Source: Alloiococcus otitis ATCC 51267 (GTDB taxonomy: Bacteria > Bacillota > Bacilli > Lactobacillales > Carnobacteriaceae_A). From it: a stretch of DNA of 64,000 nt. The notes under the pieces were generated by a model. The model saw only the letters and a program-made list of their open reading frames with translations. It was not told the DNA's origin and made no database searches. Below, piece by piece: positions 1 to 64,000 of this stretch. Location: NCBI RefSeq assembly GCF_000315445.1, contig NZ_JH992957.1:293047-357046 (forward strand), written 5' to 3'. Position 1 is the first letter of the stretch; every line of letters begins with the position of its first letter. Made by a program: the position numbers and the translations under genes.

Positions 1-788
1 CCTCTGGAACTGAAATTATTGAAGAATGGGGTCAGCACCAGCTGGATACGGGCGACTTAATTATCTATACTTCAGCTGACCCAGTCTTGCAGATTGCAGC
101 CCACGAGGAGGTTATTCCCCTTGAAGAATTGTATGATATCTGCGAATATGTGAGAAGTATAACCAAAGAAGAGCCTTATATGATTGGCCGGATCATTGCC
201 CGCCCCTACATTGGGACCCCTGGCAACTTTGAGCGGACCAGTAACCGCCATGACTATGCCTTGAGCCCCTTTGGCAAAACTGTTCTCAACTATTTAGAAG
301 AAGCGGGTTATGAGGTGAAGGCAGTTGGTAAGATTTGGGATATCTTTAATGGGTCAGGGATAACTGATGCGGTTCGGACCCAGTCAAATGATGATGGGAT
401 CACCAAGCTACTAGAAGTGATGGACCAGGACTTCACCGGCCTTAGCTTTACCAATCTGGTGGATTTTGATGCCAAGTTTGGTCACAGAAGAGATGTTCAA
501 GGCTACGGCCAGGCTATTGAAGCCTTTGACCAACGTTTGCCAGAATTGCTGGACAAGTTAAGAGAAGATGACTTACTCTTAATTACAGCTGACCACGGCA
601 ATGACCCTACTGCTTCAGGGACCGACCACACCAGAGAATACGTCCCCCTTTTAGCTTATTCCAAGTCCTTTAAGGAGCCAGGTCAACTTAGTCAAGGCTA
701 CTTTTCTGATATTGCTGCCACAATTGCTGCTAACTTTGACCTTGACCAGGTTGAAAACGGCAAGAGTTTCTTGAACTCATTAAATTAA
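1..788 (+). CDS. deoB: Phosphopentomutase DeoB, C-terminal part (5' end outside window)
   Basis: Interconverts (deoxy)ribose-1-phosphate and (deoxy)ribose-5-phosphate in nucleoside salvage, in the cytoplasm. The reading frame is open from the first complete codon at base 3, so the gene enters from the left; about 261 residues are visible against a usual length near 390, so roughly the first third is missing. The alkaline-phosphatase-superfamily metal site is visible near the C-terminus as ADHGNDP followed by GTDHTRE, supplying the metal-binding Asp and His residues. Ten bases separate it from punA, whose product releases the pentose-1-phosphate that DeoB uses, so the two form a salvage operon. 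Identity is secure. Confidence 0.96.
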
Positions 789-798
789 GGGGGAAGCT

Positions 799-1614
799 AT
801 GACACTAATAGATGACATTAACCAAGCCCAAGCCTATTTAAGGGACCAGGGAATGGGCCAGGCTGAAATTGGCCTGGTATTAGGATCAGGTCTAGGAGAC
901 TTAGCTGACCAGGTAGACAACCGCCTGGCTATTCCCTACCGAGATATTCCCCACTTCCCAACTTCTACCGTATCAGGCCACCAAGGGCTCTTGATTTTTG
1001 GTGACTTGGCGGGCAAAAAAGTCTTGGCCATGCAAGGACGGTTTCACTACTATGAAGGCTACACCATGAAAGAAGTGACTTTTCCCATAAGGGTCATGAA
1101 GGCACTAGGAGTTCACAGTCTCTTAGTCACCAATGCTGCTGGCGGGGTAAACCCTAACTTTAAGCCTGGAGACTTGATGTTGATCAAGGACCAGCTGAAT
1201 CTGACCGGAGACAACCCCTTGATAGGTTTCAACCATGACCAACTTGGTCCTCGTTTTCCAGATATGAGTCAAAGTTATGACCAAGATTACCAAGAACTTA
1301 TTTTGGGCCAAGCAGAAAAGTTGGGCATTTCTCTACAAGAAGGGGTCTATGCCGGTTTGTCAGGACCGACTTATGAAACACCAGCTGAAGTCAAAATGGT
1401 GGGTATTTTAGGCGGGGATGCCGTGGGGATGTCAACGGTGGCTGAAGCCATTGTTGCTAAACACAGTCAAATGAAATTGGCTGGCCTATCTTGTATCACC
1501 AACTTAGCTGCTGGCTTACAGGAGAGCTTGAGCCATGAAGAAGTGATTGAGACTACCCAGGCAGTCAAAGACAAGTTTAAATCCTTGGTCTTAGCCTTTT
1601 TGGAGACTATTTAA
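799..1614 (+). CDS. punA: Purine nucleoside phosphorylase (PNP family, inosine/guanosine type)
   Basis: Splits purine nucleosides with phosphate into free base and (deoxy)ribose-1-phosphate. The 271-residue length is typical of the trimeric PNP class. Visible motifs are the N-terminal GSGLGD phosphate loop, GRFHYYEGY, VTNAAGGVN, GLSGPTYETPAE and GGDAVGMSTV, which line the nucleoside and phosphate sites. An AAGGGGGA ribosome-binding site sits just before the ATG. It follows deoB closely and is probably co-transcribed with it. No convincing terminator follows: the inverted repeat at 1627-1645 has no T-run. Confidence 0.95.
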   Translation: MTLIDDINQAQAYLRDQGMGQAEIGLVLGSGLGDLADQVDNRLAIPYRDIPHFPTSTVSGHQGLLIFGDLAGKKVLAMQGRFHYYEGYTMKEVTFPIRVMKALGVHSLLVTNAAGGVNPNFKPGDLMLIKDQLNLTGDNPLIGFNHDQLGPRFPDMSQSYDQDYQELILGQAEKLGISLQEGVYAGLSGPTYETPAEVKMVGILGGDAVGMSTVAEAIVAKHSQMKLAGLSCITNLAAGLQESLSHEEVIETTQAVKDKFKSLVLAFLETI

Positions 1615-1737
1615 GAATATTTTGAACCTGGCCAGTATTGCCAGGGACTTCAAGTCTGAGGATGGGGCTCAGTTCATAGGCTTCGAGATTGAGGCTGAAT
1701 TTGTTTAGCAAAAGATTGTTTAAAAAGGAGTAACAAG

Positions 1738-2157
1738 ATGTTAACTGCATTTAAATCAGATTACGAAAAGATAGCAATGGGTTTGTTATCTTATATTGAT
1801 GATTTAAAAGTAACCTCCCGTCTTAAAGAGGAGATGGACCTCTATACTGATGAGGATAACCGTCAGCTTTTTTTGTGGAAAAGTGACGAAACGGATGACT
1901 TTTGTGGGGTCATTGGAATTGAAGAAAACGATGATTTGATCTTGGTTCGCCATATTGCTGTCAATCCCTCTTACCGGAATGAGGGAATTGCCTACCAAAT
2001 GATTGACGCAGTGGCGGAAAAATATGACGTGCAAACCATGATGAGCACTTTGGAGACCAGTGATTTGGTGACCAAGTGGCAAAAGAAAAAGAACGCTGAG
2101 TCTGATGCAGAGTCTGAAGGAGAGGCTGGCTTGGATCAAGAAAAGTTAGACGACTAA
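1738..2157 (+). CDS. ribT: GNAT-family acetyltransferase, RibT-like
   Basis: A 139-residue GCN5-related N-acetyltransferase. The acetyl-CoA-binding motif A is recognisable in HIAVNPSYRNEGIA, where R-N-E-G-I-A matches the family Q/R-x-x-G-x-G/A. The N-terminus (EKIAMGLLSY) and RQLFLWK resemble RibT of Bacillus, the last gene of the riboflavin operon. As in Bacillus it sits directly before scpA-scpB, so synteny supports the name. No riboflavin biosynthesis gene is next to it here. The last ~25 residues are an acidic, low-complexity tail. Its acetylation substrate is unknown. Confidence 0.82.
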   Translation: MLTAFKSDYEKIAMGLLSYIDDLKVTSRLKEEMDLYTDEDNRQLFLWKSDETDDFCGVIGIEENDDLILVRHIAVNPSYRNEGIAYQMIDAVAEKYDVQTMMSTLETSDLVTKWQKKKNAESDAESEGEAGLDQEKLDD

Positions 2158-2169
2158 GGAGTAAGTGAT

Positions 2170-2967
2170 ATGAAAGGGTCCCAATTTCCACAAGCAGAAG
2201 ACAACCAAGCTAGTCAACCGAAGCAAAACTGGCAGGTCAATTTGGCTGTGTTTGAAGGACCCTTGGACTTGCTTTTGCACTTAATTCAAGATTTGGAAAT
2301 TGATATTTATGATATTCCCATAGCCCAGATTACCCAGCAATATTTAAGCTATATCCATTCTTCCAATGTGATGGTTTTAGACCAGGGCGGGGATTATTTG
2401 GTCATGGCAGCGACTCTTATGGCCATTAAAAGCCAGATGCTTCTACCAAGAAATGACCAGGTTCAGGCTAACTCTGCAGAAGAGGATGACCAGGGCCAGG
2501 ATCCAAGAAACTACTTAATGGCCCTGCTCATCCAATACCGCCGTTTCACTGAAATTTCCAAGTATCTCTCCGGTCGAGAAGACCAGCGCTTGACTTATAT
2601 TTCTAAGCCCAAGGAAGACCTGTCTGACCTAGAAAGTGACCCAACTTTAAAACCAGGCCAGGTTTCAGTCAGTGACCTGCAAGCGGCCTTTAACCGCGTC
2701 TTGAATGATTATGCACTAAGACAACCCCAGGCAAGCCAGGTCAAGGCTAGTCGAGTTTCCGTTTCGGATAAGATGGAAGAGATGGTGGCTGACTTGCGAG
2801 ACCATCCTGGACCAGTCAGTTTTAACCGCTTGTTTGACCACCAGTCCCGGTATGAATTGGTGACCGCCTTCTTAGCCCTCCTCGAATTGACCAAGTTGAA
2901 CCGAGTTAAGCTTAGTCAAGATCACTTAGATGATGAGATTATAATTAACTGGAATGGGGAGGATTAG
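2170..2967 (+). CDS. scpA: Segregation and condensation protein A
   Basis: Kleisin subunit of the SMC-ScpAB condensin, which bridges the SMC heads and helps compact and separate the chromosome. The 265-residue protein has the N-terminal kleisin signature FEGPLDLLLHLIQ followed by DIYDIPIAQITQQYL, and a C-terminal winged-helix part ending in LLELTKLNRVKLSQ. The AAGGAG ribosome-binding site lies seven bases before the ATG. Its TAG stop is directly followed by the ATG of scpB, so the two partner subunits are translationally coupled. Confidence 0.96.
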   Translation: MKGSQFPQAEDNQASQPKQNWQVNLAVFEGPLDLLLHLIQDLEIDIYDIPIAQITQQYLSYIHSSNVMVLDQGGDYLVMAATLMAIKSQMLLPRNDQVQANSAEEDDQGQDPRNYLMALLIQYRRFTEISKYLSGREDQRLTYISKPKEDLSDLESDPTLKPGQVSVSDLQAAFNRVLNDYALRQPQASQVKASRVSVSDKMEEMVADLRDHPGPVSFNRLFDHQSRYELVTAFLALLELTKLNRVKLSQDHLDDEIIINWNGED

Positions 2968-3534
2968 ATGACGGACTTAGGAGAAATAGAGGCCTTGCTT
3001 TTTGTGGCCGGGGAAGAAGGCATGTCTAGCCAAGATTTGGCCCGAGCCTGTAAAAGTACCAGCCCTCATATCCAAACCTGTTTGAACCAATTAGCCGAAT
3101 CCTACCAAGCGAATAGGGACCGGGGCATCACCCTGGTTAAAACTGGCCCCAATTACCGGCTAGTGGCTAAAAACAACTACAAGCAGCTAATTAAAGATTA
3201 TGCCCAGTCACCTGGCTATCAAAAACTCAGCCGGTCTATGGTGGAGACCTTGGCTATCATCGCTTACAAGCAACCCATTACCCGGATGGGGGTTGAAGAA
3301 ATCAGAGGTGTCAGTGCTTCTAGTGTCTTACAAAAATTAAAAGCCCGGTCTCTGATCAAGGAAATGGGACACCTAGAGGCACCGGGCAAACCTCTTTTAT
3401 ATGGGACAACAGCTGAGTTTTTGGACTATTTTGCCCTAGAGAAATTAGAGGACTTGCCCCCCCTAGATGATATTCCCTTAAATAAAGAACTAGATTTGTT
3501 TGATTTTAACCAGAACCGAAAAGAAGAGGAGTGA
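2968..3534 (+). CDS. scpB: Segregation and condensation protein B
   Basis: Dimeric winged-helix partner that binds the ScpA kleisin in the SMC complex. At 188 residues it has the usual length. It opens with the family-typical IEALLFVAGEEG and contains TLAIIAYKQPITRMGVEEIR, the conserved helix of the second winged helix. The start abuts the scpA stop. The next gene, rluB, begins four bases after its stop, so ribT-scpA-scpB-rluB reads as one operon, as in other Firmicutes. Confidence 0.96.
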   Translation: MTDLGEIEALLFVAGEEGMSSQDLARACKSTSPHIQTCLNQLAESYQANRDRGITLVKTGPNYRLVAKNNYKQLIKDYAQSPGYQKLSRSMVETLAIIAYKQPITRMGVEEIRGVSASSVLQKLKARSLIKEMGHLEAPGKPLLYGTTAEFLDYFALEKLEDLPPLDDIPLNKELDLFDFNQNRKEEE

Positions 3535-3538
3535 GAAT

Positions 3539-4258
3539 GTGGACCGATTGCAGAAGGTAATGGCTCATGCCGGAGTGGCTTCCCGAAGAAAGTCAGAAGA
3601 CATTATCAAGCAAGGCCGGGTGACGGTTAACGGCCAAGTGGTGACGGACATGGGAGTCCAGGTGAAAAAAGACGACCTGGTTAAGGTGGACGGCATTCCA
3701 CTAGAAAGAGAAGTCCTCGTTTATGTCTTGATGAACAAACCCAAAGGGACTGTTTCGACTGTGGATGACCCCAAAGGCCGGCCAACTGTGGTGGACTTAC
3801 TCCAAGATCTAGACCAGCGAATCTACCCGGTCGGTCGCCTGGATTATGATACAACAGGTGCTTTGCTTTTAACCAATGATGGGGACTTAGCCAATAAGTT
3901 GATGCACCCCCGCTATGAATTCGAAAAAACTTACCGGGCCAAGGTCAAGGGGCTCATCAGCCAGTCAAGCCTGGCCCAGTTGGAACAAGGCCTGGTCATT
4001 GATGGGGAAAAAACAGCCCCAGCCAAGGCTAAGTTGATTGAATATGATCAGGCCAGTGACAAGTCCATGGTTGAATTGAGGATCCATGAAGGTAAAAACC
4101 ACCAAGTCAAAAAAATGCTTGACCGAGTTGGTCACCCGGTAGTCAAGTTAACCCGGCTAGCTTATGGTTTTTTGCGGGTTGATGACTTGGACGGAGGCCA
4201 GTGGCGGGAATTAAAAAATGCTGAAGTCAGAAAGCTTTACCAAGCAGTCGGCAAATAA
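3539..4258 (+). CDS. rluB: 23S rRNA pseudouridine synthase, RluB/RsuA family
   Basis: Converts a specific uridine in 23S rRNA to pseudouridine. An S4 RNA-binding domain (about residues 2-60, with AHAGVASRRKSE) precedes the RsuA-type catalytic domain; the motif GRLDYDTTGALLLTNDGDL carries the catalytic Asp at about residue 102. I chose the GTG at 3539 (239 residues) because GAGGAG lies at normal distance and the protein then begins DRLQKVMAHAG like its relatives. An upstream in-frame ATG at 3500 lies inside scpB and has no ribosome-binding site. Which uridine is modified is inferred from the family. Confidence 0.92.
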   Translation: MDRLQKVMAHAGVASRRKSEDIIKQGRVTVNGQVVTDMGVQVKKDDLVKVDGIPLEREVLVYVLMNKPKGTVSTVDDPKGRPTVVDLLQDLDQRIYPVGRLDYDTTGALLLTNDGDLANKLMHPRYEFEKTYRAKVKGLISQSSLAQLEQGLVIDGEKTAPAKAKLIEYDQASDKSMVELRIHEGKNHQVKKMLDRVGHPVVKLTRLAYGFLRVDDLDGGQWRELKNAEVRKLYQAVGK

Positions 4259-4274
4259 GGTCTTTGTGTAAGCC

Positions 4275-4303
4275 TTGACATCAATAGGTGCTAGGTGTAA
4301 ACT
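4275..4303 (+). promoter_or_regulatory. SigA-type promoter of the ribU riboswitch transcript
   Basis: A perfect -35 TTGACA (4275-4280), a 17-base spacer and a -10 TAAACT (4298-4303) lie just before the FMN riboswitch. Transcription would start about 15 bases ahead of the aptamer P1 stem. Confidence 0.75.
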
Positions 4304-4326
4304 ATGCTTAAGTTAATAAATTGATT

Positions 4327-4433
4327 CGTCTTCAGGGGCAGGGTGGAAATCCCGACCGGTGGTAAAGTCCACGAGCGTTAAGCTGAACTGGTGCAACTCC
4401 AGTACCGACAGTAAAGTCTGGATAAAGAAGATG
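4327..4433 (+). promoter_or_regulatory. FMN riboswitch aptamer (RFN element)
   Basis: Matches the conserved RFN core: AGGGGCAGGGTGGAAATCCC, then GACCGGTGGTAAAGTCCACGA, then the CTGGTGCAACTCCAGTACCG and GACAGTAAAGTCTGGAT blocks. The closing P1 helix pairs bases 4327-4333 with 4427-4433. FMN binding would favour the terminator at 4456-4488 and switch off ribU. Aptamer, terminator and flavin-transporter gene in order make the assignment very firm. Confidence 0.96.
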
Positions 4434-4455
4434 AGGCTAATAGGATATTAGTACT

Positions 4456-4488
4456 CTGTTTATTTCCCCTGGAAATAAACAGTTTTTT
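4456..4488 (+). terminator. Riboswitch-controlled intrinsic terminator ahead of ribU
   Basis: A perfect 12-bp stem (CTGTTTATTTCC with GGAAATAAACAG) around a 3-base loop, followed by six T. It is the expression platform of the FMN riboswitch: read-through to ribU when FMN is low, termination when FMN is bound. Confidence 0.9.
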
Positions 4489-4556
4489 ATTGGCCAAAAC
4501 CCTCATGATGAATCCTATTGTTACTTGCCAAAAGTACAAAATATAGGAGGATTTTT

Positions 4557-5186
4557 ATGGAAAATACCAAGACAAAACGTCTAGTAGGGGTTGCAGCAAT
4601 GGCTGCGATTGCATTTATTATCTCCCGCTTTGACTTCCCTATCTTTCCCACAGTACCTTTTTTGAAAATTGATTTTTCGGACATACCTATCTTCTTCGGC
4701 ATGTATGTCTTTGGACCTGTTGCTGGTGTCTTTATTGCCTTTATCCGGTCCTTGTTGGGCTACGTGGTTACTGGGGGCGAAGCAGGCTTTCCTGTAGGGG
4801 CTATCGCTTCCTTTGTTGCTTCAGTTTCTCTCACCCTACCTTTGTATTACTTTACGGTCAATAAAAAATTGAATTTAAAAACAAAACTATTAGCCGGTCT
4901 CGTGGCTTCTCTTGTTCTGGCCTTCATGTTGACCTTGTCTAATTACTTCTTTGTACTCCCTGCCTACTTAACCGTTATGGGCTTTGACATTACCGAACTC
5001 ACTGGGTCAGTGGCTAATTATATCATCTACTTCTTAGTTCCTTTCAACTTGATCAAGGGTGCCTTGGTCTCTAGCCTAGTCTATATTGTTTATGAACGCA
5101 TGGCTACTTGGCTGAATAAGCAGAGAAAACGCTACTTTAAAGACCCTATAGACCAACAACCCGGTGCTTCTGTCTCAAATTCCTAG
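4557..5186 (+). CDS. ribU: Riboflavin transporter RibU (ECF S-component)
   Basis: Integral-membrane substrate-binding component that captures riboflavin and works with an ECF energy module (EcfA, EcfA', EcfT) encoded elsewhere. The 209-residue protein is strongly hydrophobic with about six predicted helices and has the S-component features AAMAAIAFIISRF near the N-terminus and GPVAGVFIAFIRSLLGY. The ATG at 4557 follows TAGGAGG at ideal distance; an in-frame ATG at 4518 has no ribosome-binding site and lies close to the riboswitch terminator. The FMN riboswitch directly upstream independently indicates a flavin substrate. Confidence 0.94.
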   Translation: MENTKTKRLVGVAAMAAIAFIISRFDFPIFPTVPFLKIDFSDIPIFFGMYVFGPVAGVFIAFIRSLLGYVVTGGEAGFPVGAIASFVASVSLTLPLYYFTVNKKLNLKTKLLAGLVASLVLAFMLTLSNYFFVLPAYLTVMGFDITELTGSVANYIIYFLVPFNLIKGALVSSLVYIVYERMATWLNKQRKRYFKDPIDQQPGASVSNS

Positions 5187-5201
5187 TTGTTAAGGTTTTG
5201 G

Positions 5202-5238
5202 ATCCTTCTTGGAAGCTTGCTTCCAAGAAGGATTTTTT
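5202..5238 (+). terminator. Intrinsic terminator after ribU
   Basis: A 15-bp perfect inverted repeat (arms 5202-5216 and 5219-5233) followed by a T-run. It closes the ribU transcript 15 bases after the stop codon. Confidence 0.92.
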
Positions 5239-5301
5239 GATGCAGTAGATTCATATTTTTAGTATACTGGTTCTGACTTTAAAGGGAAGGGGGCAAAAAA
5301 A

Positions 5302-6342
5302 ATGGATAACTACCTGATGCATATCTTGCTGTCCATGTATCAAAAACCAGCCAATACCGGTCAAATTTATAATGTGACCATTGGCCGGTCGACACCGACC
5401 ATCTTGTACCTGACTGAGGTCAATGGTTGGAAGGTATACTACGGAACCCTGCCTGGGTTAAAACGAAATCAAGTGGAGGCTTGCCAAAAGATTTTTTTGA
5501 AGCAGGGCTGGCTCAAGCCCACGCCTCATGAGGACAAATTTATCGTCTCAAAACAAGGCCAAACCCAGCTTGACCAGTATTTTGCTGACCACAGCTCGCT
5601 AAGAGACCAAGGCACTTTTTTAACTTTTCCTTTCTACCACTATTTTTGGCAAATGGTCCAGTTTATGACCCAAGTCGTGTCTGAAAAAAGTTATGCCAAC
5701 AAGCACTACCTGCCCTTGAAAAGTGATTTGAAAAGTCAAATCTTTGTCAAATCAGTCAAGTCTAGTGTACAAGACTTTGAAGCAAGCTGGATGAAAGAGC
5801 AAGGACTCTTGCTGAGCCAAGTCCAAGACCAAGCGGCACGAATCTTAGCGAATACTTTAACCGGGCACGACCTTTTCGGGCTTACCCTTGACCAGCTTGC
5901 AAGATTTTTGTCTTGGGAAAAAGGGGAAATCTATTGGGTCTTTCACCAAGCCTGTGCCTACTATCTGTCCTTACTTGACCAGGAAGGCCAGTCTTTTCCA
6001 CTCCACCGCAAGCTTTTAAATTACACCAACCAAGTCCAAACTTACGGCTTGACCCAGTCCGCCTACCAAACTTTTCGCTTAATGGTTAAAAGGAAGTCTT
6101 TGGATCAAATCGCCCAAATCAAGGGAGTCAAGCTTGGTACCATTAAGGAGCACTACCTTGAGATTGCCTTTAAATTACCCCAAGTAGAGCTGACCTATTT
6201 AGTTCCGAACCAAATTCGTCGGGAACTCTTAGACTTTTTTGCCCAAAATCCAACCCCGCGATATGCCCAAGCCAAAGACCAACTTGGCGAATTAGAATTT
6301 TACCACTACCGTTTGATAGAACTGGAGTTGATCCGGCAATGA
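5302..6342 (+). CDS. ypbB: YpbB-like helix-turn-helix protein upstream of recQ
   Basis: A 346-residue protein of unknown biochemical function. It corresponds by place and length to YpbB of Bacillus, which also precedes recQ. The C-terminal third has a helix-turn-helix-like segment (KSLDQIAQIKGVKLGTIKEH, about residues 257-276) of the type found in RecQ-associated HTH domains. The N-terminal part resembles no enzyme I know. Start: ATG after a GGGAAGGGGG purine-rich site. Its TGA overlaps the recQ ATG, so the proteins are translationally coupled and probably act together on DNA; that role is inference. Confidence 0.75.
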   Translation: MDNYLMHILLSMYQKPANTGQIYNVTIGRSTPTILYLTEVNGWKVYYGTLPGLKRNQVEACQKIFLKQGWLKPTPHEDKFIVSKQGQTQLDQYFADHSSLRDQGTFLTFPFYHYFWQMVQFMTQVVSEKSYANKHYLPLKSDLKSQIFVKSVKSSVQDFEASWMKEQGLLLSQVQDQAARILANTLTGHDLFGLTLDQLARFLSWEKGEIYWVFHQACAYYLSLLDQEGQSFPLHRKLLNYTNQVQTYGLTQSAYQTFRLMVKRKSLDQIAQIKGVKLGTIKEHYLEIAFKLPQVELTYLVPNQIRRELLDFFAQNPTPRYAQAKDQLGELEFYHYRLIELELIRQ

Positions 6343-7772
6343 CCATGGATTTACAAGCTGTATTAAAGGAACACTTTACCTTCGATTTCTTTAGGCCAGG
6401 CCAAAAAGAAAGTATTGAATCAGCCCTCAAAGGCCAAGACACCTTAGTTATACTGCCAACAGGGTCTGGTAAGTCTGTTTGCTATCAATTATTTCCATAT
6501 CTGCTAAGAGGAACGACTTTAATCATTTCTCCTTTAATTTCCTTAATGCAAGACCAGGTTGATAAAATCCGCTTAAGAGGGGAGAAGAGGGTTTGTGCCC
6601 TTAATTCAAGCTTGACCAAAATTGAGCGGGCTTACATCCGGTCTAACATAAAAGCCTATAAGTTTATTTACCTGTCTCCAGAAATGCTAGCCCAATCCTA
6701 TGTCTTGGACTTATTGCAACAAATCCATATTAATTTACTAGTCGTGGATGAAGCCCACTGTGTCAGCCAATGGGGGATGGATTTTAGACCAGACTACTTG
6801 CAGATTGCGAGTTTTCGTCAAGCCTTAAATAACCCAGCTCTGATGGCCCTAACGGCAACTGCTCGACCGGCTGTCCAGGACCAAATTATGTCGCTTTTGG
6901 ACTTTGACCCTGACCAAAGCCAGGTAATCAAGGCAAAAATTGACCGCCCTGAGATAAAATATTCTTTTGAAGAGGTAGAAGACAAGGATCAGCGCTTATT
7001 TGAATTAGTCAAGAACTTGAAAAAGCCTGGTCTAGTCTATTTTTCCAGTAAAAAACAGGCTGACCGAATTGCCCAAGCTCTAGTTCAAAGGGGCTTTCGT
7101 GCTGAAAGTTACCATGCAGACAAGTCCGACTATGATAAAAGAGTGATTCAAAACCAATTTTTAGCCCAGCAGATCCAAGTTGTCTGTGCGACTTCGGCTT
7201 TTGGTATGGGGATTGACAAGAAAGATATTCGCTTCGTTATCCACTATCATATGCCAGGGGATCCGGAAGTCTATCTCCAAGAAACTGGCCGTTGCAGCCG
7301 GGACGGTCGGGCTGGGTTGGCCCTCTGCCTTTATCAAAGAGGAGATGAAAAACTCCAAGCTAAGTTGAAGTTAAAATCGATTCCCCAAGCACAAACGATC
7401 CAATTTGTTTTTCGCAAGCCTCAGCAAGTCAAAGACAAGGATGATAACCAGTATAAGTTAATTAAATACTTTTACGACCAAGGATGGTCGCTGGAAGATA
7501 CCCTCGCATTTTTTTACCGACGTAAGCAATATATTTTAAACCAAGTCCAATTTATGCGAAGTTTAGTGGACAGTGACCGATGCATTCGCCAGTCTCTATT
7601 GGCTTATTTCGGGGACCAGTCAGTTCATCATGATAGTTTTTGCTGCAGTGTTTGCCAGCCGGGTATTGAAAAACAATTCTATGGCCAAGAAAGTCAAGAA
7701 GGGGATAATTTAGAGATCAGGCCAGTCGACAAAATTTTAAGGTCTTTATATAATCCAATGTATAATCAGTAA
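6339..7772 (+). CDS. recQ: ATP-dependent DNA helicase RecQ (short, RecS type)
   Basis: A 3'-5' superfamily 2 helicase for recombination and fork repair. Visible are the Q-motif region FDFFRPGQ, Walker A PTGSGKS (about 41-47), the DEAH box [17 protein letters not shown] (about 135), TATA in motif III, and motif [13 protein letters not shown] RecQ zinc-binding segment follows with [12 protein letters not shown]...CCSVC. At 477 residues it ends shortly after that segment and has no HRDC domain, like Bacillus RecS rather than E. coli RecQ. It overlaps ypbB by four bases (ATGA). Confidence 0.93.
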
Positions 7773-7813
7773 AGAATATGTTAAAATTAATCTTAAGGAC
7801 GAGGAGGGAAGTT

Positions 7814-8488
7814 ATGTCTGACGAGCAAAATAATGAGCATGAAGATAAACAAAAGCAAGAAAAAGATGAGGAGTTATGGTCAAAAAAATTTGACGAAGAA
7901 TTAAATGACCAAAATAAGGAGAAGGAATCCCGAACTAGCCAAAGAGGGAAGTCGGGTGTCTCTCCTATTTTAACAGTAACTGTTGTTCTGCTTGGTTTAT
8001 TGATTGCAATTATCGTCTTCTCCTACATATTTACCCGAGGGAGAGGCCCATTAGATCCTAATGATCCTAACCAAGAAGTGGCCCAGACCCAGGTGGAAGA
8101 AGATGATGATCAAGAAGATCAAGAAGGTGAAGAAGACCAGGAGGACCAGGAAGACGAGGCTGAAGCGGATCCGGAAGAAAACCAAGAAGATCAAGAAGAA
8201 CCGGAGCCTGAGCCGGAACCCGAACCTGAACCAGAACCGGAGCCTGAGCCTGAGCCTGAACCGGAATCCGAACCTGAACAAGAGCCTGAGCCGGAAGCCG
8301 AACCAGAAACAGAGCCTGAGTCGGAGCCCGAGCCTGAAGAAGACTATAACACCTATGTGGTTCAGCCCCAAGACAATCTCTATCGGATTGCTGTTAACCA
8401 TGGGATGACTTTGGATGAGTTACTGGAGTTAAATGGTCTATCAGTGAATTCATCGATTCATGCCGGAGACGAACTGTTAGTTTATTAA
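7814..8488 (+). CDS. ypbE: Membrane-anchored LysM protein with Glu/Pro repeat (YpbE-like)
   Basis: A 224-residue protein in three parts. A charged cytoplasmic N-terminus (1-50) precedes a single transmembrane helix (about 51-73). An extracellular acidic region runs into tandem Glu-Pro dipeptides (about residues 130-175). A C-terminal LysM domain (about 178-224, with [20 protein letters not shown]) should bind peptidoglycan. The acidic spacer probably carries LysM through the wall. The ATG at 7814 follows GAGGAGGGAAG; an in-frame ATG at 7778 has no ribosome-binding site. The place between recQ and cmk matches ypbE in Bacillus. Confidence 0.85.
8203..8336 (+). repeat. Imperfect hexanucleotide (GAXCCX) tandem repeat coding for Glu-Pro
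   Basis: About twenty consecutive six-base units such as GAGCCT, GAACCG, GAACCC. Third positions vary, so the peptide period is kept better than the DNA period; a few units read Glu-Ser, Glu-Gln, Glu-Ala or Glu-Thr. Variable third positions suggest selection on the peptide. Copy number could still change by slippage without a frameshift, since units are multiples of three. Confidence 0.85.
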
Positions 8489-8506
8489 ATGTCTAGGAGA
8501 GAGTTT

Positions 8507-9166
8507 TTGAAAAACAAGTTAGCCCTTGCAATTGATGGCCCAGCCTCATCAGGTAAGAGTACGGTGGCCAAGTTAATTGCAGACGAGAAAAACTTTATCT
8601 ACATTGACACGGGGGCCATGTACCGGGCCTTGACCTACCATGCCCTAGACCAGGGAGTGGATATCCATGATGGCCTATCCTTATTGGACTTACTCGACCA
8701 AAGCAAGATTTCTTTTGCAAAGAAAAATGGAGACCAATTGACCTACCTGAACGGACAAGATGTGTCTTTGGCTATCCGACAAAATGATGTCACCCAGGCC
8801 GTTTCTCAGGTCTCTAGTCATAAAGAGGTTCGGCAAGAAATGGTCCGGCGTCAGCAAGAGTTGGCTAGTCAGGGTAGTGTGGTCATGGACGGACGGGATA
8901 TTGGCACAGTCGTTCTGCCAGATGCTGAAGTCAAGATTTTTTTGGAAGCTAGTCCGGAAGAGCGGGCGAGACGTCGTTACCAAGAAAACCAAAGCAAAGG
9001 CATCAGTAGCACTTACCAGGACTTGCTTGAAGAGATAAAGAAACGGGACCAACTAGACTCGACTAGGGAAGTCTCTCCTTTGAAGCAAGCCCAAGATGCC
9101 GTGGTTATTGATACCACATCCTTGACTATTGAAGAAGTTAAAGATAAAATATTACAACAATTTTAA
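8507..9166 (+). CDS. cmk: Cytidylate kinase
   Basis: Phosphorylates CMP and dCMP. The P-loop [12 protein letters not shown] is at residues 10-21, and [16 protein letters not shown] and [20 protein letters not shown] are family signatures. I prefer the TTG at 8507 (219 residues): AGGAGAGAG lies just upstream and the protein then begins [18 protein letters not shown] with the same spacing as Bacillus Cmk. An in-frame ATG at 8489, directly after the ypbE stop, would add six residues but has no ribosome-binding site. Its place before the S1-domain gene and der is the conserved Firmicute order. Confidence 0.93.
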
Positions 9167-9203
9167 AATAAAATGCGGTTTACACTGATTTGTCAGTATA
9201 CTA

Positions 9204-9233
9204 TTGGCAATTTTTCTTTATATTCTGTATAAT
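9204..9233 (+). promoter_or_regulatory. SigA-type promoter of rpsA
   Basis: -35 TTGGCA (9204-9209), 18-base spacer, perfect -10 TATAAT (9228-9233), about 40 bases before the rpsA start. It makes rpsA independent of cmk. Confidence 0.7.
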
Positions 9234-9273
9234 ATAACTGTATGTAAATATCGCATTGGGAGGACAAAGTAAG

Positions 9274-10539
9274 ATGTCAGAAGAGAATAATAATTTAGAT
9301 CAAAATGCATCAATGGATGATGTTTTAAAAGAAGTTGTCGATGTGAAGCCTGGAGACCTTGTTTCTGGTGAAGTACTAACAATTGACAGCGATAAAAACG
9401 TTGTCGTTGGTTTAGGTGGCGGCCAAGAAGGTATTGTGCCTTTACGTGAAATTTCTGCTTCTCGAGTTGATGATCCTAGCGAAGTGGTTGAAATTGGCGA
9501 CAATATTGATGTTGTCGTCTTGCGTGACGTGAAAGATAAAGAACAAGGGAGCTTGATCTTATCTAAACGAAATGTTGACCAACAACGTATCTGGAACGAA
9601 TTGAAAGAGAAAGCAGATAATGATGAAGTCATCGAAGCACCTGTTTCTCGCGTTGTCAAAGGCGGGGTTACCGTTGATTTAGGTGTAAGAGGTTTCGTAC
9701 CTGCTTCTCTCTTAGATACTAAATTTGTCAATGATTTAAGTGAATTCGAAGGCAACACCTATGAATTCAAAATCATTGAAATTGACCCGAATGACCACCA
9801 ATTGATTCTTTCCCGAAAAGCAATTTTACAAGAAGAGGAAGCAGAAGAACGGCGTCAAGCACTCGAAAGCTTGGAAGAAGGATCAGTTGTAACAGGGACT
9901 GTTGTCCGCTTAACCAACTTTGGTGCCTTCGTAAACTTGGGTGGCGTTGACGGTTTGGTTCACGTTTCTGAAATTGCCCATGAACGAATCAACCACCCAG
10001 GGGACCGGTTAGAAAAAGGTCAAGAAGTTGAAGTAAAAATCTTAAAAGTGGATATTGAAAGAGAACGGGTTTCCCTATCCATTAAAGATACCCTACCAGG
10101 CCCTTGGGAAGATGCTGAAACAGAATTCCCAGCAGGTAGTGTTGTCAAAGGGACTGTTAAACGGATCACCGACTTCGGGGCCTTTGTGGAATTGAAACCT
10201 GGTGTAGAAGGTTTAGTCCACATTTCTGAACTAGCCCACAAGCACGTTGAAACCCCACATGAAGTTGTTTCAACTGGTGAAGAAGTCGAAGTGAAGGTAC
10301 TGGACGTTGACGCTGACCGTGAACGGGTCTCCCTCAGTATCAAGGCCTTAGAAGATGCCCCTAAAGGAGGCAACCAGTCTAATAACTCAGGAAATTCTGG
10401 TAAACAAAGACGACAAAAAGATTCATCTGTCAATGTGAAACAACCGTCTTTACGTGACGAAGAAAATGAATCAACTTTCTCCTTAGGTGACCAAATTGGG
10501 GATCAATTGTCAGACTTCTTTAATGATGATGACGAATAA
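9274..10539 (+). CDS. rpsA: 30S ribosomal protein S1 homologue (four S1 domains)
   Basis: An RNA-binding protein of 421 residues with four S1/OB repeats. The first two (about 25-95 and 110-175) are more divergent; the last two are canonical, with GTVVRLTNFGAFVNLGGVDG and GTVKRITDFGAFVELKPGVE. This is the short Gram-positive form (YpfD-like), not the six-domain E. coli form, so a stable ribosomal role is less certain than RNA binding. The C-terminus is Asn/Ser-rich and then acidic. The ATG at 9274 follows GGGAGGA; an in-frame TTG at 9256 overlaps that site. Its own promoter and terminator make it monocistronic. Confidence 0.92.
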   Translation: MSEENNNLDQNASMDDVLKEVVDVKPGDLVSGEVLTIDSDKNVVVGLGGGQEGIVPLREISASRVDDPSEVVEIGDNIDVVVLRDVKDKEQGSLILSKRNVDQQRIWNELKEKADNDEVIEAPVSRVVKGGVTVDLGVRGFVPASLLDTKFVNDLSEFEGNTYEFKIIEIDPNDHQLILSRKAILQEEEAEERRQALESLEEGSVVTGTVVRLTNFGAFVNLGGVDGLVHVSEIAHERINHPGDRLEKGQEVEVKILKVDIERERVSLSIKDTLPGPWEDAETEFPAGSVVKGTVKRITDFGAFVELKPGVEGLVHISELAHKHVETPHEVVSTGEEVEVKVLDVDADRERVSLSIKALEDAPKGGNQSNNSGNSGKQRRQKDSSVNVKQPSLRDEENESTFSLGDQIGDQLSDFFNDDDE

Positions 10540-10561
10540 AGCTTGCTAAAGGAATAAGCTT

Positions 10562-10610
10562 ACCCATCTAACAGACCGGTTTGAGGCCAGTTGTTAGGTG
10601 GGTTTCTTTT
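10562..10610 (+). terminator. Intrinsic terminator after rpsA
   Basis: Arms ACCCATCTAACA (10562-10573) and TGTTAGGTGGGT (10592-10603), one G-T wobble, then a T-rich tract. Confidence 0.8.
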
Positions 10611-10641
10611 GGATTAAAAGAGAAAGAAAGAAGGTGTACTG

Positions 10642-11955
10642 ATGGCTAATCCTTTAGTAGCCATAATCGGCCGGCCTAATGTCGGCAAGTCAACTATTTT
10701 CAACCGGATTATTGGAGACCGCTTAGCCATTGTCCAGGATGAACCCGGGGTCACCCGGGACCGTATTTATGCCGATGCTGAATGGTTGGGCAAAGACTTT
10801 TCTGTTATAGATACGGGAGGAATCACTTTTGATGATTTGCCCTTGCATGAAGAAATAAAAGTCCAAGCTGAAATAGCCATTGATGAAGCAGATGTCATCG
10901 TCATGGTAACCAGTGTCAAAGAGGGCATTACAGACTTGGATGACCAGGTAGCCTTAATTTTGCAGCAGTCCAACAAACCCGTGGTCCTTGCTGTTAATAA
11001 AACAGATAATCCTGAGCTTAGAAATGAAATATATGAGTTTTACGGTTTAGGCTTGGGTGATCCCCTTCCGGTATCCGGGTCTCACGGCCTAGGCTTTGGG
11101 GACCTCTTAGATGCAGTAGTGGCCAACTTTCCTAATGAGGCCAATATGGCTTATGACCAAGATATCATTAAGTTCTGCTTGATTGGTCGTCCCAATGTTG
11201 GCAAATCTAGCCTAGTTAATGCTATTATTGGGGAGGACCGGGTCATAGTCTCTGAACTAGAAGGGACCACCCGGGATGCAATTGACACTCCCTTTATGAC
11301 CCAGGATGGCCAGGACTATGTTATGATCGATACTGCTGGGATCCGGCGTCGGGGCAAGGTCTATGAAAAAACTGAAAAATATTCTGTTATGCGGGCACAG
11401 CGAGCTATCGACCGGTCTGATGTGGTCTTGTGTGTCCTGGATGCTGAAACAGGCATTAGAGACCAAGATAAGAAGGTTTTCGGCTATGCCCATCAAGCCG
11501 GCAAGGGAATTATTATTTTAGTCAATAAGTGGGACACGATTAAAAAAGAGACTAACACCATGCGAGACTTTGAGTTGCAAATTCGCGACCAATTCCGCTA
11601 CCTCCACTATGCCCCAATCCTTTTCGTCTCAGCCAAGACCAAGCAGAGACTGGAAGTCATCCCGGAATTGGTCGACCGGGTCTATTATAACCGCAATCAA
11701 CGGGTCAAGTCCTCCCTCTTAAATGATGTGCTGAGTGATGCACTAGCCAGCAATCCTGCACCTAGTAAGTCAGGGAAGCGACTCAAGGTCTTTTATGCGA
11801 CCCAGGTAGCCACTAATCCACCGACTTTTGTGGTTTTTGTCAATGATCCTGACCTCATGCACTTCTCCTATGAGCGCTTTTTAGAAAATCGATTCCGCGA
11901 AAGCTTTGACTTCTATGACACTCCGATTCAGATAATCCCTAGAGCAAGGAAATAA
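10642..11955 (+). CDS. der: Ribosome biogenesis GTPase Der (EngA)
   Basis: Essential GTPase for 50S subunit assembly. The 437 residues hold two tandem G domains, with P-loops [12 protein letters not shown] (about 10) and [12 protein letters not shown] (about 183), switch motifs DTGGI and DTAGI, NKTD and NKWD base-specificity motifs, and a C-terminal KH-like domain. GAAGGTG precedes the ATG. It lies between the rpsA terminator and hup, the usual Firmicute place. No hairpin terminator is visible after it. Confidence 0.97.
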
Positions 11956-11958
11956 CAT

Positions 11959-12019
11959 TTGAAATTTAAAATGAATATGCCTTAAAATGATTGCAGTATC
12001 AAGGTTTATATGGTACATT
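11959..12019 (+). promoter_or_regulatory. Candidate promoters of hup
   Basis: Two overlapping candidates: TTGAAA (11959-11964) with an 18-base spacer to TAAAAT (11983-11988), and TTGCAG (11991-11996) with a 17-base spacer to TACATT (12014-12019). The second -10 lies within the first palindrome of the hup leader. Both are imperfect; mapping the 5' end would decide. Confidence 0.45.
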
Positions 12020-12080
12020 ACTAATGTATTGTCGCGATGACAATGTCTTTTATTTTAAACGAAAATAATTTATTTTCGTT
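12014..12080 (+). promoter_or_regulatory. Three successive palindromes upstream of hup
   Basis: TACATTA-C-TAATGTA (12014-12028), ATTGTC-GCGAT-GACAAT (12028-12044), and a near-perfect palindrome with 11-base arms around one central T (12058-12080). The last ends ten bases before the ribosome-binding site AGGAGG. They could be operators for a dimeric DNA-binding protein, including HU autoregulation, or RNA hairpins stabilising the leader. None has a terminator T-run. Confidence 0.55.
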
Positions 12081-12104
12081 AATTTAACAGGAGGTGTAAC
12101 AACG

Positions 12105-12383
12105 ATGGCTAATAAGTCAGAGTTAATCGATAAAGTTGCACAAGCAACTGATTTAACTAAAAAAGATGCTTCAGCAGCAGTGGAAGCAGTCTTTGATTCA
12201 ATCACTGAAACTTTGTCAAATGATGAAAAAGTTCAAATTATTGGCTTCGGTACTTTTGAGGTTCGTGAACGCGCTGCACGCAAGGGACGTAACCCACAAA
12301 CAGGTGATGAAATCGAAATACCTGCAAGTAAAGTACCTGCTTTCAAAGCCGGTAAAGCATTGAAAGAATCAGTTAAAAAATAA
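12105..12383 (+). CDS. hup: DNA-binding protein HU
   Basis: Histone-like dimeric protein that bends and compacts DNA. The 92 residues are full length, beginning [12 protein letters not shown], with the conserved [13 protein letters not shown] strand and the arm sequence [25 protein letters not shown] strong AGGAGGTG site precedes the ATG. It is monocistronic, with palindromes upstream and a terminator ten bases downstream. Confidence 0.97.
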
Positions 12384-12392
12384 AGAAATAAA

Positions 12393-12421
12393 AGATCGGA
12401 CTGAAGAGTTCGGTCTTTTTT
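12393..12421 (+). terminator. Intrinsic terminator after hup
   Basis: Ten-bp stem with two G-T wobbles (AGATCGGACT with AGTTCGGTCT), GAAG loop, then a T-run. Confidence 0.88.
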
Positions 12422-12454
12422 CACATTATCACAAGCAAAAAGGGAGGACTTTTA

Positions 12455-13417
12455 GTGAGAGCTGTCAAAATGGCCAAGGACACGGATGATATCAATCTGG
12501 TCGATATAGACCAACCGGCTATCCAAGCAGACCAAATTTTAGTTGAGGTTCAGGCTTGTGGGGTCAACCGACTCGACTTAATCCACCGCAAGTCTAAGGC
12601 CGACCAAGTCTTGGGGGTAGAAGTAGCTGGTCGAGCGGTGGAGGTTGGAGACCAGGCCCAGACAAAAGTAGGGAGCCGGGTCATGGGCCTCGGTCAAACA
12701 GGAGGCTATGCGGACTATGCCGTCTTAGATGACCAATTGGCCATGCCGGTGCCAGAACATCTTTCCTTTGTTCAGGCGGCAGCTATTCCGGAAGTCTTTT
12801 TAACTGCCTACCAATGCCTCTTTACCATAGGCCAGTTGAAAGCAGACCAGAAAGTTTTAATCCATGCTGGGGCTTCCGGTGTGGGGACGGCAGCCATCCA
12901 ATTAGCCCGTCAAGTTAGTCCTAGCCGGATTTATGCCACAGCTGGCTCTTCCAATAAAATTCAATTCTGCCAAGATCTTGGGGCAGACCTGGCTATCAAT
13001 TACAAGGAGGAAGACTTTGCCAAGCTTGTTTCAGCTGACAGCCAAGACCAAGGCGTGGACTTGATCCTTGACTTTGTTGGAGCAAACTATTGGCATCAGA
13101 ATATAGCGACTTTAGCCACTGATGGCAAGCTTGTTTTGATTGGCCTTTTAAGTGGTAGCCAGGTTAAAGACTTGGACTTGGCTGAAATCCAAAGCAAGCG
13201 GCTGCAAATTGAAGGTACCCTTCTATCTTCCCGGTCCTTAGCCTATAAAAGAGACTTGGTTGCTTCTTTTACCAGCCATGCCTTAGATCGTTTTCAGTCA
13301 GGCCGATTAGAACCAATCATTGACCAGGTTTTCCCCTTTGAAAATGTTGAAGTGGCCCACCAATATATGACAGATAATAAAAATATTGGTAAAATTATTT
13401 TAGACCTTTCCCAGTAA
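12455..13417 (+). CDS. MDR-family NADPH:quinone oxidoreductase-like protein
   Basis: A 320-residue medium-chain dehydrogenase/reductase of the zinc-free quinone-reductase (zeta-crystallin-like) branch. The N-terminal GroES-like domain contains ACGVNRLDLIHRK. The Rossmann domain has HAGASGVGTAAIQLAR (about 141-156), a nucleotide-binding motif of the AxxGVG type. Cysteines for the structural zinc of classical alcohol dehydrogenases are absent. Start: GTG at 12455 after AGGGAGGA. It sits alone between the hup terminator and a tRNA gene, so context does not indicate the substrate. The subclass is solid; the physiological substrate is unknown. Confidence 0.85.
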   Translation: MRAVKMAKDTDDINLVDIDQPAIQADQILVEVQACGVNRLDLIHRKSKADQVLGVEVAGRAVEVGDQAQTKVGSRVMGLGQTGGYADYAVLDDQLAMPVPEHLSFVQAAAIPEVFLTAYQCLFTIGQLKADQKVLIHAGASGVGTAAIQLARQVSPSRIYATAGSSNKIQFCQDLGADLAINYKEEDFAKLVSADSQDQGVDLILDFVGANYWHQNIATLATDGKLVLIGLLSGSQVKDLDLAEIQSKRLQIEGTLLSSRSLAYKRDLVASFTSHALDRFQSGRLEPIIDQVFPFENVEVAHQYMTDNKNIGKIILDLSQ

Positions 13418-13446
13418 TATCTAGTCAGAGCAAACTCATAATCTGC

Positions 13447-13475
13447 TTGACAATCTGGTGGTGTATTGGTAAGAT
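13447..13475 (+). promoter_or_regulatory. Promoter of tRNA-Arg
   Basis: TTGACA (13447-13452), 17-base spacer, TAAGAT (13470-13475). The predicted start is about 15 bases before the mature tRNA 5' end. Confidence 0.65.
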
Positions 13476-13496
13476 ATATCTTGTCGTTACAAATAG

Positions 13497-13570
13497 GTAC
13501 CCGTAGCTCAGCTGGATAGAGCACTCGCCTTCTAAGCGAACGGTCGGAGGTTCGAATCCTCTCGGGTACG
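13497..13570 (+). tRNA. tRNA-Arg, anticodon TCT
   Basis: A 74-base cloverleaf. The acceptor GTACCCG pairs with CGGGTAC, discriminator G at 13570. The D arm is GCTC/GAGC, the anticodon loop CTTCTAA carries TCT at 13531-13533 (reads AGA/AGG), and the T arm is GAGG-TTCGAAT-CCTC. The 3' CCA is not encoded. The anticodon stem has a C-A mismatch at the 27-43 pair, with the other four pairs intact. Confidence 0.95.
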
Positions 13571-13599
13571 TTTTATATTGGAAGGCAAGATAATTATTT

Positions 13600-13637
13600 A
13601 AAGGGCCCAAGCTTCTTAGGAAGTTTGGGTCCTTTTG
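13600..13637 (+). terminator. Intrinsic terminator after tRNA-Arg
   Basis: Sixteen-bp stem with wobbles, arms 13600-13615 and 13620-13635 around TTAG, ending in a T-run. Confidence 0.88.
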
Positions 13638-13705
13638 CATCCTCTTTACTTTCTTTGCCAAGTCCTTATTTAAAGAATATTTTTAAGCAAATAACAGACG
13701 ATATT

Positions 13706-13734
13706 TTGTTAAAAAATGGTAAGATAGGGATAAT
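13706..13734 (+). promoter_or_regulatory. Candidate promoter of the GH31 gene
   Basis: TTGTTA (13706-13711), 17-base spacer, GATAAT (13729-13734). It is the only reasonable SigA-like match in the 200 bases before the GH31 frame and would give a leader of about 95 bases. The rest of the 13638-13835 gap shows no other feature. Confidence 0.4.
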
Positions 13735-13835
13735 AGCTGTAAAGATTAAATTGCAAGTTTATCATTTGATTTTTTAGAGCTACTGTAGCCAACCAGACAA
13801 GTGACAGAAGAGGAGCAGGTGGTCTTATCAAAGAA

Positions 13836-16800
13836 TTGAACCAGCAAGGGAAGTCTTTCGTTCCCAATTACTTAGCAGGTATCCAAGAACTTTCAATAAA
13901 GAACAAAACAATTGATATTAAGTATAAAAATGCTTACCGAGGCAGAATTCAAGTTTGGACTCCCACTATATTTCGTCTTCAAGTGGAAAAAGAAGGGCAT
14001 GATTTTGCCGACCGGCCAGAGCCTTCGCAAGCAGATAAGCCGGCCCATATTTTGATAAAGGATTTCACTGATACAGAGGATTTTGAAGTCAAACTAAAAG
14101 AAAGCGATCAAGACTATCAAGTACTGACCTCAGCCTATACCGCTTCCTTAGACAAGAACCAGGGGACCCTGAAAGTCTATCAAAAGGGGGCAAGCCGACC
14201 AATTATTGAAGAGCTTCACCCCCTTAGCTTGAGCCCACAAGGGACGAGCCAGACCTTGAAAGCTAATGAAGACTCATATTACTTTGGTGGAGGGATCCAA
14301 AATGGTCGTTTTTCTCACAAGGGTCAGACGATTAAGATTGTCAATGAAAATAACTGGGTAGACGGTGGGGTCGCTTCCCCCAATCCATTTTACTGGACTA
14401 CGGACGGCTACGGTGTCCTCCGCCATACCTTTAAACCTGGCCATTATGATTTTGCCAGTAGTGACCAAAATCAGGTGGTAGCTAGCCACCAGGAAGATCG
14501 TTTTGATGCCTTTTATATCATGGGAGAAAGGCCACAAGATATTTTAAAAGGCTACTTTGACCTGACAGGGGCTCCGATTGTCCTGCCGGCTTATTCCCTT
14601 TATGAAGGTCACTTAAATGCTTACAACCGGGACTTTTGGGTTGAAGTTGCCCCAAACCATCCAGACGGGATTTATTTTGCTGAAGTAGACAAGTGGTATA
14701 GGGAAGTCCACCCAGACCAAGTGAGCCAGGTCAAGGGTAAAGTTAAAATCAAGGAAAGCTTGTCGGGGCAGCCAAAAGATAAAAACTATCCTTTTACCGC
14801 GTCTGCCTTAGTCAACCGCTACCGTCGCCATGATATGCCACTGGGTTGGATCTTAGTCAATGACGGCTATGGGGCAGGTTATGGCCAAGAAGACAGCCTG
14901 GAAGGGAATATCAAAAACTTAGAAGAATTTACCAAAGAGGCGGAAGGCAAGGGGATTGTGACGGGTCTGTGGACGGAATCTGAACTGACACCAGATGAGA
15001 GTCTGACTGCCTTATTACAAAGGGATTTGGTCAAGGAGGTAAACCAGGCCTCTGTCCGTATTCTGAAGACGGATGTTGCCTGGGTAGGTCCTGGCTACTC
15101 TTTTGGCCTCCACGGAACCCAGGAAGCAGGGGACATGATGGAGCGGGCCTCAGGCGGGAGCCGGCGTTTTATAATCAGTCTGGACGGCTGGGCAGGGTCT
15201 CAGCGGAATGCTGGGTTTTGGACGGGAGACCAAAACGGTGGGGAGTGGGAGTATATCCGCTTTCATATTCCCACCTACATTGGTACTGGACTTTCCGGCA
15301 ACCCCAACATCTGCTCTGACATGGACGGTATTTTTGGTGGAGGCAATCCCATTATCAACATCCGGGATTACCAGTGGAAGACCTTTACCGGGATGCAACT
15401 CAATATGGACGGTTGGGGAGCAAACCCAAAAGGCCCCTTTGTCTTTGACCAGACGACTTCTGATTTAAACCGGACCTATCTCAAGCTCAAGTCTCAGTTA
15501 ATCCCCTATGCTTACACTTTGATGCACCAAGCCCTTGAGGGAGACCCGATCGTACGGGCCATGTTTATCGATTTTCCCAAGGAGGAAGTAAATTATAGCC
15601 AGGCCGTTAACTACCAATTTATGTTTGGAGATAACTTTCTAGTGGCACCGGTCTACGAGGATGTCAAGATGGACCAGGAAGGCAACGATGTCCGCAACCA
15701 TATCTACTTACCTGAGGGAGAGAAGTGGATCGACTACTTTACCGGTCAAGTGTATGATGGAGGCTATTTCTTGCATAACTTTGAAGCCCCTATTTGGAAA
15801 TTGCCCCTTTTTGTCCGGGCAGGAGCTATTATCCCCATGGCCAAGCCAAGTAATAATATGAAAGAATTTGACCCAAGTTACCGAATTTTTGAAATCTATC
15901 CCTTTGGTCAAACTAGTTTTTGCTTAATTGAAGATGATGGTTACTCCACTGACTACCAAGCAGGCCAAGTTGCTAAAACAGACCTAACTTGCTGGGAAAA
16001 AGAAGGCCAGGTCACGGTTGAACTAGGCCCTTGCCAGGGAAGCTTCCAGGGCCAGGTAGAAAAGAAAGTTAACCAATTTAACCTGAATGTGACCGAACGT
16101 CCAAATGTACTTCAACTAAGCATTGATGGGGTACAGCAAGACTTGCTTGAAGTGTCTAGTCTAGAGGACTTTGAAAAAGCTAGTTTTGCTTTCTATTATG
16201 ACCCTTGCCCAAACCTAAACCATTATTCCAGCCAAGACGGGGACTTTTATGGGGAAAAATGGATCAAAAACCCGGTCCTCCGGATTAAAACAGGCCCTCT
16301 TTCCATCCGGTCTAGGGTCAAACTACAGGTAAATGGCTTTGTCTATGACTATCCAGCATCAGCAATAGACCAAGTAGATGAAGTAAGCGGAATCGGACCT
16401 GACCTAGCCTTGGCAGAAGATGGAGTCAAGACGAACTCCCTTACCCTGACTTGGGAAGATCAAGCTGGGGCTTTACGTTATGACTTGTTAGTAGACGACC
16501 AGGTCCACCTGAATATTCAAGAGCCGATTTTTATCCAAGCAAACCTACAAGCCGAAACTTCCTATAGCTTCCGAGTTCGAGCTGTTTTTAAGGACCACAT
16601 GACAGACTGGTCCAATCCCAAAACGCTTACAACGGCCGAAGATGACTTTTCTTGGACTGTATCCGTTCAAGAAATTAAAGGTGACTTTAAGGGCAAGGTC
16701 AACCAGCCACTTGTATCCTTAGTTGACGGCAAGCCTGGAACTTACTTTTTAGAGCCATTAGACCAAGAGGACCTTCCGGGACAGATCCAACTAGACTTGG

Positions 16801-17714
16801 GCCGGGTTTACACTATTGACCGCTTAGCCTACCAAGGACCAAGGCATGGGGGGTTAAGAGGAGTAATTCGCCAATTTGACCTGGCTTATTCGATCGATGG
16901 AGTCAACTGGCACACATTGGAAGATAGGATTAGCTTAGAAGAGACTTCGGCATTACAAGTCATCGAACTTGACCAGGCAGTCCAGGCTAATTTCCTAGCC
17001 TTAAAGGTCCTTGAAACAAGTGACAATGAATTTATTGCAGGCAGTGGCCTATATGTTTTTCAAGTCCCACATACGAAAGCCTTACTAGCTGGAGACGTAA
17101 CTGGCGACGGTAGGGTGGACGACAGTGACATCCGGTCCTTTAAAAATTATGCTGGTTTAAGACGGGGCGACAGTGACTTTGAAGGCTACATTGAAGTAGC
17201 TGACTTAAACCACAATGGCTACATTGATGCCTACGATGTTTACCTGGCGAGCGGGCAGATTAATAAAGGATCTGGCCAAAACTCCGGTCAAATTCAAGAC
17301 CTAGCAGGTAAACTCCGATTATCCAGCGACAAGGATCAAGTTTCGTCTGGTGAGACCTTTACCCTTTCCCTAAAAGGGAAAGACTTAAAAGGCGTCCATG
17401 CCGTAAACGGCCGCCTTCCCTTAAGTTCCAACCAAGTCACACCGCTTGCTAGCATGGAGACGAATACCAACTTTAGGGATACGGAAAACTTCTCTCGGAT
17501 TAGACAACACAAGAGTGGTGACCAAGTGGCCTACCTGATCCTAGCCAATTACAAGGACAGCCCTGGCCTTCAGGGAAACCACTTCCTTGCTAGCTTATGT
17601 CTCCAAGCCCAAGCAGACCTTGACCTAGACAAGCTTATAGCGAGACTAGATGGAACTGACTTTTTCCTAGTGGGCAAAGACAAGAAGGTTAAGCAAGGTT
17701 TGACCCGACCTTAG
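13836..17714 (+). CDS. Modular GH31 glycoside hydrolase with FN3, F5/8C, dockerin and cohesin-like modules
   Basis: A 1292-residue alpha-glycosidase-type protein. In order: N-terminal beta domain (about 1-230); GH31 barrel with candidate nucleophile Asp413 (KTDVAWVG) and acid/base Asp465 (FWTGDQNGGEW); C-terminal beta domains (to about 830); FN3 (about 850-930); discoidin/F5-8C module (about 935-1075); dockerin-like pair of calcium loops (DVTGDGRVDDSD at 1087, DLNHNGYIDAYD at 1123); cohesin-like C-terminus (about 1150-1290). Such modules are usual in secreted host-glycan hydrolases; an alpha-GalNAc or alpha-Gal substrate is possible but unproven. No signal peptide or LPXTG anchor is visible. 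The only start available after an in-frame TGA at 13767 is TTG at 13836, about 20 bases from GAGGAG, so the N-terminus may be lost or misread. Confidence 0.82.
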   Translation: MNQQGKSFVPNYLAGIQELSIKNKTIDIKYKNAYRGRIQVWTPTIFRLQVEKEGHDFADRPEPSQADKPAHILIKDFTDTEDFEVKLKESDQDYQVLTSAYTASLDKNQGTLKVYQKGASRPIIEELHPLSLSPQGTSQTLKANEDSYYFGGGIQNGRFSHKGQTIKIVNENNWVDGGVASPNPFYWTTDGYGVLRHTFKPGHYDFASSDQNQVVASHQEDRFDAFYIMGERPQDILKGYFDLTGAPIVLPAYSLYEGHLNAYNRDFWVEVAPNHPDGIYFAEVDKWYREVHPDQVSQVKGKVKIKESLSGQPKDKNYPFTASALVNRYRRHDMPLGWILVNDGYGAGYGQEDSLEGNIKNLEEFTKEAEGKGIVTGLWTESELTPDESLTALLQRDLVKEVNQASVRILKTDVAWVGPGYSFGLHGTQEAGDMMERASGGSRRFIISLDGWAGSQRNAGFWTGDQNGGEWEYIRFHIPTYIGTGLSGNPNICSDMDGIFGGGNPIINIRDYQWKTFTGMQLNMDGWGANPKGPFVFDQTTSDLNRTYLKLKSQLIPYAYTLMHQALEGDPIVRAMFIDFPKEEVNYSQAVNYQFMFGDNFLVAPVYEDVKMDQEGNDVRNHIYLPEGEKWIDYFTGQVYDGGYFLHNFEAPIWKLPLFVRAGAIIPMAKPSNNMKEFDPSYRIFEIYPFGQTSFCLIEDDGYSTDYQAGQVAKTDLTCWEKEGQVTVELGPCQGSFQGQVEKKVNQFNLNVTERPNVLQLSIDGVQQDLLEVSSLEDFEKASFAFYYDPCPNLNHYSSQDGDFYGEKWIKNPVLRIKTGPLSIRSRVKLQVNGFVYDYPASAIDQVDEVSGIGPDLALAEDGVKTNSLTLTWEDQAGALRYDLLVDDQVHLNIQEPIFIQANLQAETSYSFRVRAVFKDHMTDWSNPKTLTTAEDDFSWTVSVQEIKGDFKGKVNQPLVSLVDGKPGTYFLEPLDQEDLPGQIQLDLGRVYTIDRLAYQGPRHGGLRGVIRQFDLAYSIDGVNWHTLEDRISLEETSALQVIELDQAVQANFLALKVLETSDNEFIAGSGLYVFQVPHTKALLAGDVTGDGRVDDSDIRSFKNYAGLRRGDSDFEGYIEVADLNHNGYIDAYDVYLASGQINKGSGQNSGQIQDLAGKLRLSSDKDQVSSGETFTLSLKGKDLKGVHAVNGRLPLSSNQVTPLASMETNTNFRDTENFSRIRQHKSGDQVAYLILANYKDSPGLQGNHFLASLCLQAQADLDLDKLIARLDGTDFFLVGKDKKVKQGLTRP

Positions 17715-17803
17715 GCTTAGATTGAAAAAGAAGGGTTGACCAGAGTCCGAACTAGTAAAAATGAAAGAAGTGAATGGATAACAAGCCTTCTTAAGCTAGA
17801 AAC

Positions 17804-17832
17804 TGGAAAAATCACCTCACTTATGCTATCAT
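17804..17832 (+). promoter_or_regulatory. Candidate promoter of the DUF2187 gene
   Basis: TGGAAA (17804-17809), 17-base spacer and TATCAT (17827-17832) preceded by TGC, an extended -10. Confidence 0.5.
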
Positions 17833-17868
17833 TTACCTGTTACAGTTCATTTGGTGAGGAGAATCTAT

Positions 17869-18240
17869 ATGGCTGACATGAAAATTACCGATGAAATTCA
17901 AAATCTTGTCGAAACTGAATTACGGAAGGGTGCATCCAATTCCCGGATCGCTAACTTGCTTGAGCTCGACTATAAAGAAGCCGTTAAAATTATCGATACC
18001 ATTAAAGAAAACCTCCGTCCTGATGTGGGGGACAAAATTATCTTTTCTTTCCGAGACGAACCCATGGAAGGGGAAATCGAAAAACTCTTAACCAATAGTG
18101 CTATCGTCAAGATCAATTGGCGTAATTCATCCAAAAGTATGTTGGACTTAATGGAAGAAAAAACGGTCGTTAACTTTAAGGATATTGAAGGTTTTAAATA
18201 CCAAGTCAGTGAAGATGAAGACGCAGACCAAGAGGCATAG
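17869..18240 (+). CDS. DUF2187 (YkvS-like) domain protein with N-terminal HTH-like extension
   Basis: A 123-residue protein of unknown function. The C-terminal part (GDKIIFSFRDEPMEGEIEKL, then NSAIVKINW) resembles the small Tudor/SH3-like DUF2187 family, known in Firmicutes as stand-alone proteins of about 60 residues. The first ~50 residues (ITDEIQNLVETELRKGASNS onward) look like a small helix-turn-helix, which would make this a two-domain nucleic-acid-binding candidate. The ATG at 17869 follows GTGAGGAG; an in-frame TTG at 17851 lies upstream of that site and was rejected. Promoter and terminator make it monocistronic. Confidence 0.65.
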   Translation: MADMKITDEIQNLVETELRKGASNSRIANLLELDYKEAVKIIDTIKENLRPDVGDKIIFSFRDEPMEGEIEKLLTNSAIVKINWRNSSKSMLDLMEEKTVVNFKDIEGFKYQVSEDEDADQEA

Positions 18241-18265
18241 CCCAAGAGAAGGCGATAAGCGATAG

Positions 18266-18297
18266 GCTACTAGGGATTTTGCCCTAGTAGCTTTTTT
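18266..18297 (+). terminator. Intrinsic terminator after the DUF2187 gene
   Basis: Perfect ten-bp stem GCTACTAGGG with CCCTAGTAGC, six-base loop, T-run. Confidence 0.92.
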
Positions 18298-18312
18298 AAG
18301 GAGTGGCTAGAG

Positions 18313-19251
18313 ATGGCTGACATAATTCCCTTTCCAGATGATTATACTCGGCTAGTCCAGGCTGGCAAACAGGCTGAAAATAGTGGGAAGTTAAAAGAAG
18401 CCTACCAAGTCTATAGCCAGGCCTATAAGGTCAATCCCAACCTGTCCTTAAACTTGATCATGGCTAGGCTGTCCTTTGACTTGGAAGACCCTGACCAGGC
18501 CCTTTTTGTTTTAGAAGACTATCTAGATGACTATGTCAAAGCCTATCAGTTGGGTCAGGATAACCAAGAAGGACTGGCCCTTTATCTGAGAGGGCTGGCT
18601 GAAGAAAACCGATATGAAGACTTTATCGCCCTAGTGGACGGGCAGTTGGTTGATTATTCCTATGACCAAATTGAAGCAGACTTAAACTTGGATCTCAAAG
18701 ACTTTATGGCTCGCTATCAGGGTCATCTTAAAAAGCTTAACCAAGATCTTTTTAGCCTGGGACAGTTTCCCCCAAGTCAGCAAATTGACATTGCCTCGGC
18801 TTATTATGCTTTTGATCGAGACGATTACTTTCAAGCCTGTCAAATTGCCTTGCCCAACAGATATGTCCATCCCATTACCAAAACAGCTTTAATCCAAGGA
18901 CTCTTGGTCAAGGACTTTGACCAAACCATCAGCTACCCCTTTTTAAAGGAGACCTACCAAGTTGATTTGAGCCAGCTTGCTGGGGTCAAAGAAGACGCAT
19001 TTGGCAGGCAGTTGGAGGGCCTGGCTGAAGACTTGTTTCAGGCCGACCCCACAAAAGTTGCCCTGGTTAAAAATGAAGGTTGGCTTGACTACCTTATCCT
19101 CTATCCCTTGCACCGGAAGCTGATCACGGATCCAGCGTCTTGGGTCTTGTCCTATCAAGGCTATTTTGACCTTGAAGCAAGTGGGGGAGAGGAGTCGGAC
19201 CAAGGCCGGCTTTTTAGCCAGATTCAAAGGCTCAAGCTTTCTGACAGCTAA
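18313..19251 (+). CDS. TPR-repeat protein, YsoA-like
   Basis: A 312-residue soluble protein. The N-terminal third shows a tetratricopeptide-type helix pair (AGKQAENSGKLKEAYQVYSQ, then AYKVNPNLS). The rest is helical and acidic with no enzymatic motif. It precedes tig and clpX just as the TPR gene ysoA does in Bacillus, which is the basis for the comparison. An AAGGAG site precedes the ATG. A scaffold or protein-binding role is inferred from the repeat; no partner is evident. tig has its own promoter, so the two are separate transcripts. Confidence 0.65.
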   Translation: MADIIPFPDDYTRLVQAGKQAENSGKLKEAYQVYSQAYKVNPNLSLNLIMARLSFDLEDPDQALFVLEDYLDDYVKAYQLGQDNQEGLALYLRGLAEENRYEDFIALVDGQLVDYSYDQIEADLNLDLKDFMARYQGHLKKLNQDLFSLGQFPPSQQIDIASAYYAFDRDDYFQACQIALPNRYVHPITKTALIQGLLVKDFDQTISYPFLKETYQVDLSQLAGVKEDAFGRQLEGLAEDLFQADPTKVALVKNEGWLDYLILYPLHRKLITDPASWVLSYQGYFDLEASGGEESDQGRLFSQIQRLKLSDS

Positions 19252-19254
19252 GCA

Positions 19255-19283
19255 TTTACATTGGAATTTGCGTATTGTATAAT
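19255..19283 (+). promoter_or_regulatory. SigA-type promoter of tig
   Basis: -35 TTTACA (19255-19260), 17-base spacer, perfect -10 TATAAT (19278-19283), with a leader of about 70 bases. Confidence 0.8.
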
Positions 19284-19360
19284 AACAAGGTATGCTTATA
19301 AACGATAAGATAATATAAGTGAATGAAATTGAAATAGATAAATTTGGAGGGTCTCAATAG

Positions 19361-20698
19361 ATGACTACGAAGTTTGAAAAGATTGGTCCAACAACTGGTA
19401 AATTATCTTTCACCATTGACAAGGATACCGTTAAGAGTGGCCTAGACCGTACTTTTAAGAAAGTAAAAGGGAATTTAAACGTCCCAGGTTTTCGTAAAGG
19501 GAAATTACCTCGAAAAATGTTCGATAAAATGTATGGGGAAGAAGCCTTATACGAAGATACCCTAAATGACATTCTACCCTTTGCCTATCAGCAAGCTTTA
19601 AATGAAGAAGGAATCGAACCAGTTGGCCAGCCACAAATTGATGCTGAATCAATGGAAAAAGGTCAAGACTGGGAATTGGTGGCTGAAGTGACCCTTAAAC
19701 CTGAAGTTGAATTGGGTCAATACAAGGGCTTAGAAGTTGCTAAACAAGAGCGTGACGTTTCGGATGAAGAAGTGGAAGAAAGCTTGAAACGTCGACAAGA
19801 ACGAGCAGCTGAATTAACCATTAAAGATGGCAAAGCTGAAGAAGGCGACACTGTCGTCATTGACTTCAAAGGCTTTAAAGATGGCGAGGAATTTGAAGGG
19901 GGCCAAGCAGACAACTTCTCTCTTGAACTCGGCTCAGGCCAATTCATTCCTGGTTTTGAAGACCAATTAATTGGTGTTTCTCCAGAAGAAGAAGTAAAAG
20001 TTGAAGTAACCTTCCCTGAAGACTACCAAGCAGAAGACTTGGCTGGTCGAGAAGCGGTCTTTGAAGTGACCGTTCACGAGGTTAAGTCTAAAGAATTGCC
20101 AGAACTCGACGATGAATTTGCCAAAGATGAAGACGAAGATGTCGAATCTATAGATGAATTACGGCAAAAAATCCGCCAAGAATTAGAAGAGGGCAGAGCT
20201 CAAGCGGCTGAAGAGGCTCGTGACGATGAAGCTATCCGTAAAGCTGTTGAAAATGCTGACATTCCAGAAATCCCTCAAGCTATGGCGGATGAAGAAGTGA
20301 ACCGACAAATGGAAATGTACTTGGGTAATATGCAACAACAAGGGATTTCCCCTGAAATGTACTTCAGCATGACCGGAACCAGTGAGGATGACTTGCGCGA
20401 GCAATTTGAAGATGGGGCTGAATTTAATGTCAGAACCAATCTCGTTTTGCAAGCCATTGTCGAAGCTGAAAACATTGAAGTCAATGAAGAGGAAATGGAC
20501 GAAGAAATTGCGGACTTAGCCGAACAATACAACATGGAAGAGTCCCGTGTCCGGGATGTCTTGTCTCCTGACTTGTTGCAAAACGACATTTCCTTGAAAA
20601 AAGCTATTGACTTGATTACCTCGACTGCTAAAGAAACAGAAGAAGCCACTGCAAGCCAAGAGTCTGAAGCAGACAAAGAAGCGGAAGAGGCCGAATAG
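19361..20698 (+). CDS. tig: Trigger factor (ribosome-associated chaperone and prolyl isomerase)
   Basis: Binds at the ribosome exit tunnel and shields nascent chains. Domain order is the ribosome-binding N-domain with the signature GFRKGKLPRKMF (about residue 43), the FKBP-type prolyl isomerase domain (about 150-245, with GDTVVIDFKGFKDGEEFEGG), and the long helical C-domain. The 445 residues include a Glu/Ala-rich tail of about 20. TTTGGAGGG precedes the ATG. It has its own promoter and terminator and lies upstream of clpX, the common bacterial arrangement. Confidence 0.97.
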   Translation: MTTKFEKIGPTTGKLSFTIDKDTVKSGLDRTFKKVKGNLNVPGFRKGKLPRKMFDKMYGEEALYEDTLNDILPFAYQQALNEEGIEPVGQPQIDAESMEKGQDWELVAEVTLKPEVELGQYKGLEVAKQERDVSDEEVEESLKRRQERAAELTIKDGKAEEGDTVVIDFKGFKDGEEFEGGQADNFSLELGSGQFIPGFEDQLIGVSPEEEVKVEVTFPEDYQAEDLAGREAVFEVTVHEVKSKELPELDDEFAKDEDEDVESIDELRQKIRQELEEGRAQAAEEARDDEAIRKAVENADIPEIPQAMADEEVNRQMEMYLGNMQQQGISPEMYFSMTGTSEDDLREQFEDGAEFNVRTNLVLQAIVEAENIEVNEEEMDEEIADLAEQYNMEESRVRDVLSPDLLQNDISLKKAIDLITSTAKETEEATASQESEADKEAEEAE

Positions 20699-20731
20699 TA
20701 CCGCATCGAAGACCTAACTTGGATAAGGAAA

Positions 20732-20760
20732 AAAAGAGGGATGCCGGGCATTCCTCTTTT
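20732..20760 (+). terminator. Intrinsic terminator after tig
   Basis: Arms 20732-20745 and 20747-20760 pair with one wobble; the downstream arm ends in CTCTTTT. Confidence 0.85.
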
Positions 20761-20816
20761 GACACACTGAACATCATTAAAGAAGAATTAATTAAACCAT
20801 GAAATGAGGTGGATCA

Positions 20817-22085
20817 ATGGTTGACCAAAACAAGCAGACGGAAGATATTTCTTGCTCCTTTTGTGGTAAGTCTCAAGATGAAGTTAAACGAATAGTAGCC
20901 GGACCTGGTGTTTTTATCTGTAATGAGTGTGTAGACTTGTGCCAAGAAATAATGGAAGAAGAGCTGCAAGCAGAAGAAGATTCCTATACCATTGACGAAT
21001 TGCCGACACCAGCGGAAATTCGCGATATCCTAAATGAATACATCATCGGCCAAGACAACGCCAAAAGAGCCCTCTCGGTTGCAGTTTATAACCACTATAA
21101 ACGCGTCAATTACTTGCAGGAAACAAGAGATGAAGAAGATGTTGAATTACAAAAAAGTAATATTTGTTTGATCGGGCCAACGGGGTCAGGGAAGACCTAC
21201 CTTGCCCAGACCTTGGCAAGGATCTTAAATGTCCCTTTTGCCATTGCTGATGCCACTAACTTGACAGAGGCAGGCTATGTGGGGGATGATGTGGAAAACA
21301 TCTTATTAAAACTCCTGCAATCGGCAGACTATGACGTGGACCGGGCCCAACACGGCATTATTTATGTTGATGAAATCGATAAAATTGCCCGAAAATCCGA
21401 AAATGTCTCTATTACTAGGGACGTCAGTGGGGAAGGGGTTCAACAAGCTCTTTTAAAAATTTTAGAAGGGACTACAGCTTCTGTTCCCCCTCAAGGTGGG
21501 CGGAAGCATCCTCAACAGGAAATGATCGAAATTGATACCACTAATATCCTCTTTATCGTTGGAGGAGCCTTTGACGGAATTGAGTCTATTGTCAAAGAAC
21601 GCTTAGGTGAGAAATTAATCGGTTTTGGAACCTCCAACCGCAAGAAAGAAATTGATGATAGCCAGTCCATTATGCAAGAGATTATACCCGAAGACTTGCT
21701 TAAGTATGGTTTGATTCCAGAATTTATCGGTCGCTTACCCATCACAGCCGTCTTAGATAAATTGGATGAGGATGACCTGGTTCAAATCCTTACCAAACCA
21801 AAAAATTCATTGGTCAAACAATACGAAAAACTCCTCGAAATGGACCAAGTTGACCTTGAGTTTGATGAAGCTTCTCTCAGAGTCATTGGCAAGAAGGCAA
21901 TCGAAAGAGATACCGGGGCTCGGGGCTTACGGTCTATAATTGAAGCCATCATGTTAGATGTCATGTATGACGTTCCAAGCCTGGATCAAGTTAAAAAGGT
22001 CGTGGTTACGGAATCAGCTGCCTTGGGTGAAACCAAGCCCGATTACCTGGATGCAGATGGCAAGCTTGTTTCTAGTGATAATTAG
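20817..22085 (+). CDS. clpX: ATP-dependent Clp protease ATP-binding subunit ClpX
   Basis: AAA+ unfoldase that feeds tagged substrates to ClpP. The N-terminal C4 zinc domain (CSFCGKSQ...CNECVDLC, from residue 13) binds adaptors and substrates. The ATPase core has Walker [11 protein letters not shown], Walker [12 protein letters not shown], and the pore-loop motif GYVGDDVE. At 422 residues it is full length. An AATGAGGTGG site precedes the ATG. It lies downstream of tig but past a terminator, so it needs its own promoter, which I could not place convincingly. Confidence 0.97.
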
Positions 22086-22114
22086 ACATTGACTAGACAT
22101 CACACAATAGCCAT

Positions 22115-22149
22115 AAAGACTCCTTGACTGAGGAGTCTTTATTTCTTTT
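22115..22149 (+). terminator. Intrinsic terminator after clpX
   Basis: Perfect ten-bp stem AAAGACTCCT with AGGAGTCTTT around a six-base loop, followed by ATTTCTTTT. Confidence 0.9.
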
Positions 22150-22168
22150 AGGTTCTTATAAAAAGCTG

Positions 22169-22177
22169 TGGTATAAT
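22169..22177 (+). promoter_or_regulatory. Extended -10 promoter of engB
   Basis: TGGTATAAT, a TGn-extended perfect -10, about 58 bases before engB. No good -35 is present, which extended -10 promoters tolerate. Confidence 0.6.
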
Positions 22178-22234
22178 ATTGAAGTAATCAAGCCAGTAAG
22201 TTTTGAAAAATAGATTCTTGCAATGAGGTAATTT

Positions 22235-22840
22235 ATGGATCCAAATCATATCCAAAAAGCAGACATCTTAATCTCAGCGGTCAGCCAAGACCAATACCCA
22301 GACCAAGGCCTCCCAGAAGTGGCTTTGGCTGGTCGGTCCAATGTTGGCAAGTCATCTTTTATCAATAGTATGGTCAACCGGAAAAAACTGGCCCATACTT
22401 CCAGCAAGCCGGGAAAGACTCGGACTCTTAACTTCTACCAGGTTGAAAATGAGCTCTTGCTGGTGGATGTGCCGGGATATGGCTTTGCTAAGGTATCCAA
22501 GGCTGAGCAAAACCGCTGGGCAGCTATGATGGAAGAGTACTTTGCCAGCCGGGAAAGTTTGGTCTTGGTCATCCAGTTAGTTGACTTTCGGCATAAGCCT
22601 AGCCAACTAGACATCCAAATGTACGAATACCTGAGTCATTTTAACCTGCCTGTTTTGGTGGTAGCGACCAAGGCTGATAAGGTCAAGCCTTCCAAACGAG
22701 ACAAGCAAATACAAGATATCACCCAAGCCTTGAACCTTTATGATGGTGACCAGTTTATGGTCTATTCGGCCGAAAGCAAGGAAGGCAGGGACCAGGCTTG
22801 GCAAATTATTCGGGAATTTTTAAGGGATGACCAACTATGA
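22235..22840 (+). CDS. engB: Ribosome biogenesis GTP-binding protein EngB (YsxC)
   Basis: GTPase for 50S subunit assembly. In 201 residues it has P-loop GRSNVGKSSFINSM (about 32), the switch segment KPGKTRTLNFYQV, DVPGYGFAKV (G3) and ATKADK (G4). The ATG follows AATGAGG. Its TGA overlaps the ATG of the next gene by four bases. In Bacillus the corresponding neighbourhood is clpX, lon genes, ysxC, then hemA; here the Lon genes are missing and the HemA-like gene follows directly. Confidence 0.95.
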   Translation: MDPNHIQKADILISAVSQDQYPDQGLPEVALAGRSNVGKSSFINSMVNRKKLAHTSSKPGKTRTLNFYQVENELLLVDVPGYGFAKVSKAEQNRWAAMMEEYFASRESLVLVIQLVDFRHKPSQLDIQMYEYLSHFNLPVLVVATKADKVKPSKRDKQIQDITQALNLYDGDQFMVYSAESKEGRDQAWQIIREFLRDDQL

Positions 22841-23844
22841 AACTTTTAATGTATGGCATCGATACAACACTGTTAGACTCGGATGCCCAAAGCTTTTTCT
22901 TAACCAGCTTTCAAAACCAAGAAGGACTGGTCAAACAAATCAAGTCTTTCCAAGGTGTCTTAGAAGTCTACCTGCTCAATATTAGTCAAGAATTTGAGAT
23001 TTACCTCTTTATTGATGAAACCAGCTTTAGCCATGGGGACTTGCTACGCTACCTGGCCCAAGAGAGCCAGTTGGACTTAAATGACCTTATCAACTTCTCC
23101 TATTCCCTTTACAATGAAGAGGCCATTAATCATTTGTTTAAAAAGAGTTATGACTTTAGTTTGCTCTTGCCTAGCCAATACTTCCAGGACATGATCGAGT
23201 CTAGTTTGTCGACCAGACGTTTATTTCATTTGGGACCCCACTTTAAAAAGCTCTTCCGTAGTCTCTATAATTTTATGTTTGAAGACTCTGAAGAAGCCTT
23301 GAGTTCTTATAATATCGTCAGCCAGCTTTTATTTATCATGAAGTCTTGCCAGTATATCAATGCAAAAGAAAGTGACTTGGTTATCTTGGGGGCTAATATT
23401 GAGAGCTTGTACATTTCTTACCGCTTGAAAAAATACGGAATAAAGTCGATTACCCTGGCGGCTGCTAATGACTTTGAATTTGACCAGATGCAAGCCTACC
23501 TGGCTGATTTAAATCCAGGCCTTTTTGAATTGGACCCCCATTTCCATTTAAAAGTCATTAAGCTGGATGAGATGAACTACCGGTATGGGGCAGCGGACAT
23601 TTTCGTGAACTTATTGGTTGGTTTTTCCGACATGCGTCAAGCCTTATTAGAAAGAATCAGACAGGTCCGCCTAACCCCAAAAGCTGTGGTTTATGCATCT
23701 TTTTACGCTGAAGAAAACACACCATTTATTGAATATAAATTGACCTTGACCATCATTTCCAAAGACCACTATTTAAGTGAGGAAATGCAAAAGGCCATCC
23801 GACTGGCAGCAGAAAAAACCTACCAACAATTACTAGGAACTTAA
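22837..23844 (+). CDS. Degenerate glutamyl-tRNA reductase-like (HemA-like) protein, catalytic Cys replaced by Ser
   Basis: A 335-residue protein of unknown function that I align by eye with glutamyl-tRNA reductase. The N-terminus MKLLMYGIDTT, the core ISQEFEIYLFID, and YNEEAINHLFKKSYDF match HemA blocks in order and spacing. The catalytic motif STCNRTE is replaced by NISQEFE, with Ser50 where the thioester-forming Cys should be. The NADPH loop GAGxMG reads GANIES (185-190), and the HemA C-terminal dimerisation domain (about 100 residues) is absent. It overlaps engB by four bases, where hemA stands in Bacillus. Enzyme activity is therefore not expected; a retained binding or structural role coupled to EngB is inference. 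The frame is intact over 335 codons, arguing against simple decay. Confidence 0.68.
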   Translation: MKLLMYGIDTTLLDSDAQSFFLTSFQNQEGLVKQIKSFQGVLEVYLLNISQEFEIYLFIDETSFSHGDLLRYLAQESQLDLNDLINFSYSLYNEEAINHLFKKSYDFSLLLPSQYFQDMIESSLSTRRLFHLGPHFKKLFRSLYNFMFEDSEEALSSYNIVSQLLFIMKSCQYINAKESDLVILGANIESLYISYRLKKYGIKSITLAAANDFEFDQMQAYLADLNPGLFELDPHFHLKVIKLDEMNYRYGAADIFVNLLVGFSDMRQALLERIRQVRLTPKAVVYASFYAEENTPFIEYKLTLTIISKDHYLSEEMQKAIRLAAEKTYQQLLGT

Positions 23845-23862
23845 AAGAAAGGAGGACTCAAT

Positions 23863-25170
23863 ATGTCTATGTTTGTCGACTACACCAAAGTTAACCTGAG
23901 AGCCGGTAAGGGCGGTGACGGAATGGTGGCTTTTAGACGAGAAAAGTATGAGCCCAATGGTGGACCAGCAGGCGGCGACGGTGGCAGTGGTGGTAACATC
24001 ATCTTCAAGGTAGATGAAGGCCTCCGTACCCTGGTAGACTTCCGCTACAACCCCCATTTCAAGGCAGATAGTGGCCAAAATGGTATGCCTAAAGGAATGA
24101 ATGGCAAGAAGGCAGAGGACTTAATTATCAGTGTCCCGCCTGGAACCATCATCCGGGATGCCCAAAGTAAGGCCGTACTTGCTGATTTACAAGGAGAAGG
24201 GCAAGAAGTCTTGGCAGCCCAAGGTGGCCGGGGAGGTCGAGGCAATAAACGTTTTGCTACGCATAAGAACCCAGCTCCTTCCATTGCCGAAAACGGCGAG
24301 CCGGGCCAAGAGCGGGATGTCGAATTGGAATTAAAAGTCATGGCCGATGTTGGCCTAGTGGGTTATCCTTCTGTCGGGAAATCGACCCTTTTGTCGGTTG
24401 TCTCAGGCGCTAAACCTAAAATTGGAGCCTATCACTTTACTACACTTGCCCCTAATTTAGGTGTAGTGAATGCAGTGGACGGCAAGGAATTTGTCTTGGC
24501 GGATATTCCTGGCTTAATTGAAGGGGCTTCAGAAGGGGTTGGTTTGGGGATTGACTTCCTCAAGCATATTGAAAGAACCCGACTCCTCCTCCATGTCCTT
24601 GATATGAGTGGAATGGAAGGCCGCCAGCCAATTGATGATTTTGACCAGATTAACCAAGAACTAAAAGACTACAATGAGAAATTATTGGACCGCAAACAAG
24701 TCATCGTGGCCAATAAAATGGACCTGCCCCAGTCAGCGGACAATTTAGCCGAGTTTAAAGCTGAATTGGCCAGCCGGGGTCTCGACTATGAAATCTTTGA
24801 AGTGTCTGCTGCCACCCAGGCTGGCATTCAGGACCTCGTTGTCCGTCTGGCTGACTTAGTCGACCAACTGGACAAAGTCCCAAGTTTAGACCAGGAAGAA
24901 GCTGGTGCAGACGAGCAAAGAGTGGTCTACAAGTTCCAGGCAGACCAAGAAAGCTTTGACCTTGACCGGGACCCAGAAGGGGTTTGGCTAGTTTCTGGTC
25001 CCAAGGTCGAGCGTTTGTATGCCATGACCAATTTTGATCATGAGGAAGCCATTATGCGGTTTTCCCGCCAGCTAAGAGGGATGGGGGTTGACCAAGCCTT
25101 AAGGGACAAAGGCGCTCAGTCTGGTGACCCTGTCCAGGTTGAAGATTTTGTCTTTGAGTTCATGGATTAG
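23863..25170 (+). CDS. obgE: Obg family GTPase
   Basis: Essential ribosome-assembly and stress-linked GTPase. The 435 residues comprise the glycine-rich Obg fold (1-160, with [20 protein letters not shown]), the G domain with P-loop [12 protein letters not shown] (about 166-177), DIPGLIEGA and NKMDLP, and a C-terminal OCT domain (about 350-430). AAAGGAGGA precedes the ATG at 23863; a second ATG at 23869 would also be compatible. It follows the HemA-like gene by 18 bases and probably belongs to the engB transcript. Confidence 0.97.
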
Positions 25171-25182
25171 ATAGGAAGTTTT

Positions 25183-26112
25183 ATGGAAATACAATTTTTA
25201 GGAACCGGGTCTGGCGTTCCCTCAAAGCACCGGAATGTTTCCAGCCTGGCCTTAAAACTCTTAAATGAATTAAATGAAATTTGGCTTTTTGATTGCGGTG
25301 AAGCCACCCAGCACCAAATTTTACGGACGAATATCAAACCACGCAAAATTTCAAAGGTCTTTATCACCCACCTTCACGGGGACCACATTTTTGGCCTGCC
25401 AGGCTTTTTAAGCTCACGAGCCTTCCAAGGAGGAGCTTCACCTCTGACCTTGTATGGTCCTCCAGGTATTAAGTCCTTTGTTCAAACGGCCTTAACTGTC
25501 TCTAAGACCCACCTCAAATTTCCCATCAATTATGTCGAATTCTGTGACGGGGACCGGGTCCTATCCGACGACCACTTTCAAGTGACAGTCAAAAAGGTCA
25601 AGCACGGAATTGATTCTTTTGGCTTTCGGATTGTTGAAAGGGATAAAAAGGGGTCCTTAAACAGCCAAGCCTTAAAGGAGGCCGGTGTGCCATTTGGTCC
25701 CCTTTATGGCCAGTTAAAGGCTGGCAAGCAAGTGACCTTGGAAGACGGCCGGATCATTAACGGGAAAGATTATATTGGCCCTGACATACCTGGCCGTAAA
25801 ATTACCATTATTGGGGACACCAGGCCATGTCCCAACACCCTTGACCTGGCCCAAGACGCAGACGTTTTGGTCCACGAAGGAACGTTTAGCCACCAAGAAA
25901 AAGACTTGGCCAAGGCTTACAACCATTCCACTAGTGTGGAAGCAGCCAGACTAGCCAAAGAGGCCCAGGTCCAGGACTTACTCCTCAACCACATTTCGGC
26001 CCGTTACCTAGGTCCGGACCTGGAAGAATACCTCAGCCAGGCCCAGGAAATTTTTGCCAAAACCCATATCATGCATGACTTTTCTTCATTTTCCATACCA
26101 GCTAAGGGTTAA
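25183..26112 (+). CDS. rnz: Ribonuclease Z
   Basis: Metallo-beta-lactamase-fold endonuclease that trims the 3' ends of tRNA precursors. The zinc ligands are visible in HLHGDHIFG (about 63-71), GDTRPC and LLNHISARY, and the substrate-lock residues lie in EGTFSHQEKDLAKAYNHST. At 309 residues it has the usual bacterial length. This fits a genome where CCA is not encoded at the tRNA-Arg in this window: in Bacillus, RNase Z processes CCA-less precursors. It lies twelve bases after obgE. Confidence 0.96.
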   Translation: MEIQFLGTGSGVPSKHRNVSSLALKLLNELNEIWLFDCGEATQHQILRTNIKPRKISKVFITHLHGDHIFGLPGFLSSRAFQGGASPLTLYGPPGIKSFVQTALTVSKTHLKFPINYVEFCDGDRVLSDDHFQVTVKKVKHGIDSFGFRIVERDKKGSLNSQALKEAGVPFGPLYGQLKAGKQVTLEDGRIINGKDYIGPDIPGRKITIIGDTRPCPNTLDLAQDADVLVHEGTFSHQEKDLAKAYNHSTSVEAARLAKEAQVQDLLLNHISARYLGPDLEEYLSQAQEIFAKTHIMHDFSSFSIPAKG

Positions 26113-26178
26113 CGATAGTCGATGAAAGCATTTGGGGTGAACTTTTGTTTACCCTTTTTAACTAGGGAGGACAAGTTT

Positions 26179-26952
26179 ATGGCAAAACAAGTATTAATCA
26201 CAGGTGCTTCCTCAGGCATTGGCCAGGCTTGTGCCTTGGAGAGTGTCCGTCAAGGCTACCAAGTCCACCTTGTTGCTAGACGGTGGGACTATCTCAAGGC
26301 TGTCCAGGCTGCCTGTGACCAGGTCTTTCCAGGTTCGGCCTTTATTTACCAAATAGACTTAGCCGATATGGCAAAAACGGACCAAGCCTTAAGTGACCTC
26401 TTAGCTAAACACCAAATTGACATTTTGGTGAATTGTGCTGGTATCGGTCTGGCCAAGCCCTTGCTGGAGACTTCTTATGAGGAAATAGTCAAGTTATTCC
26501 AGGTCAATGTCCTAGCCTTAGCTTACTTGTCTAAACGCCTGGCTAGTCATATGTTAGTCAAAGGGTCGGGTCACATTGTAAATATTGGGTCTTTGGCAGG
26601 AAAAGTTCCGACTGCTTCCACTAGTATTTATTCAGCTACAAAGGCTGCCGTCATTTCCCTGTCCGATGCCCTACGCTTAGAATTGAAAGACTATGGGGTT
26701 TATGTAACTTCAGTCAACCTAGGGCCGGTTGATACAGACTTTTTTGAAAAAGCTGGCGTCTCTTCATCTTACCTGGCAAAGCTTTCGTCCCTCACCTTGG
26801 ATCCAGACCAGGTGGCCAAACGAATAGTCAAGATCTATATGAAGCCCAAACGTCAGGTCAACCTTCCCATTATTATGAGCCTAGGTGTTAAGCTACATAA
26901 CCTTTTTCCTAGCCTGTCAGAGGCATTTATCTATACATTTTTCAAGAAATAA
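26179..26952 (+). CDS. Short-chain dehydrogenase/reductase (YqjQ/DltE-like)
   Basis: A 257-residue classical SDR. The NAD(P) site TGASSGIG is at residues 8-15, NCAGIG at about 85, and the catalytic Ser with YSATK (Tyr-x-x-x-Lys) at about 150. The ATG at 26179 follows AGGGAGGA; an in-frame ATG at 26122 would add 19 residues unlike the family and lacks a site. It sits between rnz and recJ. In Bacillus an SDR (yqjQ) also neighbours rnz, so the pairing seems conserved, but the substrate is unknown. Confidence 0.88.
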   Translation: MAKQVLITGASSGIGQACALESVRQGYQVHLVARRWDYLKAVQAACDQVFPGSAFIYQIDLADMAKTDQALSDLLAKHQIDILVNCAGIGLAKPLLETSYEEIVKLFQVNVLALAYLSKRLASHMLVKGSGHIVNIGSLAGKVPTASTSIYSATKAAVISLSDALRLELKDYGVYVTSVNLGPVDTDFFEKAGVSSSYLAKLSSLTLDPDQVAKRIVKIYMKPKRQVNLPIIMSLGVKLHNLFPSLSEAFIYTFFKK

Positions 26953-26970
26953 ACTAAAGGTGGATCCAGA

Positions 26971-29274
26971 TTGAGCCAATTAAATTGGAAGTTAAATACA
27001 GAAGTAGACAAGGACTTAGTCAAAGACCTAGGGGGAGACTTGCCTTATTCCGATCTTTTCTTAGAGCTTTGTCTGTCTAGGGGCCTGGATACAGTAGAAG
27101 CTATCCAATCCTTTACCGCCAAAGATCCAAGTCAATTTCACGACCCAAGCTCCTTGTATGAGATTGACAAGGCAGGGAATCGGATTTTCAAAGCAGTAGA
27201 AGCTGGCGAAAAGATCCTGATTTACGGGGACTATGATGCCGATGGAGTGACGTCAACGGCTATTTTATACGAATGCCTCCTGACCTTGGGAGGGCTGGTG
27301 ACCTACTATATACCCGACCGCTTTAATGATGGCTATGGGCCTAATGCAGATCGCTACCAGGAATTTATTGACCAGGGAATTGACCTGATTATAACCGTTG
27401 ACAATGGAGTGGCTGGCCATGAGGCGGTGGACTTGGCCATGAGTCAGGGAGTTGACGTCATCATCAGTGACCACCACGGCCTGCCAGACCAGCTACCGGA
27501 TGCCTTGGCAGTGGTCCATCCAGCCCACCCCCAAGGAGACTATCCTTTCCAAGACTTGGCTGGGGCTGGCGTGGCATTAAAATTAAGCCAATATCTATTG
27601 GGGGAAGTCCCTCAAGAAATGTTGGACCTAGCAGCAATTGGGACCGTAGCAGACATGGTCTCTTTGACCGGAGAAAACCGAACTTTGGTCCAGTTTGGTC
27701 TGGACCAATTAAAAGAGAGTCAACGGTTGGGCTTGAGACGGTTGATCACAGACTTAGCTATTCCTTTCTCGGAAATTGACGAAGAGACAATTTCCTTTAA
27801 ACTTGCCCCTGTTCTGAATGCAGTCGGTCGTTTGGAGGATGCCAACCAGGTTGTTGAACTCTTGACTAGCTTTGAAGAAGAAAGGGTTGCTAGCCTGTCC
27901 CAGCACTTTATCCAGGTCAATGAAGACCGCAAGACCTTGGTCAAGGAAAGTGTAGCAGAAGCCTTGACCTCCTTAAACCCAAACGATCATATTCACATCG
28001 TCAAGGCTGACCACTGGCACCAGGGTGTCCTTGGTATTATGGCCAGTCGGATCGTTAATGAAACCGGCAAGCCTGCTATAGTCCTTAAGGAATTTAAGAA
28101 ACAAGGCATTGTCAAAGGATCAGCCCGGTCAGTGGAAAATTTTGACCTCTTTGCTGCTTGTAGTGAAGTGAGAGAGTTATTTGTCAGTTTTGGTGGCCAC
28201 CAAATGGCTGCTGGAATGACCTTAGAGACCAGTCGTTTAGATGAATTAAGAGACTTCCTCAACCAAAGGCTAGCCCAGCTGAAAGAAGAGATAGACATCA
28301 GGCCTAGCCTGGCCATTGATGGTGAAATAAGTCCTGACCAGGTCACCTTGGCCACCATTCGCGAACTTAACTTGCTCAAACCTTTTGGCCAAGACAATCC
28401 AAAACCTCAATTTATTCTTAAGAATCCGCCGATTAAAGAGGTTAGACGAATCGGCCAGGATAAGAGCCACCTGAAATTAATCCTTGACGATCAAGATCGG
28501 AAGCTAGAAGGGATTGGCTTTTCCCTAGGACATTTGGCAGATTTCCTTGATTCAAAAGCCCAATGTCAGCTTGTGGCTAACCTGGATAAAAATGTCTGGC
28601 AGAACCAAGCCAAGGCCCAGCTGATGATTCAAGATATTCGGCTCTTGTCTGCAAGAATCATTGACAAAAGAACCAACCAGCTGAAAAAATCTCTTTTTAC
28701 CCGAACTAAAGCCTCTTATATCTGCTTTAACCAGGCTATTGCCAGCCAGGTCAAGCCTTATCTTCCAAGCCAGGCCCAGCTTTTAACAGCTCAAGAAGCG
28801 GAGGCAGGTCAATCCTTGCTGGAAGAGGTCTACTTGGTAGACTGTCCTCAGTCATTGGGCCAGTTTAAGGAACTCTTGCCCCAGATAAGCGATAAGCAGG
28901 TTGTTCTTTACTTTTTCAAACCATCCAGCCTCTATTTTAACGGCCTACCCCAGCCAGAAGAATTCAACCGGGTTTACAAGTACTTAATTGGCCACAAAAG
29001 TCTTCCCCTTGCCCAGGCTCAGTCCCGCTTGCCAAACTATCTTCAGATGACTTCTGTCACTTTTAATCTTGTCATTCAGGTGTTTTTGGAAGTAAACTTT
29101 GTTAAAATAGAAAGTGGACGCTTACTCTTTGAAGGTAGTCATCAAAAGATTGACCTTGAAGCAACGTCTACTTACCAGTCCATGCAAGCGGCTATGGAGG
29201 CGGAAGAAGCCTTACTCTTTAGCCCAAAAGACCAAGTGCGGTCTTACTTTGATGCAGAGTTAAATAAAGAATAA
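26971..29274 (+). CDS. recJ: Single-stranded-DNA-specific exonuclease RecJ
   Basis: A 5'-3' ssDNA exonuclease for recombination and base-excision repair. The DHH phosphoesterase motifs are YGDYDADGVTST (about 88) and ISDHHGLP (about 165), and the DHHA1 motif FGGHQMAAGM is near 412. The 767 residues include the extra C-terminal region of about 200 seen in Firmicute RecJ but not in E. coli. It starts with TTG at 26971, supported by AAAGGTGG upstream; no suitable ATG lies nearby. It is followed after eleven bases by apt, the order known from Bacillus. Confidence 0.96.
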   Translation: MSQLNWKLNTEVDKDLVKDLGGDLPYSDLFLELCLSRGLDTVEAIQSFTAKDPSQFHDPSSLYEIDKAGNRIFKAVEAGEKILIYGDYDADGVTSTAILYECLLTLGGLVTYYIPDRFNDGYGPNADRYQEFIDQGIDLIITVDNGVAGHEAVDLAMSQGVDVIISDHHGLPDQLPDALAVVHPAHPQGDYPFQDLAGAGVALKLSQYLLGEVPQEMLDLAAIGTVADMVSLTGENRTLVQFGLDQLKESQRLGLRRLITDLAIPFSEIDEETISFKLAPVLNAVGRLEDANQVVELLTSFEEERVASLSQHFIQVNEDRKTLVKESVAEALTSLNPNDHIHIVKADHWHQGVLGIMASRIVNETGKPAIVLKEFKKQGIVKGSARSVENFDLFAACSEVRELFVSFGGHQMAAGMTLETSRLDELRDFLNQRLAQLKEEIDIRPSLAIDGEISPDQVTLATIRELNLLKPFGQDNPKPQFILKNPPIKEVRRIGQDKSHLKLILDDQDRKLEGIGFSLGHLADFLDSKAQCQLVANLDKNVWQNQAKAQLMIQDIRLLSARIIDKRTNQLKKSLFTRTKASYICFNQAIASQVKPYLPSQAQLLTAQEAEAGQSLLEEVYLVDCPQSLGQFKELLPQISDKQVVLYFFKPSSLYFNGLPQPEEFNRVYKYLIGHKSLPLAQAQSRLPNYLQMTSVTFNLVIQVFLEVNFVKIESGRLLFEGSHQKIDLEATSTYQSMQAAMEAEEALLFSPKDQVRSYFDAELNKE

Positions 29275-29285
29275 GGGGTAAATAA

Positions 29286-29801
29286 ATGAACTATAAAGAT
29301 TATATTGCCAATGTTCCAGACTTTCCTGAAAAGGGGATCATTTTCAGAGACATTTCTCCACTGATGGCTAATGGCCCAGTCTTCCAAGAGGCTATCCAAG
29401 ATATTGTCGACTTTGCTCAGGATAAGGAAGTCGAAGTGATCGTAGGTCCAGAAGCCAGAGGTTTTATTGTCGGTTGTCCGGTAGCCTATGAATTGGGGAT
29501 TGGCTTTATACCAGCCCGCAAAAAGGGCAAGTTACCCCGAGAAACCATGGAAAAATCTTACGGCCTAGAATACGGGGATAGTGTCCTACAAATTCACAAG
29601 GATGCCATCCAACCCGACCAAAAAGTTTTGGTTTGTGACGACTTGTTGGCCACTGGCGGGACCATCGCTGCCACTATTGACTTGGTTGAAGACTTAGGAG
29701 GTCAGGTTGTCGGTACTGCCTTTTTGATTGAACTCTTAGGTTTAAAGGGCAGGGACAAGATCAAAGACTATGACCTCTTAAGTTTAACCCAATACGATTA
29801 A
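29286..29801 (+). CDS. apt: Adenine phosphoribosyltransferase
   Basis: Makes AMP from adenine and PRPP in purine salvage. The 171-residue protein has the N-terminal [20 protein letters not shown] motif, GPEARGFI, and the PRPP loop [14 protein letters not shown] (about 115-128). The site before the ATG is AAGGGGTAAAT. It is co-directional with recJ and complements deoB/punA at the left end of the window. Confidence 0.97.
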
Positions 29802-29832
29802 CAGACAAGAGCAAAAGGCCTGGAGTGGTAAT

Positions 29833-30888
29833 GTGAAAAAGCAAATCTTGCCGAAATTTGATAAAAAAAAAGGATTAGAAATTGGCTTATACACCATTGG
29901 CGACCACTTGTTTCAAGCCGGACTCAGCCACTTATCCGTAAAAGACCGGATCGACCAGATCCTTGACTTAGGAAAGATGGCTGACCAAGCAGGTTTGGCT
30001 ATTTTCCAAGTGGGCGAGTCCCACCAGGAAGACTTTGTCTCTTCCGCCCACCTCATCCTTTTGGCAGCCATTGCCAGTCAAACGGGCAGGATTAAACTGG
30101 CTTCTGGGGCCACCACCATTAGCACAGGAGACCCAGTCCAAGTTTTTGAGCAAGCGGCTACCATCGACCTCCTGTCCCGGGAGCGGATGGAGTTAGTTTG
30201 TGGGCGGTCAGCCCGGGTTGGTAATTTTAAAACACAAGACTATGATTTAGACCAATATGAAGAATTGTTTGAGGAAAAATTTGACCGCCTACTCGCTATC
30301 AACACCCAAGCCTTTCCAAGCCAGGTAGATAAAAAGGAGGGAGGTCAATCCTTGGTATGGCCTCGACCAGACCGACCTGAAGGGGGTCTTCCCATTTGGC
30401 AGGCTAATTCCGGCAGCCTCCAATCGGCCCTTCAGGCGGCCCGGAGGGGGGTCCCCCTCCACCTGATGCAGGTCAGTGGCCAGGTTGACTACTACCAAGA
30501 CTTATTCCAGGCCTACCAAGAAGAAGCCAAGGCTTATGGCTATGGCTACTTGCCCATCGCAACGGCTAGTTTCATGATGGTCAAAGCCCAAAGAGACCAA
30601 GCCATTAGCAAGTACCTGCCCCGGATTAAAGAGGGCATGGCTCGAGTGCGGACGGCTTATCTAGATCAACTGGATGGCAAGGATGTCGCAAGCGTCGACC
30701 ATGTTTTAAACATTGGGTCTCCTGCTTCTGTTGTGGAGAAAATCCTCAACCAATATGAGCACTTTCACCATGACCGCTATGTCGCCCAAGTAGACTTCGC
30801 TGGGGTCTCCTTAGATGATATCAAGGAAACCATTGACTACTTAGGGGAGAAAATTATCCCTGAAGTACAAAAATATACCAAAAAATAA
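29833..30888 (+). CDS. Luciferase-like (LLM class) flavin-dependent oxidoreductase
   Basis: A 351-residue bacterial-luciferase-fold protein, which in this class uses reduced FMN or F420; FMN is the likely cofactor here. Visible class features are the N-terminal GLEIGLYTIGDH strand, FQVGESHQED, the GATTISTGDPVQVFEQAATIDLLS stretch split over about residues 95-118, and ERMELVCGRS. The start is GTG at 29833 after TGGAGTGG. A strong terminator follows. Neighbours give no hint of substrate; the specific monooxygenase reaction is unknown. Confidence 0.85.
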   Translation: MKKQILPKFDKKKGLEIGLYTIGDHLFQAGLSHLSVKDRIDQILDLGKMADQAGLAIFQVGESHQEDFVSSAHLILLAAIASQTGRIKLASGATTISTGDPVQVFEQAATIDLLSRERMELVCGRSARVGNFKTQDYDLDQYEELFEEKFDRLLAINTQAFPSQVDKKEGGQSLVWPRPDRPEGGLPIWQANSGSLQSALQAARRGVPLHLMQVSGQVDYYQDLFQAYQEEAKAYGYGYLPIATASFMMVKAQRDQAISKYLPRIKEGMARVRTAYLDQLDGKDVASVDHVLNIGSPASVVEKILNQYEHFHHDRYVAQVDFAGVSLDDIKETIDYLGEKIIPEVQKYTKK

Positions 30889-30931
30889 AAAAGAACCGGT
30901 TAGCTAGACTGCCTGGCTAACCGGTTCTTTT
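30889..30931. terminator. Bidirectional intrinsic terminator between convergent genes
   Basis: Perfect 16-bp stem (arms 30889-30904 and 30916-30931) flanked by A-run and T-run, so it can end the luciferase-like gene on + and the thioredoxin-like gene on -. Confidence 0.92.
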
Positions 30932-30942
30932 GGTATAGATTC

Positions 30943-31308
30943 TTACAAGTTAATAAAGCTTTTAATATCGGCTTCACTCATGCTACTGTCGCTAACTGAT
31001 TTGACACCATCTGTTGAATCATCAGAGTAGAGGAGGGCAGGGACAGTTGGGACCTCGTATTTTTCCCTAAAATCTGAGATAGCTTCCAAGTAGTCAGGAT
31101 GTTGGGAGTGGAGGAAATTGATGGTCAAGTCCTGGTCTTGAGCAACTTGGTGTAGACGAGGAATAAATTGGCAACAGAAAGGGCAGGTTTCCCGGCCCAC
31201 AAAGACGATGCTGCCTTGGCCTGCTTCTAAGAGTTCTTCGGCTTTTTCTGGGGTAACTTCATTAAAGCTTTCAGCTAATTGCAAGAATTCTTGTGGACTA
31301 ACTGACAT
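30943..31308 (-). CDS. Thioredoxin-fold protein (PedC/BrcD-like)
   Basis: A 121-residue cytoplasmic thioredoxin-like protein with active site ETCPFCCQF: Cys42-Pro-Phe-Cys45 followed by an extra Cys46. The cis-proline loop reads VPTVPALL. No signal peptide is present. It resembles the small thioredoxin-like proteins called bacteriocin transport accessory proteins, but no bacteriocin gene is nearby, so the general redox annotation is safer. AAGGAGA precedes the ATG. It has its own promoter at 31363-31392 just past the lexA stop and ends at a shared bidirectional terminator. Confidence 0.82.
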   Translation of the reverse strand: MSVSPQEFLQLAESFNEVTPEKAEELLEAGQGSIVFVGRETCPFCCQFIPRLHQVAQDQDLTINFLHSQHPDYLEAISDFREKYEVPTVPALLYSDDSTDGVKSVSDSSMSEADIKSFINL

Positions 31309-31362
31309 AAAAATCTCCTTCTTTCCAGTCGTGAATTACTATCTTTTAGTAAGCTAACTACT

Positions 31363-31392
31363 ATTATAGGTAAAAAGAATTCAACTTGTCCA
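31363..31392 (-). promoter_or_regulatory. Promoter of the thioredoxin-like gene
   Basis: Read on the - strand: -35 TGGACA (31387-31392), 18-base spacer, perfect -10 TATAAT (31363-31368). The -35 abuts the last base of lexA. Confidence 0.65.
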
Positions 31393-32034
31393 CTAAAAGA
31401 CCTGGCTGCGGTAGAGGGAAATGACCTTACCCAGGATGGATACTTGGTTTAAAATGATAGGGTCGAGCCGGTCATTTTCGGGTTGAAGGCGGATATGGTC
31501 TTTTTCTTTGTAGAAACGTTTGCAGGTGGCTTCATTTTCCTCAGTCATTGCGATAACGATATCCCCGTTAGAGGCGTCTGCTTGCTGGCGGACAATGACC
31601 TGGTCACCGTCAAAAATTCCAGCATTGACCATACTATCCCCAGATATGGTCAGCATAAACAAGTTCCCCCGCTCTAACTCCAAGTCATGCGGCAAGGGGA
31701 AGAAGTCATTGGCTTCTTCATAAGCTAAAATTGGCTCACCAGCTGTAACCACACCCAATAGGGGGATCTGCTTGTCATCTTGTCCTTCATCGATACCTAG
31801 TTTATTGAGACCGAGAGGGGTGACCTCCATGGCCCGGGGCTTGGAAGAGTCGCGGGTGATGAAACCTGCCTTGGCCAGGTTAGCCAGGTGGCCGTGGACT
31901 GTAGAGGTAGAAGACAGCTGGGTGGCGTTGCCGATTTCCCGGACAGTCGGTGGGTAGCCTTTTTCACTGACTTCTTGGTAGATATAGCTGAGGATTTCTA
32001 ATTGTTTTTCTCCTTTGCGCCCACGTTTAGCCAT
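31393..32034 (-). CDS. lexA: SOS repressor LexA
   Basis: Represses SOS genes and self-cleaves when RecA is activated. The N-terminal winged helix ([20 protein letters not shown]) precedes the peptidase domain with the Ala-Gly scissile bond in VVTAGEP, the catalytic Ser in [11 protein letters not shown], and the catalytic Lys in [11 protein letters not shown] start at the ATG at 32034 (213 residues, [10 protein letters not shown]) because AAAGGAAG lies at correct distance; an in-frame GTG ten codons upstream lacks a site. The SOS box at its promoter implies autoregulation. In Bacillus lexA also neighbours ynzC-tkt; the division inhibitor yneA is absent here. Confidence 0.96.
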
Positions 32035-32068
32035 GCTGGCACTTCCTTTCTCGTTTGTAGTCACTATC

Positions 32069-32096
32069 AGTATACCATATTAAAAAAAGAGATCAA
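32069..32096 (-). promoter_or_regulatory. lexA promoter
   Basis: On the - strand: -35 TTGATC (32091-32096), 16-base spacer, -10 TATACT (32069-32074) preceded by TGG. The -35 overlaps the SOS box. Confidence 0.7.
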
Positions 32097-32107
32097 ACAT
32101 AAGTTCG
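32094..32107. promoter_or_regulatory. LexA-binding site (SOS box)
   Basis: CAAACATAAGTTCG differs at two positions from the Gram-positive SOS consensus CGAACATATGTTCG. It overlaps the -35 of the lexA promoter, ideal for autorepression. Confidence 0.75.
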
Positions 32108-32156
32108 GTTATCCTAGTAGGAAATAAGCAGGTTTCTACCCAAAGCCTTTTATAAA

Positions 32157-32165
32157 TGTTATAAT
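32157..32165 (+). promoter_or_regulatory. Extended -10 promoter of ynzC-tkt
   Basis: TGTTATAAT, a TGn-extended perfect -10 with no clear -35, 33 bases before ynzC. It is about 50 bases from the SOS box. Confidence 0.55.
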
Positions 32166-32198
32166 GAACAAGTATCAGTTTAATAAGGAGGACTTAGC

Positions 32199-32441
32199 GT
32201 GTTATCTCAAGACAAACTTGACCGGATTAATGTTTTAGCTCGTAAGGAAAGAACCGAGGAAGGGCTAAGCCCAGAAGAAAAAGAAGAACAAGCTTCCCTT
32301 AGACAAGAATATATCAAGGCTTTTCGGGCCAATTTCAGAGGGACTTTGGAAAACACTAAAATTATTGACCCAGAAGGCAAGGATGTGACACCCGATAAAA
32401 TTAAAAAAATTCAAAAAGATAGAGGACTCCATAACCGTTAA
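32199..32441 (+). CDS. ynzC: DUF896 protein, YnzC-like
   Basis: An 80-residue small cytoplasmic protein of the UPF0291/DUF896 family, with the typical start LSQDKLDRINVLARKERTEE and the EKEEQASLRQEYIKAFR helix pair. Function is unknown. It starts with GTG at 32199 after AAGGAGG. Its place between lexA and tkt is the same as ynzC in Bacillus. tkt begins 17 bases later, so they are probably co-transcribed. Confidence 0.9.
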   Translation: MLSQDKLDRINVLARKERTEEGLSPEEKEEQASLRQEYIKAFRANFRGTLENTKIIDPEGKDVTPDKIKKIQKDRGLHNR

Positions 32442-32458
32442 TAGAAGGGGGTTAACAC

Positions 32459-34450
32459 ATGTTTGATCGAACTGACCAATTAGCCGTTGACACCATCCGC
32501 TTGTTGAGTGTAGACCAAGTTGAAGAGGCCAATTCCGGCCACCCAGGTTTGCCCATGGGTGCCGCTCCCATGGCCTATACCTTGTGGTCCAAGCACCTAT
32601 CCCTTAACCCAGCCAATCCCAGCTGGATTAACCGTGACCGTTTTGTCTTGTCGGCAGGACACGGGTCAGCTATGCTTTACTCCTTGCTTCATCTGTCAGG
32701 TTTTGACGTTAGCCTAGAAGACTTGAAGAATTTTCGCCAGCTTGGGAGTAAAACCCCTGGCCACCCCGAAGTCCACCAGACGCCAGGTGTGGAAACTACT
32801 ACCGGGCCTTTGGGTCAAGGATTTGCTAACTCGGTTGGCATGGCCATGGCCGAAGCCCACTTAAGAGAGCTTTACAATGAACCAGACTATCCTATTATCG
32901 ACCACTACACCTACTGCCTGGTTGGAGATGGAGACTTGCAAGAAGGAATTTCCTATGAAGCAGGCAGTTTGGCAGGACATTTAAACTTAAATAAACTCGT
33001 TGTCCTCTATGACTCCAACGATGTCCAATTGGATGGACCGGTCAGCAAGGCCTTTTCCGAAGACATCAAAGGCCGGTTTGAGGCCCAGGGTTGGGACTAT
33101 ATCTTTGTGGAAGATGGGACCGACCTTAACCAGATCCATGCGGCCATTGACAAAGCCAAGCAGGTGGACAAGCCATCCTTGATTGAAATCAAGACCGTAA
33201 TTGGTCAAGGAGCTCCGGACCAAGGGAAAGCTGCCGTTCACGGTTCTCCGATTGGCAAGGAAGGCCGGCAAAAAGCAGTTGAATCCTATGCTTGGCCTTA
33301 CCAAGAGAACTTTTATATTCCTGAAGAAGTAAAAGACCGGTTTGATGAGACCATTATCAAAGAGGGCCAGGCTAAAAACCAGGCCTGGGATGATTTGTTT
33401 GCCCGATATAAAGAAGAATACCCCGAAAAAGCCCAAGCCTTAGATAAAGCCTTGGCTAGAGACCTACCTGACAATTGGGAGCAAGCCTTGCCGACTTACT
33501 CAGCTGGAGACGATAAAGCAACCCGGGCCTTGTCTAATGAAGTCATCAATGCCATCGCTCAATCCTTGCCTAACTTCTGGGGCGGGTCAGCTGACTTGTC
33601 CGGGTCTAACAAAACCGTTATCGACCAGGGCGAAGACTTCGCAAAAGACAATTACACAGGCCGTAACATTTGGTATGGGGTTCGAGAGCATGCCATGGCT
33701 TCAGCCTTAAATGGTATTATCCTCCACGGCGGAACTTATTCCTTTGTTTCAACTTTCTTTGTCTTTTCAGACTATCTCAGACCAGCTGTCCGCTTGGCGG
33801 CCCTCTCCCATGTCCCGGCCATTTATGTCTTAACCCACGACTCCGTAGCGGTGGGGGAAGACGGGCCGACCCACGAGCCAGTCGAGCAATTGGCCAGCTT
33901 CCGGGCCATGCCTAACCTGAATGTGATCCGTCCAGCTGACGGCAATGAGACGGCCGCTGCCTGGAAGATTGCCATTGAGTCCAAGGACCGACCAACCATG
34001 ATCGTCTTGACCCGGCAAGGTCTACCTGGTTTGAACCAGACCAAAGAAGACCGGTTTGAACATGTTAAACACGGTGGCTACGTTATTTCTAGCCAAGAAG
34101 GCAACAAGCCAGATGGTATTTTACTAGCCAGTGGATCTGAACTTGCCCTAACCTTACAAGCGCAAGAAGCGTTAAGACAAGAGGGGATTGATGTTTCTGT
34201 AGTCTCTATGCCATCTTTTAACCTTTTTGATGAACAAAGTGAAGCTTATAAAGAAACCGTCCTACCAAGCAAGGTGACCAAACGCCTCGCTATTGAAATG
34301 GGGGCTTCCTTTGGTTGGGACCGCTACACCGGTCTTGAAGGCAATAGTTTAGCTATCGACAAGTTCGGCTCGAGTGGGCCAGGTAAAGAAGTGGTTGCTT
34401 CTTACGGCTTTACTGTTGACCAAATTGTCAAAGCCTATAAGAGCTTGTAA
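32459..34450 (+). CDS. tkt: Transketolase
   Basis: Thiamine-diphosphate enzyme of the pentose phosphate pathway that moves two-carbon units between sugar phosphates. The 663 residues are full length. Visible are [15 protein letters not shown], the TPP/Mg motif [20 protein letters not shown], and the pyrimidine-domain stretch [18 protein letters not shown] with [16 protein letters not shown], where the catalytic His and Glu lie. AGAAGGGGGT precedes the ATG. Confidence 0.97.
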
Positions 34451-34547
34451 GGAAGATCAAATTTGAGGTCAATCAATCTCTTCTTTTATTTCCTTATCTT
34501 TTTGGTACAATAAGTAGGGTAGATTAAGTCAAAGAAGGGATGAAAGC

Positions 34548-34775
34548 ATGAATTTAGCACTAGCCATTATCTTAATTATCTTAGCCTTAATTGGGGGGTT
34601 AATTGGGGGCTTTTTCCTAGCCCGGAAGTATATGATGGATTATTTCGAAAAAAATCCGCCAATTGATGAAGACATGTTAAGACTCATGATGCTTCAGATG
34701 GGGCAAAAACCATCTGAGCGGAAGATTAGACAGATGATGACCCAGATTAAGTCCAAGTCCAAAAAAGATAAATAA
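34548..34775 (+). CDS. yneF: UPF0154 membrane protein, YneF-like
   Basis: A 75-residue protein with one N-terminal transmembrane helix (about 3-24, [20 protein letters not shown]) and a conserved cytoplasmic part including [20 protein letters not shown]. Function is unknown. It follows tkt as in Bacillus. An extended -10 (TGGTACAAT at 34503-34511) may give it its own promoter. A bidirectional terminator follows. Confidence 0.92.
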
Positions 34776-34780
34776 GACCA

Positions 34781-34814
34781 AAAAACCGCTAGGGCGAATG
34801 CCCCAGCGGTTTTT
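34781..34814. terminator. Bidirectional terminator between yneF and plsC
   Basis: Stem AAAAACCGCT with AGCGGTTTTT, extended by an inner GGGC/GCCC pair, flanked by A-run and T-run. It serves convergent yneF (+) and plsC (-). Confidence 0.88.
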
Positions 34815-34824
34815 AAGACTTCAT

Positions 34825-35442
34825 TTAGCTTTCAGAGTGTGAAGCCCGGTCCTTTAATTCTTGGTCTAACTGGTCAAAGGATGCCTGCATTTTGTCCATG
34901 TAGTATTGGTCCAGGTCCGAGACTCCTTCCACTCTTCTTTGGACCTCAAATCCTTGGCCGAAGATGACCCGGGTTTTCTTTCTTTTTAACAGGTCTTTGA
35001 TGGTGCGCGGGCCGTCGTAGACCGCTGTGATGACTGGCTTCTTGCTCAACTTCGCGATGGTAGTGGCTCCGCCCTTGAGTTCAGTGGAATGTCTTGTACC
35101 AGTCGGGAAGATCATAAGAGCCTGGTCACTTTCTTTCAAGGCCTTGACCGGGGTTTTAATGACAGAAGGCCCTGGCTTGTCGCGGTTGACCGGGAAGGCT
35201 CCGATTTTTTTGATGATCCAACCAAAGATAGGGACATTGAAAAGTTCTTCCTTGGCCATGATGACAAATTCCCGCGGCCGGGTAGCGATGGCGATAAAAA
35301 CAGGGTCCAACCAAGTCCGGTGAGGGGCAACCAGGACATAGGTATCCTTGTCCGGTAGGTTCTCCTTCCCGATGACTTCTAGGCGACCGTTCACGATGAT
35401 CAGTAATCCATAAATCAAATTGACAAGAAATCTAAATAACAT
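34825..35442 (-). CDS. plsC: 1-acyl-sn-glycerol-3-phosphate acyltransferase
   Basis: Makes phosphatidic acid from lysophosphatidic acid at the membrane. The HX4D catalytic motif HRTWLD is at residues 41-46. The acceptor-binding motif usually written FPEGT reads FPTGTRHS (112-119), a substitution I believe occurs in other Lactobacillales homologues. An N-terminal hydrophobic stretch (about 1-18) should hold it to the membrane. AAAGGAG precedes the ATG at 35442. At 205 residues it is of usual length for the short Gram-positive form. It pairs functionally with cdsA further right, which uses its product. Confidence 0.9.
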   Translation of the reverse strand: MLFRFLVNLIYGLLIIVNGRLEVIGKENLPDKDTYVLVAPHRTWLDPVFIAIATRPREFVIMAKEELFNVPIFGWIIKKIGAFPVNRDKPGPSVIKTPVKALKESDQALMIFPTGTRHSTELKGGATTIAKLSKKPVITAVYDGPRTIKDLLKRKKTRVIFGQGFEVQRRVEGVSDLDQYYMDKMQASFDQLDQELKDRASHSES

Positions 35443-35471
35443 AAAAGTGACTCCTTTAAATTGTTAATATT

Positions 35472-35500
35472 AGTATGGTGTAAAAATCCTATCTAATCAA
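35472..35500 (-). promoter_or_regulatory. Promoter of plsC
   Basis: On the - strand: TTGATT (35495-35500), 17-base spacer, CATACT (35472-35477). It diverges from the rpsB promoter with only a few bases between the -35 boxes. Confidence 0.6.
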
Positions 35501-35508
35501 GGAAAAAC

Positions 35509-35537
35509 TTGCTATTGCTGAAAATCTATAGTACACT
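35509..35537 (+). promoter_or_regulatory. Promoter of rpsB-tsf
   Basis: TTGCTA (35509-35514), 17-base spacer, TACACT (35532-35537). The start would be near 35544, giving a leader of about 115 bases. Confidence 0.55.
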
Positions 35538-35579
35538 TATAAACGGTTAATCAGACCAAAATCAAACACACCAATGGAT

Positions 35580-35616
35580 TGGCCAGAGGGTGCTTTACTT
35601 GTAAAGTGTCTGGTCA
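35580..35616 (+). promoter_or_regulatory. Structured leader hairpin upstream of rpsB
   Basis: TGGCCAGA (35580-35587) pairs with TCTGGTCA (35609-35616), and inside it CTTTAC pairs with GTAAAG. The asymmetric internal bulge and absence of a T-run look like a protein-binding leader rather than a terminator. Autoregulation by S2 is the obvious hypothesis but is not shown by the sequence. Confidence 0.5.
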
Positions 35617-35659
35617 CTCGAAGTTGGTGGAAGAAAAACCAAAATGGAGGAATTTATTT

Positions 35660-36424
35660 ATGTCAGTTGTTACCATGAAACAATTACTCGAATCTGGTGT
35701 CCACTTTGGCCACCAAACCCGTCGTTGGAACCCTAAGATGAAACCATATATCTTTACTGAACGTAACGGTATCTACATTATCGACTTACAACAAACCGTT
35801 AACATGATTGATGATGCTTATAACTTTATCCGAGACATCGCTGCTGATGGTGGTAATGTCTTATTTGTTGGTACCAAAAAACAAGCTCAAGAATCCATCA
35901 AAGAAGAGGCTGAACGTGTTGGTGCCTTTTACGTTAACAACCGTTGGCTCGGTGGGACCTTAACCAACTGGGACACCATCTCTAAACGGATTGACCGCTT
36001 GAAAGAGCTTGAAGAAATGGAAGAAGATGGTACTTTCGAAGTCCTTCCTAAAAAAGAAGTTGGTATCTTAATTAAAGAACGCGAAAAATTGCAATACAAC
36101 CTAGGCGGTATTAAAGACATGCCTGGCTTGCCAGATGCCATTTTTGTTGTTGACCCTCGCAAAGAGGATATTGCGGTTAAAGAAGCACGCAAATTGAACA
36201 TTCCAATTGTGGCTATGGTAGACACCAACTGTGACCCAGATGAAATCGATGTCATTATTCCATCAAATGATGATGCTATCCGTGCCGTTAAATTGATTAC
36301 TAAAACCATGGCTGATGCCTTCGTTGAAGGTAAGCAAGGCGAGGAAGAAGTAGAAGAAGAAATCGCTAGTTCAGAAAGCTTGGAAGAAATGGTTGAAGCC
36401 GTTGAAGGTGACAACGAAGAATAA
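35660..36424 (+). CDS. rpsB: 30S ribosomal protein S2
   Basis: The 254-residue protein has the S2 signatures [20 protein letters not shown] near the start, the stretch [20 protein letters not shown], and [13 protein letters not shown]. The ATG at 35660 follows ATGGAGGA; an in-frame ATG at 35579 would add 27 residues foreign to the family and lies in the leader hairpin. The tail is rich in Glu. It is followed by tsf, the near-universal arrangement. Confidence 0.97.
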
Positions 36425-36485
36425 TTAACCGTTAAGCGAATTTTGAACACTTTATTTCAGTAAAATAATTTAGGGGGCAAAAACA

Positions 36486-37364
36486 TTGGCTAATATTAAA
36501 GCAGCTCAAGTGAAAGAATTACGAGACAAAGTCGGCGTCGGAATGATGGATGCCAAAAATGCACTGGTCGAAACAGACGGCGACCTAGACAAGGCCGTTG
36601 AATACCTGCGCGAAAAAGGTGTAGCTAAGGCAGCTAAAAAAGCAAACCGAATTGCTGCGGAAGGCTTAACCAAGACTAAAGTGAACGGCAATACAGCTGT
36701 CTTGGTCGAAGTAAACTCTGAGACAGACTTTGTTTCTAAAAACGACAAATTCTTGCAACTGGTTGAAGACATTACCAATGCGGTTTTGGAAAACAAACCA
36801 GCTAACATGGAAGAAGCCATGCAATTGGACATCAAAGGTCAAACCATTGAAGACACCATCACTGAAGCTACAACTACTATTGGTGAAAAAATCACCTTTA
36901 GACGGTTTGAAGTTGTAGAGAAAAATGATGACCAAGTCTTCGGTGACTATGAACACATGGGTGGCCGTATTTCCGTCTTAACCCTGATTGACGGATCAGA
37001 TGTTGAAGTGGCTCGTAACGTTGCCATGCACGTGGCCGCTATTAACCCGCTTTATGTTACCAGTGAAGATGTGCCTAAAGACAGACGGGATGAAGAACAA
37101 AAAATCTTGACTGAACAAGCTAAAAATGAAGGCAAACCTGACCACATCGTTGAAAAAATGGTGGAAGGTCGCCTCAACAAATGGTTGTCTGAAATTTCCT
37201 TGACTGAACAAGATTATGTGAAAGACCCAGACGAAACTGTCAAAGACTACTTGGATAGTCATGACTCTGGCATCCAAACCTTCTTCCGTTATGAAGTTGG
37301 GGAAGGTATTGAGAAAAAAGAAGAAGACTTTGCAGCTGAAGTCCAATCACAAATTAACAATTAA
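36486..37364 (+). CDS. tsf: Elongation factor Ts
   Basis: Nucleotide-exchange factor for EF-Tu. The UBA-like N-terminus (VKELRDKVGVGMMDAKNALV) and the TDFVSKND motif that inserts into EF-Tu are visible; 292 residues is normal. The start is TTG at 36486 after TAGGGGGC, confirmed because the protein then begins ANIKAAQVKELR as in relatives. A TTG start for such an abundant factor is unusual but unambiguous. Confidence 0.96.
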   Translation: MANIKAAQVKELRDKVGVGMMDAKNALVETDGDLDKAVEYLREKGVAKAAKKANRIAAEGLTKTKVNGNTAVLVEVNSETDFVSKNDKFLQLVEDITNAVLENKPANMEEAMQLDIKGQTIEDTITEATTTIGEKITFRRFEVVEKNDDQVFGDYEHMGGRISVLTLIDGSDVEVARNVAMHVAAINPLYVTSEDVPKDRRDEEQKILTEQAKNEGKPDHIVEKMVEGRLNKWLSEISLTEQDYVKDPDETVKDYLDSHDSGIQTFFRYEVGEGIEKKEEDFAAEVQSQINN

Positions 37365-37383
37365 AATTGACCAGCTGAAAGCT

Positions 37384-37417
37384 AACCACCAAATTCGCTT
37401 GAATTTGGTGGTTTTTT
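37384..37417 (+). terminator. Intrinsic terminator after tsf
   Basis: Perfect 13-bp stem AACCACCAAATTC with GAATTTGGTGGTT, GCTT loop, T-run. It separates rpsB-tsf from pyrH-frr. Confidence 0.93.
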
Positions 37418-37503
37418 GCAAGGCTGGCTGAGATTTTGATGCAGGTTGGGCTGAAATATGTTACCATTAATCCAGATTAATTCTTTTGTTAGGAGAAGTA
37501 TAC

Positions 37504-38235
37504 ATGAGTGAACCAATCTACAAGCGGATTGTCCTAAAGCTAAGTGGTGAAGCCCTGGCTGGGGACAAGGATTTTGGCATCAACCCGCTCACCATCCAAA
37601 AGATTTGCCAGGAAATTAAAGACGTCTATGAACTGGGAATTGAAATTGCTATTGTTGTCGGTGGTGGCAATATCTGGCGGGGCCAAACCGGGTCAGAAAT
37701 GGGCATGGAGCGGGCCCAAGCTGACTATATGGGCATGATTGCTACCATTATGAATGGTCTAGCCCTCCAAGACAGCCTGGAGAATGCCGGCGTTCCCACC
37801 CGGGTCCAAACCTCCATCGAGATGAAAGAGGTGGCCGAGCAATACATCAGACGACGAGCGATCCGCCACTTGGAAAAGGGTCGGGTGGTTATCTTTGCAG
37901 GTGGTACCGGCAACCCTTACTTCTCAACCGACACCACTGCTGCTTTAAGGGCTGCTGAGATCAAGGCTGATGTCATTATGATGGCCAAGAACAATGTAGA
38001 TGGGGTTTATTCGGCTGATCCAATGAAAGATGATGCAGCGGTCAAATATGACAAGCTCACCTATCTTGATATTATCAACCAGTCCCTTGGGGTTATGGAC
38101 ACCACAGCTTCAACCTTAAGCATGGACAATGATATTCCCTTATTGGTCTTTAAGCTCAATGAAAAAGGCAATATCAAGCGGGCGGTCCTAGGTGAAGCAA
38201 TCGGAACAACAGTAAAGGGGAAGACAAATGAGTAA
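37504..38235 (+). CDS. pyrH: UMP kinase
   Basis: Phosphorylates UMP to UDP. The amino-acid-kinase-fold protein of 243 residues has [28 protein letters not shown] and [20 protein letters not shown]. The ATG at 37504 follows TAGGAGAAG; an in-frame TTG at 37486 precedes that site and was rejected. It overlaps frr by eight bases, so uridylate kinase and ribosome recycling are translationally coupled, as in most bacteria. Confidence 0.96.
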
Positions 38236-38785
38236 AGAATTGTTGCAAGATTTAGAAAACAGAATGACCAAAGCCATTGACTCTCTAAACTATCAACTGG
38301 GGGGTATCCGGGCAGGACGTGCCAATGCTAGCTTAGTGGAACGGGTACAGGTCAACTATTATGGGGCACCAACTCCCTTAAACCAATTGGCTCAAATTTC
38401 AGTTCCTGAAGCCCGGGTTTTATTGATCTCACCTTATGACAAATCGACCCTCAAGGATATTGAAACAGCCATTCAAAAGTCTGATATTGGCATCCCACCT
38501 GCTAGTGATGGGGAAGTGATCCGCTTGGTTGTACCAGCCTTAACAGAAGAACGGCGGAAAGAAATTGCCAAAAAAGTTGGCGAGGAAGAAGAAAAAGCCA
38601 AAGTTTCCATCCGAAATATTCGCCGGGAAGGCATGGACAGCTTAAAAAAATCAGAAAAAAACAGTGAAATCTCTGAAGACGAAAAAAAACGTTACGAAGA
38701 CCAGGTCCAAAAACTGACCGACAAGTATACCGACCAGGCCGACCAATTGTCTCGTCAAAAAGAAAGAGAAATTCTCGATAACTAA
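38228..38785 (+). CDS. frr: Ribosome recycling factor
   Basis: Splits post-termination ribosomes together with EF-G. The 185-residue protein has the RRF signature [20 protein letters not shown] and the C-terminal [13 protein letters not shown] segment of the three-helix bundle. The start overlaps the end of pyrH. A terminator follows within ten bases. Confidence 0.97.
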
Positions 38786-38793
38786 TACAAAAG

Positions 38794-38827
38794 ACCCCCA
38801 AGCTAAGCTAGCTTGAGGGTTCCTTTC
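38794..38827 (+). terminator. Intrinsic terminator after frr
   Basis: Arms ACCCCCAAGCT and AGCTTGAGGGT with one C-A mismatch, followed by TCCTTTCTATT. The tract is less pure than at other terminators here. Confidence 0.7.
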
Positions 38828-38829
38828 TA

Positions 38830-38922
38830 TTATAATTCTTCATTCATCAAGTACGACACAATTTTAGTGACAAGGAAGCTAACAATTAAGGTCAGAATAT
38901 ATTTTTTGATTCGTTTTTTCAA
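38830..38922 (-). CDS. 30-residue predicted single-pass membrane peptide
   Basis: A short reading frame encoding a Lys/Arg-rich N-terminus (KKRIKK), a hydrophobic helix of about 15 residues (YILTLIVSFLVTKIV) and a short acidic end (NEEL). The start TTG at 38922 is preceded at six bases by a perfect AGGAGGA (38929-38935). Further upstream on the same strand is an extended -10 TGCTATAAT (38954-38962). The charge pattern predicts the N-terminus inside. Size and layout resemble small membrane regulators or type I toxins, but I recognise no family. It is convergent with frr and next to a restriction-modification relic. Existence as a gene is supported by these signals only. Confidence 0.55.
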   Translation of the reverse strand: MKKRIKKYILTLIVSFLVTKIVSYLMNEEL

Positions 38923-38953
38923 AGTGCGTCCTCCTAACATCTTTACTAAGCTT

Positions 38954-38962
38954 ATTATAGCA
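38954..38962 (-). promoter_or_regulatory. Extended -10 of the small membrane ORF
   Basis: On the - strand TGCTATAAT, a perfect TGn-extended -10 about 30 bases before the TTG start, with AGGAGGA in between. Confidence 0.5.
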
Positions 38963-39139
38963 TAGCACAAAAGTAAATAGTTATTAGAGGTAGATGTTTG
39001 AATACTGTTAGAAAAGTGGGAAGTGGACTTGGGCTATAATCTCCTTATTGATTGTGATATGATTGATTTAAATCATTTTTAAAGGGGAGTTGATTTGCTC
39101 CCGTCCATATTAGTGTTTAAACAAAGTGAGGTAAATAAA

Positions 39140-39355
39140 GTGGCAGATGTAAGTAAGGTGAATGGTCAAGCGACCCAAAGAGCGGAGCTACACCGGCGAA
39201 TTTGGGCTATTGCTGATGACGTTCGAGGGGCAGTAGACGGCTGGGATTTTAAGCAGTACATATTAGGTATTTTATTTTACCGGTTTATTTCAGAAAACAT
39301 TACTGAATTTTCAACTTTGCTCGCTAGGAAAAGGATGATAAGATCAAGAGTTTAA
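39140..39355 (+). pseudogene. hsdM: hsdM fragment (type I restriction-modification methyltransferase, N-terminus only)
   Basis: GTG at 39140 after a GAGG site opens a frame whose first ~60 codons match the N-terminal helical domain of HsdM (RAELHRRIWAIADDVRGAVD, then FKQYILGILFYRFISENIT). The match ends abruptly near 39325 and the frame stops at 39355. No S-adenosylmethionine or NPPY catalytic motif remains, so it cannot methylate DNA. Directly after the break a different frame carries the end of hsdR, so almost the whole hsdM-hsdS-hsdR locus has been deleted. Confidence 0.85.
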
Positions 39356-39552
39356 TAGAAGAGGAGAAATTGAAAGAAGATTCCACCCGTTTTATCCATA
39401 AGTCCATCGACTAGGGCTATGTGGAATATGTTGGGAATGAACTCGATAATATTCTTCCTCCAACCTCCCGTAGGAAAGGAGCTCGGGAGCGGAAAAAAGA
39501 GACCGTCTTAGAAAAAATAAGAAAAGTAGTAGAGGTCTTTGTCGGGATTTAA
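39334..39552 (+). pseudogene. hsdR: hsdR fragment (type I restriction endonuclease, C-terminus only)
   Basis: In the +1 frame, DDKIKSLIEEEKLKEDSTRF and then ELDNILPPTSRRKGARERKK and LEKIRKVVEVFVGI match the last ~70 residues of HsdR. An in-frame TAG at 39412-39414 interrupts it, and no start or ATPase/nuclease motif is present. It ends at TAA 39550-39552, probably the original stop. This is a relic, not a gene. Confidence 0.8.
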
Positions 39553-39621
39553 TGACGGACTGACCAGGTAACTAGCCCCAATCCAAGGCGAAAGATTTCT
39601 GTTATTTTGCAAAAAAACTGT

Positions 39622-39653
39622 TTGACAGTCTATGATAACTATGATAGTATAAC
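39622..39653 (+). promoter_or_regulatory. Promoter of the metNIQ T-box transcript
   Basis: Perfect -35 TTGACA (39622-39627), then TAGTAT (39645-39650, 17-base spacer) overlapping TATAAC (39648-39653). One of these is the -10. Confidence 0.65.
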
Positions 39654-39656
39654 TTT

Positions 39657-39927
39657 AATCATTAAATAAGGCAATGAAGTGATAAGTAGCTCATGGCGTT
39701 TTCTAAGAGAGCCTACGTGTGGTGGAAGTAGGTAAAGCTAAGTGAGTGAATATGGTCACTGAGCATGAATAATTCAAGCAAGTGTGAGAGTTATTCGGGA
39801 CCACCCGTTACAGTGGCAGAGTTTGATAGAACTCGATGAGTGTTGGCTTTAGTCAACGAAAAAAGGTGGTACCGTGAACTAGCTTCGCCCTTTCAGTCTA
39901 TAAAGAGACTGGGGCGGAGCTTTTTTT
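39657..39927 (+). promoter_or_regulatory. T-box riboswitch (tRNA-Met specifier) ahead of metNIQ
   Basis: The leader has the hallmark T-box AAGGTGGTACCGTG (39863-39876). Stem I features include AGAGAG and the apical GGTGGAAG. A likely specifier loop contains GAAT-ATG-G, with Met codon ATG at 39752-39754; another ATG at 39765 cannot be excluded. A terminator (arms AGCTTCGCCC 39881-39890 and GGGCGGAGCT 39912-39921, then T-run) is the switch. Uncharged tRNA-Met would pair with the T-box and allow read-through into methionine uptake genes. Confidence 0.92.
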
Positions 39928-40002
39928 ATTGCTACTTATTTCAATGGTAAAGACCCTAGCTTACTTGACCTAGGGGAATTTAGTAGGAGGAGTGAAGACC
40001 GA

Positions 40003-41022
40003 TTGATCGAACTGACAGAAGTTTCTAAGATTTTTAAGCAGAACAAGTCTGAAGTCAAGGCTGTTGACAATGTTTCCTTGTCCATTAAGACAGGGGAGAT
40101 CTTTGGGATTATTGGTTATTCTGGTGCCGGCAAGTCAACCTTAGTCCGGACCATCAACGGCCTAGAGAAAGCTTCTGGAGGCCAAATTTCCATTAATGGC
40201 CAAAACTTGTCCCAAATGTCTAACAAAGACTTGCGGAAGGCGAGACAAAAGATCGGCATGATTTTCCAGCACTTCAATATTCTTTGGTCCCGTACAGTCA
40301 GGGAAAACATCATGTTTCCCTTAGAGATTGCGGGCGTTGGCAAGGAAGAGCGGATCAAGCGAGCAGACGAATTAATCAAGTTGGTTGGTTTAGAAGGTAA
40401 GGAAGATACTTATTCAGCCCAATTGTCCGGTGGGCAAAAACAAAGGGTAGGGATCGCCCGGGCCTTGGCCAATGACCCAGATGTTTTGCTTTGTGACGAG
40501 TCCACTTCTGCCTTGGACCCTAAGACAACTGACGATGTTTTAAACTTACTACTTGAAATCAACAAGAAGTTTAGTTTAACCATCGTGATCATTACCCACG
40601 AAATGGAAGTAATCCGGAAAATTTGTGACCGGGTCGCCGTCATGGATGCGGGTGCTGTTGTGGAGGCTGGAGATGCTGACGAAATCTTTAAGAATCCGCA
40701 AAAAAACATTACCAAACGCTTTATTTTACAAAGTGAAGATGACGACACAGAAAAAGCCTTGAAAGACTTTATTGCAAGCCAGCCCCAAGGCCATGTCTTC
40801 AGTATTCACTATGATAGAGACAAGGTCCAGGCTCCTTTAATTTCCCAGGCCAGTCGCAAGTTTGATATTGATATCAATATTATCTCGGGATCGATCTATT
40901 CAACTAAGGCTTCGCCTTCAGGTACCCTCTTTGTCCAAGCCTTAGGAGATGATGAGGCTATCGAGGCGGCCGAAGAATTTATTAGCCAGTCAGCAAAAGT
41001 GGAGGTGATCTACCGTGCCTAA
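40003..41022 (+). CDS. metN: Methionine ABC transporter ATP-binding protein MetN
   Basis: Energises methionine import with MetI and MetQ. The 339 residues hold an ABC ATPase (Walker A GYSGAGKST at about 38, signature LSGGQKQR at about 142, Walker B VLLCDESTSALDP) and a C-terminal NIL domain (about 265-339) that in the family senses cytoplasmic methionine and inhibits transport. It starts with TTG at 40003 after AGGAGG. metI overlaps its end by eight bases. Confidence 0.95.
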   Translation: MIELTEVSKIFKQNKSEVKAVDNVSLSIKTGEIFGIIGYSGAGKSTLVRTINGLEKASGGQISINGQNLSQMSNKDLRKARQKIGMIFQHFNILWSRTVRENIMFPLEIAGVGKEERIKRADELIKLVGLEGKEDTYSAQLSGGQKQRVGIARALANDPDVLLCDESTSALDPKTTDDVLNLLLEINKKFSLTIVIITHEMEVIRKICDRVAVMDAGAVVEAGDADEIFKNPQKNITKRFILQSEDDDTEKALKDFIASQPQGHVFSIHYDRDKVQAPLISQASRKFDIDINIISGSIYSTKASPSGTLFVQALGDDEAIEAAEEFISQSAKVEVIYRA

Positions 41023-41716
41023 TCTTTTTTTAGCAAGTGTGGACCTGTCAGAATTTGTTGCTTTTGAAAATGTCAACTGGCCAAATGTCCAGCAAGCAAC
41101 GGTAGAGACCATCTACATGACCCTCTTGTCCATGATCGCAGTCTTTGTCTTTGGACTCTTATTGGGCCTGCTCCTCTTTGAGACTCAAAACAAAGAAGGT
41201 AAATTCTTCCAGGTTTTCTACTACATCGTTGCCGTTATCGTTAATATTTTTAGGGCTATTCCCTTTATTATCTTAATTGTCTTACTTATTCCCTTCACCC
41301 GGTCGCTTTTAGGGACCATGACGGGACCCAATGCAGCCTTACCAGCCTTGATACTCTCCAGTGCTCCCTTCTATGCCCGCTTGGTGGAAACCAGTTTTAG
41401 GGATGTAGACAAGGGGGTCTTAGAGGCAGCCAATGCCATTGGAGCTAATGAGTTCCAAATTATTTACAAGGTTTTGATCCCAGAATCATCACCTGCTCTC
41501 ATTGCTGGCTTGACCACCACTAGTATTGCTGTTTTAGGCTTTACCGCTATGGCGGGAGTCATCGGTGCTGGTGGTTTAGGGAACCTGGCCTACTTGCAAG
41601 GTTTCCAGCGGTCCAACCCAGCTGTTACTTTAGTGGCAACCTTAGTTATTTTAGTTTTAGTTTTTATCATTCAAGGTCTTGGTGACCTGACAGTTAAATT
41701 ATTAGATAAACGTTAA
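41015..41716 (+). CDS. metI: Methionine ABC transporter permease MetI
   Basis: Membrane channel of the methionine importer, 233 residues with about five or six transmembrane helices. The EAA loop that docks onto MetN is EAANAIGANEFQIIYKVLIP (about 129-148). It starts with GTG at 41015 inside the end of metN, with GGAGGTGATC as ribosome-binding site; this couples translation of channel and ATPase. Confidence 0.95.
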   Translation: MPNLFLASVDLSEFVAFENVNWPNVQQATVETIYMTLLSMIAVFVFGLLLGLLLFETQNKEGKFFQVFYYIVAVIVNIFRAIPFIILIVLLIPFTRSLLGTMTGPNAALPALILSSAPFYARLVETSFRDVDKGVLEAANAIGANEFQIIYKVLIPESSPALIAGLTTTSIAVLGFTAMAGVIGAGGLGNLAYLQGFQRSNPAVTLVATLVILVLVFIIQGLGDLTVKLLDKR

Positions 41717-41738
41717 TTGAACAATAGGAGGAATTATA

Positions 41739-42671
41739 ATGAAAAAAGCAAATCTATTAGCAAGTTTAGCCGCGTCAACCCTACTTTTAGCTGCTTGTGG
41801 TAATGGTGGCGAAGAAGACGCTAACCAAGAAGCTGAAAACGAAGAAGTTACCAACCAAGAAGAAAACGACAACGGTGAAGAAGCTGCTGAACAAGAAGCT
41901 GCTGACAGTGGTGAAGACGACGATGAAGAAGGCGAACCAGTCACTCTGACAGTTGGTGCTTCCAACACCCCCCACGGTGAAATCTTGGAATTTGTCCAAC
42001 CCCAATTAGAAGAAGAGGGCATTGAGCTTGAAATCGTCACCTATGACGATTATGTCCTCCCGAACGAAGCCTTGGACGGAGGGGACTTGGATGCCAACTA
42101 TTACCAACACATTCCATTCCTAGAAAACTCTATTGAAGAAAATGGCTACGACTTAGTTAGTGCAGGCGGCGTCCACGTTGAGCCAATTGGGGCTTACTCC
42201 CATGACTATGACAGCTTAGCTGACTTGCCAGATGGGGCAGACATCCTAGTCTCCAACAACTTGGCAGACTACGGCCGTATCCTCAAAATGTTTGAAGACC
42301 AAGGTTTAATTGAAGTTGACGACAATGTGGACATCACCGAAGCAACCTTTGATGATATTGTGGACAACCCACATGACTTTAACTTCGACTATGAATACGA
42401 CCCAGGCTTGATGCCTACCCTATATGAAAACAATGAAGGTGACGTTGTTTTCATCAACGCTAACTTTGCCGTTGACTCAGGGATTGACATCTTAGAGGAA
42501 GCCATTGAATTGGAAAGCACTGACTCCCCTTATGTTAACGTCATCGCCATTCGTGCAGAAGACGAAGGGGACGAAAATATCGAAAAATTACTCGATGCCC
42601 TCCACTCCCAAGAAACCAAAGACTTTATCAATGACACTTGGGAGGGAGCCGTTATCCCAGCCGATGAATAA
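41739..42671 (+). CDS. metQ: Methionine-binding lipoprotein MetQ
   Basis: Extracytoplasmic substrate-binding protein anchored by lipid. The signal peptide ends in the lipobox LLAAC with Cys20 as lipidation site. An unusually acidic, Glu/Asp/Asn/Gln-rich linker (about 22-66) precedes the NlpA-type binding domain, recognisable by TVGASNTPHGEILEFVQPQL and LDANYYQHIPFLE. The 310 residues exceed the usual ~275 because of that linker. AGGAGG precedes the ATG. It is the last gene of the T-box-controlled metNIQ operon. Confidence 0.95.
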   Translation: MKKANLLASLAASTLLLAACGNGGEEDANQEAENEEVTNQEENDNGEEAAEQEAADSGEDDDEEGEPVTLTVGASNTPHGEILEFVQPQLEEEGIELEIVTYDDYVLPNEALDGGDLDANYYQHIPFLENSIEENGYDLVSAGGVHVEPIGAYSHDYDSLADLPDGADILVSNNLADYGRILKMFEDQGLIEVDDNVDITEATFDDIVDNPHDFNFDYEYDPGLMPTLYENNEGDVVFINANFAVDSGIDILEEAIELESTDSPYVNVIAIRAEDEGDENIEKLLDALHSQETKDFINDTWEGAVIPADE

Positions 42672-42698
42672 GGCTATAACTGAATAAAGCGAATGCTT

Positions 42699-42735
42699 AA
42701 GCCAGCTAGTGTGCTTGCTAGCTGGCTTGCTTTTT
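42699..42735 (+). terminator. Intrinsic terminator after metQ
   Basis: Perfect 11-bp stem AAGCCAGCTAG with CTAGCTGGCTT, eight-base loop, then GCTTTTT. Confidence 0.9.
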
Positions 42736-42830
42736 GTCTTTATTGAGCAAATCGGGCTAACTTTCCTTTATTCAGGATAAATTTAAGAATTAGCGTGGCA
42801 CTCTTTAGTCATTTTTCATATAATAGGACA

Positions 42831-42839
42831 TGGTATAAT
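42831..42839 (+). promoter_or_regulatory. Extended -10 promoter of uppS
   Basis: TGGTATAAT directly before uppS. A second TATAAT (42819-42824) lies 15 bases upstream with a weak TGGCAC -35, so two start sites are possible. The downstream one would leave a leader of only about 20 bases. Confidence 0.6.
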
Positions 42840-42865
42840 GTTTTTTATTGGAGGAAAACCAAGTT

Positions 42866-43603
42866 ATGAAAACTGATAAGGAAGCGAAAGCCCTACAAGT
42901 CATTCCCAACCATGTAGCGGTTATCATGGACGGCAATGGGAGGTGGGCCAAGCAAAGAGGTTTGGTCCGGACTGAAGGCCACCGGGAAGGCTTGGAGGCA
43001 GTCAAAAGGGTAACCAAGGCTGCCAACAAGTGGGGAGTCAAGGTGTTAACCTTGTATGCTTTTTCCACGGAGAACTGGAAGCGACCTCCCCAGGAAATTA
43101 AATACTTAATGAACTTGCCTATCGCTTTTTTTGACAAGTTTATGCCAGAATTGATGGAAAATAACATCAAAGTCATGACCTCTGGGACGGAAGAAGGCGT
43201 TCCTGGTCGGACCATCAAAACGGTTCAAAAGGTAATCGACCAAACCAAGGACAATGATGGCATGGTCTTGAACCTGGCTTTTAACTACGGTAGCCGGGAA
43301 GAGATTACCCGGGCGGTCCGATTGATTGGCCAGGACATTTTAGACCACAAGTTAGAGCCCAAGCAAGTTGATGACAAGCTGATTGCTAGCTACTTGTATA
43401 CCAATCCTTTAGGCCAGTATGCGGATGTCGACCTCATGATCCGGACTAGTGGGGAAGAGCGGTTAAGTAACTTTCTCCTTTGGCAAAATGCCTATAGTGA
43501 ATTTTACTTTTCTCCGCTTTATTGGCCTGACTTTAATGAAGAAGCATTTGATGAGATACTAGAGGAATACCAAGGTCGCAACAGGCGGTTTGGAGGCCTC
43601 TAA
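42866..43603 (+). CDS. uppS: Isoprenyl transferase (undecaprenyl diphosphate synthase)
   Basis: Extends farnesyl diphosphate to the C55 carrier lipid for cell-wall synthesis. The 245-residue protein has the catalytic Asp in VAVIMDGNGRWAKQRG (about residue 22) and the C-terminal signature DLMIRTSGEERLSNFLLWQ with YSEFYF. The ATG at 42866 follows TTGGAGGA; the in-frame TTG at 42848 is part of that site. It starts the conserved uppS-cdsA-rseP-proS-polC cluster. Confidence 0.96.
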   Translation: MKTDKEAKALQVIPNHVAVIMDGNGRWAKQRGLVRTEGHREGLEAVKRVTKAANKWGVKVLTLYAFSTENWKRPPQEIKYLMNLPIAFFDKFMPELMENNIKVMTSGTEEGVPGRTIKTVQKVIDQTKDNDGMVLNLAFNYGSREEITRAVRLIGQDILDHKLEPKQVDDKLIASYLYTNPLGQYADVDLMIRTSGEERLSNFLLWQNAYSEFYFSPLYWPDFNEEAFDEILEEYQGRNRRFGGL

Positions 43604-43617
43604 CCAGGTTCAAAAGG

Positions 43618-44412
43618 ATGATGAAATTGTTTCAAAGAATCGAAACAGCCATTATACTGGTTGTAATCTTAATTCCCATATTTGTCTACGGGTCCTGGCC
43701 CCTTCAACTGGCCATCCTATTTTTGGCCTGCCGGGGTTTGTTTGAAATCTTGCGGATGATTGACATCCCCTTCTTTAGCCTGCCTTCTCTTTTAGCCCAC
43801 TTATCGATCGCTTTTATTGTTTTTTCGGACCGGCTAGGCCCCAAACTTCCGACCTACCTTGAGGTCCACCATATGATCGCCTTGATGACCCTATTAATGT
43901 TGATATCGGCGACAGTCCACCAGTCCTTTACCTTTATCGATGCCGGCATTGCTGTTTTAGGGATTATTTATATTGGTTACGGCTTTTATTCTATGTATTA
44001 TATTCGGGAGCAAGACGGCTTCCTTTTAATCTTGATTGTCCTAGCAACGGTCATCTCGGACACTGGCGCTTACCTGATTGGGAGTTTCTTTGGCAAACAC
44101 AAGCTAGCTCCCATCCTCTCGCCCAATAAAACAATTGAAGGGTCCTTAGGAGGCGTTTTGGCATCTGGCTTCTTGATCTTTATTATCGTATCCTTATTTC
44201 CCTTCCTACCCATGACACCAGTGGTCGGTGGCTTCATTGCTATTATTATTGCCATTGCTAGCCAATTTGGTGACTTGATTGAATCGGGGATGAAGCGGGA
44301 ATTTAATGTCAAAGATACGGGAACGATCCTGCCAGGCCACGGTGGTATTTTAGACCGGTTTGACAGCTTAATCTTTGCGACAACCCTAGCCCTCATCTTG
44401 GGCATTGTTTAG
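43618..44412 (+). CDS. cdsA: Phosphatidate cytidylyltransferase CdsA
   Basis: Makes CDP-diacylglycerol from phosphatidic acid and CTP in the membrane. The 264 residues are mostly hydrophobic with about seven helices. The catalytic region SDTGAYLIGSFFGKHKLAPI and SPNKTIEGSLGG is followed by the family signature near the C-terminus (GTILPGHGGILDRFDSL). Two adjacent ATG codons (43618 and 43621) could both serve; the ribosome-binding site is the weak AAAAGG. It lies between uppS and rseP as in most bacteria. Confidence 0.95.
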   Translation: MMKLFQRIETAIILVVILIPIFVYGSWPLQLAILFLACRGLFEILRMIDIPFFSLPSLLAHLSIAFIVFSDRLGPKLPTYLEVHHMIALMTLLMLISATVHQSFTFIDAGIAVLGIIYIGYGFYSMYYIREQDGFLLILIVLATVISDTGAYLIGSFFGKHKLAPILSPNKTIEGSLGGVLASGFLIFIIVSLFPFLPMTPVVGGFIAIIIAIASQFGDLIESGMKREFNVKDTGTILPGHGGILDRFDSLIFATTLALILGIV

Positions 44413-44429
44413 CTGAAAGGAATTTTTAT

Positions 44430-45698
44430 ATGATCGAAAGTATACTAATATTTATTGTTGTCTTTGGGCTTTTGGTCTTTTTCCACGAATTAGGCCACTT
44501 TTACTTCGCTAAACGGTCAGGGATCTTAGTCAGGGAATTTTCCATTGGCTTTGGCCCTAAAATTTTTAGTGTTAAAAAAGGGGAGACGGCCTATGTCATC
44601 CGCCTCTTGCCCCTGGGTGGTTATGTCATGATGGCTGGTTATGAAGAGGAAGAAGACTTAAGACCGGGCATGCAGGCCTACTTGACCCTGGACGAAAACG
44701 ACCGGGTGACCTTGATTAATTTAAACGATGACCTAGACCAGGTGGATAAATTAGTGATTCAGATGACTGACTTTGACCTGGAGCAAGACCTCTACCTCAA
44801 GGGCCATGTCTTCGGGGAAGAAGAGGAGACAAGATTTAAAGTAGCCCGGACTGCTAGTATCAAGCGGGAGAATGGGGTGGAAGTCCAAATTGCCCCCCTA
44901 GACAGGCAATTTAACCATGCCCCTTTGATGGCCCGGATTTTAACCAACTTTGCAGGTCCCTTAAACAACTTTATCCTGGCTATTGTTGCTTTTATTCTTT
45001 TAGGTTTTATCCAGGGTGGGGTCTTAAGTAATGATCCTGTTGTTGGGGACGTTCAAGCTGATTCTCCTGCTAGCCAGGCGGGGCTACAAGCAGACGACCG
45101 AGTTCTATCCGTTGATGGCCAGCCGGTGGAATCCTGGTTGGACTTGACGGCAGCTATTACTTCTAATGTGGAAGAAGAGACCGAATTGGAGGTCCAACGG
45201 GAGAACCAGACCTTGCAAGTTAGCCTGACACCGGAGTATGCTAGTCTTGAAGATGGGAGTCAATATGCCCGGATTGGGATTTTGCGGGACATGGAGACCT
45301 CCATTTCCTCCATCTTGGCTTTTGGCTTTACCGAAACCTGGACCATTATCCTAATGATTTTTGAAGCCTTGGGACAGATGTTCACCGGTAGTGCCGGCCT
45401 AGACCAACTCGGTGGGCCAGTTGCCATTTTTGCGGTTACCGGGTCAGCCTTCCAGACTGGGGGCTTCTTGGCCGTTTTAAACCTTTTTGCAACCTTGAGT
45501 GCCAACCTTGGTTTAGTGAACTTAATCCCTATCCCAGGCCTGGACGGTGGGAAGTTGCTGCTTAACTTCCTTGAAGCCATCCGGGGTAAACAGTTAAGCC
45601 AGGAAAAAGAAATTGTCCTCACCCTGGTTGGGGCAGGTTTCTTGGTTGTCTTGATGTTGGTCGTTACTTGGAATGATATTACGCAATTTTTCTTTTAA
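44430..45698 (+). CDS. rseP: Site-2 intramembrane zinc metalloprotease RseP (RasP)
   Basis: Cleaves transmembrane segments of anti-sigma factors and leftover signal peptides. The HExxH motif HELGH is at residues 19-23 in the first helix, a PDZ domain follows the second helix (about 200-280, with GDVQADSPASQAGLQADDRV), and the third metal ligand is in NLIPIPGLDGGK (about 368). The 422-residue length is normal. GAAAGGA precedes the ATG. Confidence 0.95.
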   Translation: MIESILIFIVVFGLLVFFHELGHFYFAKRSGILVREFSIGFGPKIFSVKKGETAYVIRLLPLGGYVMMAGYEEEEDLRPGMQAYLTLDENDRVTLINLNDDLDQVDKLVIQMTDFDLEQDLYLKGHVFGEEEETRFKVARTASIKRENGVEVQIAPLDRQFNHAPLMARILTNFAGPLNNFILAIVAFILLGFIQGGVLSNDPVVGDVQADSPASQAGLQADDRVLSVDGQPVESWLDLTAAITSNVEEETELEVQRENQTLQVSLTPEYASLEDGSQYARIGILRDMETSISSILAFGFTETWTIILMIFEALGQMFTGSAGLDQLGGPVAIFAVTGSAFQTGGFLAVLNLFATLSANLGLVNLIPIPGLDGGKLLLNFLEAIRGKQLSQEKEIVLTLVGAGFLVVLMLVVTWNDITQFFF

Positions 45699-45722
45699 AT
45701 ACTGAAGGAGTGTTTGGCAATA

Positions 45723-47429
45723 ATGAAGCAATCGAAATTATTCTCACCGACTCTAAGGGAAGTGCCTAGTGATGCCGAGGTGAAGAGCCACCAGTTGATG
45801 CTAAGGGCGGGCTACATCCGCCAAGTGGCAGCAGGTGTTTACGCTTATTTGCCCTTGGCACGCCGGGTCTTAGACAAGGTTGAGGCTATCATTCGGGAAG
45901 AGATGGACAAGGTCGGGTCAGTGGAGATGACCCTACCTGGCCTCATCCCGGCTGATTTATGGAAAGAAACTGGCCGGTATATTTCTTATGGAGAGGATTT
46001 AATTAAGCTGAGGGACCGTCACGACCGGGACTTTATCTTAGGCCCAACCCATGAAGAGACCTTTACCGACTTGATTCGCAACACCATCGATTCTTACAAG
46101 AAATTGCCCCTCTCCCTTTACCAAATTCAAACCAAGTTTCGTGACGAAAAACGGCCTCGGTCAGGGCTTTTAAGAGGACGGGAATTTATCATGAAAGATG
46201 CCTACACCTTCCATGAAGACTATGCTAGTTTGGATGAGTCTTATGAAGCCATGAAGCAGGCCTACCACAATATTTTTACCCGGGTTGGCTTAAACTACCG
46301 GGCTGTCATTGGGGATGCAGCTGCTATGGGGGGACGAGACTCCATGGAATTTATGGCCCTATCTGATGCCGGTGAAGACATTGTCGTTCACTCCGACCAG
46401 AGTGACTATGCAGCCAACTTGGAAATGGCAGAAAGCTACTACCAAGCTGAGCCAAGTCAAGCCCATGCCTTAGACCTGGAATTAGTGGAGACACCCGGTG
46501 TGACCACTATGGAAGACCTTGCTTCCTTCTTGAAGCTGAGCCTCAAAGATACCTTGAAGAGTGTCCTGTTTATAGTGGACGAAAAAATTCCGGTCCTAGC
46601 CATCACCCGGGGGGACCATACAGCCAATGAGGTGAAGGTCAGAATGGCCTTGGATGGAAAAAAAATTGACCCGGCTAGTGAGGATCAAATCAGAGAACTT
46701 TTCCAAACAGTCCCAGGCTACGCAGGTCCAATTGGCTTGTCTGACCAAGTAACAGTGGTCTTGGACCATCACGTGAAAGACATGGCTAATACGGTCACTG
46801 GGGCCAACCAGGAAGGCAAACACTATAAAAATGTCAACCCCGACCGGGACTTTGACGACTGTACTTATGCTGACATCCGGATGGTAGAAGAAGGCGATCC
46901 TTCTCCAGACCAAAAAGGTCAACTTGTCTTCCAAAAAGGGATTGAATTGGGCCACATCTTTAAACTGGGCACCTTTTACAGTGAAGCCATGCAGGCAACC
47001 GTCTTGGACTCCAACGGCCGACCAACTCCGGTCATTATGGGAAGTTACGGGATTGGGGTTAGCCGACTCTTGTCAGCTGTTGTTGAACAAAATTCGGATG
47101 ACAAGGGTATTGTCTGGCCAGAACAATTAGCTCCTTTCCAGGTCCACTTGGTGCCCATTAAATGGACCAACGATATTCAAGGTCAGCTGACAAAAGACAT
47201 CGAGGCGGCCTTGACTGCCCAGGGCTATGAGGTCTTAATTGATGACCGGAATGAAAGACCGGGGGTTAAATTTACCGATGCCGAATTAATCGGCATTCCT
47301 TATCAAATCACCATTGGCAAAAAAGCCAAGGATGGTATAGTGGAAGTTAGCTCAAGACGGACCGGTCAAATGAAAGAAGCTAAGTTAGACCAAGTATTGG
47401 ACGCTATTCAATCTTTTAAAGAAGACTAA
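45723..47429 (+). CDS. proS: Prolyl-tRNA synthetase (bacterial type with editing domain)
   Basis: Class II synthetase charging tRNA-Pro. Motif 1 region RAGYIRQVAAGVYAYLPLAR, motif 2 in FRDEKRPRSGLLRGREFIMKD (split), an inserted editing domain (about 225-385) and motif 3 with GSYGIGVSRLLSA are all present; 568 residues. I start at ATG 45723 because AAGGAG is 12 bases away; the in-frame TTG at 45714 is too close to that site. Its place between rseP and polC is conserved. Confidence 0.96.
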   Translation: MKQSKLFSPTLREVPSDAEVKSHQLMLRAGYIRQVAAGVYAYLPLARRVLDKVEAIIREEMDKVGSVEMTLPGLIPADLWKETGRYISYGEDLIKLRDRHDRDFILGPTHEETFTDLIRNTIDSYKKLPLSLYQIQTKFRDEKRPRSGLLRGREFIMKDAYTFHEDYASLDESYEAMKQAYHNIFTRVGLNYRAVIGDAAAMGGRDSMEFMALSDAGEDIVVHSDQSDYAANLEMAESYYQAEPSQAHALDLELVETPGVTTMEDLASFLKLSLKDTLKSVLFIVDEKIPVLAITRGDHTANEVKVRMALDGKKIDPASEDQIRELFQTVPGYAGPIGLSDQVTVVLDHHVKDMANTVTGANQEGKHYKNVNPDRDFDDCTYADIRMVEEGDPSPDQKGQLVFQKGIELGHIFKLGTFYSEAMQATVLDSNGRPTPVIMGSYGIGVSRLLSAVVEQNSDDKGIVWPEQLAPFQVHLVPIKWTNDIQGQLTKDIEAALTAQGYEVLIDDRNERPGVKFTDAELIGIPYQITIGKKAKDGIVEVSSRRTGQMKEAKLDQVLDAIQSFKED

Positions 47430-47453
47430 GAAATCATTTGCAAAATTAGCTTT

Positions 47454-47488
47454 AAAAGGGTTCAGGACTTTCGTATCTGGCCCTTTTT
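47454..47488 (+). terminator. Intrinsic terminator after proS
   Basis: AAAAGGG (47454-47460) pairs with CCCTTTT (47481-47487), extended by CAG/CTG across a small bulge, then TTTTGG. Confidence 0.65.
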
Positions 47489-47512
47489 GGCTCATTAGAA
47501 AGCAGGGCAAAG

Positions 47513-50500
47513 ATGTCACTCAATCAAAAAGAAATGTATCAAGTATTGATGCAGCAAGTCCACTTAGAAGAACACCTACAAGACCGACCCCTTCTTAAAG
47601 CCGGCAGTTTGAAGCAAATTGTTGTTTACAAGGCTCAACAAGCCTGGGACCTGACCCTCCAATTTCCTCAGATCCTCCCTTTTAAGGACTTCCAAGTTTT
47701 GGAGTCTGCCCTCTTGCAGCATATCCCAGAAGTCAACCAGATCCATTTAAGGGTTGATGCCCAAGATGACAGTTTTGACCAGGACCTCCTCCAGGACTAT
47801 TGGCCTAAGGCGGTGAAGTTTAGCGGAGTCGATTCTCCCCTTTGCAATGACTTACTAGACAAGACCCTCCCTTATCTAGATGGGAAGCAAGTTTACTTTG
47901 ACCTGGACCATGAAGTGACCCGGGACAAGTTTGACCATGACTTCCTACCTCGGATCCAAGCTGGCTACCAGCAAGTGGGCTTTCCCAACCACTTTAAAAT
48001 CAAGGCTAGGGTCGATGCCCAGAAAAATTCAGATCAAATTGCCGCCTTCCGTAAAGAAAAAGAAGAAAAAGACCAGGCCTTGTCTCAAGAGCTAACCAAC
48101 CAATTTATCAAGGCCAGCCAAAAGAAAGAAGAAGGGGGATCCAAAGCCAAGTCGGAGGCCTTGAAGATGGGCCGGGCCATCCCTGACCACGAAACGATTA
48201 CCCAGATGGTTGATGTGGAAGAAGAAGAGAGCCGTCTGACCTTTGAAGGATACGTTTTTGATGTGGAGATCAAATCCCTCCGGTCAGATAGAAAGCTCCT
48301 TCTCTTTAAAATGACCGACTATAGCTCTTCCTTCCTATTCAAAAAATTCTCTAATAATTCTTCTGACGAAGCCCTATTTGACCAAGTCCAAGAGGGAATG
48401 TGGCTCAAGGTTAGAGGCAGTGTTCAAGAAGATACCTTTGTCAAAGACCTAGTTGTCATGGCCCAAGACATCCAAGAGGTCAAAAAAGAACCCCGGCGGG
48501 ACCTGGCTAAGGAAGGGGAGAAGAGGGTGGAACTTCATGCCCATACCACCATGAGTCAGATGGACGGTTTGGTGCCGGCCAAGGATTTGGTCAAGCAAGC
48601 AGCCGCTTTTGACCAACCGGCTATTGCCATCACTGATCATGCTGTAGTCCAATCCTTCCCAGAGGCCCATTATGCTGGCTTAGACACTGGTGTTAAAATT
48701 CTTTACGGTGTGGAAGCCAATTTGGTTAGTGATGGCGAATTGGTAGCATACAATCCGGCCGATATAAAGCTGGAAGAGGCAACTTATGTGGTCTTCGACG
48801 TGGAAACAACCGGACTATCGGCTCGTTATGACCAAATCATTGAATTGGCCGCTGTGAAGATGGAAAATGGGGAAATCGTTTCTGAATTCCAAGAATTTAT
48901 TGACCCAGGCCAGCCCTTGTCTGAGACTACGACCAATTTGACCGGGATCACCGATGACATGGTCCAAGGATCCAAAAGTGAAGACGAAGTCCTCCATGCC
49001 TTTCAAGCCTTTTCAGAAGGCACTGTCTTGGTCGCCCATAACGCTTCCTTTGACATGGGCTTTATCAATACGGCCTACCAACGACATGGCCTAGGACAAG
49101 CTGACCAGCCTGTGATTGATACCTTGGAATTGTCCCGCATGCTCCACCCAAACTTGAAAAGCCACCGGTTAAACACTCTGGCTAAGCGGTATGACGTGGC
49201 CTTAGAACACCACCACCGGGCCATCTATGACTCGGAGTCAACGGCTAAACTCTTGTGGATCTTCTTAAAAGAAGCCAAAGACCAATATGACATGACTAGC
49301 CACCAAGACTTGAATAGCCAGGTGGGGGAAGGCGAGGCTTACAAGCAGGCCCGGCCAACCCATGCCAGTATTTTGGTCAAGAATCAAAAAGGCTTGAAAA
49401 ACCTCTTTAAAATTGTCTCCCACGCCCATGTCAACTACTTCTACCGGGTTCCCCGTATACCTAAGTCTATCTTGAGCAAGTACCGGGAAGGCCTTTTGGT
49501 TGGGTCTGGTTGCGGACAGGGAGAGCTCTTTGAGGCTATTATGCAAAAGGGCTATGACGAAGCCTTGGCAGTTGCCCAGGACTATGATTATATTGAAGTT
49601 ATGCCCAAGTCAGCCTATATTGACCTCTTGGACCGGGACTTAATCAAGGATGAGGCAACCCTTGAAGAAATGATTGAAAACCTGGTTAAAATAGGCCATG
49701 AACTTGATATACCCGTGGTAGCTACAGGGAATGTCCACTACCTAAACCCAGAAGATGCCGTTTTACGGGATATCCTCCTGGAAACTGCCAAAAAGGGCGC
49801 CTTCTCCAAAGCCCGGAACCCAGAAGTCCACTTTAGAACAACAGATGAAATGTTAGAAGAGTTTTCCTTCCTAGGCCAGGACCAGGCTTATGAGATTGTG
49901 GTCACCAACACCCAAAAAATTGCTGATTCTATCGAATCAATCTCTCCTGTCAAGGAAGGCCTCTATGCCCCGAAAATGGAAGGGTCGGACCAAGAGATAC
50001 GTCAGATGAGTTACAAGCAAGCCAAGGCTCTCTATGGCGACCCCTTGCCAAGTATTGTAGAGGAAAGGCTCGAAAAAGAGTTGAAGAGTATTATTGACAA
50101 CAATTTCTCTGTCATTTACTTAATTTCCCAGAAATTGGTCAAAAAAAGTGTTGAAGATGGCTATTTGGTTGGTTCCAGGGGGTCGGTTGGGTCAAGCTTT
50201 GTGGCCACCATGACCGGGATCACAGAAGTCAACCCACTACCGCCCCACTACCGCTGTCCTAACTGCCAGCACACCGAATTCTTCACCAATGGGGAAGTGG
50301 GGTCCGGCTTTGACTTAGAGGCCAAAAAATGTCCGGAATGTCAAAGCCTAATGGAATCAGACGGCCACGACATTCCCTTCGAAACCTTCCTTGGTTTTAA
50401 TGGGGACAAGGTGCCAGATATCGATTTGAACTTCTCAGGTGAATACCAGGCCAAGGCCCACAACTATACCAAGGTTTTGTTTGGAGAAGACCATGTCTAC

Positions 50501-51856
50501 CGGGCTGGGACCATCACGACGATTGCTGACAAGACGGCCTTTGGTTTTGTCAAGGGTTATGAAAGGGACAAGCAGATAAACTACCGGTCGGCTGAAGTGG
50601 ACCGGCTGTCAGATGGTTTAACCGGAGTGAGACGGTCAACCGGCCAGCACCCAGGAGGGATTATCGTCATACCGGATGACATGGATGTGTTTGATTTCAC
50701 CCCCATCCAGTACCCGGCTGACGACCAGACGGCTGAGTGGCAAACTACCCACTTTGACTTCCACTCCATCGACGAAAACGTCTTGAAGCTGGATATCCTG
50801 GGACATGATGACCCGACCATGATCCGAAAACTCCAGGACTTGTCCGGCTTTGACCCTCAAGAAATACCGGTAAGTGATGAAGATGTTATGAAAATTTTCT
50901 CAGGCCCGGAAGTTCTAGGGGTGACCCCAGAGCAAATTTTCTCCAATACCGGAACTCTCGGAGTACCTGAATTTGGTACCCAATTTGTCCGAGAAATGTT
51001 AGAGCAAACCCACCCCTCTACCTTTGCTGAACTCTTGCAGATCTCAGGCCTCTCCCACGGGACAGATGTTTGGCTGGGCAATGCTGAAGAATTAATTCGC
51101 AACCACAACATTCCCTTGTCCGAGGTGATCGGCTGCCGGGATGATATCATGGTCTACCTTCAACACCAAGGTCTTGAAGACAGCCTGGCCTTTAAGATTA
51201 TGGAATTTGTTCGTAAGGGTCGGGGCTTGCAAGATGACTGGATTGCTACCATGAAAGAAAATGATGTTCCTGATTGGTATATTGAATCCTGCAAAAAAAT
51301 CAAGTACATGTTCCCTAAAGCCCACGCAGCTGCCTATGTCTTGATGGCCCTTAGGGTAGCTTACTTTAAAGTCCACTACCCCCTTTACTACTACGCTGCC
51401 TACTTTTCCATCCGGGCTAGTGATTTTGACCTGATCGCCATGGTCAAGGGCAAGGAAGGCATTAAGTCAGCTATGAAGGAAATCAAGGACAAGGAAAGAG
51501 AACAAACTGCCACAGCTAAGGACAAGGCCTTACTTACCGTCCTTGAAGTAGCCAATGAAATGGTTGAACGGGGTTTTGACTTCAAGATGGTGGACATCGA
51601 CAAGTCCCAAGCCAAAGACTTTGTCATCGAAGACAATGGCCTTCGTGCTCCATTTAGGGCAGTCCCTTCCTTGGGGTCCAGTGCCGCCCAGGCTGTCATT
51701 GATGCCAGGGAGGACAGCGACTTCTTGTCCAAGGAAGACCTATCAAAACGGGGCAAGTTGTCGAAAACGGTCATGGACTACCTGGACAATAACCATGTTT
51801 TAGACCATTTGCCGGACGAAAACCAACTTTCTCTCTTTGACTTTGAGGGGGAATAA
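47513..51856 (+). CDS. polC: DNA polymerase III PolC-type alpha subunit
   Basis: Replicative polymerase of low-GC Gram-positives, with proofreading built in. The 1447 residues are full length. After an N-terminal and OB part, the PHP domain begins near 340 (HAHTTMSQMDG). The DEDD exonuclease is inserted in it (FDVETTGL near 428, with VAHNASFDMGF). A zinc-finger segment near 913 has CPNCQ and CPECQ. The polymerase core contains PDIDLNFSGEYQ with the catalytic aspartates, and the gene ends with LSLFDFEGE. The site before the ATG is weak (GCAGGGCAAAG), and a terminator stands between proS and polC, suggesting separate, modest expression. Confidence 0.97.
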   Translation: MSLNQKEMYQVLMQQVHLEEHLQDRPLLKAGSLKQIVVYKAQQAWDLTLQFPQILPFKDFQVLESALLQHIPEVNQIHLRVDAQDDSFDQDLLQDYWPKAVKFSGVDSPLCNDLLDKTLPYLDGKQVYFDLDHEVTRDKFDHDFLPRIQAGYQQVGFPNHFKIKARVDAQKNSDQIAAFRKEKEEKDQALSQELTNQFIKASQKKEEGGSKAKSEALKMGRAIPDHETITQMVDVEEEESRLTFEGYVFDVEIKSLRSDRKLLLFKMTDYSSSFLFKKFSNNSSDEALFDQVQEGMWLKVRGSVQEDTFVKDLVVMAQDIQEVKKEPRRDLAKEGEKRVELHAHTTMSQMDGLVPAKDLVKQAAAFDQPAIAITDHAVVQSFPEAHYAGLDTGVKILYGVEANLVSDGELVAYNPADIKLEEATYVVFDVETTGLSARYDQIIELAAVKMENGEIVSEFQEFIDPGQPLSETTTNLTGITDDMVQGSKSEDEVLHAFQAFSEGTVLVAHNASFDMGFINTAYQRHGLGQADQPVIDTLELSRMLHPNLKSHRLNTLAKRYDVALEHHHRAIYDSESTAKLLWIFLKEAKDQYDMTSHQDLNSQVGEGEAYKQARPTHASILVKNQKGLKNLFKIVSHAHVNYFYRVPRIPKSILSKYREGLLVGSGCGQGELFEAIMQKGYDEALAVAQDYDYIEVMPKSAYIDLLDRDLIKDEATLEEMIENLVKIGHELDIPVVATGNVHYLNPEDAVLRDILLETAKKGAFSKARNPEVHFRTTDEMLEEFSFLGQDQAYEIVVTNTQKIADSIESISPVKEGLYAPKMEGSDQEIRQMSYKQAKALYGDPLPSIVEERLEKELKSIIDNNFSVIYLISQKLVKKSVEDGYLVGSRGSVGSSFVATMTGITEVNPLPPHYRCPNCQHTEFFTNGEVGSGFDLEAKKCPECQSLMESDGHDIPFETFLGFNGDKVPDIDLNFSGEYQAKAHNYTKVLFGEDHVYRAGTITTIADKTAFGFVKGYERDKQINYRSAEVDRLSDGLTGVRRSTGQHPGGIIVIPDDMDVFDFTPIQYPADDQTAEWQTTHFDFHSIDENVLKLDILGHDDPTMIRKLQDLSGFDPQEIPVSDEDVMKIFSGPEVLGVTPEQIFSNTGTLGVPEFGTQFVREMLEQTHPSTFAELLQISGLSHGTDVWLGNAEELIRNHNIPLSEVIGCRDDIMVYLQHQGLEDSLAFKIMEFVRKGRGLQDDWIATMKENDVPDWYIESCKKIKYMFPKAHAAAYVLMALRVAYFKVHYPLYYYAAYFSIRASDFDLIAMVKGKEGIKSAMKEIKDKEREQTATAKDKALLTVLEVANEMVERGFDFKMVDIDKSQAKDFVIEDNGLRAPFRAVPSLGSSAAQAVIDAREDSDFLSKEDLSKRGKLSKTVMDYLDNNHVLDHLPDENQLSLFDFEGE

Positions 51857-51893
51857 GAGAAGAAACCAGTTAGGATCAGCTTTTGGTCCAAAC

Positions 51894-51922
51894 TTGCATC
51901 AGGCTAGGAGACCTGCTATAAT
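51894..51922 (+). promoter_or_regulatory. Strong promoter of the rimP-nusA-infB operon
   Basis: -35 TTGCAT (51894-51899), 17-base spacer, TGC-extended perfect -10 TATAAT (51917-51922). Transcription should begin near 51929. Confidence 0.8.
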
Positions 51923-51953
51923 AGGTGTCGTGCCAAAGGTAAATAAAGGAAAG

Positions 51954-51983
51954 GAGTGAGCGAATTATTCGCTCACTCTTTTT
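51954..51983 (+). terminator. Leader terminator (attenuator) between promoter and rimP
   Basis: Arms 51954-51965 and 51967-51978 form a perfect GAGTGAGCGAAT stem with a short loop, followed by five T. It lies only about 25 bases after the predicted transcription start and before rimP, so most transcripts would stop here unless read-through is controlled. Confidence 0.85.
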
Positions 51984-52016
51984 GATGACAAATTTTTGAT
52001 TAAAGAGGTGAAGGCT

Positions 52017-52487
52017 TTGAAGATCCAAGATAAAGTTTTGGACTTGGCGAAACCCTTAGCTGAGGACCTAGGTTATCAGATTGTTGACGTTGAATACTTA
52101 AAAGAAGGTCAGAATTGGTTCTTGCGGGTCTATATTGACCAAGCTGGTGGGGTAAGCTTGGATGACTGCACCCAATTCAGTGAACAATTAAGTGGACTCC
52201 TGGACCAGCAAGAGACTAACTTTATCCCTCAAGCATACTATTTAGAGGTGTCTTCTCCTGGTGCTGAGCGCCCCCTTAAAACGGCAGAAGACCTCAAGCA
52301 AGCAGTCGGATCTTATATTCATGTTAAATTGTATGAAATGATTGGGCCTGACAATGCATTTGAAGGACACTTAAAAGAAGTCGATCAAGACACCATTACC
52401 CTGACTGTTAAGGTCAAAACTCGTAAAAAAGATGTTGTGATTAACCGAGATAATATCTCAAAAGCTAGACTAGCAATTGAATTTTAG
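52017..52487 (+). CDS. rimP: Ribosome maturation factor RimP
   Basis: Assists 30S subunit assembly. The 156-residue protein contains the conserved LGYQIVDVEYLKEGQNWFLR strand and YLEVSSPGAERPL. I use TTG 52017, which AAGAGGTG supports and which gives the same length as Bacillus RimP. An in-frame TTG at 51996 adds seven residues but has no site. It is the first gene of the rimP-nusA-ylxR-ylxQ-infB operon. Confidence 0.93.
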   Translation: MKIQDKVLDLAKPLAEDLGYQIVDVEYLKEGQNWFLRVYIDQAGGVSLDDCTQFSEQLSGLLDQQETNFIPQAYYLEVSSPGAERPLKTAEDLKQAVGSYIHVKLYEMIGPDNAFEGHLKEVDQDTITLTVKVKTRKKDVVINRDNISKARLAIEF

Positions 52488-52503
52488 ACTGAAGGAGAGA
52501 ACT

Positions 52504-53829
52504 ATGAGTAAAGAATTGGCTGGCGCTTTGGAAGTTTTAGAGAAGGAAAAAGGAATTTCAAAAGATATTGTCATTGAAGCCTTGGAAGACGCCTTGGTTG
52601 CAGCATATAAAAGAAATTATGGGACCTCTCAAAATGTGGAGGTCAATTTCAATGATGCTTCTGGGGATATTACTGTCTACCAGGTCAAGGAAGTGGTGGA
52701 AGAAGCAGAAGATACCAATAGTCAGATTGCCTTGGTGGATGCTAGAGAAATCAACCGGGCTTATGAAGTGGGGGACAAGATCAAATTTGAAGTCACACCC
52801 AAGTCTTTCGGTCGGATAGCAGCCCAAACAGCCAAGCAAGTTGTCCTGCAAAGAATGCGGGAAGCAGAGCGGTCCATCATTTACAATGAATATATTGAAT
52901 ACCAAGATGACCTCATGACGGGTACGGTTGAAAGACAAGACAACCGCTTTATTTACATTGACTTGGGCAAGGTGGAAGCTGTTTTGTCTAAGCGTGACCA
53001 AATCGAAGATGAAAGTTACAATTCTCACGACCGGATTAAGGTTTATGTTAGCAAGGTGGAAGATTCTACCAAAGGCCCCCAAGTCTTTGTCAGCCGGACC
53101 CACCCCAATTTAATCAAACGTCTTTTTGAACAAGAAGTTCCTGAAATTTATGATGGGACTGTTGAGATTGTTTCTATTGCCAGAGAAGCAGGAGACCGGT
53201 CCAAGTTGGCTGTGACTTCCCACGACAGCGAAGTTGATGCTGTTGGGACCTGTGTCGGTGCCAAGGGAGCCCGGGTCCAGGTTGTCGTTGATGAATTAAA
53301 CGGGGAGAACATGGACATTGTGGAATGGGACAAAGATCCCCGCATCTTCATCGAAAATGCCTTGAACCCAGCTCAAGTTTTGGCTGTTCAATTTAGTTCA
53401 GATGACCATTCCTGCCGGGTTGTCGTCCCAGATTACCAACTTTCCTTGGCCATTGGTAAGAAAGGGCAAAATGTTCGTTTAGCTGCCAAATTGACAGGCT
53501 ACAAAATTGATATTCTACCTGAAAGCCAGGTTAATTTGGAAGATGGGTCCTTTGAAGACGGCGGAACTTACCAGGTTGACGAAGAAGTAGAGCCAAGTGA
53601 AGCTGAGCCAGGAGATGAACCAGTAGCGGATAGCCTTAACCAAGAAAGTCAAGAATTAGGAGACCAAGCAGAAAATCCGACAAATCTAGAAGGTTTGGAC
53701 GAGTTAGAAGATGGTCAAGCCAGTGTAGGAGAGGAAGAAGATTTGGACTCGAGCTCGGCCGAGCTAAGCCAAGATGATGAATCTACCCTTGACGTAAACG
53801 AAGCAAGTGACCTAGACCTAGATGAATAG
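52504..53829 (+). CDS. nusA: Transcription termination/antitermination factor NusA
   Basis: Binds RNA polymerase and RNA and promotes pausing and termination. The N-terminal domain (1-125), S1 domain (GTVERQDNRFIYIDLGKVEA) and two KH domains (GAKGARVQVVVDEL and AIGKKGQNVRLAAKLTG) are visible within about 350 residues. A further ~90-residue Glu/Asp/Ser-rich tail is not part of the short Gram-positive core. The ATG at 52504 follows GAAGGAGAG; an in-frame upstream ATG at 52477 overlaps rimP. It lies right after rimP behind the leader terminator, so NusA may act on its own mRNA. Confidence 0.96.
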   Translation: MSKELAGALEVLEKEKGISKDIVIEALEDALVAAYKRNYGTSQNVEVNFNDASGDITVYQVKEVVEEAEDTNSQIALVDAREINRAYEVGDKIKFEVTPKSFGRIAAQTAKQVVLQRMREAERSIIYNEYIEYQDDLMTGTVERQDNRFIYIDLGKVEAVLSKRDQIEDESYNSHDRIKVYVSKVEDSTKGPQVFVSRTHPNLIKRLFEQEVPEIYDGTVEIVSIAREAGDRSKLAVTSHDSEVDAVGTCVGAKGARVQVVVDELNGENMDIVEWDKDPRIFIENALNPAQVLAVQFSSDDHSCRVVVPDYQLSLAIGKKGQNVRLAAKLTGYKIDILPESQVNLEDGSFEDGGTYQVDEEVEPSEAEPGDEPVADSLNQESQELGDQAENPTNLEGLDELEDGQASVGEEEDLDSSSAELSQDDESTLDVNEASDLDLDE

Positions 53830-53883
53830 GCTAAGTACCTGTTTAGAATAATCGATCAGACCCAAGCTTAAGGAGCTGGTAGC

Positions 53884-54180
53884 TTGAAAAAGAAAAAAAT
53901 CCCGATGCGGAAATGCGTTATTTTAAATGAAATGAAACCCAAAAAAGACATGGTCCGTATTGTTCGCGACAAGGAAGGTCAAGTTTCCATTGACCCGACC
54001 GGAAAGAAAAATGGTCGAGGAGCTTATGTTTCAGTTGACCCTTCCATTATCGAAGAAGGCCGGAAAAAAGATGTCCTAGCCCGGGCCTTAAATACGGAAA
54101 TTCCAGATGATTTTTACCAGGAACTCAAAGAATACGTTGAATACACTCAGGCAAGGGCAGAATTATTAAATGAACAATAA
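53884..54180 (+). CDS. ylxR: YlxR-family RNA-binding protein
   Basis: A 98-residue protein of the YlxR/RnpM family (DUF448). It begins KKKKIPMRKCVILNEMKPKK, matching the family signature PxRxCxxxxxxxxK, and contains GRGAYV. In Bacillus the family protein binds RNase P RNA; that role here is inferred from the family. The start is TTG at 53884 with AAGGAG upstream. It overlaps ylxQ by eleven bases. Confidence 0.92.
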   Translation: MKKKKIPMRKCVILNEMKPKKDMVRIVRDKEGQVSIDPTGKKNGRGAYVSVDPSIIEEGRKKDVLARALNTEIPDDFYQELKEYVEYTQARAELLNEQ

Positions 54181-54472
54181 AGACAAGGCCTTAAATCTTT
54201 TGGGCCTAGCCCAAAGAGCAGGCAAGTTGGTGACCGGTCAAGGACCTGTTTTAGAATCCATCCGGTCCAAGCGGGGCTACTATGTCATCCTGGCCAAGGA
54301 TGCTTCGCCCAGGTCCATTAAACAATTTACCGACAAGTGTCACAGTTATGAAATAGCCCTGAATTTAGACTATACAAGTGAAGAAATTTCCCGAGCAATT
54401 GGCAAAAACCGCAAATCTTGTTCACTCACGGATAGGGGGTTTGCCAAGTCTTTTGCCAGTTTACACAGATGA
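54170..54472 (+). CDS. ylxQ: L7Ae-like ribosomal/RNA-binding protein YlxQ
   Basis: A 100-residue L7Ae/L30e-fold protein that binds kink-turn-like RNA. The family N-terminus KALNLLGLAQRAGKLVTGQG and ILAKDASPRS are clear. It starts within the end of ylxR. In Firmicutes ylxR-ylxQ always sit between nusA and infB, as here. Its target RNA is not known from sequence. Confidence 0.92.
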   Translation: MNNKDKALNLLGLAQRAGKLVTGQGPVLESIRSKRGYYVILAKDASPRSIKQFTDKCHSYEIALNLDYTSEEISRAIGKNRKSCSLTDRGFAKSFASLHR

Positions 54473-54487
54473 TAGAAAGGTGATTGT

Positions 54488-56848
54488 ATGAGCAAAATGC
54501 GTGTTTACGAATTTGCCAAAGAAATCGACCTCCCTAGCAAAGAGGTATTAGAGTTAGCCAATGAAGCCGGCTTGACCTTTAAAAGTCACATGGCCTCTAT
54601 TAGCGACCAAGATAAACAAACGATCAAGAATGCCTTAGCCGATAGACAAAATCAGAGTCAAAAGCAAAACAAGCCTGACAATAATTCGAAACAAAACAAG
54701 ACCGAGAATAACCCTAAGCAAGGTAAGACAGGCCAAAATCAATCTAAGCAAGGCAAGGGCAAAAGCAAAAATACTTCCAAAAACAAGCCAACTAAGGGAA
54801 ACAAACAAGGCAAAGCAAATAACAAAAAAGCAAAAAATAAACCTACTCCTAAGAAAGAAGGCAAGCAAGATAAACAGGGAAAAGGCAAGGAAAACACCAA
54901 AATGAACCCGCGTAAAAGAACGACAGACGAAACCGAAAAAGGCGAACAAGGCAAGAACCGTAAGCAAAAACGGAGTTCTAGACAGCACCGTGGGATCCAC
55001 GGCGGACCAGCTGGCAACCGTAAAAAACAAAAACGAAACAAGCAAAAACAGGGCAACCAGCAAGCAAATCCAACCCCCCGCAAAAATAAACCTCTACCAG
55101 AGTCAGTTGAATATTCTGAAGGGATGACTGTTTTTGAACTGGCTAAAAAACTCCACCGGGAACCAGCCGAAATTGTTAAAAAACTCTTTATGATGGGAGT
55201 TGTGGCCAACCAAAACCAATCATTAGATGCGGATGCCATTGAATTGATCCTAGCTGACTATGGGGTGGAAGCCAAGGAAAAAGTTGAAGTGGATATTGCT
55301 GACTTTGATAATTACTTCGACCAAAAGCCGGTTGAAGAAAACCTCAAAACCCGTCCAGCCGCTGTCACAATCATGGGACACGTCGACCACGGCAAGACCA
55401 CCCTCTTGGACACCTTACGGGAAGCCAATGTAGCTGAAGGCGAAGCTGGGGGGATTACCCAGCATATTGGGGCCTACCAGGTAGAAGTTGACGGTAAGTT
55501 AATCACCTTCCTGGACACCCCTGGCCACGCTGCCTTTACCACCATGCGGGCTCGAGGAGCAGATATTACCGATGTCGCTATTATTGTAGTGGCAGCTGAT
55601 GATGGAGTGATGCCTCAGACAGAAGAAGCCATTAACCACGCTAAAGCAGCAGGAGTTCCGATTATCATAGCCGTCAATAAGGTTGATAAACCAGATGCCA
55701 ACCCCCAAAAAGTCATGCAAGAACTAACCGCCTATGAATTGATTCCAGAAGACTGGGGCGGGGATACGATCTTTGTTGAGATTTCTGCTAAGTTTAACCA
55801 AAACCTTGATGAGCTTTTGGAAATGATCCTTTTGGTGGCTGAAGTAGAAGAACTTAAGGCAGACCCAAGTCGGAATGCTATCGGTAGTGTGATCGAAGCG
55901 AGACTGGACAAGGCCCAAGGACCAGTAGCAACCCTGCTTGTCCAAGAAGGAACCCTCCACCATGGGGACTCCATCGTGGTCGGCAACACCCATGGCCGGA
56001 TTCGGACCATGACTAATGACAAGGGACGCCGGGTTAAGAAAGCTTTGCCATCCACACCCGTTGAAATCACCGGCTTAAACGACACACCCCAAGCTGGGGA
56101 CCGTTTTGTCGTCTTTGAGGATGAAAAAACTGCCCGTCAAGTTGGTGAACGCCGGGCCAATGCAGCAACTGAAGCCAGTCGTAAGGCCAGCCAAAAAATC
56201 ACCCTGGACAACTTGTTTGATAGCTTAGAAGAGGGCGAGTTAAAAGAAGTTAATGTCATTGTCAAAGCCGATGTCCAAGGGTCAGTTGAGGCCTTGGTTT
56301 CCTCCTTAGAGAAAATTGATGTGGAAGGAGTCAAGATTAACATCATCCACACAGGGGTAGGAGCCATCAATGAAAGTGATATTACTCTTGCTTCTGCTGG
56401 GAATGCCATTATTATCGGCTTCAACGTTAGACCGACCCCACAGGCCCAAGAAAGTGCCGACCGGGAAGAAGTTGAAATCAGAACCCACCGTGTGATCTAC
56501 AATGCCATTGAAGAAATTGAACAAGCCATGAAAGGGATGCTTGACCCTGAGTTTGAAGAAAAAGTCACTGGGACAGCTACTGTTCGTGAAACCTTTAATG
56601 TCTCCAAGGTTGGGACCATTGCCGGCTGTTTCGTTTCAAATGGCGTGATTAAACGATCCAGCTCAGTCCGTTTAATCCGAGATGGGGTAGTCATCCATGA
56701 AGGAGAACTATCTAGTTTGAAACGCTTCCAAGACGATGCTAAAGAAGTTTCCAATGGCTTTGAATGTGGCCTTACCATCGAAGGCTATAATGATATTAAA
56801 GTTGATGATGTTATTGAAGCTTATGAAATGGTTGAATTACCAAGATAG
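54488..56848 (+). CDS. infB: Translation initiation factor IF-2
   Basis: GTPase that brings initiator tRNA to the 30S subunit. In 786 residues: an IF2 N-terminal fold (about 1-52, with [20 protein letters not shown]), a Lys/Asn/Gln-rich linker (about 55-200), a second IF2_N fold (about 212-265), the G domain with [12 protein letters not shown] (about 296), DTPGHAAF and NKVDKP, then the C-terminal domains. AAAGGTG precedes the ATG. The low-complexity linker generates long spurious ORFs on the other strand. Confidence 0.97.
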
Positions 56849-56865
56849 ACAAGGAGTGTGACCCT

Positions 56866-57222
56866 ATGCCGAGCCACAGACAAGGACGTGTCGCCCAAGA
56901 GATCAAGCGTGAAGCAACGGATATTTTGCGAAATGAGGTCCGAGATCCTCGTGTCGATGGGGTGACCATCACGGATGCTGAAGTGACGGCTGATCTTCAA
57001 CACGCTAAAATATTCTACTCCACCTTGTCCGATGATGACCAAGTTAAGACTGAAACCCAAGAAGGACTTGACAAGGCAAGTGGATTGGTCCGAAGTGAAA
57101 TTGGCAACCGGATTAAGTTGTTTAAGACACCTGAAATCCGTTTTGTCCGGGACGAATCCTTAGAATACGGCAACCGGATTGACCAAATTATCAATGAATT
57201 ACACCAGGAAGATTCAAACTAA
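56866..57222 (+). CDS. rbfA: Ribosome-binding factor A
   Basis: Binds the 30S subunit during maturation and cold adaptation. The 118-residue KH-like protein begins with the family motif HRQGRVAQEIKREATDIL and contains RDPRVDGVTITDAEVTADL. ACAAGGAGTG precedes the ATG. It lies between infB and truB as is usual. Confidence 0.96.
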   Translation: MPSHRQGRVAQEIKREATDILRNEVRDPRVDGVTITDAEVTADLQHAKIFYSTLSDDDQVKTETQEGLDKASGLVRSEIGNRIKLFKTPEIRFVRDESLEYGNRIDQIINELHQEDSN

Positions 57223-57324
57223 CTTGTTTGCCTTAAGTAAGTCTTTGGGTTGGGCCAGGTCAAATACCTGGCCTTATGCCCTTACATAGTCATTTATTCA
57301 GCAAGAAAAAAGGAAGTGAGATTC

Positions 57325-58239
57325 GTGGATGGCCTCTTAGCCTTGTGGAAAGAAAGAGGAATGACTAGCCATGATTGTGTCTATAAAGTGAGGAAGATAC
57401 TGGCCACTAAGAAGGTTGGCCACTCTGGTACTCTAGACCCAGATGTCGATGGCGTTCTCCCCCTTGGAATTGGCAAGGGGACCAAGATGTTAGAATATAT
57501 GGTAGAGTCTTCTAAGACCTACCAGGGGCAAGTGGAACTTGGTCAGTCAACCACAACCCAGGACGGGAGTGGAGACATCCTATCCCAGGCTCCAGTCACA
57601 GCTTCCGACTTAAATAAAGAACAAGTTGACCGTGTTCTCAATCGCTTTATAGGGGAGGTCAGTCAGGTCCCACCCATGTATTCCGCTGTTCGGGTCAAGG
57701 GACGTCGTTTATACGACTATGCCCGTAAGAATGAAGCCGTAGACCGGCCGGAGAGGAAGGTAGTTATTCAGGCTTTAGACCGGACTTCTGACTTAGCCTT
57801 TGACCCAATGAAGCAGACTGCTAGCTTTTCCTTTAGGGTGCTTTGCAGTAAGGGGACCTATGTCAGGACCTTGGCTGAAGATATTGCCCGAGAGTTGGGA
57901 TATCCTGGTTATATGAGTGACTTGACCCGGCTAGGGAGCGGGGGTTTTACCAAAGAGGACTGCTTGACCCTCAACCAGCTAGAAGACCTGGTAAACCAGG
58001 GGCAAGTTGCTGACTGCTTAGAGCCCATCGAAAGAGCCCTTAGTCACTTGCCCTCCCAGCAGCTGTCAAGTGAAGAATGGTCCCGGGTAAAACATGGGGC
58101 TTTATTGAGCCGAGCTGACTATGCCCAGACCTATCCACTGGTTTTGTATTACCAAAACCAGGCGGTAGCTATTTACCAGGCTCATCCAGAAAAACCAGAT
58201 CTTTTGAAACCTAAGAAAGTATTAAGGACAGAAATGTAG
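57325..58239 (+). CDS. truB: tRNA pseudouridine-55 synthase TruB
   Basis: Makes the universal pseudouridine of the tRNA T-loop. The catalytic Asp38 is in HSGTLDPDVDGVLPLGIGKG, and VPPMYSAVRVKGRRLYDYAR follows. I start at GTG 57325 (304 residues) because AGGAAGTGAG precedes it and the protein then begins DGLLALWKERGMTSHD like relatives. An in-frame upstream TTG at 57250 would read through a hairpin (57253-57273). It is followed nine bases later by ribF, the classical truB-ribF pair. Confidence 0.94.
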   Translation: MDGLLALWKERGMTSHDCVYKVRKILATKKVGHSGTLDPDVDGVLPLGIGKGTKMLEYMVESSKTYQGQVELGQSTTTQDGSGDILSQAPVTASDLNKEQVDRVLNRFIGEVSQVPPMYSAVRVKGRRLYDYARKNEAVDRPERKVVIQALDRTSDLAFDPMKQTASFSFRVLCSKGTYVRTLAEDIARELGYPGYMSDLTRLGSGGFTKEDCLTLNQLEDLVNQGQVADCLEPIERALSHLPSQQLSSEEWSRVKHGALLSRADYAQTYPLVLYYQNQAVAIYQAHPEKPDLLKPKKVLRTEM

Positions 58240-58247
58240 GTGTCGAA

Positions 58248-59207
58248 TTGCAAGTTAAGAAAATACATCACCCTTACCAGCCAGCTGACCTTCACAGGGA
58301 TGAGATCGTTTTGATATTAGGCTTTTTTGACGGTGTTCATAGAGGACATGCCAAAGTGATCAAAGAAGGGGTCCAACTAGCCCAAGACCAGGGCTTAACG
58401 AGCGTGGTCATGACTTTCAACCGTCATCCCTCCTTGGTTTACCAAAAATATGATCCCAGCCGGCATGCCTACTTAACTACCCGTGAACGTAAGTTAGACT
58501 TGATCGAGCGACTTGGGGTGGACATTTTATATGAAATGGATTTCACCTCTAGTTTGGGAGCCTTGACACCGGAAGAATTTGTCCAAGACTATATGGTAGA
58601 CTGGCATGCTAAATATGTGGTAGCCGGTTTTGACTATACTTATGGCAAGAAAGACATTGCCAATATGGAAAGACTGCCTAAACTGGCACAAGGCCGTTTT
58701 GAGGTCAAGACTGTCCAGATGTATTCCGATGACCAAGGCAAAATTTCCTCGACTAGGATTCGGCAATTGATTGCAAACGGCCAGGTCAAAGCAGCCAACC
58801 AGCTTCTGGGTTACTATTATGAAACAAGCGGGTATGTCATCCATGGCGAAGCCAGGGGACGGGACTTGGGTTATCCAACAGCCAATATTGAACCCCATCC
58901 CCAAGTCTTTCTGCCCGGAGTCGGTATCTATACCGTGGCTATCCAAGTCAATGGCCAGTGGTACGGCGGCATGGCTTCTATTGGCTACAATGTAACCTTT
59001 GGCTTTCGCAACAACCAGTCTATTGAGGTAAATATTTTTGATTTTGACCAAATGATCTACGGGGAAAATGTTAGAATTAAGTGGTTGGACTACCTTCGTT
59101 CAGAAGAAAAATTCGACTCTAGCCAGGACTTGATTGACCAGCTGGGTAAAGACCAAAAGGACTCGGAAAAGAGACTAGCAGACCTAGACCCTGACTGCTT
59201 ATATTAA
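58248..59207 (+). CDS. ribF: Bifunctional riboflavin kinase / FAD synthetase
   Basis: Converts riboflavin to FMN and then FAD. The N-terminal adenylyltransferase domain has GFFDGVHRGHAKVI (about 26-39) and SSTRIRQLI; the C-terminal kinase domain has GEARGRDLGYPTANI and IEVNIFDFD. At 319 residues it is full length. It starts with TTG at 58248 after AGGTG. With RibU and its FMN riboswitch at 4275-5186 it makes a minimal uptake-and-activation route for flavins, and its product FMN is the riboswitch ligand. Confidence 0.95.
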   Translation: MQVKKIHHPYQPADLHRDEIVLILGFFDGVHRGHAKVIKEGVQLAQDQGLTSVVMTFNRHPSLVYQKYDPSRHAYLTTRERKLDLIERLGVDILYEMDFTSSLGALTPEEFVQDYMVDWHAKYVVAGFDYTYGKKDIANMERLPKLAQGRFEVKTVQMYSDDQGKISSTRIRQLIANGQVKAANQLLGYYYETSGYVIHGEARGRDLGYPTANIEPHPQVFLPGVGIYTVAIQVNGQWYGGMASIGYNVTFGFRNNQSIEVNIFDFDQMIYGENVRIKWLDYLRSEEKFDSSQDLIDQLGKDQKDSEKRLADLDPDCLY

Positions 59208-59240
59208 GGGCTTTTTTGCTAAATAATTGGAACATTATTG

Positions 59241-59269
59241 TTGACAGCTAGCCGGTCTTTTATTAAAAT
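59241..59269 (+). promoter_or_regulatory. SigA promoter of the hrcA-grpE-dnaK operon
   Basis: Perfect -35 TTGACA (59241-59246), 17-base spacer, -10 TAAAAT (59264-59269). The start would be at the left edge of the CIRCE element. Confidence 0.85.
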
Positions 59270-59280
59270 AAGAATTGAAG

Positions 59281-59307
59281 TTAGCACTCGGGTCTTGTGA
59301 GTGCTAA
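59281..59307 (+). promoter_or_regulatory. CIRCE operator for HrcA
   Basis: TTAGCACTC - nine bases - GAGTGCTAA, an exact match to the CIRCE consensus. It sits at the start of the hrcA transcript, so HrcA represses its own operon until heat or misfolding titrates GroEL. Confidence 0.98.
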
Positions 59308-59390
59308 TTTTAATGATAAGTATTAACCAAGTTAAACCGAAGCTTGTTTAGGGGAACTTGGTGGACTGTTTTGCTGAAAGGATGAGTAAC

Positions 59391-60422
59391 ATGCTAACAG
59401 CAAGACAAATTTCAATTTTAGAAAATATTATCCATTTTTTTGCCAATACGGGTGAGGCAGTTGGCTCCCAAACCATTGCCCAGCAAACCGATATTGAAGC
59501 CAGTCCGGCGACCATCCGCAATGAGATGAAGTTGTTAGAGGAGAAAGGTTTTATTCAAAAAAACCACCTGTCTTCGGGCCGGGTACCTTCCATGCAGGGC
59601 TACCGTTTTTACCTAGACCATATTATGCAACCGGAACAGCCACCTCAGGACTCCATTGCCCGGATTGCCCAGGAGTTGTCCAAGCAGTTTCAGGAATTGG
59701 ATGACATTGTCAACCAGTCAGCCCAGATTTTGTCAGACTTGACCAACTATACAGCCATTGTCTTAGGCCCTAAAGCCCTAGAATCCCGGCTGACAGATCT
59801 CAAACTGGTTAAGGTCAATGCTAACCAGGTCATGGCAATTGTGGAAACAGACGGGCAAACCATTAAGAGTAGCGTTTTCCGGGTGGGGGGCCGAGTCAGT
59901 CGTAGCCTCATTGACCGGCTGTCTGACTTACTCAAGCAAGAGCTACAAGGCCTTCTCCTTAGCCAGGTTCATGACAAGCTAGACCGGGAGATTCCCTTTC
60001 TTGTTCGTCGCTCACTAGGGGATATATCCAGCCTACTCAGCCCGGTTATTAACAGTATTGAACAAGCCGACCAAAACCAAGTCCACATATCTGGTAAGAA
60101 CAAGTTGTTCAACTTTACCGAGGATTTAGGGATTGACCAAATCAAGGGCTTGTTTGACTTGTTTGAAGACCATGAACATGACTTAAGCCGCTTGGTCAAC
60201 TTAGCTGACCAGGGGGTTAACATCCGGATTGGTGAGGAATTAAATGATGAGCGTTTTAATAACCTGAGCCTGATCACGGTTGATTATTCAGTTGGTAATA
60301 TTGGGTCAGGCCTGATTGCCATCCTTGGCCCAACCAATATGCCTTATTCCAAGACACTTGGCGTGATTGAAGGTTTTAAAATTGAGCTCGTTGAAGCGCT
60401 CTTGAATTATTATATCCATTAG
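59391..60422 (+). CDS. hrcA: Heat-inducible transcription repressor HrcA
   Basis: Dimeric repressor of CIRCE-controlled chaperone operons. The 343-residue protein begins LTARQISILENIIHFF and has the winged-helix recognition stretch EASPATIRNEMKLLEEKGFI followed by SSGRVPSMQGYRFYLD. The ATG at 59391 follows AAAGGATGAG and gives the same N-terminus as other HrcA; ATG 59382 and a further upstream in-frame start lack proper spacing. First gene of the hrcA-grpE-dnaK operon. Confidence 0.96.
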   Translation: MLTARQISILENIIHFFANTGEAVGSQTIAQQTDIEASPATIRNEMKLLEEKGFIQKNHLSSGRVPSMQGYRFYLDHIMQPEQPPQDSIARIAQELSKQFQELDDIVNQSAQILSDLTNYTAIVLGPKALESRLTDLKLVKVNANQVMAIVETDGQTIKSSVFRVGGRVSRSLIDRLSDLLKQELQGLLLSQVHDKLDREIPFLVRRSLGDISSLLSPVINSIEQADQNQVHISGKNKLFNFTEDLGIDQIKGLFDLFEDHEHDLSRLVNLADQGVNIRIGEELNDERFNNLSLITVDYSVGNIGSGLIAILGPTNMPYSKTLGVIEGFKIELVEALLNYYIH

Positions 60423-60437
60423 AAAAGAGGGGTTTTC

Positions 60438-61031
60438 TTGAGTCATGAAGAAGAAAATGTGAACCAAGAAGAATCTGTTGCCTCCAGTGAGGACAAAACA
60501 GAAGACCAAAATCAAGACGAAGGACTAGACCAAGACTCAGACCTAGCTAGTTCCGACCAAGGTCAAGATGAGGGCCTAGACAGCCGTATAGAAGAATTAG
60601 AGGCTGAAAAGGAAGATTTGGAAGAAAAAGTTCTTCGTCTCCAGGCCGAAATCCAAAACTTGCAAAGACGGCATGCCAAAAACCGGGAAGAGCTCCAACG
60701 CTTTCGAGCTCAAGATTTGGCCAAGGATGTTTTGCCATCCATCGATAACTTAGAAAGGGCCTTGCAAATTGAAGTTCAAGATGAATCGGGCCAAAACCTG
60801 AAAAAAGGTTTAGAAATGGTCAAGGACAGTCTCTTGCAGGCCTTGGCTAACAACCAGATTGAAGTGATCGATCCAACCGGAGAGGACTTTGACCCCAACT
60901 TCCATGAAGCCTATGCCCAAGTGCCTGGCCAAGAGGGTCAAGAAAGTAATCAAGTAGCTGAAGTCTTTGAAAAAGGCTACAAGCTTCATGACCGGGTCTT
61001 GAGACCTGCTAAAGTTACCGTTGTTGAATAA
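60438..61031 (+). CDS. grpE: GrpE, nucleotide exchange factor of DnaK
   Basis: Releases ADP from DnaK. The 197 residues begin with an acidic, disordered part (about 1-50) and a long coiled coil (about 50-90, with EELEAEKEDLEEKVLRLQAE) typical of the GrpE dimer, then LPSIDNLERAL and the beta domain with PNFHEAYAQVP. It starts with TTG at 60438 after AAAGAGGGG; a nearby ATG at 60445 is out of frame. Confidence 0.95.
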   Translation: MSHEEENVNQEESVASSEDKTEDQNQDEGLDQDSDLASSDQGQDEGLDSRIEELEAEKEDLEEKVLRLQAEIQNLQRRHAKNREELQRFRAQDLAKDVLPSIDNLERALQIEVQDESGQNLKKGLEMVKDSLLQALANNQIEVIDPTGEDFDPNFHEAYAQVPGQEGQESNQVAEVFEKGYKLHDRVLRPAKVTVVE

Positions 61032-61101
61032 ATGGGCTAACTTTTAAAATACCTTGTATCCATTTCACTAAATTAAAATTTGTACGAAGGAGATTGATAA
61101 T

Positions 61102-62940
61102 ATGGCTAAAATTATTGGTATCGACTTAGGGACAACTAACTCTGCTGTTGCTGTTTTAGAAGGTGGCGAACCCACCATTATCCCAAACAAAGAAGGGAAC
61201 CGAACCACCCCTTCTGTAGTTTCCTTTAAAGATGGGGAAATTCAAGTGGGAGAAGTTGCCAAACGTCAGGCGATTACCAACCCAAACACTGTCATGTCGG
61301 TTAAACGTTACATGGGTGAAGATCGCAAGATAGAAGCTGAAGGGAAGGAATACACCCCTCAAGAAATTTCTGCTTATATCTTGCAACACTTAAAATCTTA
61401 CGCTGAAGACTACCTTGGTGAAAAAGTCACTAATGCGGTTATTACTGTTCCAGCTTACTTCAACGACTCCCAAAGACAGGCTACCAAAGATGCTGGTAAA
61501 ATTGCCGGCTTGGAAGTGGACCGTATTGTCAACGAACCGACTGCTGCTTCCTTGGCTTACGGCCTCGAAAAACAAGACTCAGAAGAAAACATCTTGGTCT
61601 TTGACTTGGGTGGGGGAACCTTTGACGTTTCCATCCTTGAGTTAGGTGATGGCGTTTTTGACGTCCTCTCGACTGCTGGGGACAACCAGTTAGGTGGGGA
61701 CGATTTTGATAACAAAATCATCGACTACCTGGTCGAAAACTTCAAAAAAGAAAACGGCATTGACTTGTCAACTGACAAGATGGCTCGTCAACGCTTGAAA
61801 GATGCGGCGGAAAAAGCCAAAAAAGACTTATCCAGCACCAGCCAAACTCAAATTAGCCTACCTTTCATTACAGCAGGGGATAACGGCCCACTCCACTTGG
61901 AACAATCCCTAACACGGGCTAAGTTTGATGAATTGACCTTGGACTTGGTCAACCGGACTAAAGAACCAGTCCGTAAAGCATTGTCAGATGCAGGTATCGA
62001 CAAAAATGAAATTGACCAAGTTGTCCTAGTAGGTGGGTCTACCCGTATCCCAGCTGTTGTCGATGTGGTCAAAACTGAAACTGGTAAAGAACCGAACCGG
62101 TCAGTCAACCCTGATGAAGTGGTTGCCTTAGGTGCTGCCATCCAAGGTGGGGTTATCTCTGGTGATGTGAAAGATGTTGTCCTTCTTGACGTTACCCCAC
62201 TTTCACTTGGGATTGAAACCATGGGCGGTGTCTTCACAACCTTAATTGAACGGAACACCACCATCCCAACCAGCAAGTCCCAAGTCTTCTCCACTGCAGC
62301 CGACAACCAGCCAGCTGTTGACATCCACGTCTTGCAAGGTGAGCGACCAATGGCCAAAGATAACAAAACTCTTGGCCGTTTCCAATTGACTGATATCCCT
62401 GCAGCCCCACGTGGTGTCCCTCAAATTGAAGTCTCCTTTGACATTGACAAAAACGGTATTGTCAAAGTTTCCGCTAAGGACCAAGGAACTGGTAAAGAAC
62501 AAAACATTACCATAAAATCTTCTTCTGGTCTTTCCGATGAAGATATCGACCGTATGGTGAAAGATGCGGAAGAAAATGCCGAAGCCGACAAAAAACGTCG
62601 GGAAGAAGTGGACCTCCGTAATGAAGCCGACCAACTTGTCTTCCAAGTTGACAAAACATTAGATGACCTTGAAGGCAAAGTCGACGAGTCTGAAGCCCAA
62701 AAGGCGAAAGACGCTAAAGAAGAACTGAAATCAGCCCTTGAAGGCGATGACCTTGATGCTATTAAAGAAAAACGCGATGCATTAAGTGAAATTGTCCAAG
62801 ACCTAACTGTTAAGCTTTATGAGCAAGCCCAACAACAGCAACAAGCTTCCGGCCAAGATGACCAAGCTGGGTCTGATGATTCCGGCTCAGACGACGATGA
62901 CGTGGTCGATGCTGATTTTGAAGAAGTTGACGACGACTAA
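61102..62940 (+). CDS. dnaK: Chaperone DnaK (Hsp70)
   Basis: ATP-driven holdase/foldase. The nucleotide-binding domain has [34 protein letters not shown] and [17 protein letters not shown]; the substrate domain begins near 385 ([14 protein letters not shown]). The last ~30 residues are Gln- then Asp-rich. As in other Gram-positives the N-terminal domain lacks the E. coli-type insertion after about residue 75, and the total is 612. CGAAGGAG precedes the ATG. A terminator follows before dnaJ. Confidence 0.98.
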
Positions 62941-62962
62941 TTGCATCTAACTTGACATCAGG

Positions 62963-62993
62963 AAAAAGCCAAGACAGAGTGCTTGGCTTTTTC
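62963..62993 (+). terminator. Intrinsic terminator between dnaK and dnaJ
   Basis: Perfect 11-bp stem AAAAAGCCAAG with CTTGGCTTTTT, eight-base loop. It would lower dnaJ expression relative to dnaK. Confidence 0.9.
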
Positions 62994-63027
62994 TATGATA
63001 CTTACTTTATAGTATTGGAGGAAAACT

Positions 63028-64000
63028 ATGCCAGAAAAAGAAGACTTGTATGACATTCTAGGTGTCTCCAAAGATGCATCCCAGGCAGACATCAAAAAGG
63101 CCTACCGGAAACTCTCTAAAAAATATCACCCCGACATTAATGATGAACCTGGTGCGGAAGAAAAATTCAAACAGGTCTCTGAAGCCTATGAAACCCTAAG
63201 CGATGAAGACAAGCGGGCTGCCTATGACCGTTATGGCCATGCTGCTAATGATCCGAACTTCAGTGGTGGCTCAGCAGGCGGTGGCTTTTCTGGAAGCTCT
63301 AGCTTCGGCGGCTTTGAAGATATCTTCGACCAGTTCTTCGGTGGTGGCGGAAACAGAAGACGGGACCCTTCTGCCCCCCGACCTGGTGATGACCTGCAGT
63401 ATGTCATGGACTTGGACTTTGAAGAAGCCATTTTTGGCAAGGAGACCACTATTAAATATAACCGCCAGGAAGAATGTGACAACTGTGGCGGGACCGGTGC
63501 CAAGCCAGGGACCAGTCCCCAAACCTGCTCACGGTGTGGGGGGTCTGGTAGTATTCAAGCAGAACGGAACACTCCTTTTGGCCGGATGATGACCCAGCAA
63601 ACCTGTCCCAACTGTAACGGAACAGGTCAAGAAATCAAGGAAAAATGCTCAGTGTGCCACGGCAAAGGATCGACTAAAAAACGTCACAGTGTCAAGGTGA
63701 CAGTTCCTGCTGGTGTGGAAGACGGCCACCAAATGCGGTTGCAGAACCAAGGTTCTGCTGGTAAAAACCGTGGTCCTTATGGTGACTTGTTTATCGTCTT
63801 CCGGGTCAAACCGTCCGATATCTTTGACCGGCGCGGTTCTGAAATCTACTACAACCAAGAAATCAATATTGTCCAGGCCAGCTTAGGAGATGAAATCCAA
63901 GTTCCAACTGTCCACGGTAAGGTCAAGTTCAAAATCCCAGCCGGTACCCAACCTAACACCACCTTCCGGATCAAAGGCAAGGGGGCACCCAAGCTTCACG
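63028..64000 (+). CDS. dnaJ: Chaperone DnaJ (Hsp40), N-terminal part; runs off the window
   Basis: Co-chaperone that delivers clients to DnaK and stimulates its ATPase. The J-domain starts [20 protein letters not shown] and contains HPD in KYHPDIND. A Gly/Phe-rich linker (about 75-115) precedes four zinc-binding repeats [24 protein letters not shown] and CSVCHGKG. The client-binding domain is cut off after about 324 residues by the window end. TTGGAGGA precedes the ATG at 63028. The frame stays open to base 64000. Confidence 0.97.

Follow-up and report, generated by a model that had tools for sequence, protein, structure and literature searches.

The closest described system to the protein considered here is glutamyl-tRNA reductase (GluTR; HemA or GtrR; PF05201, TIGR01035), which is represented by the structures 1GPJ, 4N7R, 5CHE and 5YJL and in which the roles of the thioester Cys, of NADPH and of the dimerization domain have been described (PMC6399207, PMC7242693, PMC3778395). 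Pseudoenzymes in general, which share with the protein described below an enzyme fold that is selectively retained without its catalytic motifs, have been reviewed (PMC10211241), and we found no description in the open-access literature of a GluTR pseudoenzyme or of an orphan hemA–hemL pair in Carnobacteriaceae. We consider it probable that, in the family to which Alloiococcus otitis belongs, a hemA orthologue has been turned into a non-catalytic binding pseudoenzyme that is under purifying selection. The A. otitis protein resembles GluTR in its catalytic and Rossmann folds (with an alignment across most of both), in the position of its gene after engB and in the shared residues E54 and H99; it differs in having no thioester Cys, GLDS..GExQ pocket, GxGxM loop or dimerization domain, in falling far under the cut-off of the hemA model and in the absence of the downstream pathway.

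The window (the whole stretch of 64,000 nucleotides of A. otitis ATCC 51267 that was analyzed) carries the gene for this 335-residue protein at 22837–23844 on the forward strand, within the order tig, clpX, engB, HemA-like gene, obgE, rnz, SDR gene and recJ, in which the identities of engB, clpX and obgE were confirmed by curated models. The genes on either side encode ribosome-assembly GTPases, engB (ysxC) at 22235–22840 (forward strand; TIGR03598, 229.8 bits, cut-off 124) and obgE at 23863–25170 (forward strand; NF008955, 616.9 bits). The sequence ATGA at 22837–22840 holds both the engB stop and the start of the HemA-like gene in a four-base overlap, and a ribosome-binding-site-like AAGGG, read from the sequence within engB (22822–22826, forward strand), lies 10 bases upstream of the ATG. 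The frame is the only one of the six with coding-like codon usage, the other five containing 17–34 stops, and it stayed open in none of 2,000 shuffles. Elsewhere in the window, positions 13836–17714 appear by eye to encode an alpha-glucosidase-like (GH31-like) protein of ~1290 amino acids with C-terminal dockerin-like repeats (DVTGDGRVDDSD...DLNHNGYIDAYD), which is unusual in a lactic-acid-type bacterium.

Searched alone, the window protein matches NF000744 (E = 1.4e-8) and, narrowly missing the Pfam cut-off, PF05201 (E = 1.5e-5), in both cases over residues 26–102, and it reaches 30.3 bits with the curated hemA model TIGR01035 against a cut-off of 209.55. A typical relative scores ~79 bits with the same model (cut-off 210), and the one HemA scored from a sister family within the order reaches 311 bits. 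A phmmer search of the PDB with the single protein returned no match; a profile built from 17 family members, all 17 of which match the GlutR_N model, retrieved 1GPJ (E = 1.6e-15, with homology extending to residue 327 of the 1GPJ chain) and Arabidopsis GluTR 4N7R (E = 6.5e-13), and nothing else at a significant level. Structural comparison points the same way. The AlphaFold model of the window protein (pLDDT 73.5, pTM 0.65) has GluTR chains as its seven best Foldseek matches in the PDB (E = 4.6e-13 to 3e-9), and the higher-confidence model of a typical relative (pLDDT 85, pTM 0.81) likewise has GluTRs as its seven best (E = 6e-18 to 7e-15), with the next match at 1e-4. For both models whole-chain TM-scores against GluTRs are only 0.34–0.46 with high rmsd, which we read as a differing orientation of the predicted domains. 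A second PF05201 match in the same genome (L002, E = 3e-4) was dismissed as chance, as it runs across stops in a region of phage-like genes.

Conservation is best over what remains of the GluTR catalytic domain (about residues 1–155; 22837–23301, forward strand), where the GlutR_N match lies and where dN in close pairs of relatives is lower than elsewhere in the protein. The thioester Cys was traced in a gap-free alignment against 15 canonical HemAs (nine from the sister family and six others) and 30 further HemAs sampled from Bacilli: it is present in 15/15 and 30/30, respectively, and codon 50 of the window gene (22984–22986, forward strand) encodes Ser at this position. Across the 25 family members the same position is occupied by Asp (11), Glu (10), Ser (2), Cys (1) or Asn (1), and since 21 of the 24 orthologues of the window protein carry Asp or Glu, Ser50 is atypical for the family; nowhere in the family alignment is a Cys conserved. 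The Arg two residues further on, invariant in the 30 Bacilli HemAs and present in 22/24 relatives, is Glu52 in the window protein and is also missing from G019 and G020. The GLDS..GExQ motif is lost family-wide. The NADPH-binding Rossmann domain that follows survives as a remnant (about residues 159–310; 23311–23766, forward strand), recognized by predicted alternating strands and helices and by the family-profile homology to 1GPJ, and has a degenerate glycine loop that reads GANIE (23389–23403, forward strand) where canonical HemA has GxGxM, and the second Gly is lost in the relatives too. The dimerization domain is wholly absent across the family; in the window protein, model and alignment equate the C-terminal helix (23779–23838, forward strand) with the first part of the GluTR spinal helix, and the chain stops there. 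A first-pass annotation made from the sequence alone had proposed an intact 335-codon frame overlapping engB by four bases and encoding a GluTR relative with Ser in place of the thioester Cys, a lost NADPH glycine loop and no dimerization domain; the frame statistics, the alignment, the family profile and the Foldseek matches bear out each of these points.

Four residues common to canonical HemA (E54, Y56, D60 and H99) are conserved in 25/25 family members, as are E61, F64, H66, G67, L70, Y72, I85 and S90. The most invariant patch, FxHG[DE]xL (residues 64–70), lies in the window protein within FSHGDLLRY (residues 64–72; 23026–23052, forward strand) and is a signature of the lineage in the alignment: it occurs in all 25 family members and in 9/9 sister-family HemAs and in none of the 30 sampled Bacilli HemAs. 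Its presence in the canonical HemAs of the sister family indicates that the patch dates from a time when the enzyme was intact, and the conservation of this motif suggests that HemA may have acquired a second role before the enzyme was lost, or the patch might instead be a structural adjustment.

An orthologue was found in 25 of the 27 genomes of the family, that of A. otitis included, and in all 25 assembled loci the gene lies intact between engB and obg. The end of engB could be located in 24 of these, and in 21 the two reading frames overlap, by four bases in 20 and by one base in the other. Neither of the two genomes that lack the orthologue (G002 and G014) has an engB match, so the locus is probably unassembled there. 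In the tree the 25 proteins form a single clade (100/100) whose nearest neighbors are the sister-family HemAs that retain STCNRTE; together with the shared engB-linked locus, this identifies the family proteins as hemA orthologues whose catalytic features were lost within the family. One member, G013 (L006), still has Cys at the catalytic position (SECQRLEYY), and its glycine loop and dimerization domain are gone; the base of the clade is not resolved by the tree, with which both Cys retention and reversion in G013 are compatible, and an AU test did not reject a single Cys loss with G013 branching first (p = 0.29). The longest branch (3.3 substitutions per site) belongs to the window copy, whose closest relative is 26% identical and whose placement beside G019 is a long-branch join that we do not trust.

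The sister family gives the direction of change. Matches of ~240–255 bits were found in 12 of its genomes, and the nine of these proteins that were aligned have STCNRTE and the dimerization domain. These enzymes (G042, G063, G077, G117, G131, G145 and others) resemble the window protein in their FxHG[DE]xL patch and in their linkage to engB and are its nearest canonical relatives; they differ from it in their length of ~460–500 amino acids, their catalytic Cys and dimerization domain, the hemL gene that follows and their model score (311 bits for the one scored against 30). Most sister-family loci whose flanks were read have the order engB–hemA–hemL, which indicates that the change ran from canonical HemA to the non-catalytic form. 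A Listeria-like genome (G101) has engB–hemA–hemC–hemD–hemB at the same place, with hemB, hemC and hemD confirmed. In two further sister-family genomes (G035 and G049) the hemA–hemL pair is missing after engB and the order is clpX–engB–MazG-like gene, and the pair can thus be cleanly removed. In other families of the order, HemA-like matches lie in open frames of ~750 amino acids (G331:C9, G335:C1 and G263:C8), possibly fusions of HemA with another enzyme.

Family models detected neither HemB nor HemL in any of the 27 family genomes, including that of A. otitis, nor HemC, HemD or ferrochelatase in the subset of them that was tested. In the 12 sister-family genomes HemA and HemL occur with no match to HemB (PF00490), HemC and HemD are present in G117 only and ferrochelatase in G042 and G056 only; since hemA–hemL there persists without hemB, HemA on the simplest reading lost its connection to heme as an intact enzyme, before catalysis was lost. 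The proposal of the first-pass annotation that a heme enzyme was repurposed after the loss of heme synthesis is thus upheld in its descent from HemA and in the absence of detectable heme genes, including hemB and hemL in the A. otitis genome, and refined in that the loss was stepwise. As separate observations, the same 12 genomes (G042, G056, G063, G077, G084, G091, G104, G117, G124, G131, G138 and G145) have a second HemL-like gene beside their hemA/hemL repertoire (e.g. L059–L063) and apparently make 5-aminolevulinate without a known use. In G117, HemC and HemD are encoded beside a tetrapyrrole methylase, a nitrite reductase and a CbiX-like gene (L084; G117:C5:290000-307000), which suggests siroheme synthesis, and the presence of HemC and HemD without HemB could be explained by a missed gene or by a porphobilinogen synthase not homologous to HemB; the neighboring 341-residue gene, considered as a missed hemB, is an aldo/keto reductase.

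One alternative, which we regard as very unlikely, is that the gene is a remnant on its way to loss, retained merely by its position between engB and obg in the operon. Several lineages do evolve fast, with branches of 1.4–3.3 substitutions per site, and hemA–hemL is dispensable in the sister-family genomes G035 and G049. That clean removal, possible in a related operon, is nowhere seen in this family, whose 25 loci are intact and free of stops. In six close pairs of relatives dN/dS for the HemA-like gene is 0.079–0.114 (approximate, as several dS values exceed 1), which is not the signature of a decaying pseudogene; in domain I it falls to 0.044–0.058 in four of the six pairs, and for comparison engB gives 0.025–0.037 in five pairs and 0.119 in the other. 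Some 20 columns are invariant across 17 diverse members, and the window protein, despite its 3.3-substitution branch, retains 35 of the 50 near-invariant family columns and no stop; judged by its intact frame and conserved columns alone, the window copy does not fit neutral drift. The earlier suggestion of selection rather than decay therefore stands, with no interrupted homologue among the 25 loci.

The main rival for the relatives is an enzyme with changed chemistry, in which the acidic residue 50, together with R52, E54 and H99, could serve as an esterase that hydrolyzes glutamyl-tRNA or could turn over some other aminoacyl or glutamyl substrate. The literature mentions an esterase activity of GluTR (PMC4726326), and the frequent Asp/Glu50 (21/24), the retained R52 (22/24) and the invariant E54 and H99 (25/25) are in keeping with the idea; we nonetheless think it unlikely, as a shared mechanism would need to work with S, D, E, N or C at one position, the GLDS..GExQ pocket is lost family-wide, the window protein with Ser50 and Glu52 fits poorly, and R52 is also missing from G019 and G020. 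Least probable of all, and in our estimation hardly credible, is a cryptic GluTR in which another nucleophile would still support the making of 5-aminolevulinate: the scaffold is retained and R52, E54 and H99 are mostly kept, but HemL, HemB, the NADPH GxG loop and any conserved Cys are all absent.

We therefore return to the non-catalytic binding protein. Judged by its sequence, it would be catalytically incompetent, and we infer the lack of activity, the binding function and the identity of its partner. No glutamate-1-semialdehyde would be made, with the Cys, the GLDS..GExQ pocket, the NADPH loop, the dimerization domain and the HemL and HemB users all absent, and purifying selection maintains the compact catalytic domain with its Rossmann-like scaffold, which is translated together with engB. 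A face of domain I (E54, Y56, D60, F64, H66, G67, L70, Y72 and H99), inherited from a tRNA-handling domain, may dock an RNA or protein partner, and the protein would then act as an accessory factor linked to translation or ribosome assembly. Our leading guess, from the tRNA ancestry of the domain and the place of its gene between those of two ribosome-assembly GTPases, is a role linked to tRNA or the ribosome. The engB–hemA order is ancestral, being found also in the Listeria-like genome, and was in place before catalysis was lost; taken alone it argues weakly for a partnership with EngB, and adjacency to obg is by itself a weak pointer to function.

The engB-linked descendant of HemA probably has a new, non-enzymatic job. 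We offer, as a speculative possibility, a scenario in which HemA first gained a role outside tetrapyrrole synthesis (marked by FxHG[DE]xL and by sister-family HemA and HemL without HemB) and later, having shed catalysis, turned into a dedicated factor, translated together with EngB and encoded upstream of ObgE, that would link charged tRNA-Glu or ribosome assembly to growth. If true, a new translation-associated protein family would have been born from a heme enzyme. The sister family poses a second puzzle, the purpose of 5-aminolevulinate in genomes without hemB, and annotation calls for caution, as weak similarity may lead such proteins to be named glutamyl-tRNA reductase and wrongly imply heme synthesis. 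GluTR sits where protein synthesis and tetrapyrrole synthesis meet, and an apparently inactive form that is selectively maintained across a whole family, with its canonical counterpart surviving in a sister family and a clear signature of the lineage, would provide a clean case for roles of a tRNA-dependent enzyme beyond its reaction.
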